DNA of 64,000 nucleotides, from positions 620,001 to 684,000 of the forward strand of contig NZ_JABTEZ010000004.1 of NCBI RefSeq assembly GCF_015711605.1. Reading direction: 5' to 3'. The first letter of the stretch is position 1. Every line of letters starts with the position of its first letter. The stretch is from Planomonospora sp. ID67723. GTDB lineage: Bacteria > Actinomycetota > Actinomycetes > Streptosporangiales > Streptosporangiaceae. Position numbers and translations under genes: made by a program. The notes under the pieces are model-generated. The model had not been told where the DNA came from and searched no databases. It saw only the letters and a program-made list of their open reading frames with translations. Shown here in pieces: positions 1 to 64,000 of the stretch.

Positions 1-2532
1 TACACCTACGACAAGCGCGGCAACCGCACCGGCGTCACCGACGCCCTGCAGCGCACCACCACCTACACCTACGACGCGGCCAACCGGCTGACCGCCATCA
101 CCCTGCCCTCGGGCGCCCGCACCAGCACCGCCTACGACGCGGCCGGACGCCCCACCTCAAGCACCGACGCGCGCGGCAAGACCACCACCTACACCTACGA
201 CGCGGCCGGACGGCTGGCCGCCAGCACCGACCCCAACAAGCGCACCACCACCCGCGCCTACGACCGCGACGGCCTGCTGACCGCCGTCACCGGACCGGAC
301 GGCAAGACCACCCGTTCCGACTACAACGCCGACGGCCAGCTGCTGGCCGTCACCGACGCCGACGGCGCCACCACCCGCTACAGCTACGATCCGGTCAGCG
401 GCAAGAAGACCAGCCGCACCCTGCCCGGCGGCGCCATCACCCGCTACAGCTACGACGCCGCCGGACGCGACCAGATCACCACCCAGTCCGACGGCAGCAC
501 CATCACCCGCACCTACACCCCCCGCGGGCAGCTGAAGCACATCGACTACAGCGACCCGGCCACCGCCGATGTCACCTTCACCTACGACGCGCTCGGCCGC
601 ATGACGACCATGACCGACGGCACCGGCACCACCCGCCACACCTACGACGCACTCGGCCGGCGCATCACCTCGGTCAACGGCGCCGGCGCCGAAGTCGGCT
701 ACCACTACAACGCCCTGGGCCAGCTGGAGGCGCTGACCTACCCCGGCGGCAAAACCGTCATCTACACCTACGACGCCGCCGGGCAGATGAGCGCCGCCAC
801 CGACTGGCAGCAGCGCACCACCCGTTTTGCCTGGACCGCCGACGGCCAGCAGCGCACCCGCACCACCCCCAACGACGTGGCCACCACCACCGACTACAAC
901 CAGGTCGGCCAACCGGTCGACATCACCATCACCCACGACCAAGCCGTACTGGGCCGCTACACCTACCGCTACGACGACGCCGCACAATTGAGCGGCGACG
1001 CCACCGGCGGGGACGCGCGCAGCTACACCTACAGCCCCACCGGCCAGCTGGAATCCGTCGCCACCACCACCGGCACCAGCAGCTTCGCCGACGGCTCCTA
1101 TGCCACCACCTCCGCCGGCCTGCTCACCGGCCTGCCGAACGGCGCCACGCTCAGCTACAACGACGCCCGCCAGCTGGCCCGCCTCACCGAGGCGGCCGGG
1201 GCGGTCACCGACTACACCTACGACCAGCGCGGCAACCGCGCCCGCGCCACCACCACCTCCAGCAGCGACCCGGCCGTCAGCAGCAGCGTCAGCTACCGCT
1301 ACACCAGCGCCAACCACCTGGCCGGCGCCACCACCGCCGAGGGCACCAGCGTCGACTACACCGCCGATGCCACCGGCCTGCGCCAAAGCCGCACCACCGC
1401 CACCGGCACCGAGACGTTCCTGTGGGCCACCACCGGCGCCATGCCGCTGCTGCTCGATGACGGCACCCACACCTACCTGTACGGCCCCGACCTGGCCCCC
1501 TACGCCCAAATCAACCGCGACGGCGGCATCGAGTACCTGCACGCCGACAACCTCGGCTCCACCCGCCTGATCACCACCACCGACGGCGCCGCCGCCGCCA
1601 CCATCACCTACGACCCCTACGGCAAGCGCACCGCCCACACCGGCACCGCCGACAGCCGCATCGGCTACACCGGCAACTGGACCGACCCGGCCACCGGCCT
1701 GGTCTACCTACGCGCCCGCGACTACGACCCGGCCACCGGCCAGTTCCTCACCATCGACCCCCTCATCGACGCCACCGGCCAACTGTATGCCTACGTCGGC
1801 AACAACCCCCTGCAGCTGACCGACCCCACCGGTCTGTGCGAAGACTGCAACTTGTTCGAAAAGCTCGTCCTGATGGGCCCGTCCACACAAGACCTCACCA
1901 CGGGCTTTACCGGAGATGCCCTGGGCTTCTTCAACGGCGCTATCGACGACGTCACCTTCGGGTTCACCGCCTACGCCCGCAAAAAGATCAACCCCGGCTA
2001 CGCCTGCACCACCACCGCCAACTCCTGGTATGACAAGGGCGGAGCCGCCAGCACCATCGCCGAGATGATCACCCCCGTCCGCGCAGGCGCCAGAGCCGTC
2101 GTATCGGTCGCCAGAAATGCCAGAGAGATCTGGAATAATATTAGGAATTGGAGTAAGAGGCTTGACTTCGCCGACGATACTGGCGCTATTAGGCTCGGCG
2201 GCGGAGGAAGTGCTCGAACAGCCCGGAATACAGTACCGGGCGGATTGAAAAATCTCGACCACGACGTCTATATGACAACGGATGACGCTCTGGACACGGC
2301 GATAGAATTCCTCGGGTCGGGGTATCGAGACATGGGGGGCGGACGCTTCCTCAGCAAGGACGGTCTGAGACAAGTGCGAATGACAGATGGTGACCTCGCA
2401 CATCGGCGACAGGATCCTCACATTAATTTCGAAATATACAATCAACCTATCGGCCCTGGGATGCGTGGCGGACCACCGCGAGAAAACTTTCATGTATATC
2501 TACCAGAGGAGTCAGGGTGGCATCTGCGATAG
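1..2532 (+). CDS. Rhs/YD-repeat polymorphic toxin, C-terminal part (5' end outside window)
   Basis: The reading frame is open from base 1, so only the last ~843 residues are present. Up to about base 1830 they are tandem YD repeats (YTYDAAGRL-like units about every 20 residues). These end in the conserved Rhs core signature: a YDPATGQF-like motif, then NNPLQLTDPTGL. In this family the core folds into a shell around a variable C-terminal toxin. Here the last ~230 residues have no YD repeats. They comprise a Gly/Ala-rich linker and a tip domain with the motifs PHINFE and FHVYL near the end. I cannot name the toxin fold with confidence; a nuclease is possible. GC content falls sharply from about 2100 on, typical of an exchanged tip cassette. 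The stop overlaps the next gene by 16 bases. Confidence 0.9.
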   Translation, partial: YTYDKRGNRTGVTDALQRTTTYTYDAANRLTAITLPSGARTSTAYDAAGRPTSSTDARGKTTTYTYDAAGRLAASTDPNKRTTTRAYDRDGLLTAVTGPDGKTTRSDYNADGQLLAVTDADGATTRYSYDPVSGKKTSRTLPGGAITRYSYDAAGRDQITTQSDGSTITRTYTPRGQLKHIDYSDPATADVTFTYDALGRMTTMTDGTGTTRHTYDALGRRITSVNGAGAEVGYHYNALGQLEALTYPGGKTVIYTYDAAGQMSAATDWQQRTTRFAWTADGQQRTRTTPNDVATTTDYNQVGQPVDITITHDQAVLGRYTYRYDDAAQLSGDATGGDARSYTYSPTGQLESVATTTGTSSFADGSYATTSAGLLTGLPNGATLSYNDARQLARLTEAAGAVTDYTYDQRGNRARATTTSSSDPAVSSSVSYRYTSANHLAGATTAEGTSVDYTADATGLRQSRTTATGTETFLWATTGAMPLLLDDGTHTYLYGPDLAPYAQINRDGGIEYLHADNLGSTRLITTTDGAAAATITYDPYGKRTAHTGTADSRIGYTGNWTDPATGLVYLRARDYDPATGQFLTIDPLIDATGQLYAYVGNNPLQLTDPTGLCEDCNLFEKLVLMGPSTQDLTTGFTGDALGFFNGAIDDVTFGFTAYARKKINPGYACTTTANSWYDKGGAASTIAEMITPVRAGARAVVSVARNAREIWNNIRNWSKRLDFADDTGAIRLGGGGSARTARNTVPGGLKNLDHDVYMTTDDALDTAIEFLGSGYRDMGGGRFLSKDGLRQVRMTDGDLAHRRQDPHINFEIYNQPIGPGMRGGPPRENFHVYLPEESGWHLR

Positions 2533-2834
2533 AACCTAGCCAGCAAGGATGGCCACGCAAAAAAGCTGTTACGGTGGAAGTCCAAGCCTACGACCCTAGG
2601 CGAGGCATCGGGAGTTGGAACGAGGATGATGCCACGCTTCGCGTGGAAGTCTGGCCAACTCCTGAGCAGACAGCCGTAATATCTGGAAACCCGGCTGGCC
2701 TGATATCTCTAGCACGACATCTTCTAGCGCTTGCCCAGAGTGAAGTTCCTGACGGAAATCACTTCGATTTCGATACCTATTCTGGGTGGCTAGCAGAAGA
2801 TTCAATAGCATTGCGAATAGAAGTCGAAAGATAG
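2517..2834 (+). CDS. Imm32-like immunity protein
   Basis: A 105-residue cytoplasmic protein that begins inside the end of the toxin gene, at a GTG preceded six bases upstream by AGAGGA. The overlap implies translational coupling, as is usual for toxin and immunity pairs. The C-terminal half has the Imm32 pattern: a GNPAGLISLARHLLALA helix, an acidic HFDFD segment, then a strand of the type SIALRIEV. By family knowledge it should bind and neutralise the tip toxin of the upstream Rhs protein. Its base composition matches the low-GC toxin tip, not the Rhs core, so tip and immunity gene were probably acquired together. The family call is by eye; that it is the immunity gene is well supported by position. 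Confidence 0.7.
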   Translation: MASAIEPSQQGWPRKKAVTVEVQAYDPRRGIGSWNEDDATLRVEVWPTPEQTAVISGNPAGLISLARHLLALAQSEVPDGNHFDFDTYSGWLAEDSIALRIEVER

Positions 2835-2841
2835 TAGCATA

Positions 2842-2881
2842 CGTCCGGCATGCGCCAGTCTTTTTAGATGCATGCCGGACG
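2842..2881 (+). terminator. Hairpin terminator of the toxin/immunity operon
   Basis: A perfect 12-bp inverted repeat (CGTCCGGCATGC at 2842-2853, its complement at 2870-2881) starts seven bases after the immunity stop codon. The 16-base loop contains TTTTT. It is best read as a transcription terminator. Confidence 0.65.
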
Positions 2882-3602
2882 GTATACTTATGGTGATAAC
2901 ACATAAGCGTCGTCATTAGCTCATGCTACTGAGTCAATCATAAGTTTTGTTACTTTCCGGTACTACATTCATAGATCTTGATTCGTTTGGCTCCGCCACG
3001 GGACGCGGTTAGTCCATCGTCGGTGCGTGACGTGCGCTCTGACCTGTGATCTCGTCGTGTCCTGGGACGCGGAACTGACCGTGCTGACCACGCGCATCGC
3101 CGGGGGCCGGGCGATGCGAGAGCATCCGCCTGGCCCCGGCAAAATCATGGCCGGAAAATTTTCATTCTGGGGATTTTTTGATAACCGATTCGCGCCGCCC
3201 ACAAGGTCGCTCGAATTCACCTGGATCGATATAGGGTTTTCAGAGCTGCCCGCCACAGGGCGTCATGTGCCGACGCTACGGCTACTCATGGCCGCAGACC
3301 TCGCGGAGTCAGTAGAACGAGAAGTGACATACGGAGACCGTCATCCGATACCAGACAGAACAACAATACTGTCTGGTATCTGAGTGAGCTCCCCTATTGC
3401 GTGACTTCTCGACCCTCCATCTCCCTTCACGGCGACTACCCAGCCTCCTGCCATACCGATCTGGATTCCTATGGCCACAGTCGGTAGCGCTCAAGCGAGC
3501 AGAGCCGATGAACCCATGGGCCCTGTGGAGCCGTGATCATCATTGGCCGCAGCGGCGTGCAGGCATGTCGGCAGAGAATGTGGCGCGGTCAGGAACGACA
3601 GG
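2882..3602. other. Non-coding or degenerate stretch with one doubtful ORF
   Basis: No recognisable gene. An ORF at 3027-3383 (+) would give 118 residues, but it has no clear ribosome binding site, matches no family I know and has unusual codon use; I do not call it. It overlaps a 12-bp inverted repeat at 3347-3380. The stretch is poorer in GC than the gene blocks around it and looks like decayed accessory DNA. Confidence 0.4.
3347..3380. repeat. Perfect 12-bp inverted repeat, 10-base loop
   Basis: GATACCAGACAG (3347-3358) and its exact complement CTGTCTGGTATC (3369-3380) flank an A-rich 10-base loop. No T tract follows. It could be an operator, a terminator of an older gene, or an end of a decayed mobile element; nothing nearby decides between these. 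Confidence 0.6.
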
Positions 3603-4240
3603 GTGGGGCTTTCGGGCGAGCAGCATGGCGAGCCGCTTGAGCCGGATGCCTCCAGCGTGCCGCCGCAGCAAATCGCCGCGGCGCAGGAGGGGGTGCGTGG
3701 TTGGGTGCGCCACACCATTGCGCAGGGTGTGAAGTGGGCGACCCCGCGGGCACTGCTGGCGAGTTTGGCTGCTGGCGCGCTGGCACCGCTGGCACTGGCT
3801 GAGCCGGGTCCAGCGGTGGTAGCAGCTTGGTTTGGTGTCGTCGGCTCGGTTGGAACCAACATCTTGTCTGATGCCATGGGTGCTTCGCTGTTTGCTGCAC
3901 GGGAGCGCACCCGCCTGGGCGCCTCGCATGCCGATGGGTCAATCACTGCTGGGGACGGCAGCGACGGTGCAGGCGCCGATGAGCAGATGGACGAGGCTCT
4001 ACGGCGGCTGGAGCAGGAGCTGGCAGCTCGCTTGCAGGAGGTCCTGCAGGCCGGTGATGCCCGCGCTGATGCCTTGGCTGAGACCCTCACCGTGGTCTTG
4101 GCGCAGGCCCAGACCACCCAGGTGGTGATCAGCGAGGCGATCGCCAGCGGCAATACTTGTTTGCTGGAGCAGATCGTGGCCGGTTTTGCCGAGCTCGGAC
4201 AGCAAAACGCCGTGCTGGCGCCGATGCTGCGGCCGCGTGT
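3603..4240 (+). pseudogene. N-terminal fragment of an nSTAND/NACHT-type ATPase
   Basis: Reads from GTG 3603 (AGGA eight bases upstream) for about 210 residues of convincing protein. There is a hydrophobic Ala/Gly-rich segment (PRALLASLAAGALAPLAL, then AAWFGVVGSVGTNILSDAM), followed by charged amphipathic helices suited to a coiled coil (ALRRLEQELAARLQEVLQ to IVAGFAELGQQNAVLAPML). This layout resembles the N-terminal region of large actinobacterial NACHT or NB-ARC ATPases with repeats. After about 4235 the frame runs on to 4472 as Arg/Pro-rich nonsense, and no P-loop is found, so the ATPase and sensor parts are missing. It is a truncated relic joined to an opposite-strand relic. Family assignment is from pattern memory only. 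Confidence 0.45.
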
Positions 4241-4640
4241 AGATCCGTCAGGACCGCGCGGCGCTTGTCGTCGCGTTCTCCCACGGTCAGCCGGGCCAGG
4301 TGCGCCCACCACGAGCCTCTGGCGTGGCGCCAGCCGCGTAGCAGCACCACCTGGCCGGCGTAGGCGACCATTGGCGGCAGCGTCAGCAGGGCTCCCGGGC
4401 GGTGGGGGAGCTGGTTGTAGGGCTGGCCGTCGAGTTCGGCCAGATCCGCATACGGCAGGCGCTGGTCGATGACGGCGGGCGCGGCGGTGATCGGCTCGCC
4501 TGGCAGGATCCAGCAGATGTGCGCCCACAGCTGGCCCTCACGGGGTTCGCGGCCCCGCGCAGGAACACCGGCCGCCTGCCATACAGCACCAGCGGCGGCA
4601 CCGGCAGCAACGCGGAGGCGGGCATGTGCCGACTCTACCG
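4230..4640 (-). pseudogene. Gene fragment on the opposite strand, unrecognised
   Basis: The minus strand here gives protein-like sequence (GQLWAHICWILPGEPITA, then VIDQRLPYADLAELDGQPYN, then LLRGWRHARGSWWAHLARL). Neither end is convincing, and a frame change near 4560 would join it to a better N-terminal part beginning near 4625. No family recognised. It abuts the truncated nSTAND-like piece tail to tail, so the junction near 4235 is probably a rearrangement scar. Confidence 0.35.
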
Positions 4641-4870
4641 TCTTATCGATCACATGTTCTATGTCGGATGCGTCAGAGCGGCCAATCGGCTCGATGGGGG
4701 TCACCGCGCTGCCGATGAGGGCGAGACTGCTGATCACGTACCCCTGCAAGGGGCCGGGCGTGGCGATCATCTGGTAGGTGGACAAGATCGCCTTGGCCGT
4801 CGGGGCGGAACCTCCCGGGCGCCACTCTCGTTGATCGTCCAGGCGCACCGCCTACGACGGGAGGCGCAGC

Positions 4871-5341
4871 ATGGAACAGACATGGCGCGTAAGTCTCGCG
4901 CTGAGGATCGTTGGAGTCGGCCTGTTTCTGGTGCTGCTCGGGGTGCTCGCCTTCGTCGTCATGATCATAATCTCTGGGTTCGAGGTGGCCCCGGTCGCCT
5001 CCGTGCTCGGCCTGGTGGGGCTCGTCCCGCTGATGAGAGCACTCCTTGTGAAATGCCTGCTGGACAGCATCCGTCCCTGGATACGGCTGAACGGTGAGGT
5101 CGTGATCATCCGCAACCCGCTGTCGACCCACCGGATCCCCCTCGCCCAGATCGCGTCGATCTCGGCGCACGACGACGGCATCACGATCGAGACGCACGCC
5201 GGGAGGGTCATCTCGGCCTGGGCGGTGCAGAAATCGAACCTGGCGACATGGCTGGGGTGGCACACGCGTGCCGATCGTGTCGCTGACCGGCTCCGGGAGG
5301 TCGTGATCGCCGCCCGCTCCCAGCAGGGGCACCTCTCATGA
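4871..5341 (+). CDS. Small membrane protein with a bacterial PH domain
   Basis: 156 residues starting at ATG 4871, with GGGAGGCGC just upstream as ribosome binding site. Two hydrophobic segments (about residues 10-36 and 39-62) form a membrane hairpin. The rest is a beta-rich domain of the bacterial PH type (strands such as GEVVIIRNPLSTHRIPLAQI, then DGITIETHAG) ending in a helix. Such proteins are common single genes in actinobacteria; their role is unknown, though the domain is usually cytoplasmic. It stands alone between degenerate stretches. Confidence is high that it is a gene, moderate for the domain. Confidence 0.7.
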   Translation: MEQTWRVSLALRIVGVGLFLVLLGVLAFVVMIIISGFEVAPVASVLGLVGLVPLMRALLVKCLLDSIRPWIRLNGEVVIIRNPLSTHRIPLAQIASISAHDDGITIETHAGRVISAWAVQKSNLATWLGWHTRADRVADRLREVVIAARSQQGHLS

Positions 5342-6036
5342 TCAGGTCAAACTTCGGCCACCTCGCCAGGCCGGCCTTGGAGAGCGTCATCGCCCTGATC
5401 GACGGCAGCGACAGGGTGAGGCCGTGTGCGCGGAGGCTCTCCCCGTAGCCAGCTCTGTCCTGAAACTCGCTCTAGTGCATGCCTGAGGCTTCACCGTGGA
5501 CTGGAAGATCACCGATGTGGACGAGGCTGCGATCACCAAACTCCCGAGAATCCCTGGCAGACGGCCGTCCGCCAGGACGGGAAGATCCACCCGCAGGCCC
5601 AGGTCGCTGAGATGACCGGAATCGATCGCGCGTTCTGTGTCGGGAGGGTCGGCGTGCGGCGGCTCTCCCGGAGCGCCAGGTGAGCATCTGCTCGTAACGC
5701 TTGGCGACCATCGGAGCCGCCTGCCCGGTGATGACCTGGCGCCATTCGTCGGAGCTGTGGGCGACGGCGCGCACGCCGCGCCGACCGGGAAAGGGCGGAA
5801 GCGAGCCGGGCCCTTTGCCGTCGACGGATCTTGATCACAGGCGGGAGAGGAGGCTCCCCTCGCGGACGGCTCGGCGCCCTCTTCTCCGGGAGGGGCGGTG
5901 GATCGGATCATCCCCAGGTCGCATCCCGGGTTCCGTCTGTGGAATGACCTCATACCCCAAAAGATCATCCCGATAGGCCATAAAAGCGGACAAGCCGCTC
6001 TTTAGGTTTGGACCACATCGGGGCCACGGGGGCGGT
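5342..6036. other. Gene-free stretch, probably decayed coding DNA
   Basis: Several overlapping frames are open on both strands, but none has a start, ribosome binding site and composition that agree. A short plus-strand stretch near 5490-5570 reads like protein (FTVDWKITDVDEAAITKLPR) and may be a relic. Nothing recognisable. Confidence 0.35.
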
Positions 6037-6954
6037 ATGAGGGGCGTGCGCAGCATACGCACGGTAATTGTGATCGCGGTGATCGCCGCTCTGGTGCTGC
6101 CGCTCGCGCTGCCGCTGGCCCAGACATACGAGCCGGGCGCGCTGTTGCAGGGTACGGCCGCGGCGGACAGCGGCAGGTCTTCCCTCCAGGTGGTTGCGCA
6201 TCCCGACGACGATCTGCTGTTCATGAGCCCTGACCTGCTGCGGGGGATCGCCCGGGGGAGGAACACCGTCACGGTCTACCTGACTGCGGGGGAGGCCGTG
6301 GCCGGGCTGGAGGATGACCGCAACCCTGTCGGCTACATCGAGGACCGGGAGCGGGGCGTGCGGGCGGCCTACGCCTGGGTCGCCGGTTTCCGTGACCACT
6401 GGCGGCGCGAGACGACGAGCCTGGGCGGGGTCCGGGTAGCCGTGGACACGCTCGTGGAGCGGCCCCAAATCAAGCTGGTCTTCGCCCGGCTGCCCGACGG
6501 GGGCGACCCCCGCGCGGACGGTGGCCGGAACGCGCTGACGCGGTTGTGGACGGACCGGTCCGGTGCGGCCTGCGTGCACGCCATCGCCTCCGGCCCCGCC
6601 TGCCTGAGCCGGGCGGACGTGCTGGGCATGCTGCGCGCCGCGATACGGACCTTCAGGCCCGCCGTGCTGCGCAGCCTGGACCCGGCTCCGCCCGCCGGGA
6701 GGCGGCCCGACCATCCCGACCATGTCGCCGCGGCCCGGTTCGCCGACGAGGCGGCGCCTGCGGACATCGAGGTGATCTCCTACTCCGGTTACCCGATCAC
6801 ATCGCTGCCGCCGAATCTCGACCTCGCCGAGCGCGAGGTCAAGCGGCGGGCCTTCGCCTTGTACCGGCGGCACGACTACCGGGTCGCCGGGCCCGGCTAC
6901 GATGCCTGGATCGGCCGGATGTACCGCAGTCCCGCGGGACGGGGGCCGGCGTGA
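6037..6954 (+). CDS. Secreted PIG-L/LmbE-family deacetylase
   Basis: 305 residues from ATG 6037. The N-terminus is a signal peptide or anchor (RTVIVIAVIAALVLPLALPLA), so the enzyme is exported. The family zinc-binding motif AHPDDD follows at about residues 54-59, with a second family motif HPDHVAAARF near residue 225. PIG-L family members remove acetyl groups from N-acetylglucosamine-type sugars; the mycothiol enzymes MshB and Mca and the glycopeptide deacetylases belong here. Being extracytoplasmic, this one more likely acts on a cell-wall or external glycan than on mycothiol. It is a single gene with a strong hairpin just downstream. Confidence 0.85.
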   Translation: MRGVRSIRTVIVIAVIAALVLPLALPLAQTYEPGALLQGTAAADSGRSSLQVVAHPDDDLLFMSPDLLRGIARGRNTVTVYLTAGEAVAGLEDDRNPVGYIEDRERGVRAAYAWVAGFRDHWRRETTSLGGVRVAVDTLVERPQIKLVFARLPDGGDPRADGGRNALTRLWTDRSGAACVHAIASGPACLSRADVLGMLRAAIRTFRPAVLRSLDPAPPAGRRPDHPDHVAAARFADEAAPADIEVISYSGYPITSLPPNLDLAEREVKRRAFALYRRHDYRVAGPGYDAWIGRMYRSPAGRGPA

Positions 6955-6980
6955 GAGGGCCGGGCGGGCCTCCGGCGGCA

Positions 6981-7031
6981 CGCGCCCGGACGGGCGCTGA
7001 CAGTCGTACAGCCCCGCCCCGTCCGGGCGCG
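6981..7031 (+). terminator. Hairpin terminator after the deacetylase gene
   Basis: A perfect 14-bp inverted repeat (CGCGCCCGGACGGG at 6981-6994, complement at 7018-7031) begins 26 bases after the stop of the deacetylase gene. There is no T run, as is common for actinobacterial terminators. Confidence 0.6.
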
Positions 7032-7371
7032 TACCGGTGCCGGAGCGGGGCCGTACGACGTCAGAAGGCCAGAACCGGCCGCGCTTCTGGGCCATCGCCT
7101 GCAGGCCGCCGCGCAGGGCCTGGTCGGCCGGGCGGGGTTGTCGGTGTAGCGGAACGTGAAGCGGCTGTGGGTGGGGGCAGACCGAGTACGCCGGAAAGGG
7201 CTAGCAGGGCCGGTCGCAGCTCTCACAAGCCTTGAGGGATGACGGTTCGCGTTCCGCGGCCGATGATGGGTCCTCATGGGGGAGGTTCAACGCGTCAGGC
7301 GCCGAGGTCGACTCCTCGCGAATGAACACGGCCAGCGCGGCGAAGACACGGAGGGCCTACAGCGCGCGGCA
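7032..7371. other. Gene-free stretch
   Basis: No supported gene. A minus-strand stretch at about 7070-7180 reads like protein (RFTFRYTDN in one frame, LQAMAQKRGRFW in another) and may be a decayed gene end. Otherwise I see nothing. Confidence 0.35.
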
Positions 7372-9999
7372 TCACCGGTGCCGGTGTGACCGGGCCGAAG
7401 ATGATGATCGTCTGCGGGCTTGCCGACCGGTAGGGGGTTCGGCCGTGTCGGACAGGACCAGGCGGACCCGGGTGCCGTGGCCAGGACGGCTGTCGATGTG
7501 CAGGCTCCCGCCGTGCATGTCGGCGATTCTCCGCACCAGAGCCAGGCCCACGCCGGTGCCACCGATCGCCTGCTGCTCGGCGGCACCGCCGCGGTAGAAG
7601 TCGTCGGAGACGTGGTCGAGATCCTGCGGGTCGATGCCGATGCCGGTGTCGGCGACCTCGATCGCCGGGGCCGGGCCGGCGGTGACGTCGATCCGGCCGC
7701 CGGGCGGGGTGAACTTGACCGCGTTGTCCAGCAGGTGGGCCAGCGCGTGCCGGATGCGACCGGCGTCGGCCCAGGCGATCACCTTGGTGGGGGCGTGTAC
7801 GGTCACGGTCAGGTGCTCGGCGCGGCCCTGGGCGGTGATCGCCTCCACCGCCTCCCGGGCCAAGGCGGCCAGGTCGACGCGGGCCGGGGTGAAGGCGGCG
7901 TCGCCGGCGTTCAGGCTGGCCATCAGCAGCAGCTCGTCCAGGAGCTGGCCCAGCCGGGTGCTGTTGCGGTCGATGACTTCCAGGAAGCGGGCCTGCGTCA
8001 CGGCGTCCAGATCGCCCTGGCGGATGAGCTGCAGGTAGCTGTGGATCGAGGTCAGCGGGGTGCGCAGTTCGTGGTTGACGGTGCGCAGGAACTGGTTTTT
8101 CACCTCGTCGATCTGGCGCAGGCGGCTGACCTGTTGTTGCTGCTGGGCGAGCAGGAGCTCGCGCTCCTCGGTGATCTGGCGGCGTTCGGTGACGTCGGTG
8201 GAGATGCCGTCGACCAGCAGTCGAGCGTCCTCGCCCTCGCCCTCGCGGCGGGGGATGCCCCGGGTCCAGATCCAGCGGGTGACGCCGTCCAGGCCGATGA
8301 GCCGATACTCCAGCTGGGCCCGCTCGCCGGAGATGAGCGTGGCGCAGTAGGCGCCGAAGGCGTCGCGGTCGCCGGGGTGGACGAAACGGAGCATGACGGC
8401 GATGAAGTCGTCGTCGGGATCCAGGTGCAGCCGTCCGCCGAACACGGTGGTGTGCTCGGTGTTGACGTAGACCGGGCGGGCGGTGCCGTCGGGCCGGACC
8501 TCGACGGTCCAGATCTTGTCGGTGAGCTGGTTGATGATCTGGTCGAACTGGCGGCGGCTCTCGGCCAGGGCGAGGGCGAGCTCCTCGGCGCGGCGGCGCT
8601 CCATGTACCGGCCCACATGGGCGCACACCCCGTCCAGCAGATCGGCCAGATCGTTGTCGGGTCGCTGGGGGTGGTCGGCGGCGAAGGCCAGCACGCCCAG
8701 GACCTGCTCGCCGCTGCGCACCGGCAGGGCCACAGCCGAGCGCAGGCCGGCCCGCAGCCCGGCCCGCACCCGGGGGCTGCTGGCCGGGTCGGCCGCCGTG
8801 TCCGCGACCCAGACCGGCTCACCGCGCTCCCAGGCCAGGCCGGGCAGCTCCTCCCCTCGAGCGAAGGCAGCCGGGTGGCCGCCGGTGAAGGCCGACAGGT
8901 CCCGGCCGGGCCTGCTCCAGGAACCGATGCGGGTCACGACGGCCCGGTCCTCATCGACCTGCCAGTACTCGCCGTAGGTCCAGCCGAGTGCGTCGGTGAC
9001 CGCGGCGGCCACGCCGGCGGCGGCTTCCCGGCTGGAGGCGGCGTCGGCCAGCACCCGGGTGACGGCCTGCTGGGCCTCGCGCAGCAGGCCGATGCGGTGG
9101 GAGTCGGTGATGTCGTGGCCGGCCACCACCGCGCCCAGGCGGTGCCCCTCGGGAGTGTCGATGGGCCGGCCGTTGACCAGGAAGCGGCGCGGTCCGACAT
9201 CGGTCGCGGCCACCACCTGCCAGCCGGTGAAGTACTCCCCGGCCCACGCCCGGGTCAGCGGCATCTCCTCGACCGTCAGCGGGGTCCGCCCGTCGGGGGC
9301 GTACAGCGGGTAGTTCTTCAGCCAGGAGCGCACGTCGGCTGGCGGAGTATCGGTGTGCAGGCTCTCACGCAGCGACCGGTTGATCACCAGTCTGCCGTTC
9401 TCGTCGCAGGCCATCACCGACACCTCCAGGCTGTCGAGCAGGGCGCGCAGAAAGATGCGCTCCTGCTGCCTGCGCGCGGCCCCCAGCGCGGCGTCGGCGC
9501 GGGCCAGCCGCAACGCGATCTCCGGCTCGATCAGGGCGGCCAGATCCTCCAGGATCTGCAACTGATCGCGATCCCAGGAGCGGGCCGTGGCATCGACCAC
9601 GCACAACGCGCCGATCACCTGCGCACCGGGCGCGTTCAGCGGCACCCCGGCATAGGCCGCCAGCCCGTCGGTGTGCTCCACAAGATCGTGCCAGCGCCCG
9701 TCGCCGCAGGCATCGCCGATGACCAGTGGCGCGTCCTCGGCCACGACATGCCGGCACAGCGACCGCGCCAGGGGACTCTCCCGTACGGCCTGCGGGTCGG
9801 CCACCCCCGCCGTGCTGATGACGACCTGCCGGTCCTCGGTGATCAGTGACACCAGCGCGACCGGCACGTCCAGCAGCCGGGTCGCCATCTGGGTCACCCG
9901 GTCCAGCACCGGCACCGCCGGAGCATCCAGCAGACCGGTGGCGCGCAGCACACGCAACCGCTCTGGATCACCGATGCGGTCTCGATCACTCGTCCCCAT
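7372..9999 (-). CDS. Soluble multi-sensor histidine kinase (GAF-PAS-GAF-PAS-HisKA-HATPase)
   Basis: 875 residues from ATG 9999. No membrane segment is seen, so it probably senses a cytoplasmic signal. Domains in order, approximate: GAF (25-165), PAS (180-300, ending GHDITD), GAF (320-465), PAS (480-610, ending STDVTER), a Gln-rich helix, HisKA with the phosphoacceptor His in VNHELRTPLTSIHSYL (near 650), and HATPase_c with the N box LLDNAVKF, DTGIGI and GTGVGLALV. All catalytic boxes look intact. No response regulator gene adjoins, so it is an orphan kinase or signals to a distant regulator. It shares its general plan with the second GAF/PAS kinase at 38308-39981, but the two are not close copies. 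Confidence 0.9.
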   Translation of the reverse strand: MGTSDRDRIGDPERLRVLRATGLLDAPAVPVLDRVTQMATRLLDVPVALVSLITEDRQVVISTAGVADPQAVRESPLARSLCRHVVAEDAPLVIGDACGDGRWHDLVEHTDGLAAYAGVPLNAPGAQVIGALCVVDATARSWDRDQLQILEDLAALIEPEIALRLARADAALGAARRQQERIFLRALLDSLEVSVMACDENGRLVINRSLRESLHTDTPPADVRSWLKNYPLYAPDGRTPLTVEEMPLTRAWAGEYFTGWQVVAATDVGPRRFLVNGRPIDTPEGHRLGAVVAGHDITDSHRIGLLREAQQAVTRVLADAASSREAAAGVAAAVTDALGWTYGEYWQVDEDRAVVTRIGSWSRPGRDLSAFTGGHPAAFARGEELPGLAWERGEPVWVADTAADPASSPRVRAGLRAGLRSAVALPVRSGEQVLGVLAFAADHPQRPDNDLADLLDGVCAHVGRYMERRRAEELALALAESRRQFDQIINQLTDKIWTVEVRPDGTARPVYVNTEHTTVFGGRLHLDPDDDFIAVMLRFVHPGDRDAFGAYCATLISGERAQLEYRLIGLDGVTRWIWTRGIPRREGEGEDARLLVDGISTDVTERRQITEERELLLAQQQQQVSRLRQIDEVKNQFLRTVNHELRTPLTSIHSYLQLIRQGDLDAVTQARFLEVIDRNSTRLGQLLDELLLMASLNAGDAAFTPARVDLAALAREAVEAITAQGRAEHLTVTVHAPTKVIAWADAGRIRHALAHLLDNAVKFTPPGGRIDVTAGPAPAIEVADTGIGIDPQDLDHVSDDFYRGGAAEQQAIGGTGVGLALVRRIADMHGGSLHIDSRPGHGTRVRLVLSDTAEPPTGRQARRRSSSSARSHRHR

Positions 10000-10596
10000 G
10001 ACGCACCACCCCTTATGCCTTTTCTACCCAGGTGAGGGATTTCATCGGCGGTCTTCTCGGCCGTCAGCGCGCCCAGCACACCCGGGGTTCCAAGGGCCGC
10101 AGGAGAGGGGTGAGCCGCGACGGCTACGATCCGGCCGCCCTCCGGTGCCTGCACCACGCGGGCCTGAATGTCCGGGGTGAACTTGCCGTGCCGTCCCATC
10201 AGCCCTGTCCTCCCGCCACCGGCGCCGCCAGGAGCTCCTGCGCGGCACTTCTTGCCGAGCTCGCCGTACGTCATGTCGTCGGGCTCGATGCGGTACCAGT
10301 TCTCATCGCCGTCCCACATGATCGGGGTGGAGTACTCGTAGCGGTCGGTGCGGATCCTCGGGGGCTCCAGGCCTCCGCAGGCCGGCACGCCGCCCCGGCC
10401 GGTGCGGGCGGGGACGCCTCAATCACCCCCGGCGGGATGCCTCCGATACCGTGCTGCGGTGGACGATGCGACGACCTCGACGACCTGGTGGCCCGATGCC
10501 CGGCACGTGGCCCAGGCCCTGGCCGGCGCGGGAGGAGTCGCCGCCATCCGCCGTTCGGGCCCCAGGCTCCCACAGCTCCCGCGGCCGGGTCGCGGT
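10000..10596. other. Degenerate stretch with short protein-like islands
   Basis: No intact gene. On the minus strand around 10270-10370 one frame gives TDRYEYSTPIMWDGDENWY and DDMTYGELGKK, which look like real protein. Near 10150-10200 MGRHGKFTPDIQARVV resembles the N-terminal helix of small DNA-binding or phage-terminase-type proteins. Neither continues into a complete gene. I read the stretch as a mixture of gene relics. Confidence 0.35.
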
Positions 10597-10844
10597 CATG
10601 ACGGGGCCGGTGCCGCCGAGCCGGACGCCAGAGCCGCCTGCACGATGCGGATCGCCTCGCCCGCGTCGATGCCGACGCTGGCGATCACGGCCGCGTAGTC
10701 GGCGGCGGCCCGACGGGCCCGCTCCCGGCCGTCCTCGCCGGCGGCCGACACGAACGAGCCCGCCCGCCCCCGGGTTTCGATCAGCCCCGCCTCCTCCAGC
10801 TCCCGATAGGCCCGGCCGACCGTGTTGACGGCCAGGCCGGGCCG
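10597..10844 (-). pseudogene. 3' fragment of a GntR-family (YtrA-like) regulator
   Basis: Eighty-two residues read from PGLAVNTVGRAYRELEEAG through a helix-rich tail to a stop at 10597-10599. The first part is the recognition helix and following wing of a GntR winged helix (AVNTVGRAYRELEEAGLIE, then TRGRAGSFV). The short tail without a large effector domain fits the YtrA subfamily. An in-frame TAG lies immediately upstream of the preserved part, and the ~45 residues that should precede it are absent, so the gene is truncated and cannot make a DNA-binding protein. Confidence 0.7.
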
Positions 10845-11161
10845 CTAACGCCACTGGCCGTTCGGTTGTTGCTCACGCCCCGTTCCGAAGCCGCCGACCC
10901 CGCTGACCTCCCCGCACTTTCCGGGCTCCCCAGCGCCCGATCCGGAACCGGATGCGTAACCGGGCCTCCGGGCAGGTCCTGACGACCAGTGTGACCTCCG
11001 TATCGAGGGCTGCCGGGCCGGGGGAACCGAACCGTTGCATCTCACGCGGAGACGGCCCTTCAAGCCTGGGACGGGCCCCTTTCCGGCGTACTCGCTCTGT
11101 CTCCGGAGAAGCGCGCGTGGCAAGATCGGGATAACGTGACGCCCTCTGGAGGAGATCGACG

Positions 11162-11317
11162 ATGTCGATGGACCTGGGCACCACCTTCGACCGTCGCGCT
11201 GGCGTGGAAACGTTCCGCGAGAGGGAGGACGCGTGGCAGTGGCACGAGTACTGGTGGTCGGCCTCGATCCGGCCACGACCCCGGATTGGGACCCGGAGCC
11301 GGTCCAGGCGGCGATAG
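11162..11317 (+). CDS. Possible 51-residue leader peptide overlapping the next gene
   Basis: An ORF starting at ATG 11162 has a very good ribosome binding site (GGAGGAG, seven bases upstream), better than most genes here. It encodes an acidic N-terminus (MSMDLGTTFDRRAGVETF) and a Trp-rich middle (DAWQWHEYWW), then an Arg-rich tail where it runs out of frame through the start of the gene at 11233. The first ~24 codons, before the overlap, look coding; the tail is forced by the overlap. It could be a translated leader that couples or attenuates translation of the next gene, or a decayed start of that gene. No family recognised. Confidence 0.35.
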   Translation: MSMDLGTTFDRRAGVETFREREDAWQWHEYWWSASIRPRPRIGTRSRSRRR

Positions 11318-11595
11318 CCCGCGGTCAGGCCCGCTTCGACGATCATAATATTGAGGCCGACTGGTGTCTGGTGGCACTCGAGGAGAACCCCGAAGGAACG
11401 ATCGTGCAGGCGCTGACCCGCAAAGACTACGCCTGCGTGGTGATCGGGGGCGGCATCCGCAAGCACGAGCCGTTGCTCGAATTCTTCGAGAAGGTGATCA
11501 ACCTGGTCCGGCGGCACGCGCCCGACGCGGCCATCGCCTTCAACAGCAGCAGTCCTGAGGATTGCGCCGACGCGGCTTTGCGGTGGCTGCGATAG
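11233..11595 (+). CDS. Conserved small alpha/beta protein of unknown function
   Basis: 120 residues from GTG 11233, preceded by GAGGGAGG at 11221-11228. The start MAVARVLVVGLDP and the later strands (DWCLVALEE, YACVVIGGGI, AAIAFNSSS) give an alternating beta-alpha pattern of about four strands, like a receiver or Rossmann-type fold. The segment IGGGIRKHEPLLEFFEKVIN is notable. I have seen similar single-domain proteins in actinobacteria but know of no assigned function. It is probably cytoplasmic. An overlapping upstream short ORF may control its translation. Confidence 0.65.
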   Translation: MAVARVLVVGLDPATTPDWDPEPVQAAIARGQARFDDHNIEADWCLVALEENPEGTIVQALTRKDYACVVIGGGIRKHEPLLEFFEKVINLVRRHAPDAAIAFNSSSPEDCADAALRWLR

Positions 11596-11679
11596 CCCGG
11601 CGAGGCAGGCGCCTCGGCCGGAACTTCCCAGGTCGGCTGCTGAGCGCGCCGGACGAATCCGCTGTCCGTTCTCAAACGG

Positions 11680-12045
11680 GCTGAGCCACGAGCCAGTTCG
11701 GCGCCTCCAAGGTGATCGGCTCCGACCTCACCCAGCAGTCCAAGTTGCCGGGCACGGGGTCGACGGGTCGCCTGCCGCTGTGCGCAAGGGCACGCGATCA
11801 CGGTCGGCCAGCTGTATGCGGTCTCACCATCCTTCCGCTCTACGATCGGTGAAAAGCCGCACGGATCCAACGCCAAGCTCGCCATCGGCTGGAAGCTGTG
11901 GCTGGACGCCAAACAGCGCACTCGCCAGATCGTCACCTCCTGCACCGAGTCCTCCCGGTCGCTGCGCTCCAGCTCCCGCAGTGTGATCACCATCAAGACC
12001 CGCTTCAGCGGCTGGGGTGCCAAGGTCGCCCTGCCCGTCCCTTGA
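11680..12045 (+). pseudogene. 3' end of a broken gene, unrecognised
   Basis: Two plus-strand frames read like one protein once joined. The first (about 11685-11785) gives FGASKVIGSDLTQQSKLPG. The second, from 11788 to a stop at 12043-12045, gives HAITVGQLYAVSPSFRSTI, then SNAKLAIGWKLWLDAKQRTR and a Ser-rich beta end (FSGWGAKVALPVP). A one-base shift near 11785 separates them. No start or ribosome binding site is visible. Family unknown; the ending is reminiscent of exported proteins. Confidence 0.4.
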
Positions 12046-12128
12046 TCGATGAGTTCTCCCCCGGTGCACCACGTCTGCCACATCGGTGACCGGGGGAAGC
12101 TCTTGAGCTGAGAGTCGCAATCCAGGCC

Positions 12129-12542
12129 TCAGCCGGTCATCTGCCGAAGGGGTCTGCTGACGAGCCCGATCAGGTGGCCCTCGGGATCACTGAACTTGCC
12201 CATGATCAGTCCTCCCATTACCTCATCCGGTCCCTGCATCCGGCTGCCACCAAGGCGCTCGGCCTGCGCGAGCGCGGCTTCCACGTCGTCCACCTCGACG
12301 TAGACGGTGACGTGGCCCTGGTATCCGTCGGCGCGGGACGGGCCGCGCCAGGTCGGCGAGGGCGTCTCCGGAACTTCGTATACGGCACCGCCGATACCGA
12401 TGCCGTCGGCGTTGACGTTCTCGTCGCGGGTTACCACGCCGTATTGCGCCGGGTTGTTCGCGTCGATCCGCCAGGCGAACATCTCGGAGTAGAGCTTCCG
12501 AAGTGCATCGCCGTCCCTGCCCTCCACCTCGAAGTGGACCAC
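12129..12542 (-). CDS. VOC-family (glyoxalase/bleomycin-resistance-like) protein
   Basis: 137 residues from ATG 12542, a single VOC domain: MVHFEVEGRDGDALRKLYSE, the central TVYVEVDDVEAALAQAERLG and the C-terminal FSDPEGHLIGLV are characteristic of the fold. Members bind a metal with His and Glu side chains and act as dioxygenases, isomerases or antibiotic binders; the substrate cannot be told from sequence. His 3, Glu 5 and the Glu in DPEGH are plausible ligands. It stands alone, with degenerate DNA on both sides. Confidence 0.8.
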   Translation of the reverse strand: MVHFEVEGRDGDALRKLYSEMFAWRIDANNPAQYGVVTRDENVNADGIGIGGAVYEVPETPSPTWRGPSRADGYQGHVTVYVEVDDVEAALAQAERLGGSRMQGPDEVMGGLIMGKFSDPEGHLIGLVSRPLRQMTG

Positions 12543-13034
12543 AGCGTTTCCCGCAAGGGCCTCCCCGGCTCGTCGGTGGGCTGGTTTTGCGTAGCCTCAC
12601 TGAGGTGGACCGGTTGGCCCGCCGAAACTCATCGCTTCAGCTGGCATGAGATTGCCGGTCGCGCATGCCGACCCGGCTGCGCCGGATCAGGTCCACCCCA
12701 ACACCGGAGTGGGGTATGAGCTCGAACAGCGATGAGACACGCTTTAGCCACCGTCTATCGCACTTCCCTGATCTGAGCACCCATGGCCGGGGCCGTCGCC
12801 GGCCAAACTCGCTTTGCTCGCCCGCGAGGTCCTCGCGGAGTCGGACAGGCACCAGCGGAAGATCCACAGGACAGGCATTAGAAGGCATCAGGGGAGTACC
12901 GGACCGGATTTTGGCGCTGTTTCCCCGTCGGCAACGCGGCGTGCAGCCGGTCTCGACCCGCCCACTCACGGTGAGGCGACCGTTCTGGCCGTGGAGGCGC
13001 GCCCAGTGCCGCGGGAAAATCCGAGCGCGACCCG
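12543..13034. other. Gene-free stretch
   Basis: About 490 bases without a supported gene. Frames on both strands are open but Arg/Ser-rich and lack ribosome binding sites. One plus-strand piece near 12805-12880 (KLALLAREVLAESDRHQR) could be a relic. Nothing else seen. Confidence 0.35.
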
Positions 13035-14180
13035 TCAGCGACATCGGCGGGCGTTGAGCCGGGCGGCCTGGCGCGTCAGGTGGTCGCGCTCGGCGAGGTT
13101 GGGTGCCTTGTGGGCGGCCTCGGCGTACAGCCGTGCCGCCGTCGCCAGGTCGCCGTCGCGTTCATGGAGGTACGCCGCCACCGCGGCGTGGCGGGGCAGT
13201 GAGGCGTCCAGCGCCGCGAGCGCCGCCAGGCCAGCGCGCGGTCCGTCGGCTTCCCCGACGGCGACCGCGCGGTTGAGCCGGACGACCGGGCTGTCGGTCA
13301 GGCGCGTGAGCTCGTCGTACCACTCGACGATCTGCACCCAGTCGGTCTCCTCGGCGGTGGGCGCGTCAGCGTGGAGCGCCGCGATGGCGGCCTGGGCCTG
13401 GAACTCGCCCAGTCGGTCACGGGCGAGGGCCGCCTGGAGGATCCCCACGCCCTCGGCGATCAACGCAGTGTCCCACCGGCCGCGATCCTGCTCGGCGAGC
13501 GGCACCAGGCTGCCGTCGGGCGCGGTCCGGGCGGCACGCCGGGCGTGGTGCAGCAGCATGAGGGCGAGCAGCCCGGCCACCTCGGGGTGGTCGATGCGGG
13601 CCGCGAGCTGCCGGGTGAGCCGGATGGCCTCGGCGGCGAGGTCGACGTCGCCGGAGTAGCCCTCGTTGAAGACGAGGTAGAGGACACGCAGCACGGTGGC
13701 GACGTCGCCGGGCCGGTCGAAGCGCACGCCGGAGACGGTGCGTTTGGCCCGGCTGATGCGCTGCGCCATGGTCGCCTCGGGCACCAGGTAGGCCTCGGCG
13801 ATCTGGCGGGTGGTCAGCCCGCCGACGGCGCGCAGCGTGAGCGCGACCGCCGATGCCGGGGTCAGCGACGGGTGGGTGCACAGGAAGTAGAGCTGGAGCG
13901 TGTCGTCCACCGCGGGAGCCGGCCCGGGCGCAGGCTCCTCCTCGACGCGGTCCTCACGCCGGCGGCGGGCGGCGTCGGCGCGCGCCGCGTCGAGGAACTT
14001 GCGCCAGGCCACGGTGACCAGCCAGCCCTTGGCATCCCGCGGCGGGTCGGCCGCCCAGACCCGGAGTGCCTCCGTCAGAGCCTCCTGCACGGCGTCCTCG
14101 GCCGCCGCGAAGTCGGCTCCGCGGCGGACGAGGACGGTGAGCACGCTCGGCGTGAGGCTCCTGAGCAGGACCTCGTCCAT
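13035..14180 (-). CDS. ECF42-type RNA polymerase sigma factor
   Basis: 381 residues from ATG 14180. The N-terminus has sigma-70 region 2 (LTVLVRRGADFAAAEDAVQE, then GWLVTVAWRKFLDAARAD) and region 4 (GLTTRQIAEAYLVPEATMAQ). The long C-terminal extension of about 200 residues, with FNEGYSG and a TPR-like end (RLYAEAAHKAPNLAERDHL), is the mark of the ECF42 group, where it replaces a separate anti-sigma factor. The usual partner, a DGPF/YCII protein, lies immediately upstream on the same strand, eight bases away. An in-frame GTG at 14192 overlapping the partner's stop is the alternative start; I chose ATG. Confidence 0.9.
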   Translation of the reverse strand: MDEVLLRSLTPSVLTVLVRRGADFAAAEDAVQEALTEALRVWAADPPRDAKGWLVTVAWRKFLDAARADAARRRREDRVEEEPAPGPAPAVDDTLQLYFLCTHPSLTPASAVALTLRAVGGLTTRQIAEAYLVPEATMAQRISRAKRTVSGVRFDRPGDVATVLRVLYLVFNEGYSGDVDLAAEAIRLTRQLAARIDHPEVAGLLALMLLHHARRAARTAPDGSLVPLAEQDRGRWDTALIAEGVGILQAALARDRLGEFQAQAAIAALHADAPTAEETDWVQIVEWYDELTRLTDSPVVRLNRAVAVGEADGPRAGLAALAALDASLPRHAAVAAYLHERDGDLATAARLYAEAAHKAPNLAERDHLTRQAARLNARRCR

Positions 14181-14188
14181 GGGTGAGG

Positions 14189-14596
14189 TCACTCCGTGAT
14201 GGTGGGCGGCGCGGTCAGGAACGGGCGCAGCTCCAGCCACTCGTGGATCGGCTTGCCGCCCGCCCCGGGGGCGGCCGACAGCTCCCCGGCCAGCTCGACG
14301 GCGCGCTCGTAGCTGTCGACGTCGATGATCATCCAGCCGGCGATGAGGTCCTTGGTCTCCGCGAACGGTCCGTCGGTGACCGGCGGGCGCCCTTCACCGT
14401 CGTAGCGGACCCACGCTCCCTCGGGGGCGAGTGCCTGACCGTCGACGAACTCGCCTGTCTTCTCCAGCCGGGCCGCGAAGTCGTTCATGTACTGCATATG
14501 GGCCGAGATCTCCTCCGGGCTCCACTGGTCCATCGGCACGTCGTTGACCGGAGCCGGGGCGCCGCGGTAGTGCTTCAGCAGCAGGTACTTGGCCAT
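14189..14596 (-). CDS. YCII-related DGPF-domain protein
   Basis: 135 residues from ATG 14596, with GAGGAGAACC just upstream. It carries the diagnostic DGPF (in VTDGPFAETKDLIAGWMI) and a ferredoxin-like YCII fold. Such proteins are almost always encoded with ECF41 or ECF42 sigma factors, as here, where it is the first gene of the pair. Its biochemical role is not established; it may sense a small molecule or have lyase-like activity. Near overlap with the sigma gene implies one transcript. Confidence 0.9.
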   Translation of the reverse strand: MAKYLLLKHYRGAPAPVNDVPMDQWSPEEISAHMQYMNDFAARLEKTGEFVDGQALAPEGAWVRYDGEGRPPVTDGPFAETKDLIAGWMIIDVDSYERAVELAGELSAAPGAGGKPIHEWLELRPFLTAPPTITE

Positions 14597-15087
14597 CGTG
14601 GTTCTCCTCGGTGCTCGTGCGGCCCATTGTGGCCGCGTTCACCCCGGGGACGGAGCCGGACACGGGTTCTCGACATCGCCGTCCGATTATTCGGCTCTCG
14701 TGGATGAGCCCGGGTGAGCCCTCTCGCAGTGTCCGGGTCCACAGCGTGGCGCGAGGGCGAGAGCGTGGAAGGTGGCACCGGCCAAAGACCTGAGTCAGGC
14801 GTCGGGGGTGTGTCAGCCGGTTCAGCTACGACCGGACCCGCGGCAGGGTCACGCCAAGGTTGTCGAAATACTCCAGCGCCGCGGCGCCGTCGCCGGCCTG
14901 CGCGCAGGCAGGCGACCGCGTCGTCGAGCCGTTGCGCCGCGGCGGCGAAGTGCTCGGCTTTCCACTGCATGGCGGGAGTTTAGGACCTGCGATGACCGTC
15001 GGTGTCGACGCGGTCGTGGGTCTCGGTGATCTCCTGCAGGGATCATCAGGACAGAAGAGGTCCCGTCCGCGGGTCTGTCCCGTAATC
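14597..15087. other. Stretch between the DGPF gene and the ISL3 element
   Basis: Contains the upstream region of the ECF42 operon, a frameshifted small ORF at 14826-14970 (minus), and, at 15074-15107, a tandem copy of the IS end. No intact gene is seen. Confidence 0.4.
14826..14970 (-). pseudogene. Short frameshifted ORF, unrecognised
   Basis: From ATG 14970 the reading is MQWKAEHFAAAAQRLDDAVA. After a one-base shift near 14900 it continues protein-like as GDGAAALEYFDNLGVTLPRV to a TAG at 14826-14828, about 47 residues in all. The helical first half and the composition suggest a real but broken small gene. No family recognised. Confidence 0.3.
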
Positions 15088-15107
15088 GGCTCTGTCCCGT
15101 AATCGGT
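15074..15107 (+). repeat. Tandem 17-bp repeat of the ISL3 terminal sequence
   Basis: Two adjacent 17-base units starting TCTGTCCCGTAATCGG differ at one base (15074-15090, 15091-15107). The inner unit is part of the 23-bp terminal inverted repeat of the ISL3 element; the outer is an extra copy of the end. Confidence 0.8.
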
Positions 15108-16715
15108 GGTGACGCTGGGTGATCTTCACTGCAGCAGGATGCGGTAGCGCAAAAGGTCGAATCCGGCCCGTCCGTGCATCTGTCTCATGATCCGCTTCGC
15201 ACGGGTGTTCACGCCTTCGGTCCGGCCGTTGTGGTACGGAAGGGTGAGACCGGCATTCACCGCGGCGCGGTCGAGTTCCAGTCCGTTGGCGAAGCCGTGC
15301 AGGTGGGGCAGGTCAGCGGCGCGGACGGCGGTGATCCAGGCGGTGAGCTTGGCGTCGTTGCCTTCGGCCGGGGTGAGGAGTGCGGCGAAGCCGCGGACAT
15401 GGCCGGCGAGTTCGGTCAGTTCGGGGCAGGCGACCGTGAGCTCCCGCAGCAGCCGGGTGTCGCTTTCCCGCAGCCGCTCGGGATGGGTGAGCAGCAGACG
15501 GGCCAGGCGGCGCGGGGTGATGACGGGCCGCTCTCCTTCGGCTCGGCCTTGGGTGATGTAGCGGTAGAGCAGGTTGAGGCTGCCGGTGTAGCCGAGTTCT
15601 TTGATCTCCCGAAACAGGTGCAGGACTGCAACGGCAGGGTCGGCGGCGCGCCGCTGGCGCAGGTGATCGCGGTAAGGATCGACCAGAGTGGGCCGGTAGC
15701 GCGGAGCCCGGCGTAAAGCCTCGGGTTCGCGGGTGCGGGCGTAGCGCTTGACGGTGCCCAGGGACAGGTTCAGGCGGCGGGCGCACTCCAGGAGGCCGAC
15801 GCCCTTGCCCAGCAGGGCGTGGATCTGCTGCCAACGCTCGCGGGTGCTCTGTTCGCGGACGCCGGCGGGCCGGGACGGGTTGATCGTGGCCCAGCAGGCG
15901 CTGTGGGACCGAACCTCAGCGAGGGTCTTGTCGCACAGGTTCGCCCACAGGTGCCATCGGTCGCCGACCTGCACCGCATCCGGCAGGGCGCGTCGAACCG
16001 CCTCACCATAGGCGCCCGACCCGTCGCGGCAGACGATCTCCACCCCAGGGTGGGAGCGCAGCCACAGCTCCAGGACTTCGGCACCGCGGCCGGGCAGCAC
16101 GTCGATCCGCTCGCCGGTCTCGGCGTTGATGAGGATGGTGGCATAGCGGTGGCGGCGTTTGAGCGCGAAGTCATCGACGCCCAGAACGCGCGGGATCCGC
16201 AGCGGTGGCAGCGGCAGCCGCATCAGTAGTCGCAATGCCGTGGACTTGGAGACCGTCACGGCCAGGACCGTCGAGAGCCGGGCAGCCGCCCGGCCGGCCA
16301 GCTCTTTGACCACGGCGCTCAGTTGTCCGGTGAGCCTGCTTGTTCGACGCTGGTAGCGCTCGAGCAGCCCGGGCACCTGCTCGCGGAATGTCTGCCGAGG
16401 GTATTCCCGCGCTGGGCAGAGCAGACGCCGTACCTGCAGTGACACCACCACTCGCCGTCCGTCGACCGGGAGGTCGGTGATCGTCCGGCCGCAGTAGCCG
16501 TGCACTCGACCGGTCAATGCCCCGCACACCGGGCAGGGGACCGGCTCGTCGCGGGTACGGGCCACGATCCGGATGAGGTCGCCTTCGTCCTCTACGTCCT
16601 TGATGACCAGGGCAGACAGTCCTGAGAACACCACACCTACCAGATCGTTGATCTTCAGCACGCCTCAGGCTGGCAGGTGATCGCTCTGCGCTACCACCGA
16701 TTACGGGACAGAGCC
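15088..16715 (-). mobile_element. Complete ISL3-family insertion sequence
   Basis: A single transposase gene lies between perfect 23-bp terminal inverted repeats at 15088-15110 and 16693-16715 (outer ends GGCTCTGTCCCGTAATCGG). Length is 1628 bp. The bases just outside (CCGTAATC left, TAGACAAC right) do not form the 8-bp target duplication expected of the family. Either the flanks have rearranged since insertion or the true left end is the extra repeat copy. The transposase looks intact, so the element may still be mobile. Confidence 0.9.
15126..16661 (-). CDS. ISL3-family DDE transposase
   Basis: 511 residues from ATG 16661. The N-terminal zinc-binding region has CPVCG near residue 43. Its second half (RRLLCPAREYPRQTF) seems to have Tyr where the family usually has Cys. 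A helix-turn-helix segment follows, then the DDE core: first Asp in VLGVDDFALKR, second in CRDGSGAYGEAVRRALPDA with VGDRWHLW after it, and the catalytic Glu in NGRTEGVNTRAKRIMRQ near the end. A second helix-turn-helix (LLECARRLNLSLGTVKRYA) lies in the large insertion between the second Asp and the Glu, normal for the family. No stop or frameshift. It cuts and moves the surrounding IS. Confidence 0.93.
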   Translation of the reverse strand: MLKINDLVGVVFSGLSALVIKDVEDEGDLIRIVARTRDEPVPCPVCGALTGRVHGYCGRTITDLPVDGRRVVVSLQVRRLLCPAREYPRQTFREQVPGLLERYQRRTSRLTGQLSAVVKELAGRAAARLSTVLAVTVSKSTALRLLMRLPLPPLRIPRVLGVDDFALKRRHRYATILINAETGERIDVLPGRGAEVLELWLRSHPGVEIVCRDGSGAYGEAVRRALPDAVQVGDRWHLWANLCDKTLAEVRSHSACWATINPSRPAGVREQSTRERWQQIHALLGKGVGLLECARRLNLSLGTVKRYARTREPEALRRAPRYRPTLVDPYRDHLRQRRAADPAVAVLHLFREIKELGYTGSLNLLYRYITQGRAEGERPVITPRRLARLLLTHPERLRESDTRLLRELTVACPELTELAGHVRGFAALLTPAEGNDAKLTAWITAVRAADLPHLHGFANGLELDRAAVNAGLTLPYHNGRTEGVNTRAKRIMRQMHGRAGFDLLRYRILLQ

Positions 16716-16745
16716 TAGACAACGGCGTACTTCGATCTTGATTAG

Positions 16746-17041
16746 TTATCGGGTGGTCGGGGTCAGGCGGCCGTCGAAAGTGACGGCGAAGGCGTTCGGC
16801 GCGGCCTTCCAGCGGGTGACCCAGCGTTTGCGGCCCTTGCCGGTCGGGTCCAGGCTCATGATCGCCATGTAGACGCACTTGACGCGGCGGCCTCGGTCGG
16901 GGCGGTGCGGACGGGCTTGAGGGCCTTGGCGATGGCATCCCAGTGCTGGCGGGCGGCATAGCGGAAGCTCGCGCGCAGCAGGTGCACCACGCAGGTTTGG
17001 ACGACGGTCTGGGGCCAGACGCTCCCGATGACCTGCGGCAT
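16746..17041 (-). pseudogene. IS256-family transposase remnant with internal deletion
   Basis: Two IS256 transposase segments in different frames are fused. The first, from 17041, reads VIGSVWPQTVVQTCVVHLLR and ARQHWDAIAKALKP through APTEAAA, the region around the conserved middle of the enzyme. After a junction near 16882 the frame changes to KCVYMAIMSLDPTGKGRKRW and ends AFAVTFDGRL before a stop at 16746. Compared with the family, roughly 70-80 residues carrying the catalytic Glu are missing, as is everything before the first segment. No terminal repeat recognised. Confidence 0.85.
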
Positions 17042-17059
17042 GCTGGTTGGATACGGCAC

Positions 17060-17974
17060 ATGACCGATGCAACCATGGAGCAGATGCGAGCCTTGGCCGA
17101 ACGGGGAGGTCTGGCCGATCGATGGCCCGAGATGCAGGCCGCAGCACTGCCCGCGTTCGCGGCGGATGTCGTGCCCGGTGGTCCGCCCCTGCCTGCCGGT
17201 AGCCGCCTGGGTGGCAGGCCTGCCCTGCCCGACTCCGGTCACTGGCCCACCGTCGGCGGCGAGGCGCTGACTTTCGTCGGCCAGCTCGATCTCGGTGCCT
17301 TCGACGCGTCGATCGTCGGTCTGCCTCCCGTCGGCCTGCTCGGTTTCTTCGTCGGGATCGATGAGCCGGCCGCGAACGTCGTACACGCGATCCGGTATTT
17401 TCCCGATGCGTCGCGCTTACGGGAGTGCGCGCCCCCGGTTGCCCGATTCCACAACGACGAGCTGACCGGTTTTCCCGCCTGCGCATTGCGAGTGCAGGCG
17501 ACGGTGAGTCTGCCGCAACAGCTGCTGTGGGACCTGGGTGATCTCGGTGAGCGCCTGCGGAGGCTGCCCCACCCCGCTCCTTCCGGCCTCGACGGCCGCA
17601 GCCGCATCGGCGGCCATCCTCAAGACGGCACCGGCCGGGACGCGTACCTGTGCGTGTCGGGCCGTGAATCCATCCTGTTCCACTGGCACAAAACCGTGCA
17701 GGAGCTGCAGGCCGAGCGATCGCGACGGCCCGAAGGAGGAGTCGATGGCCCAGGCGCCCACAGCCGGGTGGTGGACGACCTGGAATGGTTCGTCGCAGGG
17801 CGTCGGGAGCACGACGAGGAGATCGGGCACTGGCGTGTCCTGTTCTCGGTCGACTCGCACCAGGCGGCCGACATGGTGTGGTGGGACGCCGGTCAGCTCG
17901 ACTTCCTCATCGACGGGCGAGACTTGGCCCGTGGCCGTTTCGACCGCACCTACGCCTGCATCGTCTCGTCCTGA
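17060..17974 (+). CDS. YwqG-like (DUF1963) protein
   Basis: 304 residues from ATG 17060, placed directly against the IS256 relic, so the native promoter may have been lost. The sequence fits DUF1963: an early LGGRPALPDSGHWPTVGG motif, then EALTFVGQLDL, a GFFVGI strand, LLWDLGD, and near the end VLFSVDSHQ with MVWWDAGQLDFLIDGRDLA. Members are widespread, soluble and of unknown function. No stops or frameshifts. The start is uncertain because the upstream sequence is IS debris and has no strong ribosome binding site. Confidence 0.75.
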   Translation: MTDATMEQMRALAERGGLADRWPEMQAAALPAFAADVVPGGPPLPAGSRLGGRPALPDSGHWPTVGGEALTFVGQLDLGAFDASIVGLPPVGLLGFFVGIDEPAANVVHAIRYFPDASRLRECAPPVARFHNDELTGFPACALRVQATVSLPQQLLWDLGDLGERLRRLPHPAPSGLDGRSRIGGHPQDGTGRDAYLCVSGRESILFHWHKTVQELQAERSRRPEGGVDGPGAHSRVVDDLEWFVAGRREHDEEIGHWRVLFSVDSHQAADMVWWDAGQLDFLIDGRDLARGRFDRTYACIVSS

Positions 17975-18139
17975 GCGGTGACTCGGGGCGACTCCGCCGG
18001 TGTCCGGGCAAGGCCTTCGGCACTGTGCCGCCCAGGACGCAGCCCACGACGGCGGCCTCATCGTCGGTGCCGTTCGTTACCGTCGAAATCCGGCGCACGC
18101 AATGGTCGGCGCATCGACGGGGCCGAGAGCAGACCGTCC

Positions 18140-18613
18140 TCAGCCGAGCCTGAGGACGGTCTCGTCTATGTCGCCGCCCCGGCCGTGCGCGTAGGACGAT
18201 TCGGTGCCGACGACGTGGAACCCGGCCTTGGCCAGGACGCGGAGGGAACCGGTGTTGTCGCTCGCCGCCCGGGCGAACAAGGGCCGGGTCGCGGTCTGTG
18301 CCAGGAACAACGACAGAGCCCGGCTGGCGATCCCCTGGCCCCAGACGCTGCGGTCCAGCCAATAGGTGATCTCCCTATCGCCTTCCACCACGAAGCTGGC
18401 GATCGTGCCGACGAGGTCCCCGTCCCTGGTGATTGCGCGCTGGCACACCTCAGGATCGCCGAGCACCTTCCTCATATGCGCCGTGAACGCGGCCCGGTCG
18501 TCGGGGTCGGCAGCGGTGAAGGCCGCCATCTTCACCGACTCGGGATCACGCATCATCTCGAAGATCTGATCGTGGTCGGCGTCTTCCACCGGTCGCAGGT
18601 GAATGGTGGTCAT
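18140..18613 (-). CDS. GNAT-family N-acetyltransferase
   Basis: 157 residues from ATG 18613, with an excellent GAAGGAG five bases upstream. RimJ/RimL-like layout: MTTIHLRPVEDADHDQIFEM at the start, a strand LVGTIASFV, the acetyl-CoA pyrophosphate loop region SVWGQGIASRALSLFL, and ASDNTGSLRVLAKAGFHVV. Such enzymes acetylate amines on small molecules or protein N-termini; the substrate is unknown. It diverges from a MarR gene across 30 bases holding a palindrome, so it is a probable MarR target. Confidence 0.88.
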   Translation of the reverse strand: MTTIHLRPVEDADHDQIFEMMRDPESVKMAAFTAADPDDRAAFTAHMRKVLGDPEVCQRAITRDGDLVGTIASFVVEGDREITYWLDRSVWGQGIASRALSLFLAQTATRPLFARAASDNTGSLRVLAKAGFHVVGTESSYAHGRGGDIDETVLRLG

Positions 18614-18634
18614 CACGCTCCTTCGTAGACCCTT

Positions 18635-18647
18635 GCATATAATATGC
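18635..18647. promoter_or_regulatory. Palindrome between the GNAT and MarR genes
   Basis: GCATATAATATGC is a 6-bp inverted repeat around one base, in an AT-rich patch that also looks like a -10 region. It overlaps the ATG assigned to the MarR gene, so the true start could be GTG 18650. It is a likely MarR operator controlling both directions. Confidence 0.5.
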
Positions 18648-19081
18648 TTGTGCATACTATATCGAGGACGGATCTCGGAGCGGTCCTGCTGCCGGTGTGG
18701 AAGGCCGTGCTCGCCATGGAGGTCGGCAATGCTCGACGGCACGGGCTGACCCACTGGGGCTACATCATCCTCGTCGCCGTCAAGGACCGCCCTGGCACCA
18801 ATCAGGCCGATCTCGCCAAGGCGATCGGGCATGACAAGAACCGCATCGTCCGTGACATCGATGCGCTGGAGAAGGAGGGCCTGCTCCGGCGTACCCCTGA
18901 CCCGGCCGATCGCCGGGCCAACCGGCTCCACCTGACCCGAACCGGTCGGCGCCGCGCCGTCGAGGCGCAAGCCGACCTGCACAAGCAGGAAGATCTGTAC
19001 CTATCCTCGCTCGCCACCAGCCAGCAGGTGGCATTCATCGAGACGCTGCGCACGCTCGCCTCGGCACGCAGGCCAGATTAG
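18644..19081 (+). CDS. MarR-family transcriptional regulator
   Basis: 145 residues as read from ATG 18644; GTG 18650 is an alternative start. Winged helix typical of MarR: NQADLAKAIGHDKNRIVRDI for the helix-turn-helix, the wing signature TPDPADRRANRLHLTRTGRR, and a C-terminal dimerisation helix. No ribosome binding site precedes either start, so the transcript may be leaderless. It probably represses itself and the divergent acetyltransferase through the palindrome at 18635-18647. Confidence 0.85.
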   Translation: MLVHTISRTDLGAVLLPVWKAVLAMEVGNARRHGLTHWGYIILVAVKDRPGTNQADLAKAIGHDKNRIVRDIDALEKEGLLRRTPDPADRRANRLHLTRTGRRRAVEAQADLHKQEDLYLSSLATSQQVAFIETLRTLASARRPD

Positions 19082-19149
19082 AGGCGTGCGCGTCCGGCTC
19101 AAGAACTCCCAGACACCCTGGTGCGTGGATCATCTATCCGCGCCGCCTC

Positions 19150-19347
19150 ACCGGCCGGCGAGCCTGTCCGCCTGAAGACTGCGGTGGCATCTGGGGCTAC
19201 GACTGTCTCCTGGAGATCCTCGCCGATCCCGAGCATGAAGAGCACGAGGATCGTCTGGAATGGCTCGGCCTCGACTCCGCCGCCTTCGACCTGGCCCGGA
19301 TGGACACCGCCCTGTCCGGCCTGGCAGCCGTTCTCATCAAGGACTGA
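19150..19347 (+). pseudogene. 3' fragment of a plasmid pRiA4b ORF-3-like protein
   Basis: About 60 residues in one frame up to TGA 19345-19347: [20 protein letters not shown], then [20 protein letters not shown]. The PPEDCGG...GY..LLE..ADP pattern is the C-terminal signature of pRiA4b ORF-3-like proteins, related to the TnpR of IS1096. No upstream part is found, so this is a relic of a mobile-element gene. Confidence 0.75.
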
Positions 19348-19537
19348 GGAGTCCTGCCCGTCGGCGCGCACCCTCGCAGGATCGACGCGGCGCAGCGCCA
19401 GGTGTACTGACCTGGGAGTCAGGCGCGCGGCTGGCGGGCGGATCGGGTGCGCGGATGGTGAGACACATCCCTTCCGCAAAAACGGATATATAACCATAAA
19501 CAGGATCATGTGGCGAAGATGGAGAAGGGACGAGATC

Positions 19538-22531
19538 ATGGCGGCACCCGCGCCGGCACCCTCACCCGGACCGCATCCGCCCGGCTCCGCTGAGAGCCGG
19601 CGCAGGAGCAACTGGGCCGTAGGCCCGCTGCTCGCGGTCGGCTACGTGATCGCGTTTCTCGCCCTCGCCGTCATCGGGCTCAGTTCCTATGCGCGTATCG
19701 GCTCTCTGCAGGAGGACCTGCGCTGGGTCGAGCACACCAATCGGGTTCTCGGCCGGATCGGGGCCGTCGGTGAACTGGTCAAGGACGCCGAGCGGGGCCA
19801 GCGCGGTTACATCATCACCGGGCAGGACCGCTACCTGGAGCCCTACCGGCAGGCGGTCGGGCAGATCGACGACGAGCTTGCGGCTCTGCAGCGGATGACC
19901 GCCGGAAACCCCCGCCGGCAGGAGACGCTGGGACTGCTGCGCCAGGCGACCCAGGCGAAGCTCGACACAGCGACCGAGATGATCCGTCTCCGCCGGGAGG
20001 AGGGCTTCGAGGCCGCGCAAGCCGCCGTCATGACCGGTCGCGGCCAGCAGGCCATGGCCCGCTTCCAGACCTTGCTGAACCAGATACGACAGGAAGAGGC
20101 GCGCCTGCTCGAGCAGCGCGAGCGTGCCGGCGATGCCAGCGCCGCCGACACCCGAACTCTCATCCTGTGGGGCTCGCTGTGCTCGGCCCTGCTGGTGGGC
20201 GCCTGCGCGTGGTGGACGACGCGCAAGGTGACCTCCTCCGCGGAGGAGGTCACCGCCGCCGCCCGACGTGTCGCGGCCGGCGATGTGAGCCGCCCCGCCG
20301 AGGTGAGCGAACCGCTGGAGATGGCCGAGATGGCCGAGGCGGTCAACGGTTCAGTCCAGGTCATCGCCCAGGCCCGGGACGAGGCGCTCGCGGCGGCGGC
20401 GGCCAAGGCGTCGTTCCTGGCGACCATGAGCCACGAGATCCGCACTCCCATGAACGCCGTCATCGGCATGACGGACCTGCTGCTGGACACCGAGCTCGAC
20501 CCCGACCAGTACGAACTCGTCGAGACCGTGCGCAACAGCGGCGAGGCCCTGCTGGCCGTCATCAACGACATCCTGGACTACTCCAAGATCGAGGCCGGTC
20601 AGCTCGAACTCGACGACGAACCGTTCAACGTGCGGGAGTGCCTGGAGAGCACGCTCGCCCTGATGGCGCTGGCAGCCGAGAGCAAGGGCCTCGAGCTGGT
20701 CGGGGACATCGCCCCCGACTGTCCCCGGACGCTGCGCGGCGACATGACGAGGCTCCGGCAGATCGTGGTCAACCTGCTCAGCAACGCGGTGAAGTTCACC
20801 GACACCGGAGAGATCGTCGTCACCGTGGAGGGGGAGCGGCTCTCGGAGCGGGACGACGGGCCGGTCCGCCTCCAGGTAGCGGTCCGGGACACCGGGATCG
20901 GCATTCCCGCCGACCGGATGGACCGGTTGTTCCGGTCGTTCAGCCAGGCGGACTCCTCGACCACCCGGGTCTACGGCGGCACCGGCCTCGGCCTGGCGAT
21001 CAGCAAGCGGCTGGCCCGGGCCATGGGCGGCGACCTGACGGTCGAAAGCCAGGTCGGCGTCGGCTCGACCTTCACGCTGACCGCGGTGCTGACCGGCCAC
21101 CCCGAGCATCCGGAACCCGGGCCGCCGCCCACCACCGTGGAGCTCGCCGGACGCTCGGCTCTGGTCGTGGACGACAACGCGACCAACCGGCACGTGCTGC
21201 GGCTGCAGCTGACCAACTGGGGCATGGAATGCACCGACGTCGGCTCGCCCGGTGAGGCGGTGGAACTCCTCGCCGCCGGCCGCGCCTACGACGTCGCCCT
21301 CCTGGACATGCACATGCCGGAGATGAACGGCGAGCAGCTGGCCGCCGCCCTGCGTGACCTCACGGCCGGCGGGGACCTGCCGATGGTGCTGCTGACGAGC
21401 GTGCACTGGCGTGCCAAAGGCGGGCAGCAGGCCCTGTTCGACGCCGTGCTCACCAAACCCGCCCGCAGCACCGTGCTGCGGGAGAAGCTGGCGGACGCGA
21501 TCGCGCGCAGGAAGGCCCCGTCGCCCGGGGCGGAGGCGGCCGCCGGCCGGCGTGAGGAGGCCGAACCCGGTCAGGCGGCCAGGCACGGCGTGCTGAACGT
21601 GCTCCTGGCCGAGGACAACCCGGTCAACCAGAAGGTCGCCCAGTTCATGCTGGGCAGGCTCGGCCACCGCGTCGAGACGGTCGGCAACGGCGCAGAGGCT
21701 CTGGAGGCGGTACGGCGCGCCTCCTACGACGTGATCCTCATGGACGTGCACATGCCGGAGATGGACGGGCTGGAGGCGACCCGGCGGATCCGCGCCGAGC
21801 AGTTCGAGGCCCCGCCGTACATCGTGGCGCTGACGGCCAGCGTTCTCGGCGAGGACCAGGAGGCCTGCCGGGCCGCCGGCATGGACGACTACCTGGCCAA
21901 GCCGGTGCGCGCACACGAACTGGAAGAACTCCTCGAGCGGCTGCGGCCCGCGGAGCCCGCCCCCGGCACGGGGGCTGTGCCCGGGAGCACCCCGGACAGG
22001 CGGCCGGAGGAGCGGGCCGGACAGGCGGAGCCGACAGCCGGGGCCGGTCCGGAGCGGGCGGATGAGAAGCCTTCCGACACGGAGCGACCCGCGGCGGCCG
22101 GCCCGGAAGCAGCGCAGGAGGAGACCGGGGCGCCGGCCCGGGAGACCGCCATCAGGAACCGCTTCGAGGAACTGGCCGGTCCGGACGCGGGGCAGGACGA
22201 CTGGGAGATGGTCGACTATCTCGCCACCTCCTTCGTCAGCAAGGCCCCGACCGCCGTCGAGGAGCTGGCGGAGGCCGTCGGCAGGGATGACGCCAAGGAC
22301 GTGGAGGAGCAGGCGCACAGCCTGAAGGGCTCGGCCGTCAACATGGGCGCCACCGCCCTGGCGGAGCTGTGCGCCCGGCTGGAGGCGCAGGGCAGGACAG
22401 GACGGCTCTCCGAAACCGCCGGCACACTGCGTGAGATCAGGCAGGAGCTCGATCTCGTCCGCGGCACGATCGAGACCCTGCAGCCCGAGATCGAGGAGCG
22501 GGCGCACCTCGCGGCGGATCGGTCGCAGTGA
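19538..22531 (+). CDS. CHASE3 hybrid histidine kinase (HisKA-HATPase-REC-REC-HPt)
   Basis: 997 residues from ATG 19538, preceded by GGAGAAGGGA. It has one membrane segment near residues 30-50, an extracytoplasmic CHASE3 domain (with [18 protein letters not shown]), a second membrane segment near 215-232, and HAMP. Then come HisKA ([19 protein letters not shown], His near 310), HATPase_c ([36 protein letters not shown]), a first REC (Asp in LLDMHMPEM, Lys in LTKPAR), a second REC (Asp in [12 protein letters not shown], Lys in YLAKPVR), an acidic Pro-rich linker, and HPt (His in [12 protein letters not shown]). All phosphotransfer residues are present, so a full phosphorelay sits in one chain. 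No output gene adjoins. Confidence 0.93.
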
Positions 22532-22619
22532 CCGGGTGCGGAACGGCCGGGCGGTCCGGTCGCCGGATGTCTCGGCGTGGGCCGTGGACGGCGTGCGCGG
22601 CGGTGCCCCCGTGTGCGGA

Positions 22620-23720
22620 TCAGTCTGCCGCACCGGTGTCCGGCCGCGTACCGTGCCCGCGCAGCAGCGGGTGGGTGCGCATCGCCACCTCCAGCTCGCC
22701 GGGCAGCTCGTCGCGGTAGCGGCCGAGCGTCGCCAGGTCGCTGTGACCCAGCACGCGCCGTACCGCGTCCATGTCCACCGCGTCGGCCAGCAGGTGGGTG
22801 GCGGTCGTGTGGCGCAGGCCGTGCGGCGTCACCGATCGGCGCCGGTCCGGGTCGACCCGCCGCTGCACCCGGTCGATCACGGCCTGGACGTCCCCCCGGG
22901 CCAGTCGCTTGCCCCGCCACGACAGCAGCAGCGCCTTCTCCGAAGTCTCCGGCCGTCCTCGGGCCAGGTAGACCTCCAGCATCCGCGCCACGTCACCGGG
23001 CAGCGGCACGTCTCGGGTCCCGCCGCCCTTGCCGAAGATCCGCCAGTAGCGCACTCCGTCGTTGGTGTAGAAGTCCTCGAGGTTGGCGCGGACCAGCTCC
23101 GAGACCCGCGGTCCGACGGTCGACAGCAGCAGCACGATCAGCGCGTCCCGCAGCTCGGTGCGCTGGTCGCGCCGTCTGGCCCCGCGCTCGCCCGGAGACG
23201 GGGCGGGCGCACCGCCGTCCTCGCCCAGGGCCCGTGCCGCGCCGATCAGTCCCTGGGCCTGCTCGCGGGTCAGCGCACGCCGCTCCGGCCGCAGCCCGCC
23301 GCGTTCGCGAGCCGTCACCGTCGCCGCCGTCATCGGGTTGATCTGCACCCAGCCCGCCAGTGCCGCGTGCTTGAACAACGCCGAGACCGACCGGCGGAAG
23401 CGGGCCTGTGAGGACGGCGACTGCGCCGGTCCCGCGGCGGCTTCCGGGCGGGAGGCCGCCGGTGCGCCGTCACGCGGCCGGGCCCGCCGCCCGTCGGGCC
23501 TGCGCGCGAAGGCGAGCAGGACCGCGTCGACGTCCTCGCCGGTCAGGTCGTCCAGCACCCGGCCTGCGCCGGCCAGCTCCACGAACGTCACCACGTCGCG
23601 GGCGTAGACCTCCGCGGTGGCCGGTGACAGTGCACCTGTCGAGGTCTTCGCCCGGATCAGCTCCACGTAGCGGTCGGCCGACTCCTGGACGGTGAGGCGA
23701 TTGAGATCCGCGGGTCGCAT
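22620..23720 (-). CDS. Tyrosine recombinase (XerC/XerD-like integrase)
   Basis: 366 residues from ATG 23720. The N-terminal SAM-like core-binding domain (VQESADRYVELIRA) is followed by a Pro/Ala/Arg-rich insert. The catalytic domain has the first Arg in STVGPRVSELVRAN, the Lys region IFGKGGGTRDVPL, HxxR in TPHGLRHTTATHLL, the second His in VLGHSDLATLGRY, and the Tyr nucleophile in TLGRYRDELP. All are present. It could be a housekeeping-type recombinase or the integrase of a decayed island. No att-like repeat or tRNA is evident beside it. A longer start 69 bases upstream is possible but lacks a good ribosome binding site. Confidence 0.85.
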   Translation of the reverse strand: MRPADLNRLTVQESADRYVELIRAKTSTGALSPATAEVYARDVVTFVELAGAGRVLDDLTGEDVDAVLLAFARRPDGRRARPRDGAPAASRPEAAAGPAQSPSSQARFRRSVSALFKHAALAGWVQINPMTAATVTARERGGLRPERRALTREQAQGLIGAARALGEDGGAPAPSPGERGARRRDQRTELRDALIVLLLSTVGPRVSELVRANLEDFYTNDGVRYWRIFGKGGGTRDVPLPGDVARMLEVYLARGRPETSEKALLLSWRGKRLARGDVQAVIDRVQRRVDPDRRRSVTPHGLRHTTATHLLADAVDMDAVRRVLGHSDLATLGRYRDELPGELEVAMRTHPLLRGHGTRPDTGAAD

Positions 23721-23807
23721 GGGGGCGGGGGTGTCCTTTCTCGCTTCGCACGAACGTACCGCGCGGCACCGACAAGGACACTCCGGCAACCGCCCGGGGC
23801 GGGGAGT

Positions 23808-24263
23808 TCAGCGGCCGTGCCCCCCGAAGACGCGCATCAGGCCGGACAGGCCCAGGGCGAGCCCCGCGCGCTCGGCGGGGGTGAGCGCCTCCAGCAGGGC
23901 GGCGTGCGTGCGCCGGAACTCCTGGCCGATCCGCTCGGTGGCGTCCTGCCCCTGCGGGGTGAGACGCAGCCGGTAGAAACGCCGGTTGGCCGGGTCACGC
24001 TCACGCGACAGCCAGCCCCGCCCTTCCATGCCCGCGGCGAGCCGGCTCACGGTGCTCTTCTCCAGGCCGAGCCGGGCGGCCAGTTCCTGCTGTGACAGTG
24101 TGCCCGCCTCTCCCAGCTCGCCGAGGGCGAACACCTCCGACAGGGAGGCCCGCAGCCCGCCGTACTCCTGCGGTTCGAGCAGCCCGCCCACGCGCACCAG
24201 CAGTTTCATCAGACGGCGAAGGTCGTCGTCGGGGAATCCGCTCCCATGAGTTGTGTCGTACAA
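23808..24263 (-). CDS. MarR-family regulator of the divergent methyltransferase operon
   Basis: 151 residues from TTG 24263 with AGGA upstream; ATG 24209 is an alternative internal start. MarR features: helix-turn-helix LSQQELAARLGLEKSTVSRL, wing RERDPANRRFYRLRLTPQG, and helical ends. Its start codon lies within one of two copies of a 17-bp inverted repeat (AGTTG...CAACT) in the 61-bp divergent gap, a strong sign of autoregulation together with repression of the methyltransferase/dehydrogenase pair. Confidence 0.87.
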   Translation of the reverse strand: MYDTTHGSGFPDDDLRRLMKLLVRVGGLLEPQEYGGLRASLSEVFALGELGEAGTLSQQELAARLGLEKSTVSRLAAGMEGRGWLSRERDPANRRFYRLRLTPQGQDATERIGQEFRRTHAALLEALTPAERAGLALGLSGLMRVFGGHGR

Positions 24264-24265
24264 CT
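24249..24265. promoter_or_regulatory. MarR operator, copy 1
   Basis: AGTTGTGTCGTACAACT: 6-bp arms AGTTGT and ACAACT around five bases, covering the start codon of the MarR gene. It matches copy 2 at 24292-24308 in length and arms. Confidence 0.75.
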
Positions 24266-24291
24266 ATCAGTCCTATGCTCGGAGAGAGAAC

Positions 24292-24308
24292 AGTTGTTTC
24301 ATGCAACT
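24292..24308. promoter_or_regulatory. MarR operator, copy 2
   Basis: AGTTGTTTCATGCAACT: arms AGTTG and CAACT around seven bases, just before the AGGAGGGGG ribosome binding site of the methyltransferase gene. Binding here would block its transcription. The centres of the two copies are 43 bases apart, about four helical turns. Confidence 0.75.
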
Positions 24309-24324
24309 ATAGGAGGGGGTCGCC

Positions 24325-24882
24325 GTGAATGCTCATGCCAGCATGTTCGGCTTCTTCAATCACGCCGGGCTCTACGACCGGATGAGCCGGGTGTTCGGGT
24401 TCCGGCGGATCTACACGCGCGCCGTCGCCGACGTCGTTCGGGCCGGCCTGTCCGACGGTGCCCGGATCCTGGACGTCGGGACCGGACCGGGACGGGTGCC
24501 GATCGCGATCGTGCGCGCCTGCCCCGGTCTGCGCGCCGAGGGCGTCGACCTGTCCGCCGGCATGATCGCCCACGCTCGGCGGGCCGCCGCGGGCGACGAC
24601 CGGGTGGGCTTCACCGTCGGGGACGTCGCCGACCTGCCCTACCCCGATGAGGCCTTCGATCTGGTCGTGTCCACCATGAGCCAGCATCACTGGGGTGATC
24701 CCGGTACGGGCGTGCGCGAGCTGAGACGCGTGCTGCGCCCCGGCGGACAGCTCTGGATCTACGACTTCACGCTGGCGCTGCGCCGGGCCGAGATCGCCGC
24801 CCGCGCCGCCTTCCCCCGGTACGCCGTCCGGCGGGAGCCCGTCAGCGCCCTCGTCGGCAAGCTCGTGGTGAGGCCCGTATGA
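24325..24882 (+). CDS. Class I SAM-dependent methyltransferase
   Basis: 185 residues from GTG 24325, with AGGAGGGGG a few bases upstream. SAM-binding motif I is ILDVGTGPGRVPIAIV, followed by the acidic loop GVDLSAGMI, then VGDVADLPYPDEAFDLVVS and LRRVLRPGGQLWIYDF, all typical of the Methyltransf_11/25 group. The substrate is unknown and probably a small molecule. The C-terminus is short. The stop overlaps the next gene by four bases (ATGA), so the two are coupled. Two MarR operator-like repeats lie in its promoter region. Confidence 0.88.
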   Translation: MNAHASMFGFFNHAGLYDRMSRVFGFRRIYTRAVADVVRAGLSDGARILDVGTGPGRVPIAIVRACPGLRAEGVDLSAGMIAHARRAAAGDDRVGFTVGDVADLPYPDEAFDLVVSTMSQHHWGDPGTGVRELRRVLRPGGQLWIYDFTLALRRAEIAARAAFPRYAVRREPVSALVGKLVVRPV

Positions 24883-25805
24883 AGGTCCTGGTGCTCGGCG
24901 GGTACGGCGCGGTCGGCGCCCGGATCGTCACCGAGCTCCGGGCCGGGGGAGCGGCCGCCCTCGCCGCCGGCCGGGACTCCCGGCGCGCCGACGTCACCGT
25001 CGACCTGCGCGAGCCGCGCACCCTGCACGCCGCGCTGGAAGGGGTGGACGCGGTCGTCAACGCCGCAGGAGCCGAGGACCCGGCACTGGTGGAGACGGTC
25101 ACCGGCCGGGGGGTGGCGTTCGTCGACATCACCGCCACCGCCGGCTACGTCACCGCGGTGGAGCGGCTCACGCCACCCGCGCCCGTGCTGCTGAGCGTGG
25201 GGCTCGCCCCGGGGCTCACCAACCTGCTGGCCGTCGCGGTGCACGAGGTGAGCCCCGCCGAGCCGATCGACATCGCCCTGCTGCTCGGCGCGGGGGAGCG
25301 GCACGGCGGGGCGTCGACCGCGTGGGCGTACGACCTGCTCGGCCGGGACTTCCACGACCCCGCCACCGGCGCCGCGATCCGCAACTACACGCGCCCGCGC
25401 CGTTTCGTCCTGCCCGGGTACGGCCCGCGCCGCCTGTACCGGACCGACTACAGCGACCAGCACGTGCTCACCCGCGACCTCGGCGTCCCCGTGCGGACCC
25501 ACTTCGGCCTGGACTCGCGCGCCGCGACCGCGGCGCTCGCCGCTCTGACCCGGGTGCCCGGGGCGTCGAGGGTGCCGCGCGGGCTGCACCCGCCCGGCAG
25601 CGACCGCTGGCTCGCCCTGGCCCGCAGCGGGGACGGCACCGTCAGATGGCTCGGCGGCCGGATCCAGTCACAGGCCACCGCGGTGATGGCCGCCCTGGCG
25701 ACCCGCGCGGCGGCCGGGCTGCCCGCAGGGGTCCACCACCTCCACCGGGTGCTGACCCTCGCCGACGTGGACGACCTGCGCCCCGCGTTCTCCCCTGCGG
25801 CCTGA
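24879..25805 (+). CDS. Saccharopine-dehydrogenase-like NAD(P)-binding protein
   Basis: 308 residues from ATG 24879. The N-terminal Rossmann motif MKVLVLGGYGAVGARIV, then VNAAGAEDPALVETVTGRGV and FVDITATAGYVTAV, match the saccharopine dehydrogenase-like oxidoreductase group (often annotated as membrane trans-acting enoyl reductases or hypothetical). VGLAPGLTNLLAV is another family landmark. Substrate unknown. Co-transcribed with the methyltransferase, so the pair may modify one small molecule under MarR control. Confidence 0.8.
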   Translation: MKVLVLGGYGAVGARIVTELRAGGAAALAAGRDSRRADVTVDLREPRTLHAALEGVDAVVNAAGAEDPALVETVTGRGVAFVDITATAGYVTAVERLTPPAPVLLSVGLAPGLTNLLAVAVHEVSPAEPIDIALLLGAGERHGGASTAWAYDLLGRDFHDPATGAAIRNYTRPRRFVLPGYGPRRLYRTDYSDQHVLTRDLGVPVRTHFGLDSRAATAALAALTRVPGASRVPRGLHPPGSDRWLALARSGDGTVRWLGGRIQSQATAVMAALATRAAAGLPAGVHHLHRVLTLADVDDLRPAFSPAA

Positions 25806-25854
25806 GCACCCGGCCGGCGGGCGGCCCCGCGCCGGGGAACCTCCGGCGGCGCCG

Positions 25855-26823
25855 TCAGGCGGGCGGACGGGCCGCCGCGAGCAGCGCCTCCCCCGTCTGG
25901 CTCCGGGCGTACAGCACGTACCGGCCGCTGCGGTGCGCGCCGACCAGCCCGGCGTCACGCAGCGCCGTCAGATGCTGCGACACCCCGCCCATCGACATCC
26001 CGGTCCGGCCGCTCAGGTCGGTGGTCGAGGCGGGGGTGTCCAGCTCGGCCAGGAGCAGGGCCCGCGAGCGGCCGAGCACGGCGGCCAGCGCTTCGGGCAC
26101 GTCGGCGGGGCGCCGCTCCCACAGGGTGGCGATCCCGCGCGGCGAGTAGCGCAGCGTCGGCTGCCAGGGCGGGGCGGTCACCGAGAACAGTCGCGGCCAG
26201 ACGAACACCGACGGCACCAGCAGCAGACCCCGCCCGCCCAGTTCCCGGACCGCCGACACGTGCCGGTGCGCCACGGACAGGGTGTCGTCCTCCCAGCGGA
26301 CGGCCGGGTCCAGATCGTTGAGCAGCCTGTCCGCCCCGCCCTCGGCGAGTTGCCGGGCGCGGTACAGGACGTCGCTCTCCAGCAGGGTGCGGATCCTGGG
26401 CCAGTACGGTGCCAGCGTGACGGCCCAGTAGCCCCGGATGACCTCGGCGAGCGTCTCCAGCCCCGTCTCGGGATCCTCACGCAGGGCGGCCAGGCGCGGG
26501 CTGTCGCCCTCGACCTCCACCTGGCCGGGCGGGGTGGAGCGCAACGTCGCGAGCTCGACTTCCAGGTCGGGGGAGGTGGTGACCGGCGGCGGGCAGACGA
26601 ACGCCGGGATCGTCCGGGTCGGCACCGGCACCAGGTCGGCCAGCATGTCCCAGTCCAGGCCGGAGGCGTCCAGACGGGGCCGTACCGCTGTCACCCACGG
26701 TCGGTGCAGGGGGTGCTCGCCGGGACTCTTGAGCACCCGGACGCTGGCGATCACCTCCCACAGGGGCGAGAACGCGAACCTGGTGCACGCCAGATCCGCC
26801 AGGCCGAACCCGAGCTTCAGCAC
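25855..26823 (-). CDS. ArsR-type winged-helix regulator with a DUF5937 N-terminal domain
   Basis: 322 residues from GTG 26823, preceded by GAGGGGAAGG. The large N-terminal part (LADLACTRFAFSPLWEVIAS, LKSPGEHPLHRPWV, YSPRGIATLWE) is the domain found in actinobacterial ArsR proteins called DUF5937. The winged helix is at the C-terminus (SQHLTALRDAGLVGAHRSGR, then YVLYARSQTGEALL). It lacks the metal-binding cysteines of classic ArsR proteins, so it probably senses something else. It diverges from an MFS exporter, its likely target, across a 103-base gap. Confidence 0.87.
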   Translation of the reverse strand: MLKLGFGLADLACTRFAFSPLWEVIASVRVLKSPGEHPLHRPWVTAVRPRLDASGLDWDMLADLVPVPTRTIPAFVCPPPVTTSPDLEVELATLRSTPPGQVEVEGDSPRLAALREDPETGLETLAEVIRGYWAVTLAPYWPRIRTLLESDVLYRARQLAEGGADRLLNDLDPAVRWEDDTLSVAHRHVSAVRELGGRGLLLVPSVFVWPRLFSVTAPPWQPTLRYSPRGIATLWERRPADVPEALAAVLGRSRALLLAELDTPASTTDLSGRTGMSMGGVSQHLTALRDAGLVGAHRSGRYVLYARSQTGEALLAAARPPA

Positions 26824-26926
26824 GGCACCTTCCCCTCTCCGGCCCGTCCGGCACGGGATGTGCCGGACGGATTCGCTCCTGCCTAAATTAATGGAGCTCC
26901 CCACGCGAGGGCGGCAAGGTCGCCGC

Positions 26927-28228
26927 ATGAGGACGACACCGGAGAAAACACCCCGCGAAAAGACGGCGCCAGGCCGGCTGATCTTCGCCGACCCCGACTT
27001 CCGCAGGCTGTTCGCCGCGGCCACCGCCAGCAAGCTGGGCACCTCGATCGGTCACCTGGCCGTCCCGCTGGCCGCGGTGACCGCGCTGGCGGCCACCCCC
27101 GGCGAGCTGGGCGTGCTGGCCATGCTGAGCACGGCGGCGTTCCTGCTGATCGGCCTGCCCGCGGGGGTGTGGGTCGACCGGCTGCGGCGGCGGCCGGTGA
27201 TGATCGTCGCGGACCTGGTGCGGGCGGCGCTCCTGGCGTCGGTGCCGCTGGCCTGGTGGCTGGAGGCGTTGACCTTCGCCCACCTGTGCGCGGTGGTGCT
27301 GGCCTGCGGGGTCGCCACCGTCTTCTTCGACATCGCCGACCAGAGCTACCTGCCGCACCTGGTCAGCCCGGACCGGCTCACGGCCGCCAACACCGCGCTG
27401 GTCAGCATGGACGCCGCCAACCAGCTGGCCGGACGGGGGATCGGCGGCCTGCTGATCCAGCTGCTGTCGGCGCCGGTGGCGATCCTGGTGGACGCGCTGA
27501 GCTACCTGTGGTCGGCGGTGTGCCTGCGCGGGATCACCCGCCCCGAACCCTCTCCCGCCCGCCAGGAGCGCGTGAGCCTGCTGCGCGAGATCGGGGAGGG
27601 GGTGCACATGGTCGCAGGGCATCCGATCCTGCGGGCCATCGCCGTGGAGGGGGCGCTGACGAACCTGGCGATCCAGATCGTCCAGACGATGCTTCCCCTG
27701 ATATTCGTCCGGGAGCTCGGTCTGTCGCCGCTGTGGTTCGGGGTGTTCCTGACCGCCGGAGGGGCCGGGTTCCTTCTCGGCTCGGCGAGCGCCGCCCGGC
27801 TCGGGCGGCGTTTCGGGGAGAGCCGCCTGGTCTGGCTGACCAGTGTGGCGATCGTGCCGTTCGCGCCCCTGATCCCCCTGCTCGACGCCGGGGCCGGGCT
27901 GTGGCTGGCCGGAGCGGGCTGGATGGTGGTCACCTACAAGGTCGGCGTCGCCAACGTGATCAAAGTCGGCTTCCGGCAGCGGATCACCCCCGCCCACCTG
28001 CTGGGCCGGGTCACCGCGACGATGCGGTTCATGTTCACCGGGGCGTTGGCGATCGGAGCCGGGGCGGCGGGGGTGATCGGCGAGCTGGCCGGCACGCGGG
28101 CCGCGCTGTGGGCGGGCGCCGCGGCGCTCGCGGTGAGCTTCCTGCCGATCATGTTCTCGCCGCTGCGGACCCTGCGCGATCTCCCGGAGAGCGGGAACGG
28201 GACCGGCGGCGAGATCCGGTCGAGCTGA
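26927..28228 (+). CDS. MFS exporter, EntS-like (MFS_3)
   Basis: 433 residues from ATG 26927 (AAGG upstream). Twelve hydrophobic segments; the MFS signature between helices 2 and 3 is GVWVDRLRRRPVMIVADLVR. Early LIFADPDFRRLFAAATASKL and later FDIADQSYLPHLVSPDRL are typical of the MFS_3 group, which includes enterobactin exporter EntS and macrolide efflux proteins. The substrate is unknown. The divergent DUF5937-ArsR gene probably controls it. An upstream in-frame ATG (26891) could extend it by 12 residues but has no ribosome binding site. Confidence 0.9.
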   Translation: MRTTPEKTPREKTAPGRLIFADPDFRRLFAAATASKLGTSIGHLAVPLAAVTALAATPGELGVLAMLSTAAFLLIGLPAGVWVDRLRRRPVMIVADLVRAALLASVPLAWWLEALTFAHLCAVVLACGVATVFFDIADQSYLPHLVSPDRLTAANTALVSMDAANQLAGRGIGGLLIQLLSAPVAILVDALSYLWSAVCLRGITRPEPSPARQERVSLLREIGEGVHMVAGHPILRAIAVEGALTNLAIQIVQTMLPLIFVRELGLSPLWFGVFLTAGGAGFLLGSASAARLGRRFGESRLVWLTSVAIVPFAPLIPLLDAGAGLWLAGAGWMVVTYKVGVANVIKVGFRQRITPAHLLGRVTATMRFMFTGALAIGAGAAGVIGELAGTRAALWAGAAALAVSFLPIMFSPLRTLRDLPESGNGTGGEIRSS

Positions 28229-28278
28229 CCCGTCAGCTGGTTCCGATGATCGGTCTTTTCTCGGAATAAGATCAAAGC

Positions 28279-28716
28279 ATGCCGAATATTGGACCGACGG
28301 AACTCCTGATCTTCGTCGTCCCGATCCTGCTGATCATCGGGGTGGCCCTGCTCGTACGGCGCGCCGGGCGTTCCCGCGCGCTTGCCCGGTCCGGAGTCCT
28401 CGCGCCCCGCCCCATGAGCGCGGCCGACCTGCAGTCGCAGGCGCACGCCCTGATCGCTCAGGGAAAGCAGATCTCGGCCATCAAGCTGGTCCGCGAGCAG
28501 ACCGGCCTCGGCCTTGCCGAGGCCAAGCGCTACGTCGACGACCTCGCCGCCGGCCGGATGCCCATGGCGTCCCGGACGACCCCGCACGGCGATCTGGCCG
28601 GCCGGGTCCGCGAGCTCAAGGCGTCCGGCCGCGCGGAGCAGGCCGTCCTGCTGGTGCGCGGCGAGACCGGGATGGCCGAGGCCGAGGCCCGCAGCTTCGT
28701 TCAGGCGATCAACTGA
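28279..28716 (+). CDS. Membrane-anchored protein with two L7/L12-C-terminal-like repeats
   Basis: 145 residues from ATG 28279. An N-terminal transmembrane helix (LLIFVVPILLIIGVALLV) is followed by a basic linker and two similar modules. The first (about 65-95) reads AHALIAQGKQISAIKLVREQ, GLAEAKRYVDDL; the second (about 113-144) VRELKASGRAEQAVLLVRGE, AEAEARSFVQAI. Both resemble the C-terminal domain of ribosomal protein L7/L12, where the Gly-Leu-x-Glu-Ala-Lys element contacts translation GTPases. Such membrane-bound L7/L12-like proteins are found in actinobacteria without a known function. It could be a peripheral protein-interaction module; a link to translation is inference. Confidence 0.75.
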   Translation: MPNIGPTELLIFVVPILLIIGVALLVRRAGRSRALARSGVLAPRPMSAADLQSQAHALIAQGKQISAIKLVREQTGLGLAEAKRYVDDLAAGRMPMASRTTPHGDLAGRVRELKASGRAEQAVLLVRGETGMAEAEARSFVQAIN

Positions 28717-28752
28717 GGCCGCGCGGACGGCCGGGAACGGAATGCCCCGCGG

Positions 28753-28770
28753 GCCGGGCCCTAGCCCGGC
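28753..28770. terminator. Short hairpin between convergent genes
   Basis: GCCGGGC and its complement GCCCGGC with a four-base loop lie between the L7/L12-like gene and the end of the convergent glutamine-amidotransferase-like gene. It may end transcription from both sides. Confidence 0.45.
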
Positions 28771-29492
28771 TATCCGGCCGTGCCGACCCGCTCACCTGAG
28801 CGCCGCCCGGCGTGGGCGACGGCGGCGGCGGCGAAGGCGGTGATCACCGGATGGGGGCGGGTGCCGTCCCCGGCGAGTTCGGGCTGGAAGAGCGTGGCCA
28901 GGAAGAACGGGTGGTCCGGCAGCTCCAGGACCCGTACGGCCCCGGCCTCGTCACGGCCGGTGAAGCGCAGCCCGCCCGCCTCCAGCCGCGGCAGGTAGGC
29001 GGCGTTGAGCCCGAAGTTGCAGGAGTAGCGCTCCACGGTCCGCTCCACCCCGATGATCCGCTCGGCCAGGGAGCCGGGCGCCAGCCGTACCGCGTCCTCG
29101 TGTCCGGCCAGCGAGCACTCCAGCGGCACCAGCAGGAAGTCCCCGGCGTCCGGGTCGTTCTCGGCGTGCGCCACGGCCAGGCCCAGGACGTTGCGGGCGT
29201 ACTCCAGGATGGCGTGCTGGAATCCGCCGCAGGTGCCCAGGAACGGGATGCCGCGCTCGCGGGCGGTGCGGGCGGCGTTCACCGCCCCGGCCTCGCTGCG
29301 GTACGGGCTGCCGGGCAGCATCCAGATCGCGTCGAACCCGGCGAGGTCGCCGGTGTCGGTGGTGGGGATCCAGTAGGCGTCCAGCGTCAGCCCGTCGCGC
29401 TCGCGCAGCGCCGACAGCAGGGCGGGGACGCGGGTGTGGGCCTGGACGCTGGGGGATCGGTCGCCGACCAGGGCGACTGTCGCGGTGGTCAT
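28770..29492 (-). CDS. CTP synthase C-terminal-region-related (seleno)protein family
   Basis: 240 residues from ATG 29492. It looks like the glutaminase half of CTP synthase standing alone: IWMLPGSPYRSEAGAVNAA, the Cys loop FLGTCGGFQHAILEYARNVL, and the C-terminal DHPFFLATLFQPEL. In CTP synthase the last motif is FHPE with a catalytic His; here it is FQPE, which is, as I recall, the rule in this separate family. Some relatives carry selenocysteine; the matching position here, in RYSCNFGLN, is an ordinary Cys. So it is probably not a standard glutaminase; its reaction is unknown. It diverges from a LysR gene 77 bases away. Confidence 0.8.
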   Translation of the reverse strand: MTTATVALVGDRSPSVQAHTRVPALLSALRERDGLTLDAYWIPTTDTGDLAGFDAIWMLPGSPYRSEAGAVNAARTARERGIPFLGTCGGFQHAILEYARNVLGLAVAHAENDPDAGDFLLVPLECSLAGHEDAVRLAPGSLAERIIGVERTVERYSCNFGLNAAYLPRLEAGGLRFTGRDEAGAVRVLELPDHPFFLATLFQPELAGDGTRPHPVITAFAAAAVAHAGRRSGERVGTAG

Positions 29493-29569
29493 GCCCCTCA
29501 TCCTGGCGGCGCCCGCAGGTAAGCGCCAACGATGATTTCTGCTGATTCGATAAGCGATACTGATGCACT

Positions 29570-30532
29570 GTGGATCCACATCTGCTGCGCACGTTCGTCA
29601 CCGTCGTCCGCCTGAGCTCGTTCTCCGCAGCGGCCGAAGAACTCGGCTACACCCAGTCGGCGGTGTCGCAGCAGGTCGCGGCGCTGGAGGCGGACCTGGG
29701 GACGTCGTTGCTGCAGCGCCGTCCGGTGGCGCCCACCCCGGCGGGGCAGCGCCTGCTCGAGCACGCCGAACCGCTGCTGCTGCGCCACCGGGCCGCCCGC
29801 GCCGACGTGCTGCGCGCCGCCGCCGGACCACCGCGCCGCCTGGTCGTGGCCGCCTCCCCGCTGGCCTGCCCGCCCGCGATCGTCCGCCGCCTGCGCGGGC
29901 CGCGCCTGGAGGTGACGCTGCGCACCGTGAGCCGCCGCGACGTCGCCGAGCAGGTCGCCGCCGGCGCGGCCGAGATGGGGCTGCTCGATGGGATCGCCGC
30001 GCCCAGCGACCCGCTGCGCCTGCCCGACGTCGGCCCGCTGACCGCCGTCGGTCTGGCCGAGGAGCGCCTGCTGGTGGTCCTGCCCTCCGGTCATCCGCTG
30101 GCGCGCAGGCGGGGACTGGCCCTGGCCGACCTGGCCGACGCGCTGTGGTTGCAGGCCCCGGCCGCGGTCGCGGTGGAGCGGCTGTGCGAGGTGGCGGGCC
30201 TGCCGGCCGGCGGGGAGGGGTTCCGGGTCGCGTTCCGCTACGACGGCCACGACCTGCGCACGGTGGTGTCCCTGGCCGCCGCCGGGCACGGTCTCACCCT
30301 GTTGCCCGCCTCCGCGCTGGCGGCGGAGCGGGAGGGACCGGGCGGCGCCGCCGGAGCGGCGTCCCCGGACTGGACGGGCCCGGTCGCCGGTCCCGGCGTC
30401 ATCGGCGTCCCGCTGGTCGCGCCGCGCGTGGTGCACCGGGTGGAGATGCTGCACGGCCCCCTGCCGGGCCCGCCGGTCGGCCTGGTGAGCGAGCTGACCG
30501 GCTCCCCGGCCGCCCCCGACCCGGCTTCCTGA
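29570..30532 (+). CDS. LysR-family transcriptional regulator
   Basis: 320 residues from GTG 29570. The N-terminal winged helix is classic (HLLRTFVTVVRLSSFSAAAE, GYTQSAVSQQVAALEADLGT). It is followed by a two-lobe effector domain (RRLVVAASPLACPPAIV, ERLLVVLPSGHPLARR, AAAGHGLTLLPASALAAE). It sits back to back with the CTP-synthase-like gene, the usual LysR arrangement, and the AT-rich 77-base gap should hold the binding sites. The ligand is unknown. Confidence is high for the family, moderate for the target. Confidence 0.92.
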   Translation: MDPHLLRTFVTVVRLSSFSAAAEELGYTQSAVSQQVAALEADLGTSLLQRRPVAPTPAGQRLLEHAEPLLLRHRAARADVLRAAAGPPRRLVVAASPLACPPAIVRRLRGPRLEVTLRTVSRRDVAEQVAAGAAEMGLLDGIAAPSDPLRLPDVGPLTAVGLAEERLLVVLPSGHPLARRRGLALADLADALWLQAPAAVAVERLCEVAGLPAGGEGFRVAFRYDGHDLRTVVSLAAAGHGLTLLPASALAAEREGPGGAAGAASPDWTGPVAGPGVIGVPLVAPRVVHRVEMLHGPLPGPPVGLVSELTGSPAAPDPAS

Positions 30533-30541
30533 TCCGGTTTC

Positions 30542-30563
30542 CGGCGGGCGGCCGGGCCCGCCG
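30542..30563. terminator. Hairpin between convergent LysR and hydrolase genes
   Basis: CGGCGGGC and complement GCCCGCCG with a six-base loop, placed exactly in the 32-base gap between two stop codons. Probable bidirectional terminator. Confidence 0.5.
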
Positions 30564-30564
30564 T

Positions 30565-31920
30565 TCAGCCCTGCCAGCCGTCCGGGTCCACGCCGCCGGG
30601 CACGCCGGCCGCCGGGTCGTAGGGGGCGCGGGTGAAGACGAAGGTGTTGAGGTCCAGATGGCTGAGGGAGCCGTCGGGGCGCCGGACGGGGCGCAGCGTC
30701 TCCCCGGCGTAGTAACCGTCCAGGCCCAGCCAGGTGCCATCGGCCTGTGCGGTGAACCGGGAGGCGCGGCCAGGCCCGCCCAGCGGGGTCAGCGACAGCT
30801 CCCGGCCGCCGAGCAGCCGCAGCGCGTAGGGCGACGGTCCCCAGTACCAGGGGCCGGCCAGCTCCAGCAGGCCCGGATCGGGTTCGGCGGGCGCCCACTC
30901 GGCCGGCAGGCGCGGCTCGTGCTGGTCCAGTACGGCCAGCAGGTCGGTCAGCAGGGTCCGGCTCACCCCGGAGGTGGCGTTGGCCATGAACAGCACCCCC
31001 GTCCGGTCGGCGGGGTCGGCCCAGACCGTGGCCAGGAAGCCCGGCATGGATCCGGTGTGCCCGGCCAGACGGCGCCTGCCCGGCCGGGACAGCTGCAGGC
31101 CCAGGCCGTACCCGCCGGTCCAGACGTCGCCCTCGTCGACGGTCGCGGGCTCACGCATCTCCGCCAGCGTCGCCTCGGCCAGCACGCCGCCGGTGTCGCC
31201 GGCAACGAACGCCGCCCACCGCGCCAGGTCGGCCGGGGTGGACCAGATCTGCCCGGCGGGGGCCATGGCCACCGCGTCGTGCTCGGGCTCGGGCAGCAGC
31301 ACGTCCGCCCACGGGTGCACGGCGTAGCCGGTGGCGTGCGGGGCGCGTGGCCGGGTGGTGGTGTCGCGCAGGCCCAGCGGCTCCAGGACCTCCCGGTGCA
31401 CGGCCTGCGCCCAGTCCGTGCCGCGGTGCCGGGCCACCAGCTCGCCCAGCAGGCCGAAGCCCAGGTTGGAGTAGTGGTAACGGCGGCCGGGGCGGTGCCG
31501 GGGCGTCTCGGGGCCGAGCAGGGGCAGGAGTTCCTCGAAGGGCATGCCGGGCGTGCGCTCCCACCACTGGCCGGGCGGTTCGGCGGTCAGCCCGCCGGTG
31601 TGCGACAGCAGCTGGGCGACGGTCACCTCGTCCACGGGCGTGCCGGGGACGTGCTTGCCGATCGGATCGAGCAGATCCAGGCGGCCCTCGTCGCGCAGCC
31701 GCATGACGACGACGGCGACCATGCTCTTGGTGATCGACCCGATCCGGTACTGGGTGGTCTCGGTGGGCGCGGCCCCGCCGACCTTGCCGCGCGCGCCGAA
31801 CCAGGCGATCCGCCCGTCGCGCACCACGGCCGCGGCCAGGGACGGCAGGCGCGACTCGGCCTGCTCCACCGCGATCCTGCGCAGCAGCGCGCGGGCCGTA
31901 CTCTCCAGAACCGGCGACAT
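30565..31920 (-). CDS. Serine hydrolase of the class C beta-lactamase/esterase group
   Basis: 451 residues from ATG 31920. The Ser-x-x-Lys nucleophile motif is in YRIGSITKSMVAVVVM (about 60-75), the Tyr-x-Asn-type motif in RYHYSNLGFGLLGELVA, and the third motif is replaced by HTGSMPGFLATVW, as in many esterases and D-aminopeptidases of this fold. There is no signal peptide, so it is cytoplasmic or unconventional. A C-terminal beta domain (LELAGPWYWGPSPYALRL) resembles the lipocalin-like extension of such enzymes. It more likely hydrolyses esters or peptides than beta-lactams. Forty bases separate it from the upstream helicase, so they may be co-transcribed. Confidence 0.85.
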   Translation of the reverse strand: MSPVLESTARALLRRIAVEQAESRLPSLAAAVVRDGRIAWFGARGKVGGAAPTETTQYRIGSITKSMVAVVVMRLRDEGRLDLLDPIGKHVPGTPVDEVTVAQLLSHTGGLTAEPPGQWWERTPGMPFEELLPLLGPETPRHRPGRRYHYSNLGFGLLGELVARHRGTDWAQAVHREVLEPLGLRDTTTRPRAPHATGYAVHPWADVLLPEPEHDAVAMAPAGQIWSTPADLARWAAFVAGDTGGVLAEATLAEMREPATVDEGDVWTGGYGLGLQLSRPGRRRLAGHTGSMPGFLATVWADPADRTGVLFMANATSGVSRTLLTDLLAVLDQHEPRLPAEWAPAEPDPGLLELAGPWYWGPSPYALRLLGGRELSLTPLGGPGRASRFTAQADGTWLGLDGYYAGETLRPVRRPDGSLSHLDLNTFVFTRAPYDPAAGVPGGVDPDGWQG

Positions 31921-31960
31921 CGACAGGGCCCTTCCCCGAGACGACTGAGATCGTCCCAGG

Positions 31961-34471
31961 TTAGTGCCGCTCCAGCCGCGACAGCATGTCCGGCAGCGCG
32001 CCCGTGTGCGCCACGGTCAGCCGCCGGGTGGCACGGGTGACCGCGACGTACAGATCACGGCCGCCCATGGGTCCCTGGGCGAGGATCTCGGCGGGTTCGA
32101 CGACGACGACCGCGTCGAACTCCAGCCCCTTGGCGGCGGCGGGGGTCAGTACGGCGACCGGGCGGTCGAGCACGTCGGCGGCCGTGTGCGGGAACAACGC
32201 GGCCACCTCGGCGTGCCGGGCGTCGGGAACGATCACCGCAAGCCGTCCCCCTGCCACGTGGGCGGCCTCCGGCGCGGCGCCGGTGCCCTCCGGCGGGGGA
32301 GAGGCCCGGCCGTCACCGTCCTCCGGCTCTGCGGAGGCGGGCCGGGCGGCGCTCTCCGCCTCCCCCAGGCTCGCCCTGACCACCGCCAGCTCCGCCTCCA
32401 CCAGGGCGGGCAGGCCGGTGACGCCGCCCTTGGCGCCCGCGTCCAGCCGTACCGCGCGCGGCGGGTCCCCGCCCTCGCGGACCGGTCCGGGCGCCTCCTG
32501 CTCCGGGGCGACCGCGGCCAGCACGTCGGCGGCGAGCGTCATGATCTCCGCCGGGGTGCGGTAGTTGACCGTCAGGCGCTCCTCGCGCCAGCGGCCCTCG
32601 AGGTAGGGATCGAGCATCTCGCCCCACGAGCGGGCCCCCGCGGCCGAGCCGGTCTGCGCCAGGTCGCCGACGACCGTCAGCGAGCGGGCCGGGATCCGCC
32701 GCATCACCGTGCGCCAGGCCATCGCCGACAGCTCCTGCGCCTCGTCCACGATGACGTGCCCGTAGGCCCAGGTGCGATCGGCGGCGGCCCGCTGGGCGGT
32801 GGTGGTCTCCGGACCGGGGTCGTGGTGGCGACCGGCCAGCATCCCGGCCTCCATGACCTCCTCCTCGGCCAGCCCGGTGAACTCCAGCACGCCCCGCGCG
32901 TACGCCTCCTCCTGCCGCCACCGTTCCGCCTCGGCCTCGCGTGCCGCCCGCTCCTCGGCGATGTCGGCGCCCAGCAGCTCGGCGGCCTCGTCCAGCAGCG
33001 GGACGTCACCGGGCGTCCACGGCGAGCCGTACGGCCGGAGCAGGGCCTGACGTTCGGCGGGCGAGAACTGCGGCGCGGCCGAGGCGATCGCGGCGGGGTC
33101 GGCCAGGAACTCGCCGACCAGCCGCTCCGGAGTGAGGTACGGCCACAGCTGCTCGATCGCCTCGCGCACCGCCGGGTGCGCCCACAGGACCTTGCCCGCG
33201 TAGCGCAGGTCATCGGCGTCGCGGGGCTCCTCCGGCCGGAGGTCCTCCTCGTCCTCGGCCAGGAGCGCCTCCAGCCGCGCGGCCTCCTCGGCGGGGAGCG
33301 CGACGAGCGCGTCCAGGCGGGCGGCCTCGTCGGCGGCCAGGGCGGTGAGCACGTCCAGCACGAACAGCCGGCGCGCCGTGTTGTGCGGCAGGCCCGAACG
33401 CCTGGCCCGGTCGCGGGCGGCGGCGCAGGCGGCCTGCGGGGCGCTGATCGTCATCTCCTCGACCACGACCTCCACCCCGTCGCGGAGCGAGGTCCGCACC
33501 GGGATCGTCACCTGCAGATCACCGGCGGGCAGGCGCTGGCGGTCGCGCACCGCGGCGGCGACGACCTCGACCATGCGAAGGTCGCCTTTGACGGCCGCGG
33601 CGGCGGGGGAGTCCGCGGCGGTGGCCCGCACCCCGGGATACAGCTCGCCGAGGGTGGCCACCACCACGTCGGTCTCGCCCAGGGAGGGCAGCACCTGGGC
33701 GATGTAGCGGGAGAACAGCGTGGTGGGGCCCACGACGAGCACGCCGCGCCGCTGCAGCACCTCGCGGTGGGTGTACAGCAGGTAGGCCGCCCGGTGCAGG
33801 GCGGCGACGGTCTTGCCGGTGCCGGGGCCGCCGTGCACGACCAGCGCACCGGCCAGGCCGGAGCGGATCACCCGGTCCTGCTCGGTCTGGATGGTGGCCA
33901 CCACCTCGCCCATCCGCCCGGTGCGGCCCCGCCGCAGCGCCGCCATGAGCGCGGCCTCGCCGACCAGACCGCGCCGGTCGCGCTCGCTCAGGCGATCCAG
34001 ATCGAACACCTCGTCGTCGACGCCGACCACGGCCCGGCCGTGGGTGCGCAGGTGGCGGCGGCGTGCCAGCGGGCCGGGGTCGCCGGGGGAGGCGGTGTAG
34101 AAGGGGCGGGCGGCCGGGGCCCGCCAGTCGGTCAGGATGATCTCGCCGTCGTCGTCGCGCAGCCCCGTACGCCCGATGTAGTGGGTCTGGCCGCCGGTCT
34201 CGTCGATCCTGCCGAAGCACAGGCCGTGCTCGACGCCGGACAGCCGGGCCAGGCGGCGGGAGTGCCCGGCGGCGGAGACGTCGCGCTCGATCCTGGCCTG
34301 GTGCGGCCCGCCCGCCTGGCCCGCCGCCAGGACGGCGGCCAGTGAGGAGCGGGCCTGCTCGCGAAGGATGTCGAGGCGGCCGTAGAGGTGGGTGAGACGA
34401 GTCTGCTCGACGCGGATCGCCTCGGTCAGGGCGGTTGCGGGGCCGGCGGTTCCCGGTTGACGGAGCGCCAT
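31961..34471 (-). CDS. HelD-like UvrD/Rep-family ATPase
   Basis: 836 residues from ATG 34471. An N-terminal antiparallel coiled-coil region (TEAIRVEQTRLTHLYGRLDI) precedes the ATPase, as in HelD, which inserts such an arm into RNA polymerase to release it from DNA. Walker A is VHGGPGTGKTVAALHRAA, Walker B HVIVDEAQELSAMAW, followed by VVGDLAQTGSAAG, LTVNYRTPAEIM, and the final LYVAVTRATRRLTVAHTG. In actinobacteria some HelD paralogues (HelR) protect the polymerase from rifamycins; I see no rifamycin-associated element upstream, so a resistance role is unproven. The upstream region is unusually AT-rich. Confidence 0.85.
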   Translation of the reverse strand: MALRQPGTAGPATALTEAIRVEQTRLTHLYGRLDILREQARSSLAAVLAAGQAGGPHQARIERDVSAAGHSRRLARLSGVEHGLCFGRIDETGGQTHYIGRTGLRDDDGEIILTDWRAPAARPFYTASPGDPGPLARRRHLRTHGRAVVGVDDEVFDLDRLSERDRRGLVGEAALMAALRRGRTGRMGEVVATIQTEQDRVIRSGLAGALVVHGGPGTGKTVAALHRAAYLLYTHREVLQRRGVLVVGPTTLFSRYIAQVLPSLGETDVVVATLGELYPGVRATAADSPAAAAVKGDLRMVEVVAAAVRDRQRLPAGDLQVTIPVRTSLRDGVEVVVEEMTISAPQAACAAARDRARRSGLPHNTARRLFVLDVLTALAADEAARLDALVALPAEEAARLEALLAEDEEDLRPEEPRDADDLRYAGKVLWAHPAVREAIEQLWPYLTPERLVGEFLADPAAIASAAPQFSPAERQALLRPYGSPWTPGDVPLLDEAAELLGADIAEERAAREAEAERWRQEEAYARGVLEFTGLAEEEVMEAGMLAGRHHDPGPETTTAQRAAADRTWAYGHVIVDEAQELSAMAWRTVMRRIPARSLTVVGDLAQTGSAAGARSWGEMLDPYLEGRWREERLTVNYRTPAEIMTLAADVLAAVAPEQEAPGPVREGGDPPRAVRLDAGAKGGVTGLPALVEAELAVVRASLGEAESAARPASAEPEDGDGRASPPPEGTGAAPEAAHVAGGRLAVIVPDARHAEVAALFPHTAADVLDRPVAVLTPAAAKGLEFDAVVVVEPAEILAQGPMGGRDLYVAVTRATRRLTVAHTGALPDMLSRLERH

Positions 34472-34632
34472 CTCTTTGGTAGACTCCTGTCTAATGGGTT
34501 TCTTGTATTCAAAGTAAGCTTTTGAGTATAGTCCTCCCGCCATGCCTCCGCCAGGCCGCAGATCTCGGGCGGCCCGGCGCGGACCCGCCCGCAGGCGGGC
34601 CCGCCCCTCACCGGGCGCCTCGACCGAACGCC

Positions 34633-35310
34633 TCAGCCGGGCGTGCCGGCGGCCATGTCGAAGAAACGCCGCTCCAGCAGGGTCGCCCGCCGGAAGAACT
34701 CCAGCACCCGCTTCTGCTCGTCCACGCCGAGCCCGGGGCCGACGCGGTCGAGCTCCCCGCGCAGGAAGCCGACCCAGCCCTCGAAGCCCGGGCCGCGGTG
34801 CAGCTCGATCCACTCCCGGTACACGAAGTCACCGGGCAGCGGCTCCCCGGCCCGGCTCGCCCAGCCCAGGTAGCTCCACTCGGCCACGCACAGCACCGCG
34901 ATGATCAGCGGGTAGCTCTGGCTGAGCCGCGCCTCGTCCATCAGGTCCCTGAAGTCCACGGTGGCCGGCTCCAGGGCCGGAGGAACCAGATCCTGGCCGA
35001 GGGCGGCCAGCGCCCGGTGGAAGTAGCCCCGCTCGGTGTCGGCCACGACCATCCCCAGGAACCTGCCGGTGGGCACCCGGGCCTCGAAGGAGTCGGCCGC
35101 AGCCACGGCCGCCCCGAGCAGTGCCGTGAAGGCGTCCACGAACTGGAAGTCCTGCACCAGGTAACGCCGCATGTCGGCCTCGCCGCGCGCGATGGCGTCG
35201 GCGAACGGATGCTCCACGACGGCGCTCCAGTCGGGCTCGCTGGAGGCGCGCAGCCATTCGCTGAACGCGGGGACGGGGGCCGAAGCACACCACTCGGCAT
35301 AAGAGGTCAC
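34633..35310 (-). CDS. TenA-family protein (thiaminase II-like)
   Basis: 225 residues from GTG 35310, with GGAGA upstream. All-helical TenA/THI-4 layout: VVEHPFADAIARGEADMRRY, LVQDFQFVDAFTALLGAAVA, then LCVAEWSYLGWA and HRGPGFEGWVGFLRGELD. TenA enzymes hydrolyse aminopyrimidines for thiamine salvage using a Cys nucleophile and a Glu pair. Here the usual Cys region is not obvious (only Cys 8 and LCVAEW), so it may belong to the TenA_E subgroup or have another substrate. No thi genes or TPP riboswitch adjoin. Confidence 0.75.
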   Translation of the reverse strand: MTSYAEWCASAPVPAFSEWLRASSEPDWSAVVEHPFADAIARGEADMRRYLVQDFQFVDAFTALLGAAVAAADSFEARVPTGRFLGMVVADTERGYFHRALAALGQDLVPPALEPATVDFRDLMDEARLSQSYPLIIAVLCVAEWSYLGWASRAGEPLPGDFVYREWIELHRGPGFEGWVGFLRGELDRVGPGLGVDEQKRVLEFFRRATLLERRFFDMAAGTPG

Positions 35311-35365
35311 AGGTCTCTCCTCACGATGGGGAACACATGGCGGGCATGAACGGTCCATGAATGAT

Positions 35366-35406
35366 CGCAGAGCGGTCCCGGCCCGGCGGGCCGGGACCGC
35401 TCTGCG
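35366..35406 (-). terminator. Very strong 19-bp hairpin terminator
   Basis: A perfect 19-bp inverted repeat (35366-35384 and 35388-35406, left arm starting CGCAGAGCGGTCCCGG) with a three-base loop lies 11 bases past the stop of the copper-amine-oxidase-like gene and upstream of TenA. It is the most stable stem seen in the window and should isolate the two genes. Confidence 0.75.
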
Positions 35407-35416
35407 AGGCGGGCAC

Positions 35417-36964
35417 TCAGCGGACCGGCACCAGGTCCGGGCCGACGACGTGGCCCTGGTGCGGGTGGGGGGCGTTCTGGTCGTGGCGGAAGTGCCCGGC
35501 GTACCAGACGACGACGTTGGTGCCGTTGACGCTCTCGCCGTCGACGAACCGGTCGAGCATCGCCCGGTTGTCGTCGTCGGGGTTGCCGTCGTACAGCTCG
35601 CTCGCCCGGCGGCGCAGGAACCACAGGTCGCTGATGCCGTAGGGGTCGGCGGTGTTGTCGTGCTCCCCGGGCACGATCCGGTAGCCGCGGCCGCTGGACT
35701 TGTCGGTGACCTGCCAGAACCGGGCAGGGGGGCGGCGCTTGCGGGAGGTCTCGCGCACGATCGTCGTCCCGACGGGGGCGTCGGAGGTGCCGTCGAACTG
35801 CTCGATCACGTCGTTGTCGGAACCCTCGACGTCGAAGTCGAAGCGCCAGTAGACGTGATGGCGGTGGCGCATGCAGGTGCGCGGGTTGCGCACCCCGGCG
35901 AAGCCGAAGCGCGGGCGGACCATGCCGTCGTCGGCCAGGCGCCACTCCGAGACGTACCGATACCAGCCGGCCGAGATCTCGCTGATGATCCGCAGCTCGC
36001 CGCCGGCGTCGTGGAAGGCCACGCCCTGGAAGTTGCCCGCGTCGTTGTCGGGCCGCTCCAGGATGGTCTTCGGCGCCCGGTCGCAGATCCGCCAGCCCCA
36101 GCCGACCGGGTCGGTGCCCGTCGCCGAGAAACGGGTCTCCTGGTTCTGCCAGTCGCGGAAGGTGACGCCGTCCTCCTCGTACTGGACGTTGAGGATCGGC
36201 ACGTGCGCCTGGCGGAAGACCAGCCTGCCCCGGTGGCGGACCTCGCGCAGCTCCACCCCCGAGCCGTCACCGGGATCCTGCGGCGCCGAGGCGCGGGGCC
36301 GTACCACGATCAGGTTCCACAGCTCGACGCCGTCGTCGACCACGCGCAGCCGTACCGCGTCCGGGCCGCCCCGGTCGCGCAGGCTCTCCACCGGCACGGG
36401 CAGATGCGACTCGCAGTCACCGGGGTGCATGGCGACGCTGACCCCGGCCGGGGACCAGTCGACGGTGCGCGCGGTGACGTCCACGGCGACGATGCGGTGC
36501 TTGACGTCCTCGCCGGGTGTGTAGACACCCAGGGTGGGGCGGCGCACGGTGGTGCCGTCGGGGTTCTCGAGATCGGCCAGGGGCGGCATCGGCTGGTAGA
36601 CGACCACGTCGTCGCCGGCGGGGAAGCGCGCGTCCGCCCGGAGGATCCCCGCCGCCGCCTGCAGCTCGGCGGGGCGCGGGTTGGGCCGGTAGCCGCTGGG
36701 CAGAACCTCGGCCCGTTCGGGCCGGTCGACGGTGCCGCGCAGTTCCACCCCCCGGTTGGACACCGGGTCGAACACGCTCGCCCGGAACGGCGCCCGCTCA
36801 CCCGGTTGGCGGCTCAGCGCGACGGCCTGACCCAGGATGAGCCGGTCGGCATCGGCGGTCTCCAGGTGCGCCAGCACGGCCGGGTGGGCCGAGGCGACCT
36901 CCCGTACCCGCTCGGCGGTCAGTCCCGCCTGCGCGACCGCCTCGATGATCACCTGTCTGGTCAT
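35417..36964 (-). CDS. Divergent copper-amine-oxidase-like protein
   Basis: 515 residues from ATG 36964 (GGGGAG seven bases upstream). Features of the copper amine oxidase catalytic domain can be followed in order: RHRGRLVFRQAHVPILNVQY, the strand pair around the cofactor Tyr (ISAGWYRYVSEWRLADDGM), a His-x-His motif (367 and 369, in CMRHRHHVYWRFDFDVEG), and the C-terminal NGTNVVVWYAGHFRH with His 491, 494, 500, 502 and 505. In true enzymes the cofactor motif is Asn-Tyr-Asp/Glu; here it is Trp-Tyr-Arg (334-336), and the loop between Tyr and His-x-His is about 17 residues shorter. Amine oxidase activity is therefore doubtful. No signal peptide is seen. It is a single gene with its own terminator. 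Confidence 0.6.
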   Translation of the reverse strand: MTRQVIIEAVAQAGLTAERVREVASAHPAVLAHLETADADRLILGQAVALSRQPGERAPFRASVFDPVSNRGVELRGTVDRPERAEVLPSGYRPNPRPAELQAAAGILRADARFPAGDDVVVYQPMPPLADLENPDGTTVRRPTLGVYTPGEDVKHRIVAVDVTARTVDWSPAGVSVAMHPGDCESHLPVPVESLRDRGGPDAVRLRVVDDGVELWNLIVVRPRASAPQDPGDGSGVELREVRHRGRLVFRQAHVPILNVQYEEDGVTFRDWQNQETRFSATGTDPVGWGWRICDRAPKTILERPDNDAGNFQGVAFHDAGGELRIISEISAGWYRYVSEWRLADDGMVRPRFGFAGVRNPRTCMRHRHHVYWRFDFDVEGSDNDVIEQFDGTSDAPVGTTIVRETSRKRRPPARFWQVTDKSSGRGYRIVPGEHDNTADPYGISDLWFLRRRASELYDGNPDDDNRAMLDRFVDGESVNGTNVVVWYAGHFRHDQNAPHPHQGHVVGPDLVPVR

Positions 36965-37134
36965 GTCGATCTCCCCGTTCACGTGTCGATGGCGCGCCGT
37001 CCCCGGAACCTTCGGCGCACCCCCGTTCCTATCCCGCGGGTGGGATGTTGGGAAGATCCGGAATCATCCGGGTTTGTGGCCGTGTTCGGCGCTCCTGCCG
37101 CCCTCCTCCCGAGCGGAGGGCCTGCCCGTCGCCG

Positions 37135-38259
37135 TCACGCGGGGGGCAGGAACTCCAGGTCGCGGGCACCGGTGAGGGTCAGCAGGCGGTCCGCCTCCTG
37201 GCTCAGCTCCGTTTCGGCCCGTGCGGTGAGCGGGACGAACGGCTGGACGACCAGGCGGTCCGCGGTGAGTTTCCAGGTGCCGTGGACGGTGCCGTCGACG
37301 AGGACGGTCGGCGCGACCATCGAGCCGACGCACACGCGCCTGCGGTGCTCGTCGGTCATGATCCGGGTGCGGTCGGCGTAGGCGACCATCAGGTTGTCGA
37401 ACTCGGGCAGGAACCGCGCCGGGGCCGGGGTGTCCGGGTCGGGCGGCGGCGGGGCGTCCGGCAGGTCGAACACCTCCCGGCCGTTCTCGTCGCGGTAGAC
37501 CCGCAGGTCCATGCGGGCCACGACCTCACGCAGGCGGGTCAGGCCCGACCAGGCCTGCACGTCCATGACCGCGGCCGGGCCGAAGGCGGCCAGGTAGCGG
37601 TGGACCAGCCGCTCGACCGGCGGCCCGGCCGCAACGGACCCGGAGGCGCCGGCCCCGTCCTCCGGGCAGGCCGGCTCCACGGGCCCGCCCAGCCACTCAT
37701 CGGCCAGGGCGAACGGGGTGGCGCCGCCCCTGCCCCAGGTGCCCTGCGGCGGGACGTGAACCAGCTGCAGCATGCTCTGGGCCGACCAGCCCAGCGCGTC
37801 GGCGGGCACGCCGGGCCAGCGCTCGGCCAGCAGCCGGCCCAGCTGCGGGCGGGTCAGGACGCGCCCGGCCAGCAGTTCCCGGCCCGCGGCGGCCAGTTCC
37901 TCCAGATCCACCCCCGCGGTCACCCGGCCGAAGGAGGCCTGGCGACCCCTGGCCAGGACGGGCTGCATGAGCGGGCGCAGCCACCGGTAGTCGGCCGCAG
38001 CGACCAGGTGCAGGGTGCCGCGCAGCACAGAGGCGCGTACGGCCTGCCTGCCGTACAGCAGCGCGGTCAGGTCGGCGACGGTGAAGCGCGCCAGCCGGGC
38101 GGCCAGTCCGAGGTAGGGGGCGTTGGCCGACTGGGCCTGCAGGCCGGCCAGGTGCTCGACGGCCGCCAACGGGGACAGCTCGCTGCGGCGCAGCAGGAGC
38201 TGCCGGTCCAGGGTGATCCGGTTGAGCGCCGTCGTGGTCAGGGTGCGCGGAGTGCTCAT
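37135..38259 (-). CDS. HTH_42 winged-helix protein, AlkZ/YcaQ-like DNA glycosylase
   Basis: 374 residues from ATG 38259. It belongs to the HTH_42 family of tandem winged helices, which includes DNA glycosylases AlkZ and YcaQ that unhook interstrand crosslinks. The family catalytic motif Gln-x-Gln appears as AGLQAQSANAPYLGLAAR (about 38-55). Later landmarks are RASVLRGTLHLVAAADYRWL, the FLPEFDNLMVAYADRTRI element and a C-terminal beta domain (VLVDGTVHGTWKL). In antibiotic producers such proteins often give self-resistance to DNA-alkylating products, but no biosynthetic genes are near. A role in repair of alkylated bases is the best inference. Confidence 0.8.
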   Translation of the reverse strand: MSTPRTLTTTALNRITLDRQLLLRRSELSPLAAVEHLAGLQAQSANAPYLGLAARLARFTVADLTALLYGRQAVRASVLRGTLHLVAAADYRWLRPLMQPVLARGRQASFGRVTAGVDLEELAAAGRELLAGRVLTRPQLGRLLAERWPGVPADALGWSAQSMLQLVHVPPQGTWGRGGATPFALADEWLGGPVEPACPEDGAGASGSVAAGPPVERLVHRYLAAFGPAAVMDVQAWSGLTRLREVVARMDLRVYRDENGREVFDLPDAPPPPDPDTPAPARFLPEFDNLMVAYADRTRIMTDEHRRRVCVGSMVAPTVLVDGTVHGTWKLTADRLVVQPFVPLTARAETELSQEADRLLTLTGARDLEFLPPA

Positions 38260-38307
38260 GACTGCGACGATGCCACCCGATGCGGAAAGTTTCGTTCCGC
38301 TTTCTGC

Positions 38308-39981
38308 TCAGGGCTCCGGCCGGGAATGGGGCAGCAGGAGGGTGAACGTCGAGCCCTGGCCCGGGACGCTGGTGGCGGTGATGGTGCCGCCGTGGGCCTC
38401 GGCGATGGCCTTGGCGATGCTCAGCCCCAGCCCGATGCCCTGGATGGCCGCCGCGGAGGCGGAGGGGGTGCGGTAGAAGCGGTCGAACACGCGCGGCAGC
38501 TCGTCGGCGCCGAGGCCGGCCCCGGCGTCGCTGACGGCGATCGCCACTCCGTCATCGGTGGCCGAGGCCGACACGGTGATCGGGGTGCCGGTCGTGGAGA
38601 ACTTGACCGCGTTCGACAGCAGCGCGTTCACCGCCCGCACCAGCAGGCCCCGGTCGGCGTGCACCGGGGGAAGAACGGCATCGACGTCCACCTGAACGCG
38701 ATGGTCACAGGAGCGGGTCTCGGCGGAGGCCAGTTGCACCGCCTCGTCGATGATCTCGCCCACTCCCACCGGGGCGGGGTTGACGGTCAGGTTGCCGCCG
38801 GCGACGGTGTTGACCGCCAGCAGGTCCTCGACCAGCCTCTGCAGCCGCATGGCGTTGTGGGTCATGGCGCGCAGCATCCGCATGCGCTGGCCGGCGGGCA
38901 GGTCGTCGTTGCCGAAAGTGAGGAGTTCCAGGTAGCCGAGGATGCTCACCAGGGGGGTGCGCAGCTCGTGGCCGACCGTCTCGATGAACTTGTCCTTGGT
39001 CCGATCCAGCTCCTTGAGCCGCGCCACGGCGGCCTGCTCCTGGGCGTAGGCCTCACGCAGCGCCCGTTCGGCCCGGCGGCGGTCGGTGATGTCGTGGACG
39101 AACGCGTTGAAGGTCCACGTCTCGGCCTCGCACGTGGCCCAGATCACCATCTCGATCGGGAACTCGCTGCCGTCGGAGCGCAGCGCCTTCAGCTCCAGCC
39201 GCCGCCCCAGCACCTGCGACCTGCCCGTGGCCAGGAACTGGGCCCGGTCCTCCTCGTAGGCGTCCCGGTAGCGGGCCGGCATGATCGTCTGGTCCATCGG
39301 CCTGCCGAGGGCCTGCTGGCGCGTCAGGCCGAACATGCGCTCGGCCGTGGCGTTCCAGCCGTTGATGCGCCCCTGCGCGTCGACGGACACGAACGCCTCC
39401 ACCGAGGTCTCGATGACCTGCTCCAGCCGGTGCCGGGCGAGTTCCGCCTCCCGGCGGGCATGCTGGCGATCGACCACCCGGCCCATCTGGTGGCCCAGAC
39501 TGGCCATCACCCGCATCAGCGACTCGTCCGGCGCGACCGCCTCGCGGGAGAAGAACTCCAGCACCGCCGTCACACCCACTGTGGTCACCACCGGCAGTGC
39601 GAACGTCGCCCTCACCCCCACCTCCTCGCCCGGCCGGGCGCGTGTGAACAGCGGGTCGCGGGTGACGTCGCGCGACCACACCGGCTCGCCCGTGGCGGCG
39701 GCCCGGCCGATGATGTCGGCTCCCGGGGGAAGCCGGGCGGCCGTCGTCACCTCGTACAGCAGCGGGAACTCCTTGACCGCGCCCGTCCATGCACCCGACG
39801 AGACGAAGCAGCCGCTCGTGCCGTCCGGCACCCATATGTGGCCCAGCGGCCAGCCGATCGCCTTGCGCACCGCACGCAACGTCGCACGCGCCGCCGACTC
39901 CAGATCGTCGCTGGCGCTGAGCGCCGCGGTGACACCGTCCAGCAGCGCCACCAGTGCCGCTTCCCGTTCTCCGGCAGGCAC
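38308..39981 (-). CDS. Soluble sensor histidine kinase (GAF-PAS-HisKA-HATPase)
   Basis: 557 residues from GTG 39981, with GAGGGGAC upstream. GAF domain (about 20-165, starting near GWPLGHIWVPDGTSG), PAS (about 180-300, with INGWNATAERMFGLTRQQAL), HisKA with His in FIETVGHELRTPLVSILGYL, and HATPase_c with [24 protein letters not shown] and IQGIGLGLSIAKAIAEAHGG. There are no membrane segments. Catalytic boxes look intact. There is no response regulator next to it. Related in plan to the longer kinase at 7372-9999. Confidence 0.9.
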   Translation of the reverse strand: MPAGEREAALVALLDGVTAALSASDDLESAARATLRAVRKAIGWPLGHIWVPDGTSGCFVSSGAWTGAVKEFPLLYEVTTAARLPPGADIIGRAAATGEPVWSRDVTRDPLFTRARPGEEVGVRATFALPVVTTVGVTAVLEFFSREAVAPDESLMRVMASLGHQMGRVVDRQHARREAELARHRLEQVIETSVEAFVSVDAQGRINGWNATAERMFGLTRQQALGRPMDQTIMPARYRDAYEEDRAQFLATGRSQVLGRRLELKALRSDGSEFPIEMVIWATCEAETWTFNAFVHDITDRRRAERALREAYAQEQAAVARLKELDRTKDKFIETVGHELRTPLVSILGYLELLTFGNDDLPAGQRMRMLRAMTHNAMRLQRLVEDLLAVNTVAGGNLTVNPAPVGVGEIIDEAVQLASAETRSCDHRVQVDVDAVLPPVHADRGLLVRAVNALLSNAVKFSTTGTPITVSASATDDGVAIAVSDAGAGLGADELPRVFDRFYRTPSASAAAIQGIGLGLSIAKAIAEAHGGTITATSVPGQGSTFTLLLPHSRPEP

Positions 39982-40342
39982 GTCGTCCCCTCGGTTTCTC
40001 GCGGCCTGGCTCCGCAGGCGCCATCCACTCGCTTCACTTTAGGTGATGAGGTGAGTACACAGCGCCGTTCCTGGTTCGAAGCCGCAGGCCGGCCGGACCT
40101 GGAGCCGCGATCATCGCGTTCCCGAGCCTCACGCCAGGTCTTCGCACCACAGCGGGAGCGCGAAACCGAACGGTGCGGCGACCGCTGAGGCCGCCGGTCT
40201 ATCCCCGGATCACCTTTGGTCTCGTCGGCGGGTTGCGGGGAGGAGACCAAAGCGACGGCCCCGTGGCCGGGCAGCCGTATCGGCTGGGCCGGGGCGAGAC
40301 GAAGGATCGGGGGACCAGCTCTTCGACCACGGACGGACCCCG
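39982..40342. other. Divergent intergenic region between kinase and peptidase
   Basis: About 360 bases between two divergent genes; no protein-coding signal. It should hold both promoters. I see no convincing palindrome or -35/-10 pair. Confidence 0.4.
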
Positions 40343-42070
40343 ATGAACGAACACCTTGAGACGCCTCTCCCGCCCCGACGACCCGACCGGTCCCACCCCG
40401 TGAGGCGAGGCCGGGCGCGCCTCGCCTGGGCGGCGGTGGCGGTGCTGGCGGCCGGCGGGGTGATCAACCCGCAGCCGGCGGCGCTGGCGGACACCGGTGC
40501 GACCGCATCGGCAAACGAGCCGATGAATGGGCCGATGAGTGGGTACGCGGCGGACGACGGGCGAGACGCGCGCCTGGCCCGGTTCGACCGGCAGCCGATC
40601 ACCTGGCACAGCTGCCGGCGCAACAGGAACGACGACATCGGCAAGACCCTGGACGCCGCCGGGGCCCGGTGCGCGGAGGTCACCGTCCCGGTGGACTACA
40701 GCGCGCCGGACGGCCGCACGACCACGGTGGCGATCTCCCGGCGCAAGGCCTCCGACCGCGCCCGCCGGCTGGGCACCCTGATGATCAATACGGGCGGGCC
40801 GAGTGAATCGCTCTCCGGTGTGACCTGGGTGCTGCAGGGACTGCCGCCGTTCGCCGTCGGCTCACCCCAGCTCGCCAAACGCTACGACCTGGTCGGGATG
40901 GATCCCCGGTTCATGGGACGCAACCCCCCGCTGGCGTGCGGCTGGCCCACCGGGCTCGCCGAGAAGGCCGCGTTCGTCGGGCTGGATCGGGCCAGCTTCG
41001 ACCGCAGCGTGGCCCTGACCAGGAAACTGGCCGCCCGCTGCGCCGGCCAGAAAGACCTGCTGCCGCATGTCTCCACCCGCAACATCGCCCGGGACCTGGA
41101 CGTGATCCGCGCCGTACTCGGCGAGCGGAAGGTCTCCTACCTGGGCTGGTCCTACGGCGGCTACCTGGGCGGGGTCTACCTGCAGATGTTCCCCGACCGC
41201 GTCGACCGGATGCTTCTGGACAGCCCTCCCGATCCCGACACCTACGGGGCCGACGGGGCCCGCGACAACGCGCCCGCGCTCGCCGCGGAACAGCGGAACT
41301 GGGCGGCCTGGGCGGCCCGGCACGACGACCGCTATCACCTGGGCGCCACCACCGCGCAGGTCCTGGCCTCGATGGACGTCATCCGGCGGGTCGCCGACCG
41401 CGGCCGCCCGGTACGCATCGGCCGCCATCGGGCCGATCTCAACCTGGTACGCAGGCTCGCCCTCGGCACCGACGCCGAGTGGACGTACGCGCGCTGGAGC
41501 GACATGATGCGCCTGCTCTACGACGCCGCCCGCGGCGTCAAGGTCACTCCCACCCCCGCCCAGGAGGAGGTCCTGGCCATCCTGTCCTCCACCGAGGTGA
41601 ACACCGAGGCCGCCGCCTCGGCGGCGAGCAGGTGCGCGGACCGGGCGTCCTCCTCCCGTGACCCCGAGGTCTACTACCGCGACATCCAGGCCCACCGCGC
41701 CGGCGAGCCGTTCTTCGGGCCGCCCAACCGCAACGTCACCCCGTGCACGTTCTGGCCCGCCGAGCCCGCCGAGCCCCCCACCACGATCCGCAACGGCCGC
41801 CCCGTCCTGATCGTCGGCGCCAGCGGCGACCCCGGCACCCCCTACGCGGGCCAGCTGGTCATGCACCGGGCTCTGACCGGCTCCCGCATGCTCACCCTGC
41901 GCGGCGCCTACCGCCACGGGGTGACCTTCTTCGAAGGCAACCCCTGCGTCGATCGCGTGGCCAACCGCTACCTGCTCACCGGTGTCCTGCCCGGTACCGA
42001 CATCACCTGCAGCAGAGTCAGCCCCTACCCCGGCGCGTCCGGCTCCGGCGAGACCCCCACGAAGGACTGA
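40343..42070 (+). CDS. Secreted tripeptidyl-aminopeptidase-like alpha/beta hydrolase
   Basis: 575 residues from ATG 40343. The N-terminus is an export signal with a twin-Arg-like basic region (RRGRARLAWAAVAVLAAGG, cleaved near ALA-D). The catalytic fold has an oxyanion strand MINTGGPSESLS, the nucleophile elbow YLGWSYGGYLGGVYLQ, then the TAP-like C-terminal domain with the acid in VGASGDPGTPYAGQL and the His in LRGAYRHGVTFFEGNPCVD. Such extracellular peptidases of actinomycetes remove tripeptides from protein N-termini. It is a single gene, 77 bases before the sensor kinase start, possibly a separate unit. Confidence 0.9.
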   Translation: MNEHLETPLPPRRPDRSHPVRRGRARLAWAAVAVLAAGGVINPQPAALADTGATASANEPMNGPMSGYAADDGRDARLARFDRQPITWHSCRRNRNDDIGKTLDAAGARCAEVTVPVDYSAPDGRTTTVAISRRKASDRARRLGTLMINTGGPSESLSGVTWVLQGLPPFAVGSPQLAKRYDLVGMDPRFMGRNPPLACGWPTGLAEKAAFVGLDRASFDRSVALTRKLAARCAGQKDLLPHVSTRNIARDLDVIRAVLGERKVSYLGWSYGGYLGGVYLQMFPDRVDRMLLDSPPDPDTYGADGARDNAPALAAEQRNWAAWAARHDDRYHLGATTAQVLASMDVIRRVADRGRPVRIGRHRADLNLVRRLALGTDAEWTYARWSDMMRLLYDAARGVKVTPTPAQEEVLAILSSTEVNTEAAASAASRCADRASSSRDPEVYYRDIQAHRAGEPFFGPPNRNVTPCTFWPAEPAEPPTTIRNGRPVLIVGASGDPGTPYAGQLVMHRALTGSRMLTLRGAYRHGVTFFEGNPCVDRVANRYLLTGVLPGTDITCSRVSPYPGASGSGETPTKD

Positions 42071-42147
42071 CCGTCCGGATGGGAGAGCGTCGGCCGGCGG
42101 ATACGTGCAGCGCCGGTGATCGGCGGTCGAACGCTGATCGCCGTACC

Positions 42148-44253
42148 ATGGCACACGTGTCGAACGCCGTGCCGCCCCCGGGTTCCGGGGGCGGCACGGT
42201 CGATCATCCGTGGTTGCTGCCCGGTGCCGTCACCCCCTGCGCCGGGGACCGGGAGGGCGTGTCCCGCAGGAGGCGGAGCGTCCGCGACTGGCTCGTGGAC
42301 GGCCTGTTCTTCGTGCTCGCCGTCGCCGGGGTGGTCGTGCAGATCGAGACATCCGCCCCGGCGATCCGGCCGTCCGGGCCGCCGGCCTTCTGCGGCGAAG
42401 CACTCGCCGGGATGGGCTGCCTGGCCCTGTGGCTGCGGCGGCGCTGGCCGGTGGGGGTGGCCCTGGCATGCGCCCCGCTCGGCGTCCTCGTCCTGCCCAC
42501 GGTGATCACCTCCACCACCCTGGCGGTGTTCACCGTGGCGGTGCACCGGCCCGCCCGCGTGGCGCTCCTGGTCGCCGCGCCGGTCCTGGCCACGGCACCG
42601 CTGTACTTCGCGGTGCACCCGGACCCGGCTCGCCAGCCGCCGTCGGAGAACATCATATTGTCGATCATGTCCACCGTGGCGGTGCTGGGCTGGGGGATGC
42701 TGGTGCGCTCCCGCCGGCAGGTGCTCGCCTCGCTGTGGGAACGCGCGCAACGGGCCGAGACCGACCAGCGGCTCCGGGCGGAGCAGGCCCGGCGGGCGGA
42801 GCGCGCCCGCATCGCCCGGGAGATGCACGACGTCCTGGCCCACCGGATCTCCCTGGTCAGCCTGCACGCCGGGGCCCTGGAGCACGGCACCGACGTCACG
42901 GCGGAGGAGACCTCCCGCGCCGCCGGGGTGATCCGCGCCGCCGCCCACCAGGCGCTGCAGGAACTGCGCGAGGTCATCGGCCTGCTCCGCGACCGGCCGG
43001 GCGCGCCCGGCAGCGGCCCACCGCCGCGCCCGGTGCCGGGCGACGCCCTGGAGCCGGCCGTCCAGGACCCCCGGGACCGGGACGGCGGCACCCACCGGGC
43101 GATGTGGACGATCCCCGCGTGGGCCGTCGACGGGATGCTCTTCGCGGCCTCGGCCTCGGTGGTGGCCCTGTACGGCCTCGTCCCGGGCTTCACCTGGGCG
43201 TCAGAGCCGCTGCGCCGGGCCGACCTGGTCTTCGGGGCGCTGGCCTGCCTGGCGCTGTGGCTGCGGCGGCGCTGGCCGGTGGGGGTGGCCCTGGCCTGCG
43301 CCCCGCTCGGCGTGTTCGTCTTCTCCGCCGGTTTGGTCGCCGCCCTGGCCGCGCTGTTCACCGTCGCGGTGCGCCGGAGGCTGGGTACGGCACTGCTGCT
43401 CAGCGCCTTCGCCCTGGCCCCGGCGCCTCTGTACTTCCTGGCCAGGGCCGATCAGGAACCCGATTCCGGGGAACTGACCGCCGTACCGGCCGGGATCATG
43501 TTCGTGGCGGCGGTGCTGGGGTGGGGGATGCTGGTGCGCTCCCGCCGGCAACTGATCGATTCGCTGCGCGAACGCGCCGCCCACGCCCATCGTGACCAGC
43601 GGCTCCGGATGGAGCAGGCCCGGCGGGCGGAGCGCGCCCGCATCGCCCGGGAGATGCACGACGTCCTGGCCCACCGGATCTCCCTGGTCAGCCTGCACGC
43701 CGGGGCCCTGGAGCACGGCACCGACGTCACGGCGGAGGAGACCTCCCGCGCCGCCGGGGTGATCCGCGCCAACGCCCGCCAGGCGCTGCGGGAGCTACGC
43801 GAGGTCATCGAACTGCTCCACGAAGGCCCCACCGTCCCCGGCCGCCCGGAACGTCCGCAACCCTGCCTGGCCGACGTCCCCGAACTCGTCGCCCAGAGCG
43901 CCACCGCCGGCAACTCCGTGCACTACACCACCACCGTCACCGACCCGCAGGCCATACCGGCAGTCACCGGCCGGACGATCTACCGCCTCATCCAGGAGGC
44001 GCTGACCAACGTCCGCAAGCACGCCCCCGGCGCCGAGGTCCGCCTCGCTCTCACCGCTTCCCCCGGCTGGCTCCACCTCGAGGTCAGCAACCCCCTCCCG
44101 GCCACCCCGCCGACCGGTTCCCCCGTGCCCGGGTCCGGGACCGGCCTGATCGGCCTGGCCGAACGCGTCGAGCTCGCCGACGGGTACCTCACCCACGGCC
44201 CCGCCCCCGACGGCACCTTCCGCCTCGAAACCTGGATACCGTGCCCGATATGA
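42148..44253 (+). CDS. NarL-type sensor kinase with internally duplicated sensor and HisKA_3 half
   Basis: 701 residues if begun at ATG 42148; the start is uncertain. The chain reads: membrane domain (SVRDWLVDGLFFVLAVAGVV to MSTVAVLGWGMLVRSRR), HisKA_3 (ERARIAREMHDVLAHRISLV), a Pro-rich linker, then the same again (MWTIPAWAVDGMLFAASASV to FVAAVLGWGMLVRSRRQ), a second HisKA_3 with the same His motif, and one HATPase_c (IYRLIQEALTNVRKHAPG, GTGLIGLAERVELADG). The first copy has no HATPase. The two HisKA_3 coding regions include 159 identical bases (42781-42939, 43612-43770). No stop or frameshift separates the copies; ATG 43102 could start a normal-length kinase. The response regulator follows with a four-base overlap. 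Confidence 0.9.
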   Translation: MAHVSNAVPPPGSGGGTVDHPWLLPGAVTPCAGDREGVSRRRRSVRDWLVDGLFFVLAVAGVVVQIETSAPAIRPSGPPAFCGEALAGMGCLALWLRRRWPVGVALACAPLGVLVLPTVITSTTLAVFTVAVHRPARVALLVAAPVLATAPLYFAVHPDPARQPPSENIILSIMSTVAVLGWGMLVRSRRQVLASLWERAQRAETDQRLRAEQARRAERARIAREMHDVLAHRISLVSLHAGALEHGTDVTAEETSRAAGVIRAAAHQALQELREVIGLLRDRPGAPGSGPPPRPVPGDALEPAVQDPRDRDGGTHRAMWTIPAWAVDGMLFAASASVVALYGLVPGFTWASEPLRRADLVFGALACLALWLRRRWPVGVALACAPLGVFVFSAGLVAALAALFTVAVRRRLGTALLLSAFALAPAPLYFLARADQEPDSGELTAVPAGIMFVAAVLGWGMLVRSRRQLIDSLRERAAHAHRDQRLRMEQARRAERARIAREMHDVLAHRISLVSLHAGALEHGTDVTAEETSRAAGVIRANARQALRELREVIELLHEGPTVPGRPERPQPCLADVPELVAQSATAGNSVHYTTTVTDPQAIPAVTGRTIYRLIQEALTNVRKHAPGAEVRLALTASPGWLHLEVSNPLPATPPTGSPVPGSGTGLIGLAERVELADGYLTHGPAPDGTFRLETWIPCPI
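42781..42939 (+). repeat. 159-bp exact direct repeat, copy 1 (HisKA_3 coding)
   Basis: Identical base for base to 43612-43770, 831 bases downstream. Identity also extends, with scattered mismatches, over the preceding linker. A second conserved block lies around 42421-42484 (matching 43249-43312 at a spacing of 828 bases). Confidence 0.9.
43612..43770 (+). repeat. 159-bp exact direct repeat, copy 2 (HisKA_3 coding)
   Basis: Second copy of the block at 42781-42939. It codes for the phosphoacceptor helix (REMHDVLAHRISLVSLHAGA). The membrane parts between the copies have diverged much more, so the identity here is either recent or kept by gene conversion. Confidence 0.9.
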
Positions 44254-44924
44254 CTGACCCCACCGACGATGGAGCGATCCGGCTGGCGATCGTGGACGAC
44301 GACGCGCTGGTCCGTGCCGGTCTGGCCATGTTGCTTCGCGGAGCCGACGGGATCGAGGTGGTCGCCCAGGCCACGGACGGCGACGAGGTCGAGGCGATGG
44401 TGGACGCACACCGGCCCGACGTCATTCTGATGGACATCCGGATGCCGCGGATGGACGGTCTGGCCGCGACCCAGCGGGTGCGGGCCCGCCCGCCGGCCCC
44501 CCAAGTGATCGTGCTGACCACCTTCGACACCGATGAATACGTCCTGCACGCGTTGCGCGCCGGGGCGAGCGGGTTCCTGCTCAAGGACACCCCGCCGCCC
44601 GAGATCATCCAGGCGGTCCGGAAGGTGGCCGCCGGGGAGGCGACGCTGTCGCCGTCCGTCACCCGGCGGTTGATCGACCACCTCGTCGACCCGATCGCCG
44701 ACACCCGGCGTGAGCGCGCCCAGCGGCTGCTCGACCGCCTCACCGAGCGCGAACTGGCGGTGGCGGTGGCGATCGGGCGGGGCTGCTCGAACGCCGAGAT
44801 CAGCGCTGAGCTGTTCCTGAGCGTGGCCACGATCAAGGCGTACGTGTCCCGGACGCTGACCAGGCTCGAACTGAACAACCGGGTGCAGATCGCTCTCCTG
44901 GTCCACGACGCCGACCTGGTCTGA
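44250..44924 (+). CDS. NarL/FixJ-family response regulator
   Basis: 224 residues from ATG 44250, overlapping the kinase stop by four bases (ATGA); GTG 44241 is an alternative. Receiver: AIVDDDALVRAGLAMLL, phosphoacceptor Asp in VILMDIRMPRMDG, VIVLTTFDTDEYV, and Lys in GFLLKDTPPPEIIQAVRKVA. The LuxR-type helix-turn-helix ends the protein (LTERELAVAVAIGRGCSNAE, LFLSVATIKAYVSRTLTRL). It is the partner of the duplicated kinase. Targets are unknown; such pairs often control neighbouring transporters or hydrolases, which here would point to the secreted peptidase upstream. Confidence 0.93.
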   Translation: MTDPTDDGAIRLAIVDDDALVRAGLAMLLRGADGIEVVAQATDGDEVEAMVDAHRPDVILMDIRMPRMDGLAATQRVRARPPAPQVIVLTTFDTDEYVLHALRAGASGFLLKDTPPPEIIQAVRKVAAGEATLSPSVTRRLIDHLVDPIADTRRERAQRLLDRLTERELAVAVAIGRGCSNAEISAELFLSVATIKAYVSRTLTRLELNNRVQIALLVHDADLV

Positions 44925-45211
44925 CTGCAGGCGGCGCCGGTCAGGGCGGGGGTGCCGGCGGCGGGTGGCGGCAGTGTGCGGGCGGCCGGTCCTGACCTGT
45001 CCCCGATGGCACGTCGCTGGGCGTCGGAGCCGGTGCGCATGTCCAGGTTGACGCGATCGTACAGGTGGCGGACGGGCCGGTCTGTGTCGCTTCGGTCCAC
45101 CGGACAGACCGGGAGATCTCGCTTGATGAACTTGTTGATCAAAGTGGCGTGAAGTCGCCGCCTCGGCCGTACTCTCGTGGAGTCGCATGTTCGCGCGGAA
45201 GGGGTGCAGGA

Positions 45212-47446
45212 GTGGAGCCCGCAGACAGGGGACAGGGTGTCAAGGATGGTTCCCTCGCTGTAAGTTTTTCTGCGGTGCTGGAGCGCATCACCTACGCCAA
45301 CGAGGAGACCGGCTACACCATCGCCCGGGTGGCCACCGAGCGCTCGGGCGCCGAGCTGCTGACCGTGGTGGGGCCGCTGCTGGGCGCGCAGGTCGGCGAG
45401 TCGCTGCGGCTGACCGGGCGGTGGGGTTCGCACCCGCGCTACGGCAGGCAGTTCGAGGTGTGGTCCTACACCACGGTGCTGCCCGCCACCGTCCAGGGCA
45501 TCCAGCGCTACCTCGGCTCGGGGCTCATCAAGGGCATCGGGCCGAAGATGGCCGAGCGGATCGTCGACCACTTCGGCACCGACACCCTGGAGATCATCGA
45601 GACCAGCCCGGAGCGGCTGGTCGAGGTCCCGGGGCTCGGCCCGAAACGGACCAAGATGATCGCGGCGGCCTGGGAGGAACAGAAGATCATCAAAGAGGTG
45701 ATGATCTTCCTGCAGGGGGTCGGGGTCTCCACCTCGATCGCGGTGCGGATCTTCAAGCAGTACGGCGACAACTCCATCTCGGTCGTCAGGAGCGAGCCGT
45801 ACCGGCTGGCCGACGACGTGTGGGGCATCGGCTTCAAGACCGCCGACACCATCGCCCAGGCCGTCGGCATCCCGCACGACAGTCCCGAGCGGGTCAAGGC
45901 GGGCCTGCGCTACACCCTGTCCCAGGGCGCCGACGACGGCCACTGCTACCTGCCCGCGCCCAACCTGGTCGCCGACGCGGTGAAGATCCTGCAGGTACCG
46001 GCCGAGCTGGTCGCCTCGTGCCTGGAGGAGCTCGTCGCGGAGGAGGGCGTGGTCCGTGAGGAGCTCCCGGTCGGCGACAACACCATCCCCGCGATCTACC
46101 TGCTCCCCTTCCACCGTGCCGAGCTGTCGCTGGCCGGCTCGCTGCGCGCCCTGCTCACCTCCTCGCACGACCGGCTCGGCGCCTTCCGGACGGTCGACTG
46201 GGAGGTGGCGCTGGAGTGGCTGCGCGGCCGGACCGGCTCCGACCTGGCCGCCGAGCAGGCGCAGGCCGTGCGGCTGGCGCTGAGCGAGAAGGTCGCGGTG
46301 CTGACCGGCGGGCCCGGCTGCGGCAAGAGCTTCACGGTGCGCTCCATCGTCACCCTGGCCCGCGCCAAGAAGGCCAAGGTCATCCTGGCCGCCCCCACCG
46401 GCCGGGCGGCGAAGCGGCTGTCGGAGCTGACCGGCCACGAGGCCACCACCGTGCACCGGCTGCTGCAGCTGCGCCCCGGCGGCGACGCCACCTTCGACCG
46501 CGACAACCCCCTCGACGCCGACCTGGTCGTGGTCGACGAGGCCTCCATGCTGGACCTGCTGCTGGCCAACAAGCTGGTCAAGGCCGTCGCTCCCGGCACC
46601 CACCTGCTGTTCGTCGGCGACGTCGACCAGCTGCCCTCGGTCGGCGCGGGCGAGGTCCTGCGCGACCTGCTGGCCGCCGAGGAGGAGATCCCCCGGGTAC
46701 GGCTGACGCACATCTTCCGCCAGGCCCAGGAGTCCGGCGTGGTCGTCAACGCCCACCGGGTCAACACCGGCCTGCCCCCGGCACTGGAGGGCATGAAGGA
46801 CTTCTTCCTGTTCCCGTGCGAGGAGCCCGAGGAGATCGCCGCGCTCACCGTCGATGTGGTCGCCAGCCGCATCCCCCGCAGGTTCGGCCTCAACGCCCGC
46901 CGCGACGTACAGGTGCTGGCGCCGATGCACCGGGGCGCGGCCGGGGCGGGCAACCTCAACACCATCCTGCAGGAGGCGCTCACCCCCGCCCGCGAGGGCA
47001 TGCCCGAACGCCGCTACGGCGGGCGGGTGTTCCGGATCGGCGACAAGGTCACCCAGCTGCGCAACAACTACGACAAGGGCGCCGCCGGAGTGTTCAACGG
47101 CACCGTCGGCGTGGTGGTGGACATCAAGCCCGACGACCACAAGCTGGTCGTGCGCACCGACGAGGACGAGGACGTCGAATACTCCTTCGACGAACTGGAC
47201 GAGCTGGCCCACGCCTACGCCGTGTCGATCCACCGCTCCCAGGGCAGCGAGTATCCGGCGGTGGTGATCCCGCTGGCCACGAGCGCGTGGATGATGCTGC
47301 AGCGCAACCTGCTCTACACCGCGATCACCCGCGCCAAGAAGCTCGTCGTCATCGTCGGCTCACGCCGGGCGCTGGCGCAGGCGGTGCGCACCCGCGGCGC
47401 CGGCCGCCGGCACACCAGCCTCACCCATCGCCTGCGCCAGGGCTAG
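45212..47446 (+). CDS. recD2: RecD2-type ATP-dependent DNA helicase
   Basis: 744 residues from GTG 45212. The N-terminal OB-like part (AVLERITYANEETGYTIARV) and helix-hairpin-helix units (GLIKGIGPKMAERIVDHFG, VEVPGLGPKRTKMIAAAW) precede a superfamily 1B motor: Walker A LTGGPGCGKSFTVRSIV, LAAPTGRAAKRLSELTG, Walker B LVVVDEASMLDLLL, LFVGDVDQLPSVGAGEVLRD, ending HAYAVSIHRSQGSEYPAVVI and LYTAITRAKKLVVIVGS. This is the RecD2 plan, a 5'-3' helicase that acts without RecB or RecC in repair or fork processing. The stop codon overlaps that of the convergent regulator gene. Confidence 0.93.
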   Translation: MEPADRGQGVKDGSLAVSFSAVLERITYANEETGYTIARVATERSGAELLTVVGPLLGAQVGESLRLTGRWGSHPRYGRQFEVWSYTTVLPATVQGIQRYLGSGLIKGIGPKMAERIVDHFGTDTLEIIETSPERLVEVPGLGPKRTKMIAAAWEEQKIIKEVMIFLQGVGVSTSIAVRIFKQYGDNSISVVRSEPYRLADDVWGIGFKTADTIAQAVGIPHDSPERVKAGLRYTLSQGADDGHCYLPAPNLVADAVKILQVPAELVASCLEELVAEEGVVREELPVGDNTIPAIYLLPFHRAELSLAGSLRALLTSSHDRLGAFRTVDWEVALEWLRGRTGSDLAAEQAQAVRLALSEKVAVLTGGPGCGKSFTVRSIVTLARAKKAKVILAAPTGRAAKRLSELTGHEATTVHRLLQLRPGGDATFDRDNPLDADLVVVDEASMLDLLLANKLVKAVAPGTHLLFVGDVDQLPSVGAGEVLRDLLAAEEEIPRVRLTHIFRQAQESGVVVNAHRVNTGLPPALEGMKDFFLFPCEEPEEIAALTVDVVASRIPRRFGLNARRDVQVLAPMHRGAAGAGNLNTILQEALTPAREGMPERRYGGRVFRIGDKVTQLRNNYDKGAAGVFNGTVGVVVDIKPDDHKLVVRTDEDEDVEYSFDELDELAHAYAVSIHRSQGSEYPAVVIPLATSAWMMLQRNLLYTAITRAKKLVVIVGSRRALAQAVRTRGAGRRHTSLTHRLRQG

Positions 47447-48228
47447 AAGATCCCGTCGCCGCGGGAGCGCACCGCGGGTCCGTCTTCCGTGGGTCCCTCC
47501 GCGCTGTCGGCCGTGCCGCTGCCTGTGCTGTTCTCGATGCCGAGCAGCTCCTGCAGGGCCTGCGCGCCGGGACCGGTGACGCGCAGCGCCCGGCCCGAAC
47601 CGATGCGCCTCACCCAGCCGCGTTCCAGTGCGGTCGCGCAGAGCACGGCCCCGGCCACGCCGGCCAGGTGGTGGCGGCGCTCGGTCCAGTCCAGGCATCC
47701 CCTGGCCAGGGGCCGCCTGCCGGACGGCGTGAGCCGTACCTCCAGACGGGTGGCGAACCACTCCAGGCCGGCGTCGCTGAGGGCGAAACCGGTGTCCTGC
47801 AGCAGCAGGCCGCGGGCGGTCAGGGCGTCGGCGACGGCCACGCCGAGCCGCCCGGCCAGATGGTCGTAGCAGGTACGGGCCTCGGTCATGGCCCGGGCCG
47901 AGGCGGCGGCGCGCAGCGTCGCGGGCGGCGGAGGGGCGGAGACGGCCAGATCGGCGTGGGCGGCCAGGTCCTCCAGCAACTGGGCCACCCGGGGGCCGGC
48001 CAGGCGCAGGTAGCGGTGCCTGCCCTGGCGCTCCTCGGCCAGCAGGCCGCCCTGGACGAGCAGGGACAGGTGCTCACTGGCCGTGGAGGCGGCCACCCCG
48101 GCGTGCCGGGCCAGTTCCCCGGCAGTCCAGGCGCGCCCGTCCAGCAGGGCCAGGCAGAACCGGGCCCGGGTGCCGTCGGCCAGCAGGGAGGCCAGGGCGG
48201 CCAGCGGGATCTGCGCGGTGGCTGTCAT
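47443..48228 (-). CDS. ArsR-family winged-helix regulator
   Basis: 261 residues from ATG 48228 (GGAG three bases upstream). The winged helix is at the N-terminus: LASLLADGTRARFCLALLDG, TAGELARHAGVAASTASEHL, LLAEERQGRHRYLRLAGPRV. The long C-terminal half (TCYDHLAGRLGVAVADALTA, RPLARGCLDWTERRHHLAGV, RIGSGRALRVTGPGAQAL) is typical of a large actinobacterial subgroup of ArsR-like proteins. The CLDWTERR motif is characteristic; the metal-binding cysteines of classic ArsR are absent. Its stop TAG lies within CTAG shared with the recD2 stop, so the two convergent genes overlap by four bases. Confidence 0.88.
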   Translation of the reverse strand: MTATAQIPLAALASLLADGTRARFCLALLDGRAWTAGELARHAGVAASTASEHLSLLVQGGLLAEERQGRHRYLRLAGPRVAQLLEDLAAHADLAVSAPPPPATLRAAASARAMTEARTCYDHLAGRLGVAVADALTARGLLLQDTGFALSDAGLEWFATRLEVRLTPSGRRPLARGCLDWTERRHHLAGVAGAVLCATALERGWVRRIGSGRALRVTGPGAQALQELLGIENSTGSGTADSAEGPTEDGPAVRSRGDGIF

Positions 48229-48513
48229 GCCTCCATCATGCGGCGCGGACAGTTCGGCGGACGCCGTACGAAGGCGACGCGGCGGATGCCGCACGGAAGC
48301 GGCGCGGCGGGCGGGCCGCCGGGTGCGGGCCGGACGGTGACGGGTCTGCGGGGAGCGCCAGGCGACACGCCACTATCAGGTTCACTCGCTGTCGGCAGAG
48401 GGTTGACCTCTCGAAGTAATGCAAATGTGACCTAACTCCCCTGAACCATGTGCACTTCACGCGCATCTCCTAATAGTGTTTTTGGATGAGTTTGCACAGT
48501 GGGGGAGAATTTT

Positions 48514-49788
48514 GTGCTGAACGTTGATCACAGCCGGTTGAGGATGCCGATAGCCGGGTTGGCTGTGGCCGCCCTTGCCGTGTTGACCGCCTCCTGCTCC
48601 GACGAGCCGGCCGGGGCGGGGCCCGCCGCCGCGGGGGGTGACGGGGGCGCGACCGCGCCGGCCACCCCGGCCGCGCCGGTCATCAAGATCAGTCCCGCCG
48701 AGGGCAGCGCCACCGTCCGCCCGGACAAGAAGGTCGTCGTCACCGCCGCCGGCGGTCCGCTTGAGCAGGTCACCGTGGAGAGCGGCGGGGAGCAGGTGGA
48801 GGGCGAGTTCGACGCCGAGCGCACCAGGTGGGTCTCCAAGGTCCCGCTCAAGCCCGCCAGCGACTACACCGTCTCGGCGCGTGCGGCCGGCGGCACGACC
48901 GCCAGCAGCTCCTTCACCACGCTGAAGCCGGAGATCGAGCTGGCCGTGGCCGACGTGACCCCGGCGGTCAAGGGGGAGAAGGTCGGCGTGGGGGCGCCGA
49001 TCATCGTGACCTTCAACCAGCCGATCCCGTCCAGGGCCGGAAAGGCCAACGTCGAGCGGGCGCTGGAGGTCACCGCGGAGAAGCCCGCCCGGGGGGCGTG
49101 GCGGTGGATCGACGACAAGACCGTCATCTACCGGACCGCCAAGTTCTGGAAGGCCCACCAGAAGATCACCTTCACCGCCCACCTCGAGGGGGTCCAGGGC
49201 GGCAGGGACATGTACGGCGTCAAGGACTTCACCAAGACCATCCGCGTCGGCGCCGCCCAGATCTCCACCGTCAACACCCGCAAGCACACCATGATCGTCA
49301 AGCGGGACGGCAAGGTGGTCAAGAAGATGCTCATCAGCGCGGGCATGGCCACCACCCGCGCCTACACCACCACCAGCGGTGTGCACCTGGCGATGGGCAA
49401 GGCCAACCCCGAGCGGATGATCTCTCCCGGCTTCGAGAAGGGCCATCCGGAGTACTACGACGTCATGATCAACCATGCCGTGCGGTTCTCCAACAGCGGC
49501 GAGTACGTCCACGCCAAGAACAACGTCTGGGCCCAGGGCCGCCGCAACGTCAGCCACGGCTGCATCAACGCCCGGCCCGACCAGGCCAAATGGTTCTACG
49601 ACACCGTCCAGCGCGGCGACGTGATCATCGTCAAGGGCACCGACCGCGAGGTGGAGTGGAACAACGGCTGGAGCTACTGGCAGCTGTCGTTCAAGGAGTG
49701 GAAGAAGGGCAGCGCCCTGCCGGCCGGCACCTCCGACGGCGACGCGGGCGCCGGTGACGCCGCAGAGACGGCGGACAGCGCCGGTTGA
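48514..49788 (+). CDS. L,D-transpeptidase lipoprotein (peptidoglycan cross-linking)
   Basis: 424 residues from GTG 48514, six bases after GGGGGAG. A hydrophobic signal (PIAGLAVAALAVLTASC) ends in a lipobox-like TASC, so it is probably a lipoprotein on the outer face of the membrane. Two Ig-like domains follow (first about 50-130, with VTVESGGEQVEGEFD; second ELAVADVTPAVKGEKVG to FTKTIRVG), then the YkuD catalytic domain with IMINHAV-like strands (VMINHAVRFSNSGEYVHA) and the active site SHGCINARPDQAKWFYDT, where Cys is the nucleophile. This matches the LdtMt2-type architecture that makes 3-3 cross-links, the basis of carbapenem-only inhibition in actinobacteria. Confidence 0.93.
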   Translation: MLNVDHSRLRMPIAGLAVAALAVLTASCSDEPAGAGPAAAGGDGGATAPATPAAPVIKISPAEGSATVRPDKKVVVTAAGGPLEQVTVESGGEQVEGEFDAERTRWVSKVPLKPASDYTVSARAAGGTTASSSFTTLKPEIELAVADVTPAVKGEKVGVGAPIIVTFNQPIPSRAGKANVERALEVTAEKPARGAWRWIDDKTVIYRTAKFWKAHQKITFTAHLEGVQGGRDMYGVKDFTKTIRVGAAQISTVNTRKHTMIVKRDGKVVKKMLISAGMATTRAYTTTSGVHLAMGKANPERMISPGFEKGHPEYYDVMINHAVRFSNSGEYVHAKNNVWAQGRRNVSHGCINARPDQAKWFYDTVQRGDVIIVKGTDREVEWNNGWSYWQLSFKEWKKGSALPAGTSDGDAGAGDAAETADSAG

Positions 49789-49792
49789 CCCC

Positions 49793-49822
49793 CGGGTCCC
49801 GCCGCATGTCCGGCGGGACCCG
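49793..49822 (+). terminator. Hairpin terminator after the L,D-transpeptidase gene
   Basis: A 12-bp stem (CGGGTCCCGCCG and its complement) with a six-base loop starts five bases after the stop codon. Confidence 0.65.
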
Positions 49823-49878
49823 CCCCACAGGGTGATCCACGTCACATCGGCTGGATGGGCGGCCTGTTACCGGCCAGT

Positions 49879-50655
49879 ATGAACGGGATGAAGGCACACC
49901 ACCTCAACTGCGGGACGATGCTCCCACCGGCCTCGCCCCGCATGGTCGCCCACTGCCTGCTCCTCGAGACCGGCGGCGGCCTCGTACTGGTGGACACCGG
50001 TTTCGCCGCCGGGGAGGACAACCTCGACGCGGGCTTCACCCGCATGGTCCGCCCCGCACTGGACCCGGCCGAGCCCGCCGTGCACCAGATCCGGCAGCTC
50101 GGCCTGGACCCCGCCGACGTGCGCCACATCGTGCTCACCCACCTCGACCCCGACCACGCGGGCGGGCTGCGTGACTTCCCGCACGCCCGCGTCCACCTGC
50201 ACGCCGCCGAACTGGCCGCCGCCACCCGCCCGGCCACGGCGAATGAGCGCCGCCGCTACCGGTCCGCCCAGTGGGCGCACGGGCCCGACTGGGCGACCTA
50301 CGACGACGCCGGCGAGGACCTGTTCGGTCTGAGCGCCCGGCCGCTGGACGGGGTGGACGGCGTCGCCCTGGTGCCGCTCGCCGGCCACACCCGAGGTCAC
50401 TCCGCCGTCGCGGTGCAGACCGCCGACGGCTGGCTGCTGCACGCCGGCGACGCCTACTACTTCCACGGCGAGGTGGCCACTCCGCCGCGCTGCCCCCTGG
50501 TGCTGCGCGCCGCCCAGCGCGCCGTCGCCGTCGACCACGCCCGGCGCCTGGCCAACCTCGCCCGGCTGCGGGAGCTTCCGCGGGACCGGGTCGAGGTCTT
50601 CAGCGCCCACGACGCCCTCGAGCTGGCCCGCTACCAGTCCTCGCACCAGCGGTGA
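49879..50655 (+). CDS. Metallo-beta-lactamase-fold hydrolase
   Basis: 258 residues from ATG 49879; ATG 49891 (MKAHHLNCGTM) is equally possible, and no ribosome binding site decides. The zinc motif is HIVLTHLDPDHAGGLRDF, the form found in lactonase-like and other quorum-quenching-type members; further ligands are in LAGHTRGHSAV, LLHAGDAYYFHG and VFSAHDALELAR. The early strand LVLVDTGFAAGEDN is also typical. The fold hydrolyses esters, lactones or phosphodiesters; the substrate here is unknown. It stands alone downstream of a terminator. Confidence 0.85.
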   Translation: MNGMKAHHLNCGTMLPPASPRMVAHCLLLETGGGLVLVDTGFAAGEDNLDAGFTRMVRPALDPAEPAVHQIRQLGLDPADVRHIVLTHLDPDHAGGLRDFPHARVHLHAAELAAATRPATANERRRYRSAQWAHGPDWATYDDAGEDLFGLSARPLDGVDGVALVPLAGHTRGHSAVAVQTADGWLLHAGDAYYFHGEVATPPRCPLVLRAAQRAVAVDHARRLANLARLRELPRDRVEVFSAHDALELARYQSSHQR

Positions 50656-51256
50656 GAGGTCAGGACACCGTGCTGGAACAGGGCGGCGGCCCGGTCGTGC
50701 CGGCATGACGGTGTCCTCTCCCTCGGCCGGCACGTCATGCCACTTGTCACACCGGTGTCGTACGGCTTCGGCGAAGAACTCCGGAGCGAAGAAGCCGGCG
50801 TAGGCGGCCTTCCGCGACGACGCGTGGATCTCGCCCGCCACCTCCCCGCGGTGGCGTAAGCCGGGACCGCTGCGAAGACCCCGGTCAAAGATCACGATCT
50901 TGGGGCCATCGGGCGGGCGGGACCACCGAGCAGGTCCTCACGCGCGACGGCGCGAACGTCGTCGTCGGCTCCGGCGGCGCACCCGCTTCGCGATCCTGGT
51001 GCTCGCCGTTCGACGGCGCCCTCTGCGCCGCCGTCTCCGCCCTCGACCGTATCGCCCTTCTCGCGGAGGCCGGTGCTCGGGCGCGCACGCCTGGACCGCC
51101 GTCACATGCCAGGGCCACGCGCCAGGCGTGCGCCCGGACTCGGCAGACACCGCCCCTCCATTCGAATGGGGGTAGAAGCGCTAGAAAATGTAATCCCTAT
51201 AGGTGTATAAGTGTCATATAACCCGTCGATAACCCCAATGTTGGGAGGTCGTCGCT
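50656..51256. other. Mostly gene-free stretch with a GNAT relic and the ClpN-gene promoter region
   Basis: Contains the minus-strand relic at 50697-50844 and, at about 51180-51235, an AT-rich patch with TATAAG and CATATA that is the likely promoter region of the RHH-ClpN gene. Nothing else recognised. Confidence 0.4.
50697..50844 (-). pseudogene. N-terminal fragment of a GNAT acetyltransferase
   Basis: About 50 residues in one frame (EIHASSRKAAYAGFFAPEFF, AEAVRHRCDKWHDV) match the start of GNAT proteins, where a conserved helix of the form VHVxSWRxAYxGLLP begins the fold. No acetyl-CoA binding motif follows and the frame then becomes Pro/Arg-rich, so it is a remnant. Confidence 0.45.
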
Positions 51257-52006
51257 GTGCCGAAGATCAACGTGTACCTGCCCGACGAGCTGGCGGAGGC
51301 GGTCAAGAACGCCGGCGTCCCGGTGTCGGCGATCTGCCAACGCGCGCTGGAGCAGGCGGTGCGCCGGATCACCGCCATCCGCCAGACCGCTCTGGGCGAA
51401 CTGGCCGCCGATGACCTGGGCGAACGGCTGCCGCGATTCACCGACCGTGCCCGTACGGTCGTCAAGCTGGCCATCGACCGGGCGCGTGCCGATGCTGCGC
51501 CGAACGTCGGAACCGGGCACCTGCTCGCCGGAATGCTGGCCGAGGGGCAGAATTTGGCGTTGCACGTGCTCAGAGCGGTCGAGATCGACCCCGCACAGGT
51601 CCAGCGCGACCTGGAGCGGCAGACGGCCGGAGAAGAAGGCGGAGCCGGCGAGGGCTCATCGGTCCACTTCAGCGATCCCGCCGCGGGCGCTCTTGAACTG
51701 ACGGTCACCGAAGCGACCGCGCTGGGACACAACTACGTCGGCTGTGAGCACCTGCTCCTGGGATTGATCACCGAGCCCGACGGAACCGCCGGGCAGGTGC
51801 TGCGGGCGCTGGGCGCCGAACCCCGCCTGGTCCGCCGCGCCGTGACAGCGGCCCTGGCCGGCTACGTGCACCTGCGCGCTCAGACTGCGGCTGCCGGTGA
51901 CCCGACGCAGGCGCTGGCCGCGGCGGTGCAGAGGCAACTGCAGCCGCTCATCGAACGCATCGAGCGCCTGGAGCAAAACCGGGGCTCCGCACCCGGGCCC
52001 CGGTGA
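51257..52006 (+). CDS. Ribbon-helix-helix plus double ClpN-domain protein
   Basis: 249 residues from GTG 51257, with GGGAGG nine bases upstream. The N-terminus (PKINVYLPDELAEAVKNAGV, SAICQRALEQAV) is a ribbon-helix-helix DNA-binding motif as in CopG-type antitoxins. Two ClpN repeats follow: LPRFTDRARTVVKLAIDRAR with NVGTGHLLAGMLAEGQNLAL, then LELTVTEATALGHNYVGCEH with LLLGLITEPDGTAGQVLRAL. These resemble the N-domain of ClpC or ClpA, which takes adaptors and substrates. No AAA module is present. The C-terminal helix (QRQLQPLIERIERLEQNR) may form a coiled coil. It could be a DNA-binding adaptor for ClpC; that is inference. The stop overlaps the next start by GTGA. Confidence 0.85.
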   Translation: MPKINVYLPDELAEAVKNAGVPVSAICQRALEQAVRRITAIRQTALGELAADDLGERLPRFTDRARTVVKLAIDRARADAAPNVGTGHLLAGMLAEGQNLALHVLRAVEIDPAQVQRDLERQTAGEEGGAGEGSSVHFSDPAAGALELTVTEATALGHNYVGCEHLLLGLITEPDGTAGQVLRALGAEPRLVRRAVTAALAGYVHLRAQTAAAGDPTQALAAAVQRQLQPLIERIERLEQNRGSAPGPR

Positions 52007-52188
52007 CCACGGCCGTGAAGACACCGATCCGCCGACGAGGCGAAGGCCCGCCGGCGTCCTCCCGCCGGAGGACACAACGGCGGCGAACCCCGGTCACCCC
52101 CCGGCTCCGCCGCATCCTGCTCAGCGTCACGGCCATGGCCGTCTTCTGGTTGTCGGTCCTGCTGCCGCTCCTTGCCGGCGGCCGATGA
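52003..52188 (+). CDS. Small single-pass membrane protein coupled to the ClpN gene
   Basis: 61 residues from GTG 52003, overlapping the upstream stop by four bases. The N-terminal 38 residues are strongly basic (TPIRRRGEGPPASSRRRTQ), followed by one hydrophobic helix (ILLSVTAMAVFWLSVLLPLL). The overlap makes co-translation with the RHH-ClpN protein likely. The charge pattern predicts that the basic part stays inside the cell. No family recognised. Confidence 0.55.
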   Translation: MTTAVKTPIRRRGEGPPASSRRRTQRRRTPVTPRLRRILLSVTAMAVFWLSVLLPLLAGGR

Positions 52189-52252
52189 CTGTTGCCGATA
52201 CCCGCCCGATCTGAGGAGGACCCCGTGGTCTCGCGTGTGCGGCTGGCGACCA

Positions 52253-52387
52253 AACCCCGAGCACTCGGTGACCTCGATCGCGCGTCTGCCCGGCGTCTCG
52301 GCGAGCACGCTCTACAACCACGTCCCGGACCTGCGCGAGCTGCGTGCCGCCCGCGGGGCGGCCGAACTCCAGGCGGCAAGCCGGTGA
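52253..52387 (+). pseudogene. C-terminal fragment of a serine resolvase/invertase
   Basis: The reading NPEHSVTSIARLPGVSASTL, YNHVPDLRELRAA is the helix-turn-helix end of Tn3-type resolvases (usual form SVASIARLLGVSRSTLYKYL). The catalytic domain is absent; upstream sequence continues in another frame. It is a relic of a transposon. Confidence 0.6.
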
Positions 52388-52427
52388 TCCGTTACGCGGT
52401 GTCGCCAGACGGTCGTTTGCCGACGCC

Positions 52428-52970
52428 TCAGGAAGCGGTGTCCCGTCGCTTACGGCGTCCGGTCGCGCCTGCCCGTTTTCCGGGAAGCTCCTGGTGGATC
52501 TGCTCGGTCGCGTTACGGCCGGCCTCGGAGGTGCGCTGGAGGAAGCCGGCGAGGAGCTCGAGTTCGGCTGGGCCGTAATCGGCGCAGATCTGCTCCAGCG
52601 AGGCGTTCATGCCGGCGAACATGCCGAGCAGTTCGGCGTTGCGTTCACGCCGGGCGCGGATTCGCGTGGCGCGGCGGTCGGCGGGGGCGGGTTCGCGGGT
52701 GATCCAGCCGCCGCGCTCCAGGCGGTCGAGGATGCCGGTCATCGTGGCCGGGTGCAGGCCGGCGCGCTGGGCCAGGGCGGTCGGAGTGAGCGGGCCGTGG
52801 GCGTTGATGAGGTCCAGGCAGTCCAGGTCGACGTCCTTGAGGTCGAGGTGGGCGCCGACATGCCGGTTGAGCAGGGACAGGTGCAGGCTCAGCTCGCGGA
52901 GCGCCCCGCGGATCGCCGTTGTCGTCTGCCGTCGAGCGCGATCCGGATCCCCAGATGGTACGGAAACCAT
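52428..52970 (-). CDS. MarR-family regulator of the divergent NAD(P)-binding protein gene
   Basis: 180 residues from ATG 52970, with GAGG upstream. Helix-turn-helix LTPTALAQRAGLHPATMTGI, wing GWITREPAPADRRATRIRAR, and a long C-terminal helix bundle ending in a basic tail (GKRAGATGRRKRR). It faces an NmrA-like gene across 84 bases containing the palindrome TCGTATATTACGA. It probably represses both. The ligand is unknown. Confidence 0.88.
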   Translation of the reverse strand: MVSVPSGDPDRARRQTTTAIRGALRELSLHLSLLNRHVGAHLDLKDVDLDCLDLINAHGPLTPTALAQRAGLHPATMTGILDRLERGGWITREPAPADRRATRIRARRERNAELLGMFAGMNASLEQICADYGPAELELLAGFLQRTSEAGRNATEQIHQELPGKRAGATGRRKRRDTAS

Positions 52971-53004
52971 AATTTACGCCTCTCGAATCAATCTGTTACG
53001 GTTC

Positions 53005-53017
53005 TCGTATATTACGA
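53005..53017. promoter_or_regulatory. Palindromic MarR operator
   Basis: TCGTATATTACGA: 5-bp arms around three bases, in the middle of the divergent gap. Nearby half-sites (GTTACG, CTCGTAC) repeat the same core. Confidence 0.6.
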
Positions 53018-53054
53018 CCCTCGTACTGAGAAGCCGTGGCAGCGGAGGAAACCC

Positions 53055-53891
53055 GTGTACCTTCTGACCGGCTCGACCGGAACCATCGGACGCGAAGTAA
53101 TGAAACTCCTGGTGGACGCCGGTGAGGAGGTGACCGCGGTCACCCGGGCTCCGCACGCCGCCAAGCTACCCGCCGACGTGCGGGTCGCCGGCGCCGATCC
53201 CGAAACGCTGGCGTCGGCGCTGGAGGGCGTCACGGCGCTGCTGCTCGCGCCTCGAGCCGTCGGTGACACTGCCGCCGAACTGCTGAGGCTGGCGGCCGAA
53301 CGGGGCGTGCAGCGGGTGGTGCTGCTATCGGCGATCACGGTGGAGTACGGCGGCGGATACGAGCGCTTCGCCGCGGCGTTCACCAGCATCGAGGCGGCAG
53401 TCGCCGCTTCCGGCCTGGCGTGGACCTTTCTGCGCTGCGCCGACTTCGCCGCCAACACCCTGGCCTGGGCCCCGCAGATCCGCGCGACGGGCACGGTCCG
53501 GGGCGCCTACGGCAACGCCGCGACGGCATCGGTCCACGAGCGCGACATCGCCGAGGTCGCCGTCCGGGCCCTGCGCGATCCCGCGCACGCCGGCCGCCGC
53601 TACGCCCTGACCGGCCCGCAACCGCTCACCCAGCACGACAAGGTCCGTCTCATCGGCGAGGCGATCGGCCGCCGGCTGGCCTTCCAGGAGATCACCCACC
53701 AGCAGGCGCGCCAGGCCATGCTCGCCCAGGGACTGCCCGAGGACGTTCCCGACCGGATGCTCGGCTACCTGTCCACCTGCGCCGACCAGCCGGGCCCGGC
53801 CACCGACACCGTCGAACGGGTGCTGGGACGTCCCGCCCTGCCCTACGCCGAATGGGCCATCGACCACGCCGACGCCTTCTGCGGCAGCTAG
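53055..53891 (+). CDS. NmrA-like NAD(P)-binding protein (NAD(P)H:quinone-oxidoreductase-like)
   Basis: 278 residues from GTG 53055, with GGAGG nine bases upstream. The N-terminal dinucleotide-binding motif YLLTGSTGTIGREVMKLLVD and the region RVVLLSAITVEYGG, then ASGLAWTFLRCADFAANTLA and VHERDIAEVAVRALRDPAHA, are typical of atypical short-chain dehydrogenases of the NmrA/QOR2 group. Such proteins either reduce quinones or sense NADP redox state. It is controlled, by position, by the divergent MarR gene; MarR-quinone reductase pairs commonly respond to electrophiles. Confidence 0.85.
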   Translation: MYLLTGSTGTIGREVMKLLVDAGEEVTAVTRAPHAAKLPADVRVAGADPETLASALEGVTALLLAPRAVGDTAAELLRLAAERGVQRVVLLSAITVEYGGGYERFAAAFTSIEAAVAASGLAWTFLRCADFAANTLAWAPQIRATGTVRGAYGNAATASVHERDIAEVAVRALRDPAHAGRRYALTGPQPLTQHDKVRLIGEAIGRRLAFQEITHQQARQAMLAQGLPEDVPDRMLGYLSTCADQPGPATDTVERVLGRPALPYAEWAIDHADAFCGS

Positions 53892-53930
53892 CGCCAATCC
53901 GCTCCGGTACTCCCCTGATGCCAACTTGCC

Positions 53931-54140
53931 ATGGAACTGGGCGGCGGCGTACCGGGGACCGAGGCGCTCGGCGTGCACGGCGCGCTCGACGACATCTTTC
54001 CGGTGGAGGCGCTGCACGACCTCGACCGGGACTGGGGCGTACGGCATCGGCTGGTGGTGCACCCGCGCGAGGCCCACACCAGCCTGAACCTGATCAACCA
54101 GTACACCCAGCAGACCGCCGACTGGGTCGTTGAGCCGACT
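53931..54140 (+). pseudogene. C-terminal fragment of an alpha/beta hydrolase
   Basis: About 65 residues in one frame: LGVHGALDDIFPVEALHDLD, then RHRLVVHPREAHTSLNLINQ. The GALDDIFPVEALH element is the catalytic Asp region of dienelactone-hydrolase-like proteins, and HPREAH holds the candidate catalytic His. The nucleophile half is missing. Pieces of unrelated sequence follow in frame. Relic, or a very short gene with no known role. Confidence 0.4.
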
Positions 54141-54189
54141 GCGGGTCGGGCCGGCCGCTACCGGGGTTCGCCGCCGGGGCGGCCGGCCC

Positions 54190-54660
54190 CTACCGCAGGT
54201 CGCCCCGCAGGCCGGGATGCAGCTCATGGCTGATGCCGACGTGCTCGGAAACCCGTTTCTGCAGCTCGACGAAGGTGGCCGCCTCCTCGGCGGACAGCCC
54301 GCCGAGCATCTTCGCCTCGAACTCGGTCACCACGGCATCCGCCTCGGCGTGCAGCTCGCGGCCGGCGGGCAGCAGGTGCACGGCGTGCGCGCGCCGGTCG
54401 ACCGGATGCCTCCGGCGCTCGATCAGGCCACGCTGCTCCAGCTCGTCGACGAGGCCGACCATGACGTTGCGATGCACGTTCAGCGGCTCGGCGAGCTGGT
54501 GCTGGCTGCGCCCGTCCTGCTCGATGAGCAGGCTCAGCATGCCGAAGTGACGCGGCTGGATGCCGAGGGGGACGAGCAGCTCGGTGAGGTGTGCCTCCAC
54601 GTGGACGCCCAGCCGGGTCATCAGGCAGGCGGGGTGGCCGTACAGCGGTTGTGGTGTCAC
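54190..54660 (-). CDS. MarR-family regulator of the divergent exporter
   Basis: 156 residues from GTG 54660. Helix-turn-helix RSQHQLAEPLNVHRNVMVGL, wing LIERRRHPVDRRAHAVHLLP, and helical termini for dimerisation. The start faces the DHA2-family exporter gene across 82 bases that contain three direct repeats of GATAGTCAC at exact 16-base spacing. It most likely represses the exporter and itself, with release by a drug-like ligand. Confidence 0.88.
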   Translation of the reverse strand: MTPQPLYGHPACLMTRLGVHVEAHLTELLVPLGIQPRHFGMLSLLIEQDGRSQHQLAEPLNVHRNVMVGLVDELEQRGLIERRRHPVDRRAHAVHLLPAGRELHAEADAVVTEFEAKMLGGLSAEEAATFVELQKRVSEHVGISHELHPGLRGDLR

Positions 54661-54680
54661 GGAACCATGCTAACTCACAT

Positions 54681-54728
54681 GATAGTCACTACGAGAGATA
54701 GTCACGTTGAGGGATAGTCACTCATGAT
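54681..54728. promoter_or_regulatory. Three direct repeats (GATAGTCAC) at 16-bp period
   Basis: GATAGTCAC occurs at 54681, 54697 and 54713, each exactly 16 bases apart. The seven bases between copies vary but keep a GA-rich end. It lies between the MarR and exporter starts and is a strong candidate for a regulator-binding array, though direct repeats are unusual for MarR proteins. Confidence 0.75.
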
Positions 54729-54742
54729 GCATACTTGGCGGC

Positions 54743-56455
54743 ATGCCTCAGGAGCTCTCGTCATCAACTGCGGACGCACCCCGGGACGCCCGGGACGACA
54801 CGGCCCTCGATCCGCGCCGCTGGCTCGCCTTCGCGGTGGTCCTGGTCGCCGGCTTCGTGGATCTCGTCGACTCGACGATCGTCAATGTCGCAATCCCCAG
54901 CATCCAGCGTGACCTGCAGGCCGACTACGTCCAGCTGGAGTGGGTCGTCGCGGCCTATGTGCTGTCCTTCGCCGGCCTGCTGATCCTCAGCGGCCGTCTC
55001 GGTGACATCTACGGCCGCAAGCGCATCTTCATGATCGGCATGGCGGCCTTCACCGTCGCGTCCTTGAGCTGCGGCCTGTCCGTGAGCCCCGCGATGCTGA
55101 TCGCCTCCCGGCTCGCCCAGGGCGCGGCGGCCGGCCTCATGGTCACCCAGATCCTGGCCATCCTGCGCGTGACCTTCCCCGCACACGAGCGGGGCAAGGC
55201 GGTCGCCCTCTTCGGTGGCGTGACCGGGTCGTCGGCCCTCTTCGGCCTGGCGCTCGGCGGCGTGATCGTGCAGTGGGACCTGTTCGGCTGGGAGTGGCGC
55301 ACGATCTTCCTGATCAACGTGCCGGTCGGTATCGCCTCGCTGATCGCAGGCGCCGTCTTCCTCCGCGAGTCGCGCTCGGCGCGCCGGCCCCGGCTCGACG
55401 CCGCCGGCATGGTGCTGGCCCTGGCCGCGGTGACGCTGCTGGTCTACCCGCTCACCCAGGGCCGGCACGTGGGCTGGGCCGGCTGGACCTTCGCGATGCC
55501 GGCGGGTGCCGTCCTGCTCCTGGTGGTGTTCGTCGCCTACGAGATGCGCCGCTTCGCGACGATCGGCTCGGCGCTGGTCGAGTTCGGGGTCTTCCGCTCC
55601 CGGCAGTTCTCGGTCGGCATGGGTATGTGGTGGCTGTTCTGGATCGCCTCCGGCGGCTTCTTCTTCGTCTGGACGCTGTTCCTGCAGGCGGGTCTCGGCT
55701 GGTCCCCGATGCACGCCGGCCTGACCGCCGCCACCCTGGCGATCGGCGTCGGCATCGGCGCGGGCAACGCGCCCACCAAGCTGGTGCCGAAATTCGGCAG
55801 CCGCGTGCTGGTGGCCGGCGGCATCATCAACGCGGCGGGCTGGCTGCTGCTGGCCTGGCTGATCACCCACTTCGGGCAGTCGCTCAACTCATGGCAGCTG
55901 ATCCCGGCGCACCTGCTGTGCGGCATCGGCTTCGGATTCATCGTCGCGCCGAGCCTCGACATGCTGCTCGGCCAGGTTCCGCACGACCAGGCCGGCAACG
56001 CCTCCGGTCTGCTCAACACGGTGCAGCAGGTCGGCATCGCGCTCGGTGTCGCGACCCTCAGCCTCGGCTTCTTCGCCCAGCTGGACAGCGGTCACCAGCG
56101 CGGCGCCGACGCGGCCACCCCGGCCCTGCAGTCGCAGCTGGCGGCCGACCCCCAGCAGCAGCAGGTCCTGGCGGCTTTCCGCGCCTGCGTGACGGACCGG
56201 TCGGCGTCGTTCGACCCGAGCCGGACCCCGGCCAGCTGTGACACCGGTGCGCTGAGCCCGGGGACGGCCACCGCGTTCCGTGCGGCGGTCGCCACGGCCG
56301 ACGCCAAGAACTTCGCGTACGCGTTCGCGAGTGTCCTGATCGGCGGCGCCCTGGTGCTGCTGATCGTGGCGATCGGGTTCCTCGCCCTGCCGCGGCGCGC
56401 GCAGATGGTGAACCCGCTGCTGGACGAGCCCGAGTCCGAGATCGTGACGGCGTGA
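54743..56455 (+). CDS. DHA2-family (EmrB/QacA-like) MFS drug exporter
   Basis: 570 residues from ATG 54743. Fourteen hydrophobic segments, with family motifs: DLVDSTIVNVAIPSIQRDLQ (motif D1), SGRLGDIYGRKRIFMIGMAA (motif A), RLAQGAAAGLMVTQILAILR (motif B region) and GVTGSSALFGLALGGVIVQW (motif C, antiporter). A large loop near residues 450-520 contains two Cys (FRACVTDRSA, TPASCDTGA), probably extracytoplasmic and perhaps disulfide-bonded. It should export drugs or metabolites against protons. Controlled, by position, by the divergent MarR gene. The next gene follows within 15 bases. Confidence 0.92.
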   Translation: MPQELSSSTADAPRDARDDTALDPRRWLAFAVVLVAGFVDLVDSTIVNVAIPSIQRDLQADYVQLEWVVAAYVLSFAGLLILSGRLGDIYGRKRIFMIGMAAFTVASLSCGLSVSPAMLIASRLAQGAAAGLMVTQILAILRVTFPAHERGKAVALFGGVTGSSALFGLALGGVIVQWDLFGWEWRTIFLINVPVGIASLIAGAVFLRESRSARRPRLDAAGMVLALAAVTLLVYPLTQGRHVGWAGWTFAMPAGAVLLLVVFVAYEMRRFATIGSALVEFGVFRSRQFSVGMGMWWLFWIASGGFFFVWTLFLQAGLGWSPMHAGLTAATLAIGVGIGAGNAPTKLVPKFGSRVLVAGGIINAAGWLLLAWLITHFGQSLNSWQLIPAHLLCGIGFGFIVAPSLDMLLGQVPHDQAGNASGLLNTVQQVGIALGVATLSLGFFAQLDSGHQRGADAATPALQSQLAADPQQQQVLAAFRACVTDRSASFDPSRTPASCDTGALSPGTATAFRAAVATADAKNFAYAFASVLIGGALVLLIVAIGFLALPRRAQMVNPLLDEPESEIVTA

Positions 56456-56469
56456 GAGGAATGACGGAG

Positions 56470-56778
56470 ATGAAAAACGTACTGGTCCTCGGCAGGGAAC
56501 GGCATCTGGTCGACGCGTCGACGTCGATCATCGAGGCGAGCGGTTTCCGGACGGTGGGCGTGACCCGTGACGAGGAGGCGTTCGCGCTGCTCGACAGGGG
56601 CGAGTTCGTGGCGGTCCTGGTCGGCAGCGGGGTCGAGCTCGAGTCGCGCCCGCACGTCAAGCGGCACGCGGCCCCGCACGGCACCGTCGTCCTCCAAGCG
56701 CAGCGGGTCTTCGGCCAGACCGTGCAGGAGCACGTCCGTGAGGTCATCGTGCCGCAGTTGCTCGAGCTGAAGATCTGA
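56470..56778 (+). CDS. Small receiver-like protein without a phosphoacceptor
   Basis: 102 residues from ATG 56470, chosen because AGAGGA lies nine bases upstream; GTG 56452 and ATG 56461 are other in-frame starts. The sequence alternates strands and helices (KNVLVLGRERHLVDASTSII, RTVGVTRDEEAFALLDRGEF, AVLVGSGVELESR, VVLQAQRVFGQTVQEHVREV) like a receiver domain. The strand that should carry the phosphorylated Asp ends LVGSG, so it cannot work as a normal response regulator. Co-transcribed with the exporter. Function unknown. Confidence 0.65.
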   Translation: MKNVLVLGRERHLVDASTSIIEASGFRTVGVTRDEEAFALLDRGEFVAVLVGSGVELESRPHVKRHAAPHGTVVLQAQRVFGQTVQEHVREVIVPQLLELKI

Positions 56779-56797
56779 CACCTCATATCCAGCCGGC

Positions 56798-56828
56798 CCG
56801 GGCCCCGCGACCGCGAGCAGCGGCCCGG
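56798..56828 (+). terminator. Hairpin after the exporter operon
   Basis: CCGGGCC (56798-56804) and complement GGCCCGG (56822-56828) lie 20 bases after the last stop of the operon. Moderate stem, no T run. Confidence 0.4.
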
Positions 56829-56953
56829 TGAACCTATGTGGTCACCGCACTAGCCGACGATTTGCGGTGGTGGCTCTACAGCTGCGAGGAAACGCTTTGC
56901 GGCGCCCGGTCCAAGTAGGGGTGTAAGGGCGAACGACGAAGGGAGCGAGGCCG

Positions 56954-57499
56954 GTGCGCCTCAACGAAGATCCTGTGGCCTTAGAGGCCTTCTACCGTCG
57001 CCACGTTGACGCCGTCATGCGGTTCGTCGTCCGGCGGGTGAGTGACCCTCACCTGGCTGCTGATCTGACCGCTGAGGTGTTCCTGGCGGCCATGGGCTCG
57101 GCGCATACCTACCGCCCCGGGAAGGGGAGCGAGATCGCATGGTTGTACGGCGTCGCGCGCAACGTCATCGCCGCCCAGCAGCGGAAGACGGTTCGCGAGG
57201 CGCGGGTGACCAGCCGGATCGCCGGTCGGCGGCTGATGGACGATGACGACCTCAGCCGCATGGAGGAGCGGATCGACGCCGAGCGTCGGATGCGGAGCGC
57301 TCTGGAAGCGATGCGGGAGCTTCCCGAGGGCGAACGGGCCGTGCTGGAACTCGTGGCGATCGATCAGCTCACCGTGGCGGAGGCCGCCGAAGCCCTGGGA
57401 ATCAGGCAGGTGACCGCGAGAGTCCGGTTGCACCGTGCCAGACGCGCTCTTGGAGACGTCGCTTCGCCACCGGCCGTATACGTGGAAGGACAGGCATGA
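56954..57499 (+). CDS. ECF-type RNA polymerase sigma factor
   Basis: 181 residues from GTG 56954, with GAAGGGAGC upstream. Region 2 is ALEAFYRRHVDAVMRFVVRR, HLAADLTAEVFLAAM and EIAWLYGVARNVIAAQQRK; region 4 is LPEGERAVLELVAIDQLTVA, EAAEALGIRQVTARVRLHRA. It overlaps the following membrane-protein gene by four bases (ATGA), the usual sigma factor/anti-sigma arrangement. The upstream sequence has GGAAAC (56888) followed 15 bases later by GTCC, which could be its own ECF-type promoter; this is speculative. Confidence 0.9.
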   Translation: MRLNEDPVALEAFYRRHVDAVMRFVVRRVSDPHLAADLTAEVFLAAMGSAHTYRPGKGSEIAWLYGVARNVIAAQQRKTVREARVTSRIAGRRLMDDDDLSRMEERIDAERRMRSALEAMRELPEGERAVLELVAIDQLTVAEAAEALGIRQVTARVRLHRARRALGDVASPPAVYVEGQA

Positions 57500-58182
57500 G
57501 CAACTTCGAAGAGCGCCTGCTCATGGCGCTCAAGGAGGAAATCACCACCGGGACCGCCGAAGAGCGCATGGCGATCACGACCCCGGTGCGGCGGAGATCG
57601 GGGCGCCGCGTCGCAGGGCTGGCCGCCGCGCTGGCGGGGGCCGCGGCGGCCACCGCGGTGGCGGTCACCCTGTTCAGCGGAGCCGGCAGCCCGGCCTTCG
57701 CGGTGACCAAGGGCGCGGGCGGGTCAGTCGATGTGTGGATCAAGGAATTTCGCGATTCCGCGGAGCTGGAGGCCAAGCTTGCAGAGGAGGGGATCACAGC
57801 CCAGGTGGACTACCTGCCCGGGGACCAGATCTGCGAGGCGCCCCGGGATGGGCGATCCGGGGGCGGCCGTGCGGGCGAACCGGTGGAGTCAAAGATCGGC
57901 CGCGACGGCAGGGGAATCTTCTTCCAGCTCAAGCCGGGGCAGATCACTACCGGAGAGACGCTGGTCCTGAGAGTCTCCTTCGACCACGCCCACCCGGACC
58001 AGCCACCGACCGCGACATCGCTGCAGGTGACCGAGGGCGAGGTCGAGCCCTGCAAGGCGGTCCCGATGCCGGAGCCCAACGGTCCCGGGCCGGCCGCGCC
58101 CGAACCGACCGGGCCTGCCACCACCGAGAAGTCCGGCACCGGTGAGGACGAGGGGCCCGGCCTGGACTCCAGCGGCGGCTGA
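57496..58182 (+). CDS. Single-pass membrane partner of the ECF sigma factor
   Basis: 228 residues from ATG 57496, coupled to the sigma gene by a four-base overlap. A cytoplasmic segment of about 38 residues (NFEERLLMALKEEITTGTAE), one membrane helix (VAGLAAALAGAAAATAVAVT) and an extracytoplasmic domain (GGSVDVWIKEFRDSAELEAK, GITAQVDYLPGDQICEAP) with a Pro/Gly-rich tail. This is the layout of anti-sigma or sigma-associated membrane proteins in the CU044_5270-like and related groups. No zinc-binding anti-sigma motif (HxxxCxxC) is present. It probably holds or releases the sigma factor in response to an envelope signal. Confidence 0.75.
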   Translation: MSNFEERLLMALKEEITTGTAEERMAITTPVRRRSGRRVAGLAAALAGAAAATAVAVTLFSGAGSPAFAVTKGAGGSVDVWIKEFRDSAELEAKLAEEGITAQVDYLPGDQICEAPRDGRSGGGRAGEPVESKIGRDGRGIFFQLKPGQITTGETLVLRVSFDHAHPDQPPTATSLQVTEGEVEPCKAVPMPEPNGPGPAAPEPTGPATTEKSGTGEDEGPGLDSSGG

Positions 58183-58186
58183 GATC

Positions 58187-58226
58187 CCGGCCCGGCGGCC
58201 TTCCCGAGCAGCGGCCGCCGGGCCGG
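58187..58226 (+). terminator. Strong hairpin terminator of the ECF operon
   Basis: A perfect 14-bp inverted repeat (CCGGCCCGGCGGCC and its complement) with a 12-base loop begins five bases after the stop codon. Confidence 0.7.
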
Positions 58227-58249
58227 CACCGCGTGCGTCGCACGTTCCT

Positions 58250-58535
58250 CCCGAATGTCAGCGACGACCGGACTTGGTCCAGGTATTGCCTCTGCAGTCG
58301 AATCCGCAGCCGGAGTTGCCGCAGGTCGAGTCGCACCTGGCAGCGGGGACGCGGATCGGCCTTCAACTGTGCCGGCTGGGCCAGCAGCTCCTCCAGCCGG
58401 CCAGGTCACGCACCGGCTCGGGCCGGTGCGTGACCTGGCCGGCGAAGATCTCCTCGAAGCGACGCACTGCCGAAGCGACCACGCGTTCGGTCTGATGCTC
58501 CCCGTCCGGCGGCTCGACCTTCTCGCTGCGGCAGC
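58250..58535 (-). pseudogene. Protein-like remnant, unrecognised, containing a long palindrome
   Basis: Two minus-strand frames read like one protein: EKVEPPDGEHQTERVVASAV, RRFEEIFAGQVTHRPEPVRD in the first, then LEELLAQPAQLKADPRPRCQ, LRQLRLRIRLQRQYLDQVRS in the second. The join falls at the 22-bp palindrome at 58396-58443. No start or family can be given. It may be a relic of a mobile element. Confidence 0.35.
58396..58443. repeat. Perfect 22-bp inverted repeat with a four-base loop
   Basis: Left arm 58396-58417 (begins GCCGGCCAGGTCACGCACC), right arm 58422-58443, loop TCGG. It sits more than 200 bases from the ECF operon stop and 147 bases past the stop of the radical SAM gene, so it is far for a terminator of either. 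Confidence 0.85.
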
Positions 58536-58589
58536 GCCGCCGCCAGGCGGCCCCGATCGGTCTCCACCGGGCACGCCCGGAGCCTTCGT

Positions 58590-59543
58590 CTAGAGCAGGG
58601 ACAGCTGCCGGGCCGCGGCCGGCGCGGGCCGGACCGCCGGGGGAGCGGGCCGCAGGCCGTAGCGGGTGGCCAGCTCGCACACCTGCCCGGTGATCCGCGC
58701 GGTGTAGCCGGCGTCGGCGTCGGGGCCCTTGCCGTACAGCTCGGCGTAGCGCTCCACCAGGCCGGGGTGGCGCTCGGCGAGCCAGGCGAGGTACCACTCC
58801 CGCGCGCCGGGCGGCAGGCGCAGCACCCTCGGCTCGAGACCTGCCGCCCCGGCGGCGGCGATCCGGCGCACCGTGGCCGAGAGCTGGTCGGGAGAGTCGG
58901 TCAGCAGCGGCAGGATCGGCGACATCGCCACGCCGCACGGCACGCCGCGCTCGGCCAGCGCCGCCACCAGCTCCAGGCGTTTCTGCGCGCTGGGCGCCCC
59001 CGGCTCGACCAGGCGGCGCACCTGGTCGTCGACGAACGCCACCGAGACCATCACGCTCGCCCCGCCCGCCGCCAGCAGCTCGGCGTCCCGCAGGACCAGC
59101 GGGCTCTTGGTGTGCACGGTGAAGGCCGCCCCGGCCTCGGCCAGCGCACCGGCCAGGTGCGGCATGATCCGGTAGATCTCCTCGGCGTGCTGGTAGCAGT
59201 CACCCGCCAGGCCCACCGAGACCGCTCTGCCGTCCCACTTGCCGGCCAGTTCCCTGCGGAGCCGCCGGACGATGTCGGTGCGCACCACGACGCGGGAGTC
59301 GAAGTCGGCCCCGGCGTCCAGCCCCAGGTAGCGGTGGCCGCGCCGGGCCGCGCAGTAGCGGCACGCGTGGGCGCAGCCGCGGTACGGGCTGACCGCCCAG
59401 CCGTCGGGATGCGCCTCCAGCGCGGTGCGCGCCCGAACCTCGTAGCAGGTCAGCGCGCCATGAACCCGGGTCACCGCGGTGCGCTCGATCCGCGGCCGGG
59501 CGTCGGGCGCCTCGGCCAGCAACGCGGGGGAGTGCCATCCCAT
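58590..59543 (-). CDS. Rv2578c-family radical SAM protein
   Basis: 317 residues from ATG 59543. The iron-sulfur motif is SPYRGCAHACRYCAARRGHR, the CxxxCxxC that binds the 4Fe-4S cluster and S-adenosylmethionine, followed by YLGLDAGADFDSRVVVRTDI. Later VGLAGDCYQHAEEIYRIM, FTVHTKSPLVLRDAELLA and VMVSVAFVDDQVRRLVEPGA match the Rv2578c group, a widespread actinobacterial set of unknown reaction, related in layout to spore photoproduct lyase-like proteins. Single gene, divergent from a DJ-1/PfpI gene. Confidence 0.9.
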   Translation of the reverse strand: MGWHSPALLAEAPDARPRIERTAVTRVHGALTCYEVRARTALEAHPDGWAVSPYRGCAHACRYCAARRGHRYLGLDAGADFDSRVVVRTDIVRRLRRELAGKWDGRAVSVGLAGDCYQHAEEIYRIMPHLAGALAEAGAAFTVHTKSPLVLRDAELLAAGGASVMVSVAFVDDQVRRLVEPGAPSAQKRLELVAALAERGVPCGVAMSPILPLLTDSPDQLSATVRRIAAAGAAGLEPRVLRLPPGAREWYLAWLAERHPGLVERYAELYGKGPDADAGYTARITGQVCELATRYGLRPAPPAVRPAPAAARQLSLL

Positions 59544-59739
59544 GCGGATCAGTGGAACACGCTTTCGACTCCCCTCGCAAGGGCTTCCGGCAGGTGCCCG
59601 CGGTCACCGCCTCTCCCGCCCCCTGTCGGTCCGCAGGACACGCATCCCAAGAATCCGGACCTGCCCGGTCGGCGGGCTCGCCCCGCGGCCCGGACGCGGC
59701 GACGGTGGAGGGCGGACGACGGAAGGAAGAAAGACGCCC

Positions 59740-60435
59740 ATGAAGACCCTCGCGTTCGTGCTCTACCCCGGCATCACCGCCCTGGATCTGGTCGGCCCCC
59801 TCCAGGTGGCGTCGGTGTTCGCCGCCTTCGACCCCTCCTGGGACGTGGTGGTGGCCGCCGAGACCCTCCAGACCGCCCCGACCGACACCCCGCTCGGCCT
59901 GACCGCCAGCCACACCTTCGACCAGCTCGCCGAGCGCGCCGCGCCGTACGCGGTGATCGTGCCCGGTGGCACCGAGCCGACCTTCGCCGCGCTGGCCGAC
60001 GACAGGCTCCTGGGGCGCATCCGCGCCCTGGCCGCGGGAGCCCAGGTGGTCGGCTCGGTCTGCACCGGCTCCCTGCTCCTGGCCGCCGCCGGGCTGCTGC
60101 AGGGCCGCCGCGCCACCAGCCACTGGGCCGCGCTCGACGTGCTCGGCCGCCTGGGTGCCGTCCCGGTCGCCGAGCGCGTCGTGCACGACGGTCCCGTCGT
60201 CACCGCCGCCGGGGTGTCGGCCGGCATCGACATGGCGCTGGCCCTGGTCGACCGGCTGGCCGGCGAGGAGATGGCGCGGACCGTCCAGCTCATGATCGAG
60301 TACGATCCGCAGCCGCCGCACGGCCCCATCGACTGGGCCGCGATCGACCGCGCCGCCTTCGCCCCGCTGATCACCGGCATGCTGGTCACCGCCCTGGCCG
60401 ATCATCCGCGGCTGCGCGAACGCCTCACCGCCTGA
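59740..60435 (+). CDS. DJ-1/PfpI-family protein (isonitrile hydratase-like)
   Basis: 231 residues from ATG 59740 (GGAAGGAAG upstream). Strand-helix start LAFVLYPGITALDLVGPLQV, then PYAVIVPGGTEPTF, and the nucleophile elbow VGSVCTGSLLLAAAGLLQGR with Cys 108; Asp 16 and Glu-like residues match the InhA subgroup. RATSHWAALDVLGRLGAVPV and GVSAGIDMALALVDRLAG are typical of isonitrile hydratases and of the AraC-fused relatives, but no helix-turn-helix is attached. It may hydrate isonitriles or act in carbonyl detoxification. Single gene with its own terminator. Confidence 0.85.
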   Translation: MKTLAFVLYPGITALDLVGPLQVASVFAAFDPSWDVVVAAETLQTAPTDTPLGLTASHTFDQLAERAAPYAVIVPGGTEPTFAALADDRLLGRIRALAAGAQVVGSVCTGSLLLAAAGLLQGRRATSHWAALDVLGRLGAVPVAERVVHDGPVVTAAGVSAGIDMALALVDRLAGEEMARTVQLMIEYDPQPPHGPIDWAAIDRAAFAPLITGMLVTALADHPRLRERLTA

Positions 60436-60440
60436 GGGCC

Positions 60441-60465
60441 GCCCCTGCCTCCCCGGGGCAGGGGC
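60441..60465 (+). terminator. Hairpin terminator after the DJ-1/PfpI gene
   Basis: GCCCCTGCC (60441-60449) pairs with GGCAGGGGC (60457-60465), six bases after the stop codon. Confidence 0.6.
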
Positions 60466-60541
60466 CCGGAGATCCGGGTGCGTGAGGCGACCCTAAGCTG
60501 GAGCGCCTGTAAGCGCGTTTTTCCGGGGGAGAACTTCACAC

Positions 60542-60868
60542 ATGGCCTGGTTCATGCTGGCAGGCGCGATCGTCGCGGAGATCCTGGCCACCACGGCCCT
60601 CAAACTCAGCGACGGTTTCTCCCACAAGGGCTGGTCGCTGCTGGTGGTCGCCGGCTACGGCACCGCGTTCTACCTGCTGTCCCAGGCCCTGCGGCTGCAG
60701 ATGGAGGTCGGCACCGCTTATGCGGTCTGGTCGGGTGTGGGAACCGCCGCCATCGCCGCGATCGGCGTGCTGTTCCTGGGGGAGAGCCTCACCGCCGCCA
60801 AGATCGCGGGTATCGCCCTCATCATCGCGGGCGTGCTCGTGCTCAACCTTGCCGGCGGGGCCCACTGA
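60542..60868 (+). CDS. SMR-family transporter (EmrE/QacC-like)
   Basis: 108 residues from ATG 60542, with GGGGGAG ten bases upstream. Four membrane helices with family marks: AIVAEILATTALKLSDGFSH containing the essential membrane Glu (residue 13), LLSQALRLQMEVGTAYAVWS, GTAAIAAIGVLFLGESLTAA. These fit the small multidrug subgroup (EmrE, QacC) better than the guanidinium exporters. It works as a dual-topology dimer that exchanges cationic drugs for protons. No second SMR gene is beside it. The leader shows no guanidine riboswitch that I can recognise. Confidence 0.92.
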   Translation: MAWFMLAGAIVAEILATTALKLSDGFSHKGWSLLVVAGYGTAFYLLSQALRLQMEVGTAYAVWSGVGTAAIAAIGVLFLGESLTAAKIAGIALIIAGVLVLNLAGGAH

Positions 60869-61031
60869 CCTGGCGGACCGGCCGGCCGCGGTGCCGACTT
60901 ATTAATCTACAATGTAAAGAAGCCGGCAATAAACAGGACACGAAATCAGGCTCTCGAAAACCAGGCGGCAAGGCGGGAGCCGGGACTTTATTGCATCGCC
61001 CGTCGTCTTCGCCCTGTTCTAGGCTGGCCGG

Positions 61032-61592
61032 ATGTTCAAGCCCTCCTATCCGATCCGGACCGACCGGCTTCTCCTGCGTCCCTTCACCCTCGGCGACCTG
61101 GACGCCCTGCATGCCGTGCAGTCGCTGCCCGAGGTCACCCGCTATCTGTACTGGGAGGCCCGCGATCGGGAGCAGGTCCGCGAGTCGCTGGAGGCCAAGC
61201 TCGCGCAGACGGCGCTCCTGGACGAGGGTCAGGCGCTCTCCCTGGCGGTGGAGATCGCCGCGACGGGTGAGGTCATCGGCGACGGCCTGCTGTTCTGGCA
61301 CAGCCGTACCCATCGCGCCGGCGAGATCGGTTATGTGCTGCACCCCGATCACCACGGCAGGGGGTACGCCACCGAGGTCGGGCGCGCTCTGCTGGAGCTC
61401 GGGTTCGACGGCCTGGGCCTGCACCGGGTGACCGGTCGCATCGACGGCCGCAACACCGCCTCGGCCAGGGTTCTGGAGCGGCTGGGCATGCGGCGCGAGG
61501 CGCACCTGGTGGAGAACGAGTGGGTCAAGGGGGAGTGGACCGACGAGGTGGTCTACGCGATCCTGCGCCGCGAGTGGCAGGCTCGCCGCTGA
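61032..61592 (+). CDS. GNAT-family acetyltransferase (RimJ/RimL-like)
   Basis: 186 residues from ATG 61032. RimJ/RimL landmarks in order: YPIRTDRLLLRPFTLGDLDA, the strand HRAGEIGYVLHPDHHGRGYA with the acetyl-CoA loop (HHGRGYATEVGRALLELGFD), then VTGRIDGRNTASARVLERLG and the C-terminal WVKGEWTDEVVYAILRREW. It acetylates a protein N-terminus or a small amine; the substrate is not predictable. The 163 bases before it include an AT-rich patch (near 60898-60935) that could hold its promoter. Confidence 0.9.
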   Translation: MFKPSYPIRTDRLLLRPFTLGDLDALHAVQSLPEVTRYLYWEARDREQVRESLEAKLAQTALLDEGQALSLAVEIAATGEVIGDGLLFWHSRTHRAGEIGYVLHPDHHGRGYATEVGRALLELGFDGLGLHRVTGRIDGRNTASARVLERLGMRREAHLVENEWVKGEWTDEVVYAILRREWQARR

Positions 61593-61627
61593 ATTCGGAT
61601 GCTGACGGCGCTGCGGGGCCGTCGGGG

Positions 61628-62080
61628 TCACCTCGTGGTGGTGGCCGCGTCCCATTCGGGGATCCGGGAGCGGATCGTCAGGGAGTCGGGTGTGACGGGT
61701 TGGGTGCAGCAGCGGCAGGCCACGACGGGGTCGAGCGCCGCGCCGCAGGAGTGCTCGAACACCACCGGGGGCCGGTCGGTCAGGTGTCGGTCGCCCCATT
61801 GCCGCAGCAGGTGCAGGACTCCTTGGAGTTCCCGTCCGGCTGAGGTCGGGCGGTATTCGTATCTCGGTGGCCGCTGGTTGTAGCAGACCTTCTCCAGCAC
61901 TCCGGCCTCGACCAGGTGCCGCAGGCGGGTGGCCAGGATGTCGCGGGGGGCGCCGATGGCCCGGACCATCGCGTCGAAGCGGTGTACGCCGAGGAACACC
62001 TCGCGCAGGATGAGCAGAGAGTATTTCTCGCCGACCACGCCGAGGGCGTCGGCGATCGAGCAGGGGCGTGCCGCTGTCAT
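61628..62080 (-). CDS. HxlR-family transcriptional regulator
   Basis: 150 residues from ATG 62080. Winged-helix signature of HxlR/MarR-like proteins: CSIADALGVVGEKYSLLILR, FDAMVRAIGAPRDILATRLR, HLVEAGVLEKVCYNQRPPRY, EYRPTSAGRELQGVLHLLRQ. The tail carries Cys residues (EHSCGAALDPVVACRCCTQP) that could sense oxidants or metal. It faces the thiolase gene across 83 bases that hold TTGGAAAA and its inverse, so it likely controls both. Confidence 0.88.
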   Translation of the reverse strand: MTAARPCSIADALGVVGEKYSLLILREVFLGVHRFDAMVRAIGAPRDILATRLRHLVEAGVLEKVCYNQRPPRYEYRPTSAGRELQGVLHLLRQWGDRHLTDRPPVVFEHSCGAALDPVVACRCCTQPVTPDSLTIRSRIPEWDAATTTR

Positions 62081-62102
62081 GTGTCCAGGGTACGGCAGTG
62101 CA

Positions 62103-62150
62103 TTGGAAAATCCAACGCACTCGTCTACAGTGGGTCCAGTTTTCCAACTG
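62103..62150. promoter_or_regulatory. HxlR operator region upstream of the thiolase gene
   Basis: TTGGAAAATCCAA (62103-62115) is a 5-bp inverted repeat around three bases; CAGTTTTCCAACTG (62137-62150) is a second one. TTGGAAAA at 62103 recurs inverted as TTTTCCAA at 62140-62147, so the two sites share a core and bracket the promoter. Confidence 0.6.
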
Positions 62151-62163
62151 ACAGGAGGATGCG

Positions 62164-63324
62164 ATGCGCGACGCCGTCATCGTGCACGCCGTACGGACCC
62201 CGATAGGCAAAGGCAAGCCCAGCGGCGCACTGGCCGGGATCCATCCGGTGGAACTGCTCGCCCATACCCTGCGCGCGCTGGTGGAGCGCAGCGGGGTGGA
62301 CCCCGCCCTGGTCGACGACGTGATCGGCGGCTGCGTCGACCAGGTCGGCGAGCAGGCCATGAACATCACCCGCTACGCCTGGCTGTCGGCCGGGTTCCCC
62401 GACTCGGTGCCCGCCGTCACCGTGGACCGCCAGTGCGGCTCCTCCCAGCAGGCCGTCCACTTCGCCGCGCAGGGTGTCATCTCCGGCGCCTACGACCTGG
62501 TCGTCGCCTGCGGTGTGGAGTCGATGAGCCGGGTCCCGATGGGGTCCAACGTCCTTGCGGGGACCGACCCCTTCGGTCCCGGGATCGCCGAGCGCTTCCC
62601 CGAAGGGCTCCTCCCGCAGGGCATCAGCGCCGAGCTGATCGCGGCCAAGTGGTCGCTCACCCGCGAGCAGATGGACGCCTTCTCCGCCGGCTCCCACGCC
62701 AAGGCCGCCGCGGCGGACTTCTCCGAGGAGATCGCACCCATCGGCGGGCATGCCACGGACGAGTCGGTGCGGCCCGGCACATCGGTGGAGATCCTCGCCG
62801 GCCTGAAGCCCGCCTTCTTCCGCCCCGCCTACGCCGAGCGCTTCCCGCAGATCGACTGGTCGGTCACCGCGGGCAACTCCAGCCCGATCAATGACGGCGC
62901 GGCGGCCGTACTGATCACCACCAGTGAGACGGCCGCCCGCCTCGGCCTGCGCCCGCTGGCCAGGCTGCACTCCTTCGCCGTCACCGGTTCCGACCCGCTG
63001 CTCATGCTCACCGGCGTCATCCCCGCCACCGAGAAAGTCCTGCGCCGCGCCGGGCTGAGTCTGGACGACATCGACCTGTTCGAGGTCAACGAGGCCTTCG
63101 CCAGCGTCGTGCTGGCCTGGCTGCAGGAGACCGGCGCCGATCCCGGCAAGGTCAACGTCAACGGCGGCGCCATCGCCCTGGGACATCCCCTCGGCGCCAG
63201 TGGCGCGCGCATCACGACCACGCTGGTCAGCGCCATGCGGCAGCGCGGGGCCCGTTACGCCCTGCAGACCATGTGCGAGGCGGGTGGCCTGGCCAACGCC
63301 GTCATCCTGGAAAGCGTCTCCTGA
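62164..63324 (+). CDS. Thiolase (acetyl-CoA acetyltransferase family)
   Basis: 386 residues from ATG 62164 with CAGGAGG upstream. The catalytic triad is complete: nucleophile Cys in TVDRQCGSSQQAVHFAAQGV (about residue 91), His in NGGAIALGHPLGASGARITT, and the second Cys in LQTMCEAGGLANAVILE. FEVNEAFASVVLAWLQ is also diagnostic. It joins or cleaves acyl-CoA thioesters, in fatty acid degradation or in making acetoacetyl-CoA. No other beta-oxidation gene is adjacent; the divergent HxlR gene probably controls it. Confidence 0.93.
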   Translation: MRDAVIVHAVRTPIGKGKPSGALAGIHPVELLAHTLRALVERSGVDPALVDDVIGGCVDQVGEQAMNITRYAWLSAGFPDSVPAVTVDRQCGSSQQAVHFAAQGVISGAYDLVVACGVESMSRVPMGSNVLAGTDPFGPGIAERFPEGLLPQGISAELIAAKWSLTREQMDAFSAGSHAKAAAADFSEEIAPIGGHATDESVRPGTSVEILAGLKPAFFRPAYAERFPQIDWSVTAGNSSPINDGAAAVLITTSETAARLGLRPLARLHSFAVTGSDPLLMLTGVIPATEKVLRRAGLSLDDIDLFEVNEAFASVVLAWLQETGADPGKVNVNGGAIALGHPLGASGARITTTLVSAMRQRGARYALQTMCEAGGLANAVILESVS

Positions 63325-63340
63325 GGCCGGCCCGCCGGCC
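63325..63340 (+). terminator. Hairpin directly after the thiolase stop
   Basis: GGCCGGC and GCCGGCC with a two-base loop, starting at the base after the stop codon. Short but GC-rich. Confidence 0.45.
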
Positions 63341-63442
63341 GTCCCCGAGGAGAGGCCGCCCGGGCTCGTGCGTGCCGCCGCGGCGTGCGGCCGTACCCCC
63401 CTCACCCGGTGCGGGCCGTACGGGCCGGGCACACTTGATCCC

Positions 63443-63817
63443 ATGACCATCCTGCACCTGGCCCTCACCGCGGACTGGGACGCCGCCCGAGCGGTGGGGG
63501 AGTACCGCATCTCCACCCTCGGCCGCACCCTCGAGCAAGAAGGCTTCATCCACGCCTGCGCCGACCGGGTCCAGCTCGACGGCGTCGTCCACCGTTTCTA
63601 CCGCGGTGTCACCGAGCCGCTGACCCTCCTGAGCGTCGATCCCACCGGACTCGACGTGCGCTACGAGGCCCCGGCCGGACCGGGCGGGCCCGGGCGGGAG
63701 GGGGCGGGAGGGGAGGTCTTCCCGCACGTCTACGGGCCGATCCCCGTCTCCGCCGTGATCTCCGCCGTCCCGTTCGGCCTCGCTGCCGTCCTGGGGAAAT
63801 TTCCAGGCACCGGGTAG
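63443..63817 (+). CDS. DUF952 family protein
   Basis: 124 residues from ATG 63443. DUF952 landmarks: a start of the form ILHLALTADWDAARAVGEYR, then LEQEGFIHACADRVQLDGVV, LLSVDPTGLDVRYEAPAGPG and a C-terminal FPHVYGPIPVSAVISAVPF. Small cytoplasmic proteins of unknown function, often related to tRNA- or ADP-ribose-type enzymes by fold. Its last 88 bases overlap the end of a gene on the other strand. Confidence 0.85.
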   Translation: MTILHLALTADWDAARAVGEYRISTLGRTLEQEGFIHACADRVQLDGVVHRFYRGVTEPLTLLSVDPTGLDVRYEAPAGPGGPGREGAGGEVFPHVYGPIPVSAVISAVPFGLAAVLGKFPGTG

Positions 63818-64000
63818 TTCGCGCGGAACACGTTGTGCGGGTCACGGGCCCGCTTGATCTCCCGCAGTCGCGCGAGTGCGCTGCCGGAGAAGGCCTTCGC
63901 CGCCGTGTCGCCGGGGGACAGCACGGTGTACGGCTTGCGGCCGCTGATGTAGGCCCCCAGGTCGGCCACGACCTCGGCCTGCTTGGCGCGCGTCGCCTCG
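63730..64000 (-). CDS. FAD-linked oxidase, berberine-bridge-enzyme C-terminus (partial)
   Basis: Only the last ~90 residues are in the window; the gene continues beyond base 64000. The segment ALARLREIKRARDPHNVFRA followed by NYPVP is the BBE C-terminal signature (R..IK..YDP.N.FR.N), where the protein closes over the flavin site. Enzymes of this group oxidise sugars or natural products with bicovalent FAD. The C-terminus runs about 20 residues past the usual end, and the last 88 bases are shared, antisense, with the DUF952 gene. Confidence 0.8.
   Translation of the reverse strand, partial: EATRAKQAEVVADLGAYISGRKPYTVLSPGDTAAKAFSGSALARLREIKRARDPHNVFRANYPVPGNFPRTAARPNGTAEITAETGIGP

Follow-up and report, generated by a model that had tools for sequence, protein, structure and literature searches.

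Histidine kinases generally function as dimers, which in their active states are often asymmetric. In the phosphotransfer state described for DesK, one CA domain sits on the DHp domain of the other protomer while the second CA domain is free, and a single regulator is bound per dimer (PMC5231405). Kinases of the DesK/NarL type with a DUF7134 sensor were found in many actinomycetes in this analysis, and these relatives carry one sensor, one DHp domain, and one CA domain per chain. TodS, described as a "double sensor kinase," holds two sensor-kinase modules in one chain, and the account given of it includes PAS sensors, no membrane part, and a receiver between the two HK domains (PMC4861429). 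In the CheA3/CheA4 pair of Rhodobacter sphaeroides, as described, the phosphoacceptor and ATPase functions are not one-to-one and are split over two complexed proteins (PMC3591291).

Here, we analyze a kinase gene in a 64,000-nucleotide stretch of the Planomonospora sp. ID67723 genome (hereafter, the window). Its product is of the same kind as the DesK/NarL-type DUF7134 kinases with respect to sensor, DHp, CA, VSN variant, and the adjoining LuxR-type regulator, but its sensor and DHp domain are doubled. As far as TodS has been described in the source cited above, the two have in common a pair of sensor-kinase modules per chain, whereas the protein studied here has membrane sensors, no receiver, and one CA domain; neither PAS nor receiver was found among its Pfam matches, and its order is not the PAS-HK-REC-PAS-HK of TodS. 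The likeness to what is described of CheA3/CheA4 lies in phosphoacceptor and ATPase functions that are not one-to-one, although in our case they reside in one chain, whose second half holds both. Its parts do not lie on separate proteins, as those of a split kinase do, but are encoded by one open frame without a stop. All five solved relatives found by sequence were DesK entries, and DesK also topped a fold search. A search of open-access papers on two-HisKA_3, two-DHp, or single-chain kinases yielded no description of this layout among the entries listed.

Domain organization and gene neighborhood

The encoded chain reads sensor A, HisKA_3 A, linker, sensor B, HisKA_3 B, and HATPase_c (Table 1). 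Its start is uncertain, with the in-frame ATG 42079 and GTG 42157 as alternatives to ATG 42148. HisKA_3 was found twice by Pfam, the halves taken separately scoring 60.0 and 56.3 bits against a cut-off of 24. DUF7134 scored 39.5 bits with the whole protein and 28.9 bits with the A half; the B half alone gave 24.0 bits, below the cut-off of 27. HATPase_c was detected once, at residues 610-698, with 24.9 bits in the full protein and 26.2 bits in the B half (cut-off 26.4). This last score is marginal, yet the conserved CA residues are present, and the same holds for DUF7134 of the B half. Only matches far below the cut-offs were obtained with NCBIfam.

More specifically, the CA domain of the B half has an intact N box (QEALTNVRKH), a VSN motif, and a glycine box (GSGTGLIGL), with the N-box Asn and all four checked glycines in place; the Asn of the VSN motif is the family norm according to column counts over 149 relatives. 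The REMHDVLAH phosphoacceptor motif of HisKA_3 A is likewise intact, and the His and Asp of the HD phosphoacceptor motif occur in 151 of 151 aligned rows, A and B included. No HATPase_c was found in the A half by Pfam, so that this domain does not follow each HisKA_3, and an alignment of the halves places in the linker a short stretch resembling the start of the CA region of B. Thus, one chain carries two sensors, two complete HisKA_3 domains, and one ATPase domain, as the original prediction had held and as both Pfam and the open frame bear out. Judged by these domain matches, the protein is a HisKA_3 (NarL/DesK-type) and DUF7134 sensor kinase in all but an ATPase for each HisKA_3.

Table 1. 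Positions of the features discussed; coordinates are those of the window unless a locus or contig prefix is given
Feature	Position	Strand	Remarks
Sensor histidine kinase, 701 aa	42148..44253	+	Open frame from ATG 42148 to stop 44251-44253
Sensor A, DUF7134 membrane domain	42280..42708	+	Residues 45-187; six predicted helices
HisKA_3 A	42799..42993	+	Residues 218-282; His227; no ATPase domain next
Linker A to B	42994..43116	+	About residues 283-323; mostly low model confidence
Internal in-frame ATG, Met319	43102..43104	+	Alternative start proposed in the original prediction
Sensor B, second DUF7134 membrane domain	43117..43539	+	Residues 324-464; lower model confidence
HisKA_3 B	43630..43824	+	Residues 495-559; His504 (His186 of the B half)
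CA/HATPase_c domain	43867..44250	+	
160-nt identical block, copy A	42780..42939	+	
160-nt identical block, copy B	43611..43770	+	
Response regulator, REC and LuxR/GerE HTH	44250..44924	+	ATG overlaps the kinase stop (ATGA)
Alpha/beta hydrolase, TAP-like	40343..42070	+	Upstream neighbor; Pfam
Second fused kinase, 775 aa	L202:2355-4682, C1:481857-484181	-	Two HisKA_3 kinases in one membrane chain

The closest relatives of the response regulator in 120 genomes of the family are ~63-69% identical to it, and a regulator relative adjoins a kinase of the same subfamily in 10 of the 10 regions fetched around kinase matches. On the other side, divergent from the hydrolase gene that adjoins the double kinase, lies a 557-aa ORF (38308-39981, minus strand), which by eye resembles a cytosolic PAS-HisKA-HATPase sensor kinase.

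Coding status of the two halves

The two halves form one open frame, and no stop lies between them; a stop there was the feature that the original prediction had named as speaking against it. GC3 was 0.88-1.00 in the 13 intervals from 42193 to 44142, with 0.84 in the edge interval at 44143, which runs past the stop, and 0.74 in that at 42043, which is partly upstream of the gene. We then counted how many of the columns conserved in 90% or more of 149 relatives each half has kept. The sensor columns are kept at 12 of 12 in A and 11 of 12 in B (mean of the relatives, 11.4), and the DHp columns at 31 of 32 in A and 29 of 32 in B (mean, 30.7). For CA, the B half keeps 38 of 42 columns and the A half 4 of 42 (mean, 40.6), which agrees with the prediction of a first HisKA_3 lacking its own ATPase. 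By these sequence measures, neither half looks decayed. A loss of conserved residues from both halves, once suspected, was not borne out by this count, and a pseudogene was judged unlikely given the absence of a stop, the high GC3, and the intact motifs.

The original prediction had offered as its second reading that ATG 43102 makes a normal kinase and that the first half is a separate partner without an ATPase. The latter part fails, since no stop ends the first half, which therefore cannot be a separate protein; the former part survives to the extent that an additional 41-kDa product is possible. A chain begun at ATG 43102 would have 383 aa, a typical length for a normal kinase, and the ribosome-site energy there (-6.7) resembles the -5.6 to -7.3 obtained for the other candidate starts. 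Nevertheless, we consider it improbable that the functional product comes from ATG 43102, or that both products arise, with the first half as a fresh or decaying duplicate: the conserved columns, GC3, and lack of a stop given above argue against decay, and sensor A is too far from sensor B for a fresh duplicate.

A mosaic repeat with an identical block

The direct repeat is spaced at 828 nt where it covers the sensor and at 831 nt where it covers HisKA_3, in line with the in-frame tandem repeat of about 830 bases noted originally. The longest exact runs between the halves are 160, 41, and 29 nt; the identical block that had been given as 159 bp does exist, but it measures 160 nt. Exact runs between the A half and 149 other kinase loci reach no more than 39 nt, and the repeat is therefore not a product of chance or of ordinary family likeness. 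In the 828-nt register, homology also extends upstream of ATG 43102 (42242-42270 versus 43070-43098, 76%), although this is weak when taken alone, with a slightly different 40-nt stretch ranking third among ~6,000 offsets.

Codon usage separates the long block from the rest of the repeat. The two copies of the 160-nt block use the same codon at 53 of 53 shared residues. Outside the three blocks the figure is 47 of 62, a difference from the long block with Fisher p = 4e-5; the corresponding counts for the two short blocks are 20 of 23 and 9 of 11. Among 167 ungapped homologue matches over the same stretch (gapped or short matches were dropped, and certain genes are represented by more than one locus), the fraction of shared residues with the same codon had a median of 0.69 and a maximum of 0.84. 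Sensors A and B, on the other hand, are 39% identical over 119 columns outside the blocks. In a comparison with 149 distinct relatives from both strands, the distance between the two sensors was about that to other single kinases; ranked by closeness to sensor A, half B was 7th of 150 rows, and ranked by closeness to sensor B, half A was 3rd.

The repeat is therefore a mosaic, with DHp domains nearly identical at the DNA level and divergent sensors. The codon identity and the divergent sensors indicate that the halves split long before the block became identical, for which the simplest cause is gene conversion between the copies. The original prediction had missed this point, namely that the block is probably the footprint of later gene conversion and does not give the age of the duplication.

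A perfect repeat of 160 nt is a classical trouble spot for short reads, and an assembly artefact covering a single-copy locus had to be weighed. We regard it as extremely unlikely. The unique arms leading into and out of the repeat should force the present linear path, barring an excised circle of ~830 bp, and sensors A and B are different sequences. The genome is assembled in 9 contigs and is 99.8% complete.

Origin of the two halves

In trees with 50 relatives, the two halves grouped together with values of 85/82 for the sensor and linker columns and 89/71 for the sensor only; this support is moderate, and both halves are on long branches. A smaller set, drawn from 110 plus-strand loci, gave 94/88 with the linker, and its sensor-only tree was unresolved (AU p 0.58). 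When the halves were placed singly, A fell beside kinases of genomes G128 and G107, and B fell near kinases of Asanoa and G026, both weakly. Outside the identical block, the halves also have in common Asp206, Glu272, and Leu279, which are uncommon in the family (present in 1, 18, and 8 of 149 relatives, respectively).

We slightly favor, on these sequence data, an internal event in which an ordinary kinase had its sensor-DHp segment duplicated in tandem and in frame. Alternatively, two tandem paralogous kinase genes may have been fused by a deletion that took the ATPase part of the first gene and the start of the second, with the DHp blocks being homogenized by conversion afterward. Such a fusion would be compatible with either of the working models considered below, and it would explain why the sensors are separated by about the same distance as either is from other kinases and why A and B, placed alone, go to different, weakly supported places. 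The grouping of the halves in both full-set trees and their shared uncommon residues count against it, as does the fact that no side-by-side pair of such kinases was seen among the loci examined, many of which carry little flank. Two separate complete kinase genes in relatives had been named originally as the sign of a simple fusion, and that sign did not appear in these loci. On balance, we hold the fusion to be possible but doubtful. The duplication proposed in the original prediction is thus plausible as far as the tree grouping goes, whereas the halves separate when placed singly and a fusion is also compatible with the data.

Distribution of the double kinase and its locus

In 210 kinase loci, some of them the same place twice, 191 ORFs carried the search motif; five records contained two such motifs, and all of these were the window gene. 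Since this motif requires His, a second fused kinase of the same genome, which has lost it, was uncounted, and divergent double kinases may escape such surveys. Searching 150 genomes of the family with the full protein gave matches at E <= 1e-70 in 35 genomes (7 candidates scored per genome), among which only the gene itself matched before residue 282. The A half, used as a query against 297 genomes of the order, gave matches at E <= 1e-30 in 256 genomes (again 7 candidates scored per genome), with no second adjacent match among the matches listed, down to E ~7e-52. A pattern search of contigs returned at least 595 stretches and at least 574 relatives, from which the best 80 of 574 were kept. 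Collectively, the orthologue survey called for by the original prediction found no second case of the double kinase in the loci and genome samples searched, and the closest proteins among the matches listed are single kinases that are ~50-55% identical. G001, the only other genome of the genus sampled, has no full-length match; its best match is to a single kinase, with 54% identity across residues 353-699.

We also compared the DNA around a RecD-like gene at four loci. G111 is colinear with the window over 36000-38300 and resumes at 45272, and the 7-kb stretch with the kinase system is therefore absent in G111. G001 keeps the right flank and part of the left flank, where 53 bp match 39921-39973 and may be what is left of the gene at 38308-39981. 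G107 and G128 align on the right flank only and are uninformative. By this comparison, the kinase system is an accessory locus among the few comparable genomes.

Another fused kinase encoded by this genome

A HisKA_3 scan of the genome gave 60 matches, and inspection of their places revealed one other ORF with two HisKA_3 domains (Table 1). In its first half, Ser or Asn stands in place of the phosphoacceptor His, and the N-box Asn is also replaced, each in 4 of the 4 sequences compared. The two proteins thus differ in what their first halves have kept: the second fused kinase lacks the His and retains an ATPase-like region, whereas the double kinase retains the His and has no ATPase. From its sequence, the second fused kinase looks like a natural single-chain pseudokinase-kinase pair.

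Among 20 relatives searched, near full-length matches to the second fused kinase were found in G001 (94%), G010 (63%), and G006 (58%). Its full-length presence in three other genomes indicates that single-chain double kinases can persist in this group. By analogy, this persistence makes the single-chain reading of the double kinase more credible, though unproven.

In G009 (C44:55566-58029), two separate kinases on the same strand lie ~460 bp apart, and each is 41% identical to the second half of the second fused kinase. This pair is possibly a picture of the unfused state.

Working models of the double kinase

Structure prediction of one chain gave a mean pLDDT of 75 and a pTM of 0.48. Each half was modelled with six membrane-type helices and an 82-residue helix that continues into the first of two DHp helices; the sensor A helices span residues 45-68, 78-96, 101-114, 118-133, 136-156, and the start of 165-246. 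Residues 286-293 and 299-323 had a pLDDT under 50, and sensor B was modelled with low confidence because the relatives aligned mainly to half A.

Based on the sequence, this model, and analogy with DesK, we give about an even chance to the protein being a single-chain asymmetric kinase of the NarL/DesK type, with paired DHp hairpins and one ATPase domain serving both. The DHp hairpin would start and end on the membrane side, from where the chain would re-enter the membrane through a flexible linker of ~40 residues to form sensor B. DHp A would then pack beside DHp B, in parallel, like the halves of a normal dimer, and gene conversion may hold the two DHp domains identical, perhaps under selection for equal pairing and regulator docking. 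The single CA domain would phosphorylate one histidine, either that of its neighbor or its own, comparable to the asymmetric DesK state with one CA domain engaged; a chain with two DHp domains and one CA domain resembles, by analogy, a minimal version of that state. Whether the target would be His227 or His504 should depend on the handedness of the hairpin (PMC6798134). The phosphate would pass to the regulator encoded downstream, and two different sensors would gate one output. The fused chain could equally well form dimers or larger assemblies.

The fused chain might also dimerize in the ordinary way, DHp A with A' and DHp B with B', in which case the B half would be the working kinase and the A half would add a further sensor and helix bundle, serving to modulate the B half or to dock the regulator. 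B alone has all kinase parts at normal size, and the relatives examined are single kinases that presumably dimerize between chains, a precedent that favors this arrangement. With DHp domains that are nearly identical, however, specificity cannot prevent pairing of A with B, and the histidine and DHp domain of A are as intact as those of B, which would be unneeded if A were a mere adapter. Therefore, we rate the ordinary dimer as rather unlikely.

A more far-reaching version of the single-chain reading is that the protein is a natural, covalent, obligately asymmetric kinase that compares two signals in one molecule, at a locus that also works as a recombination switch. If this were true, an in-frame loss of 831 bp by recombination between the DHp blocks would yield a complete kinase whose only sensor is A, and a population could alternate between two-sensor and one-sensor forms. 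We consider this version highly speculative and improbable.

Significance

Within a very common enzyme family, the layout described here is a rare variant; it was seen in one genome in this study, and the mechanism proposed for it, paired DHp hairpins served by one ATPase domain, is plausible. It resembles a natural one-piece form of an enzyme whose usual working unit is a pair. With two hairpins and one ATPase domain, a chain of this natural kind would fix covalently the asymmetry of histidine kinases, and it would allow one to ask, without engineered heterodimers, which histidine is phosphorylated and whether by its own or its neighbor's ATPase domain. The same chain would make it possible to ask how two sensors feed a single output. 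In addition, the locus would offer a clear case of gene conversion acting on one protein domain while the adjacent domains diverge.
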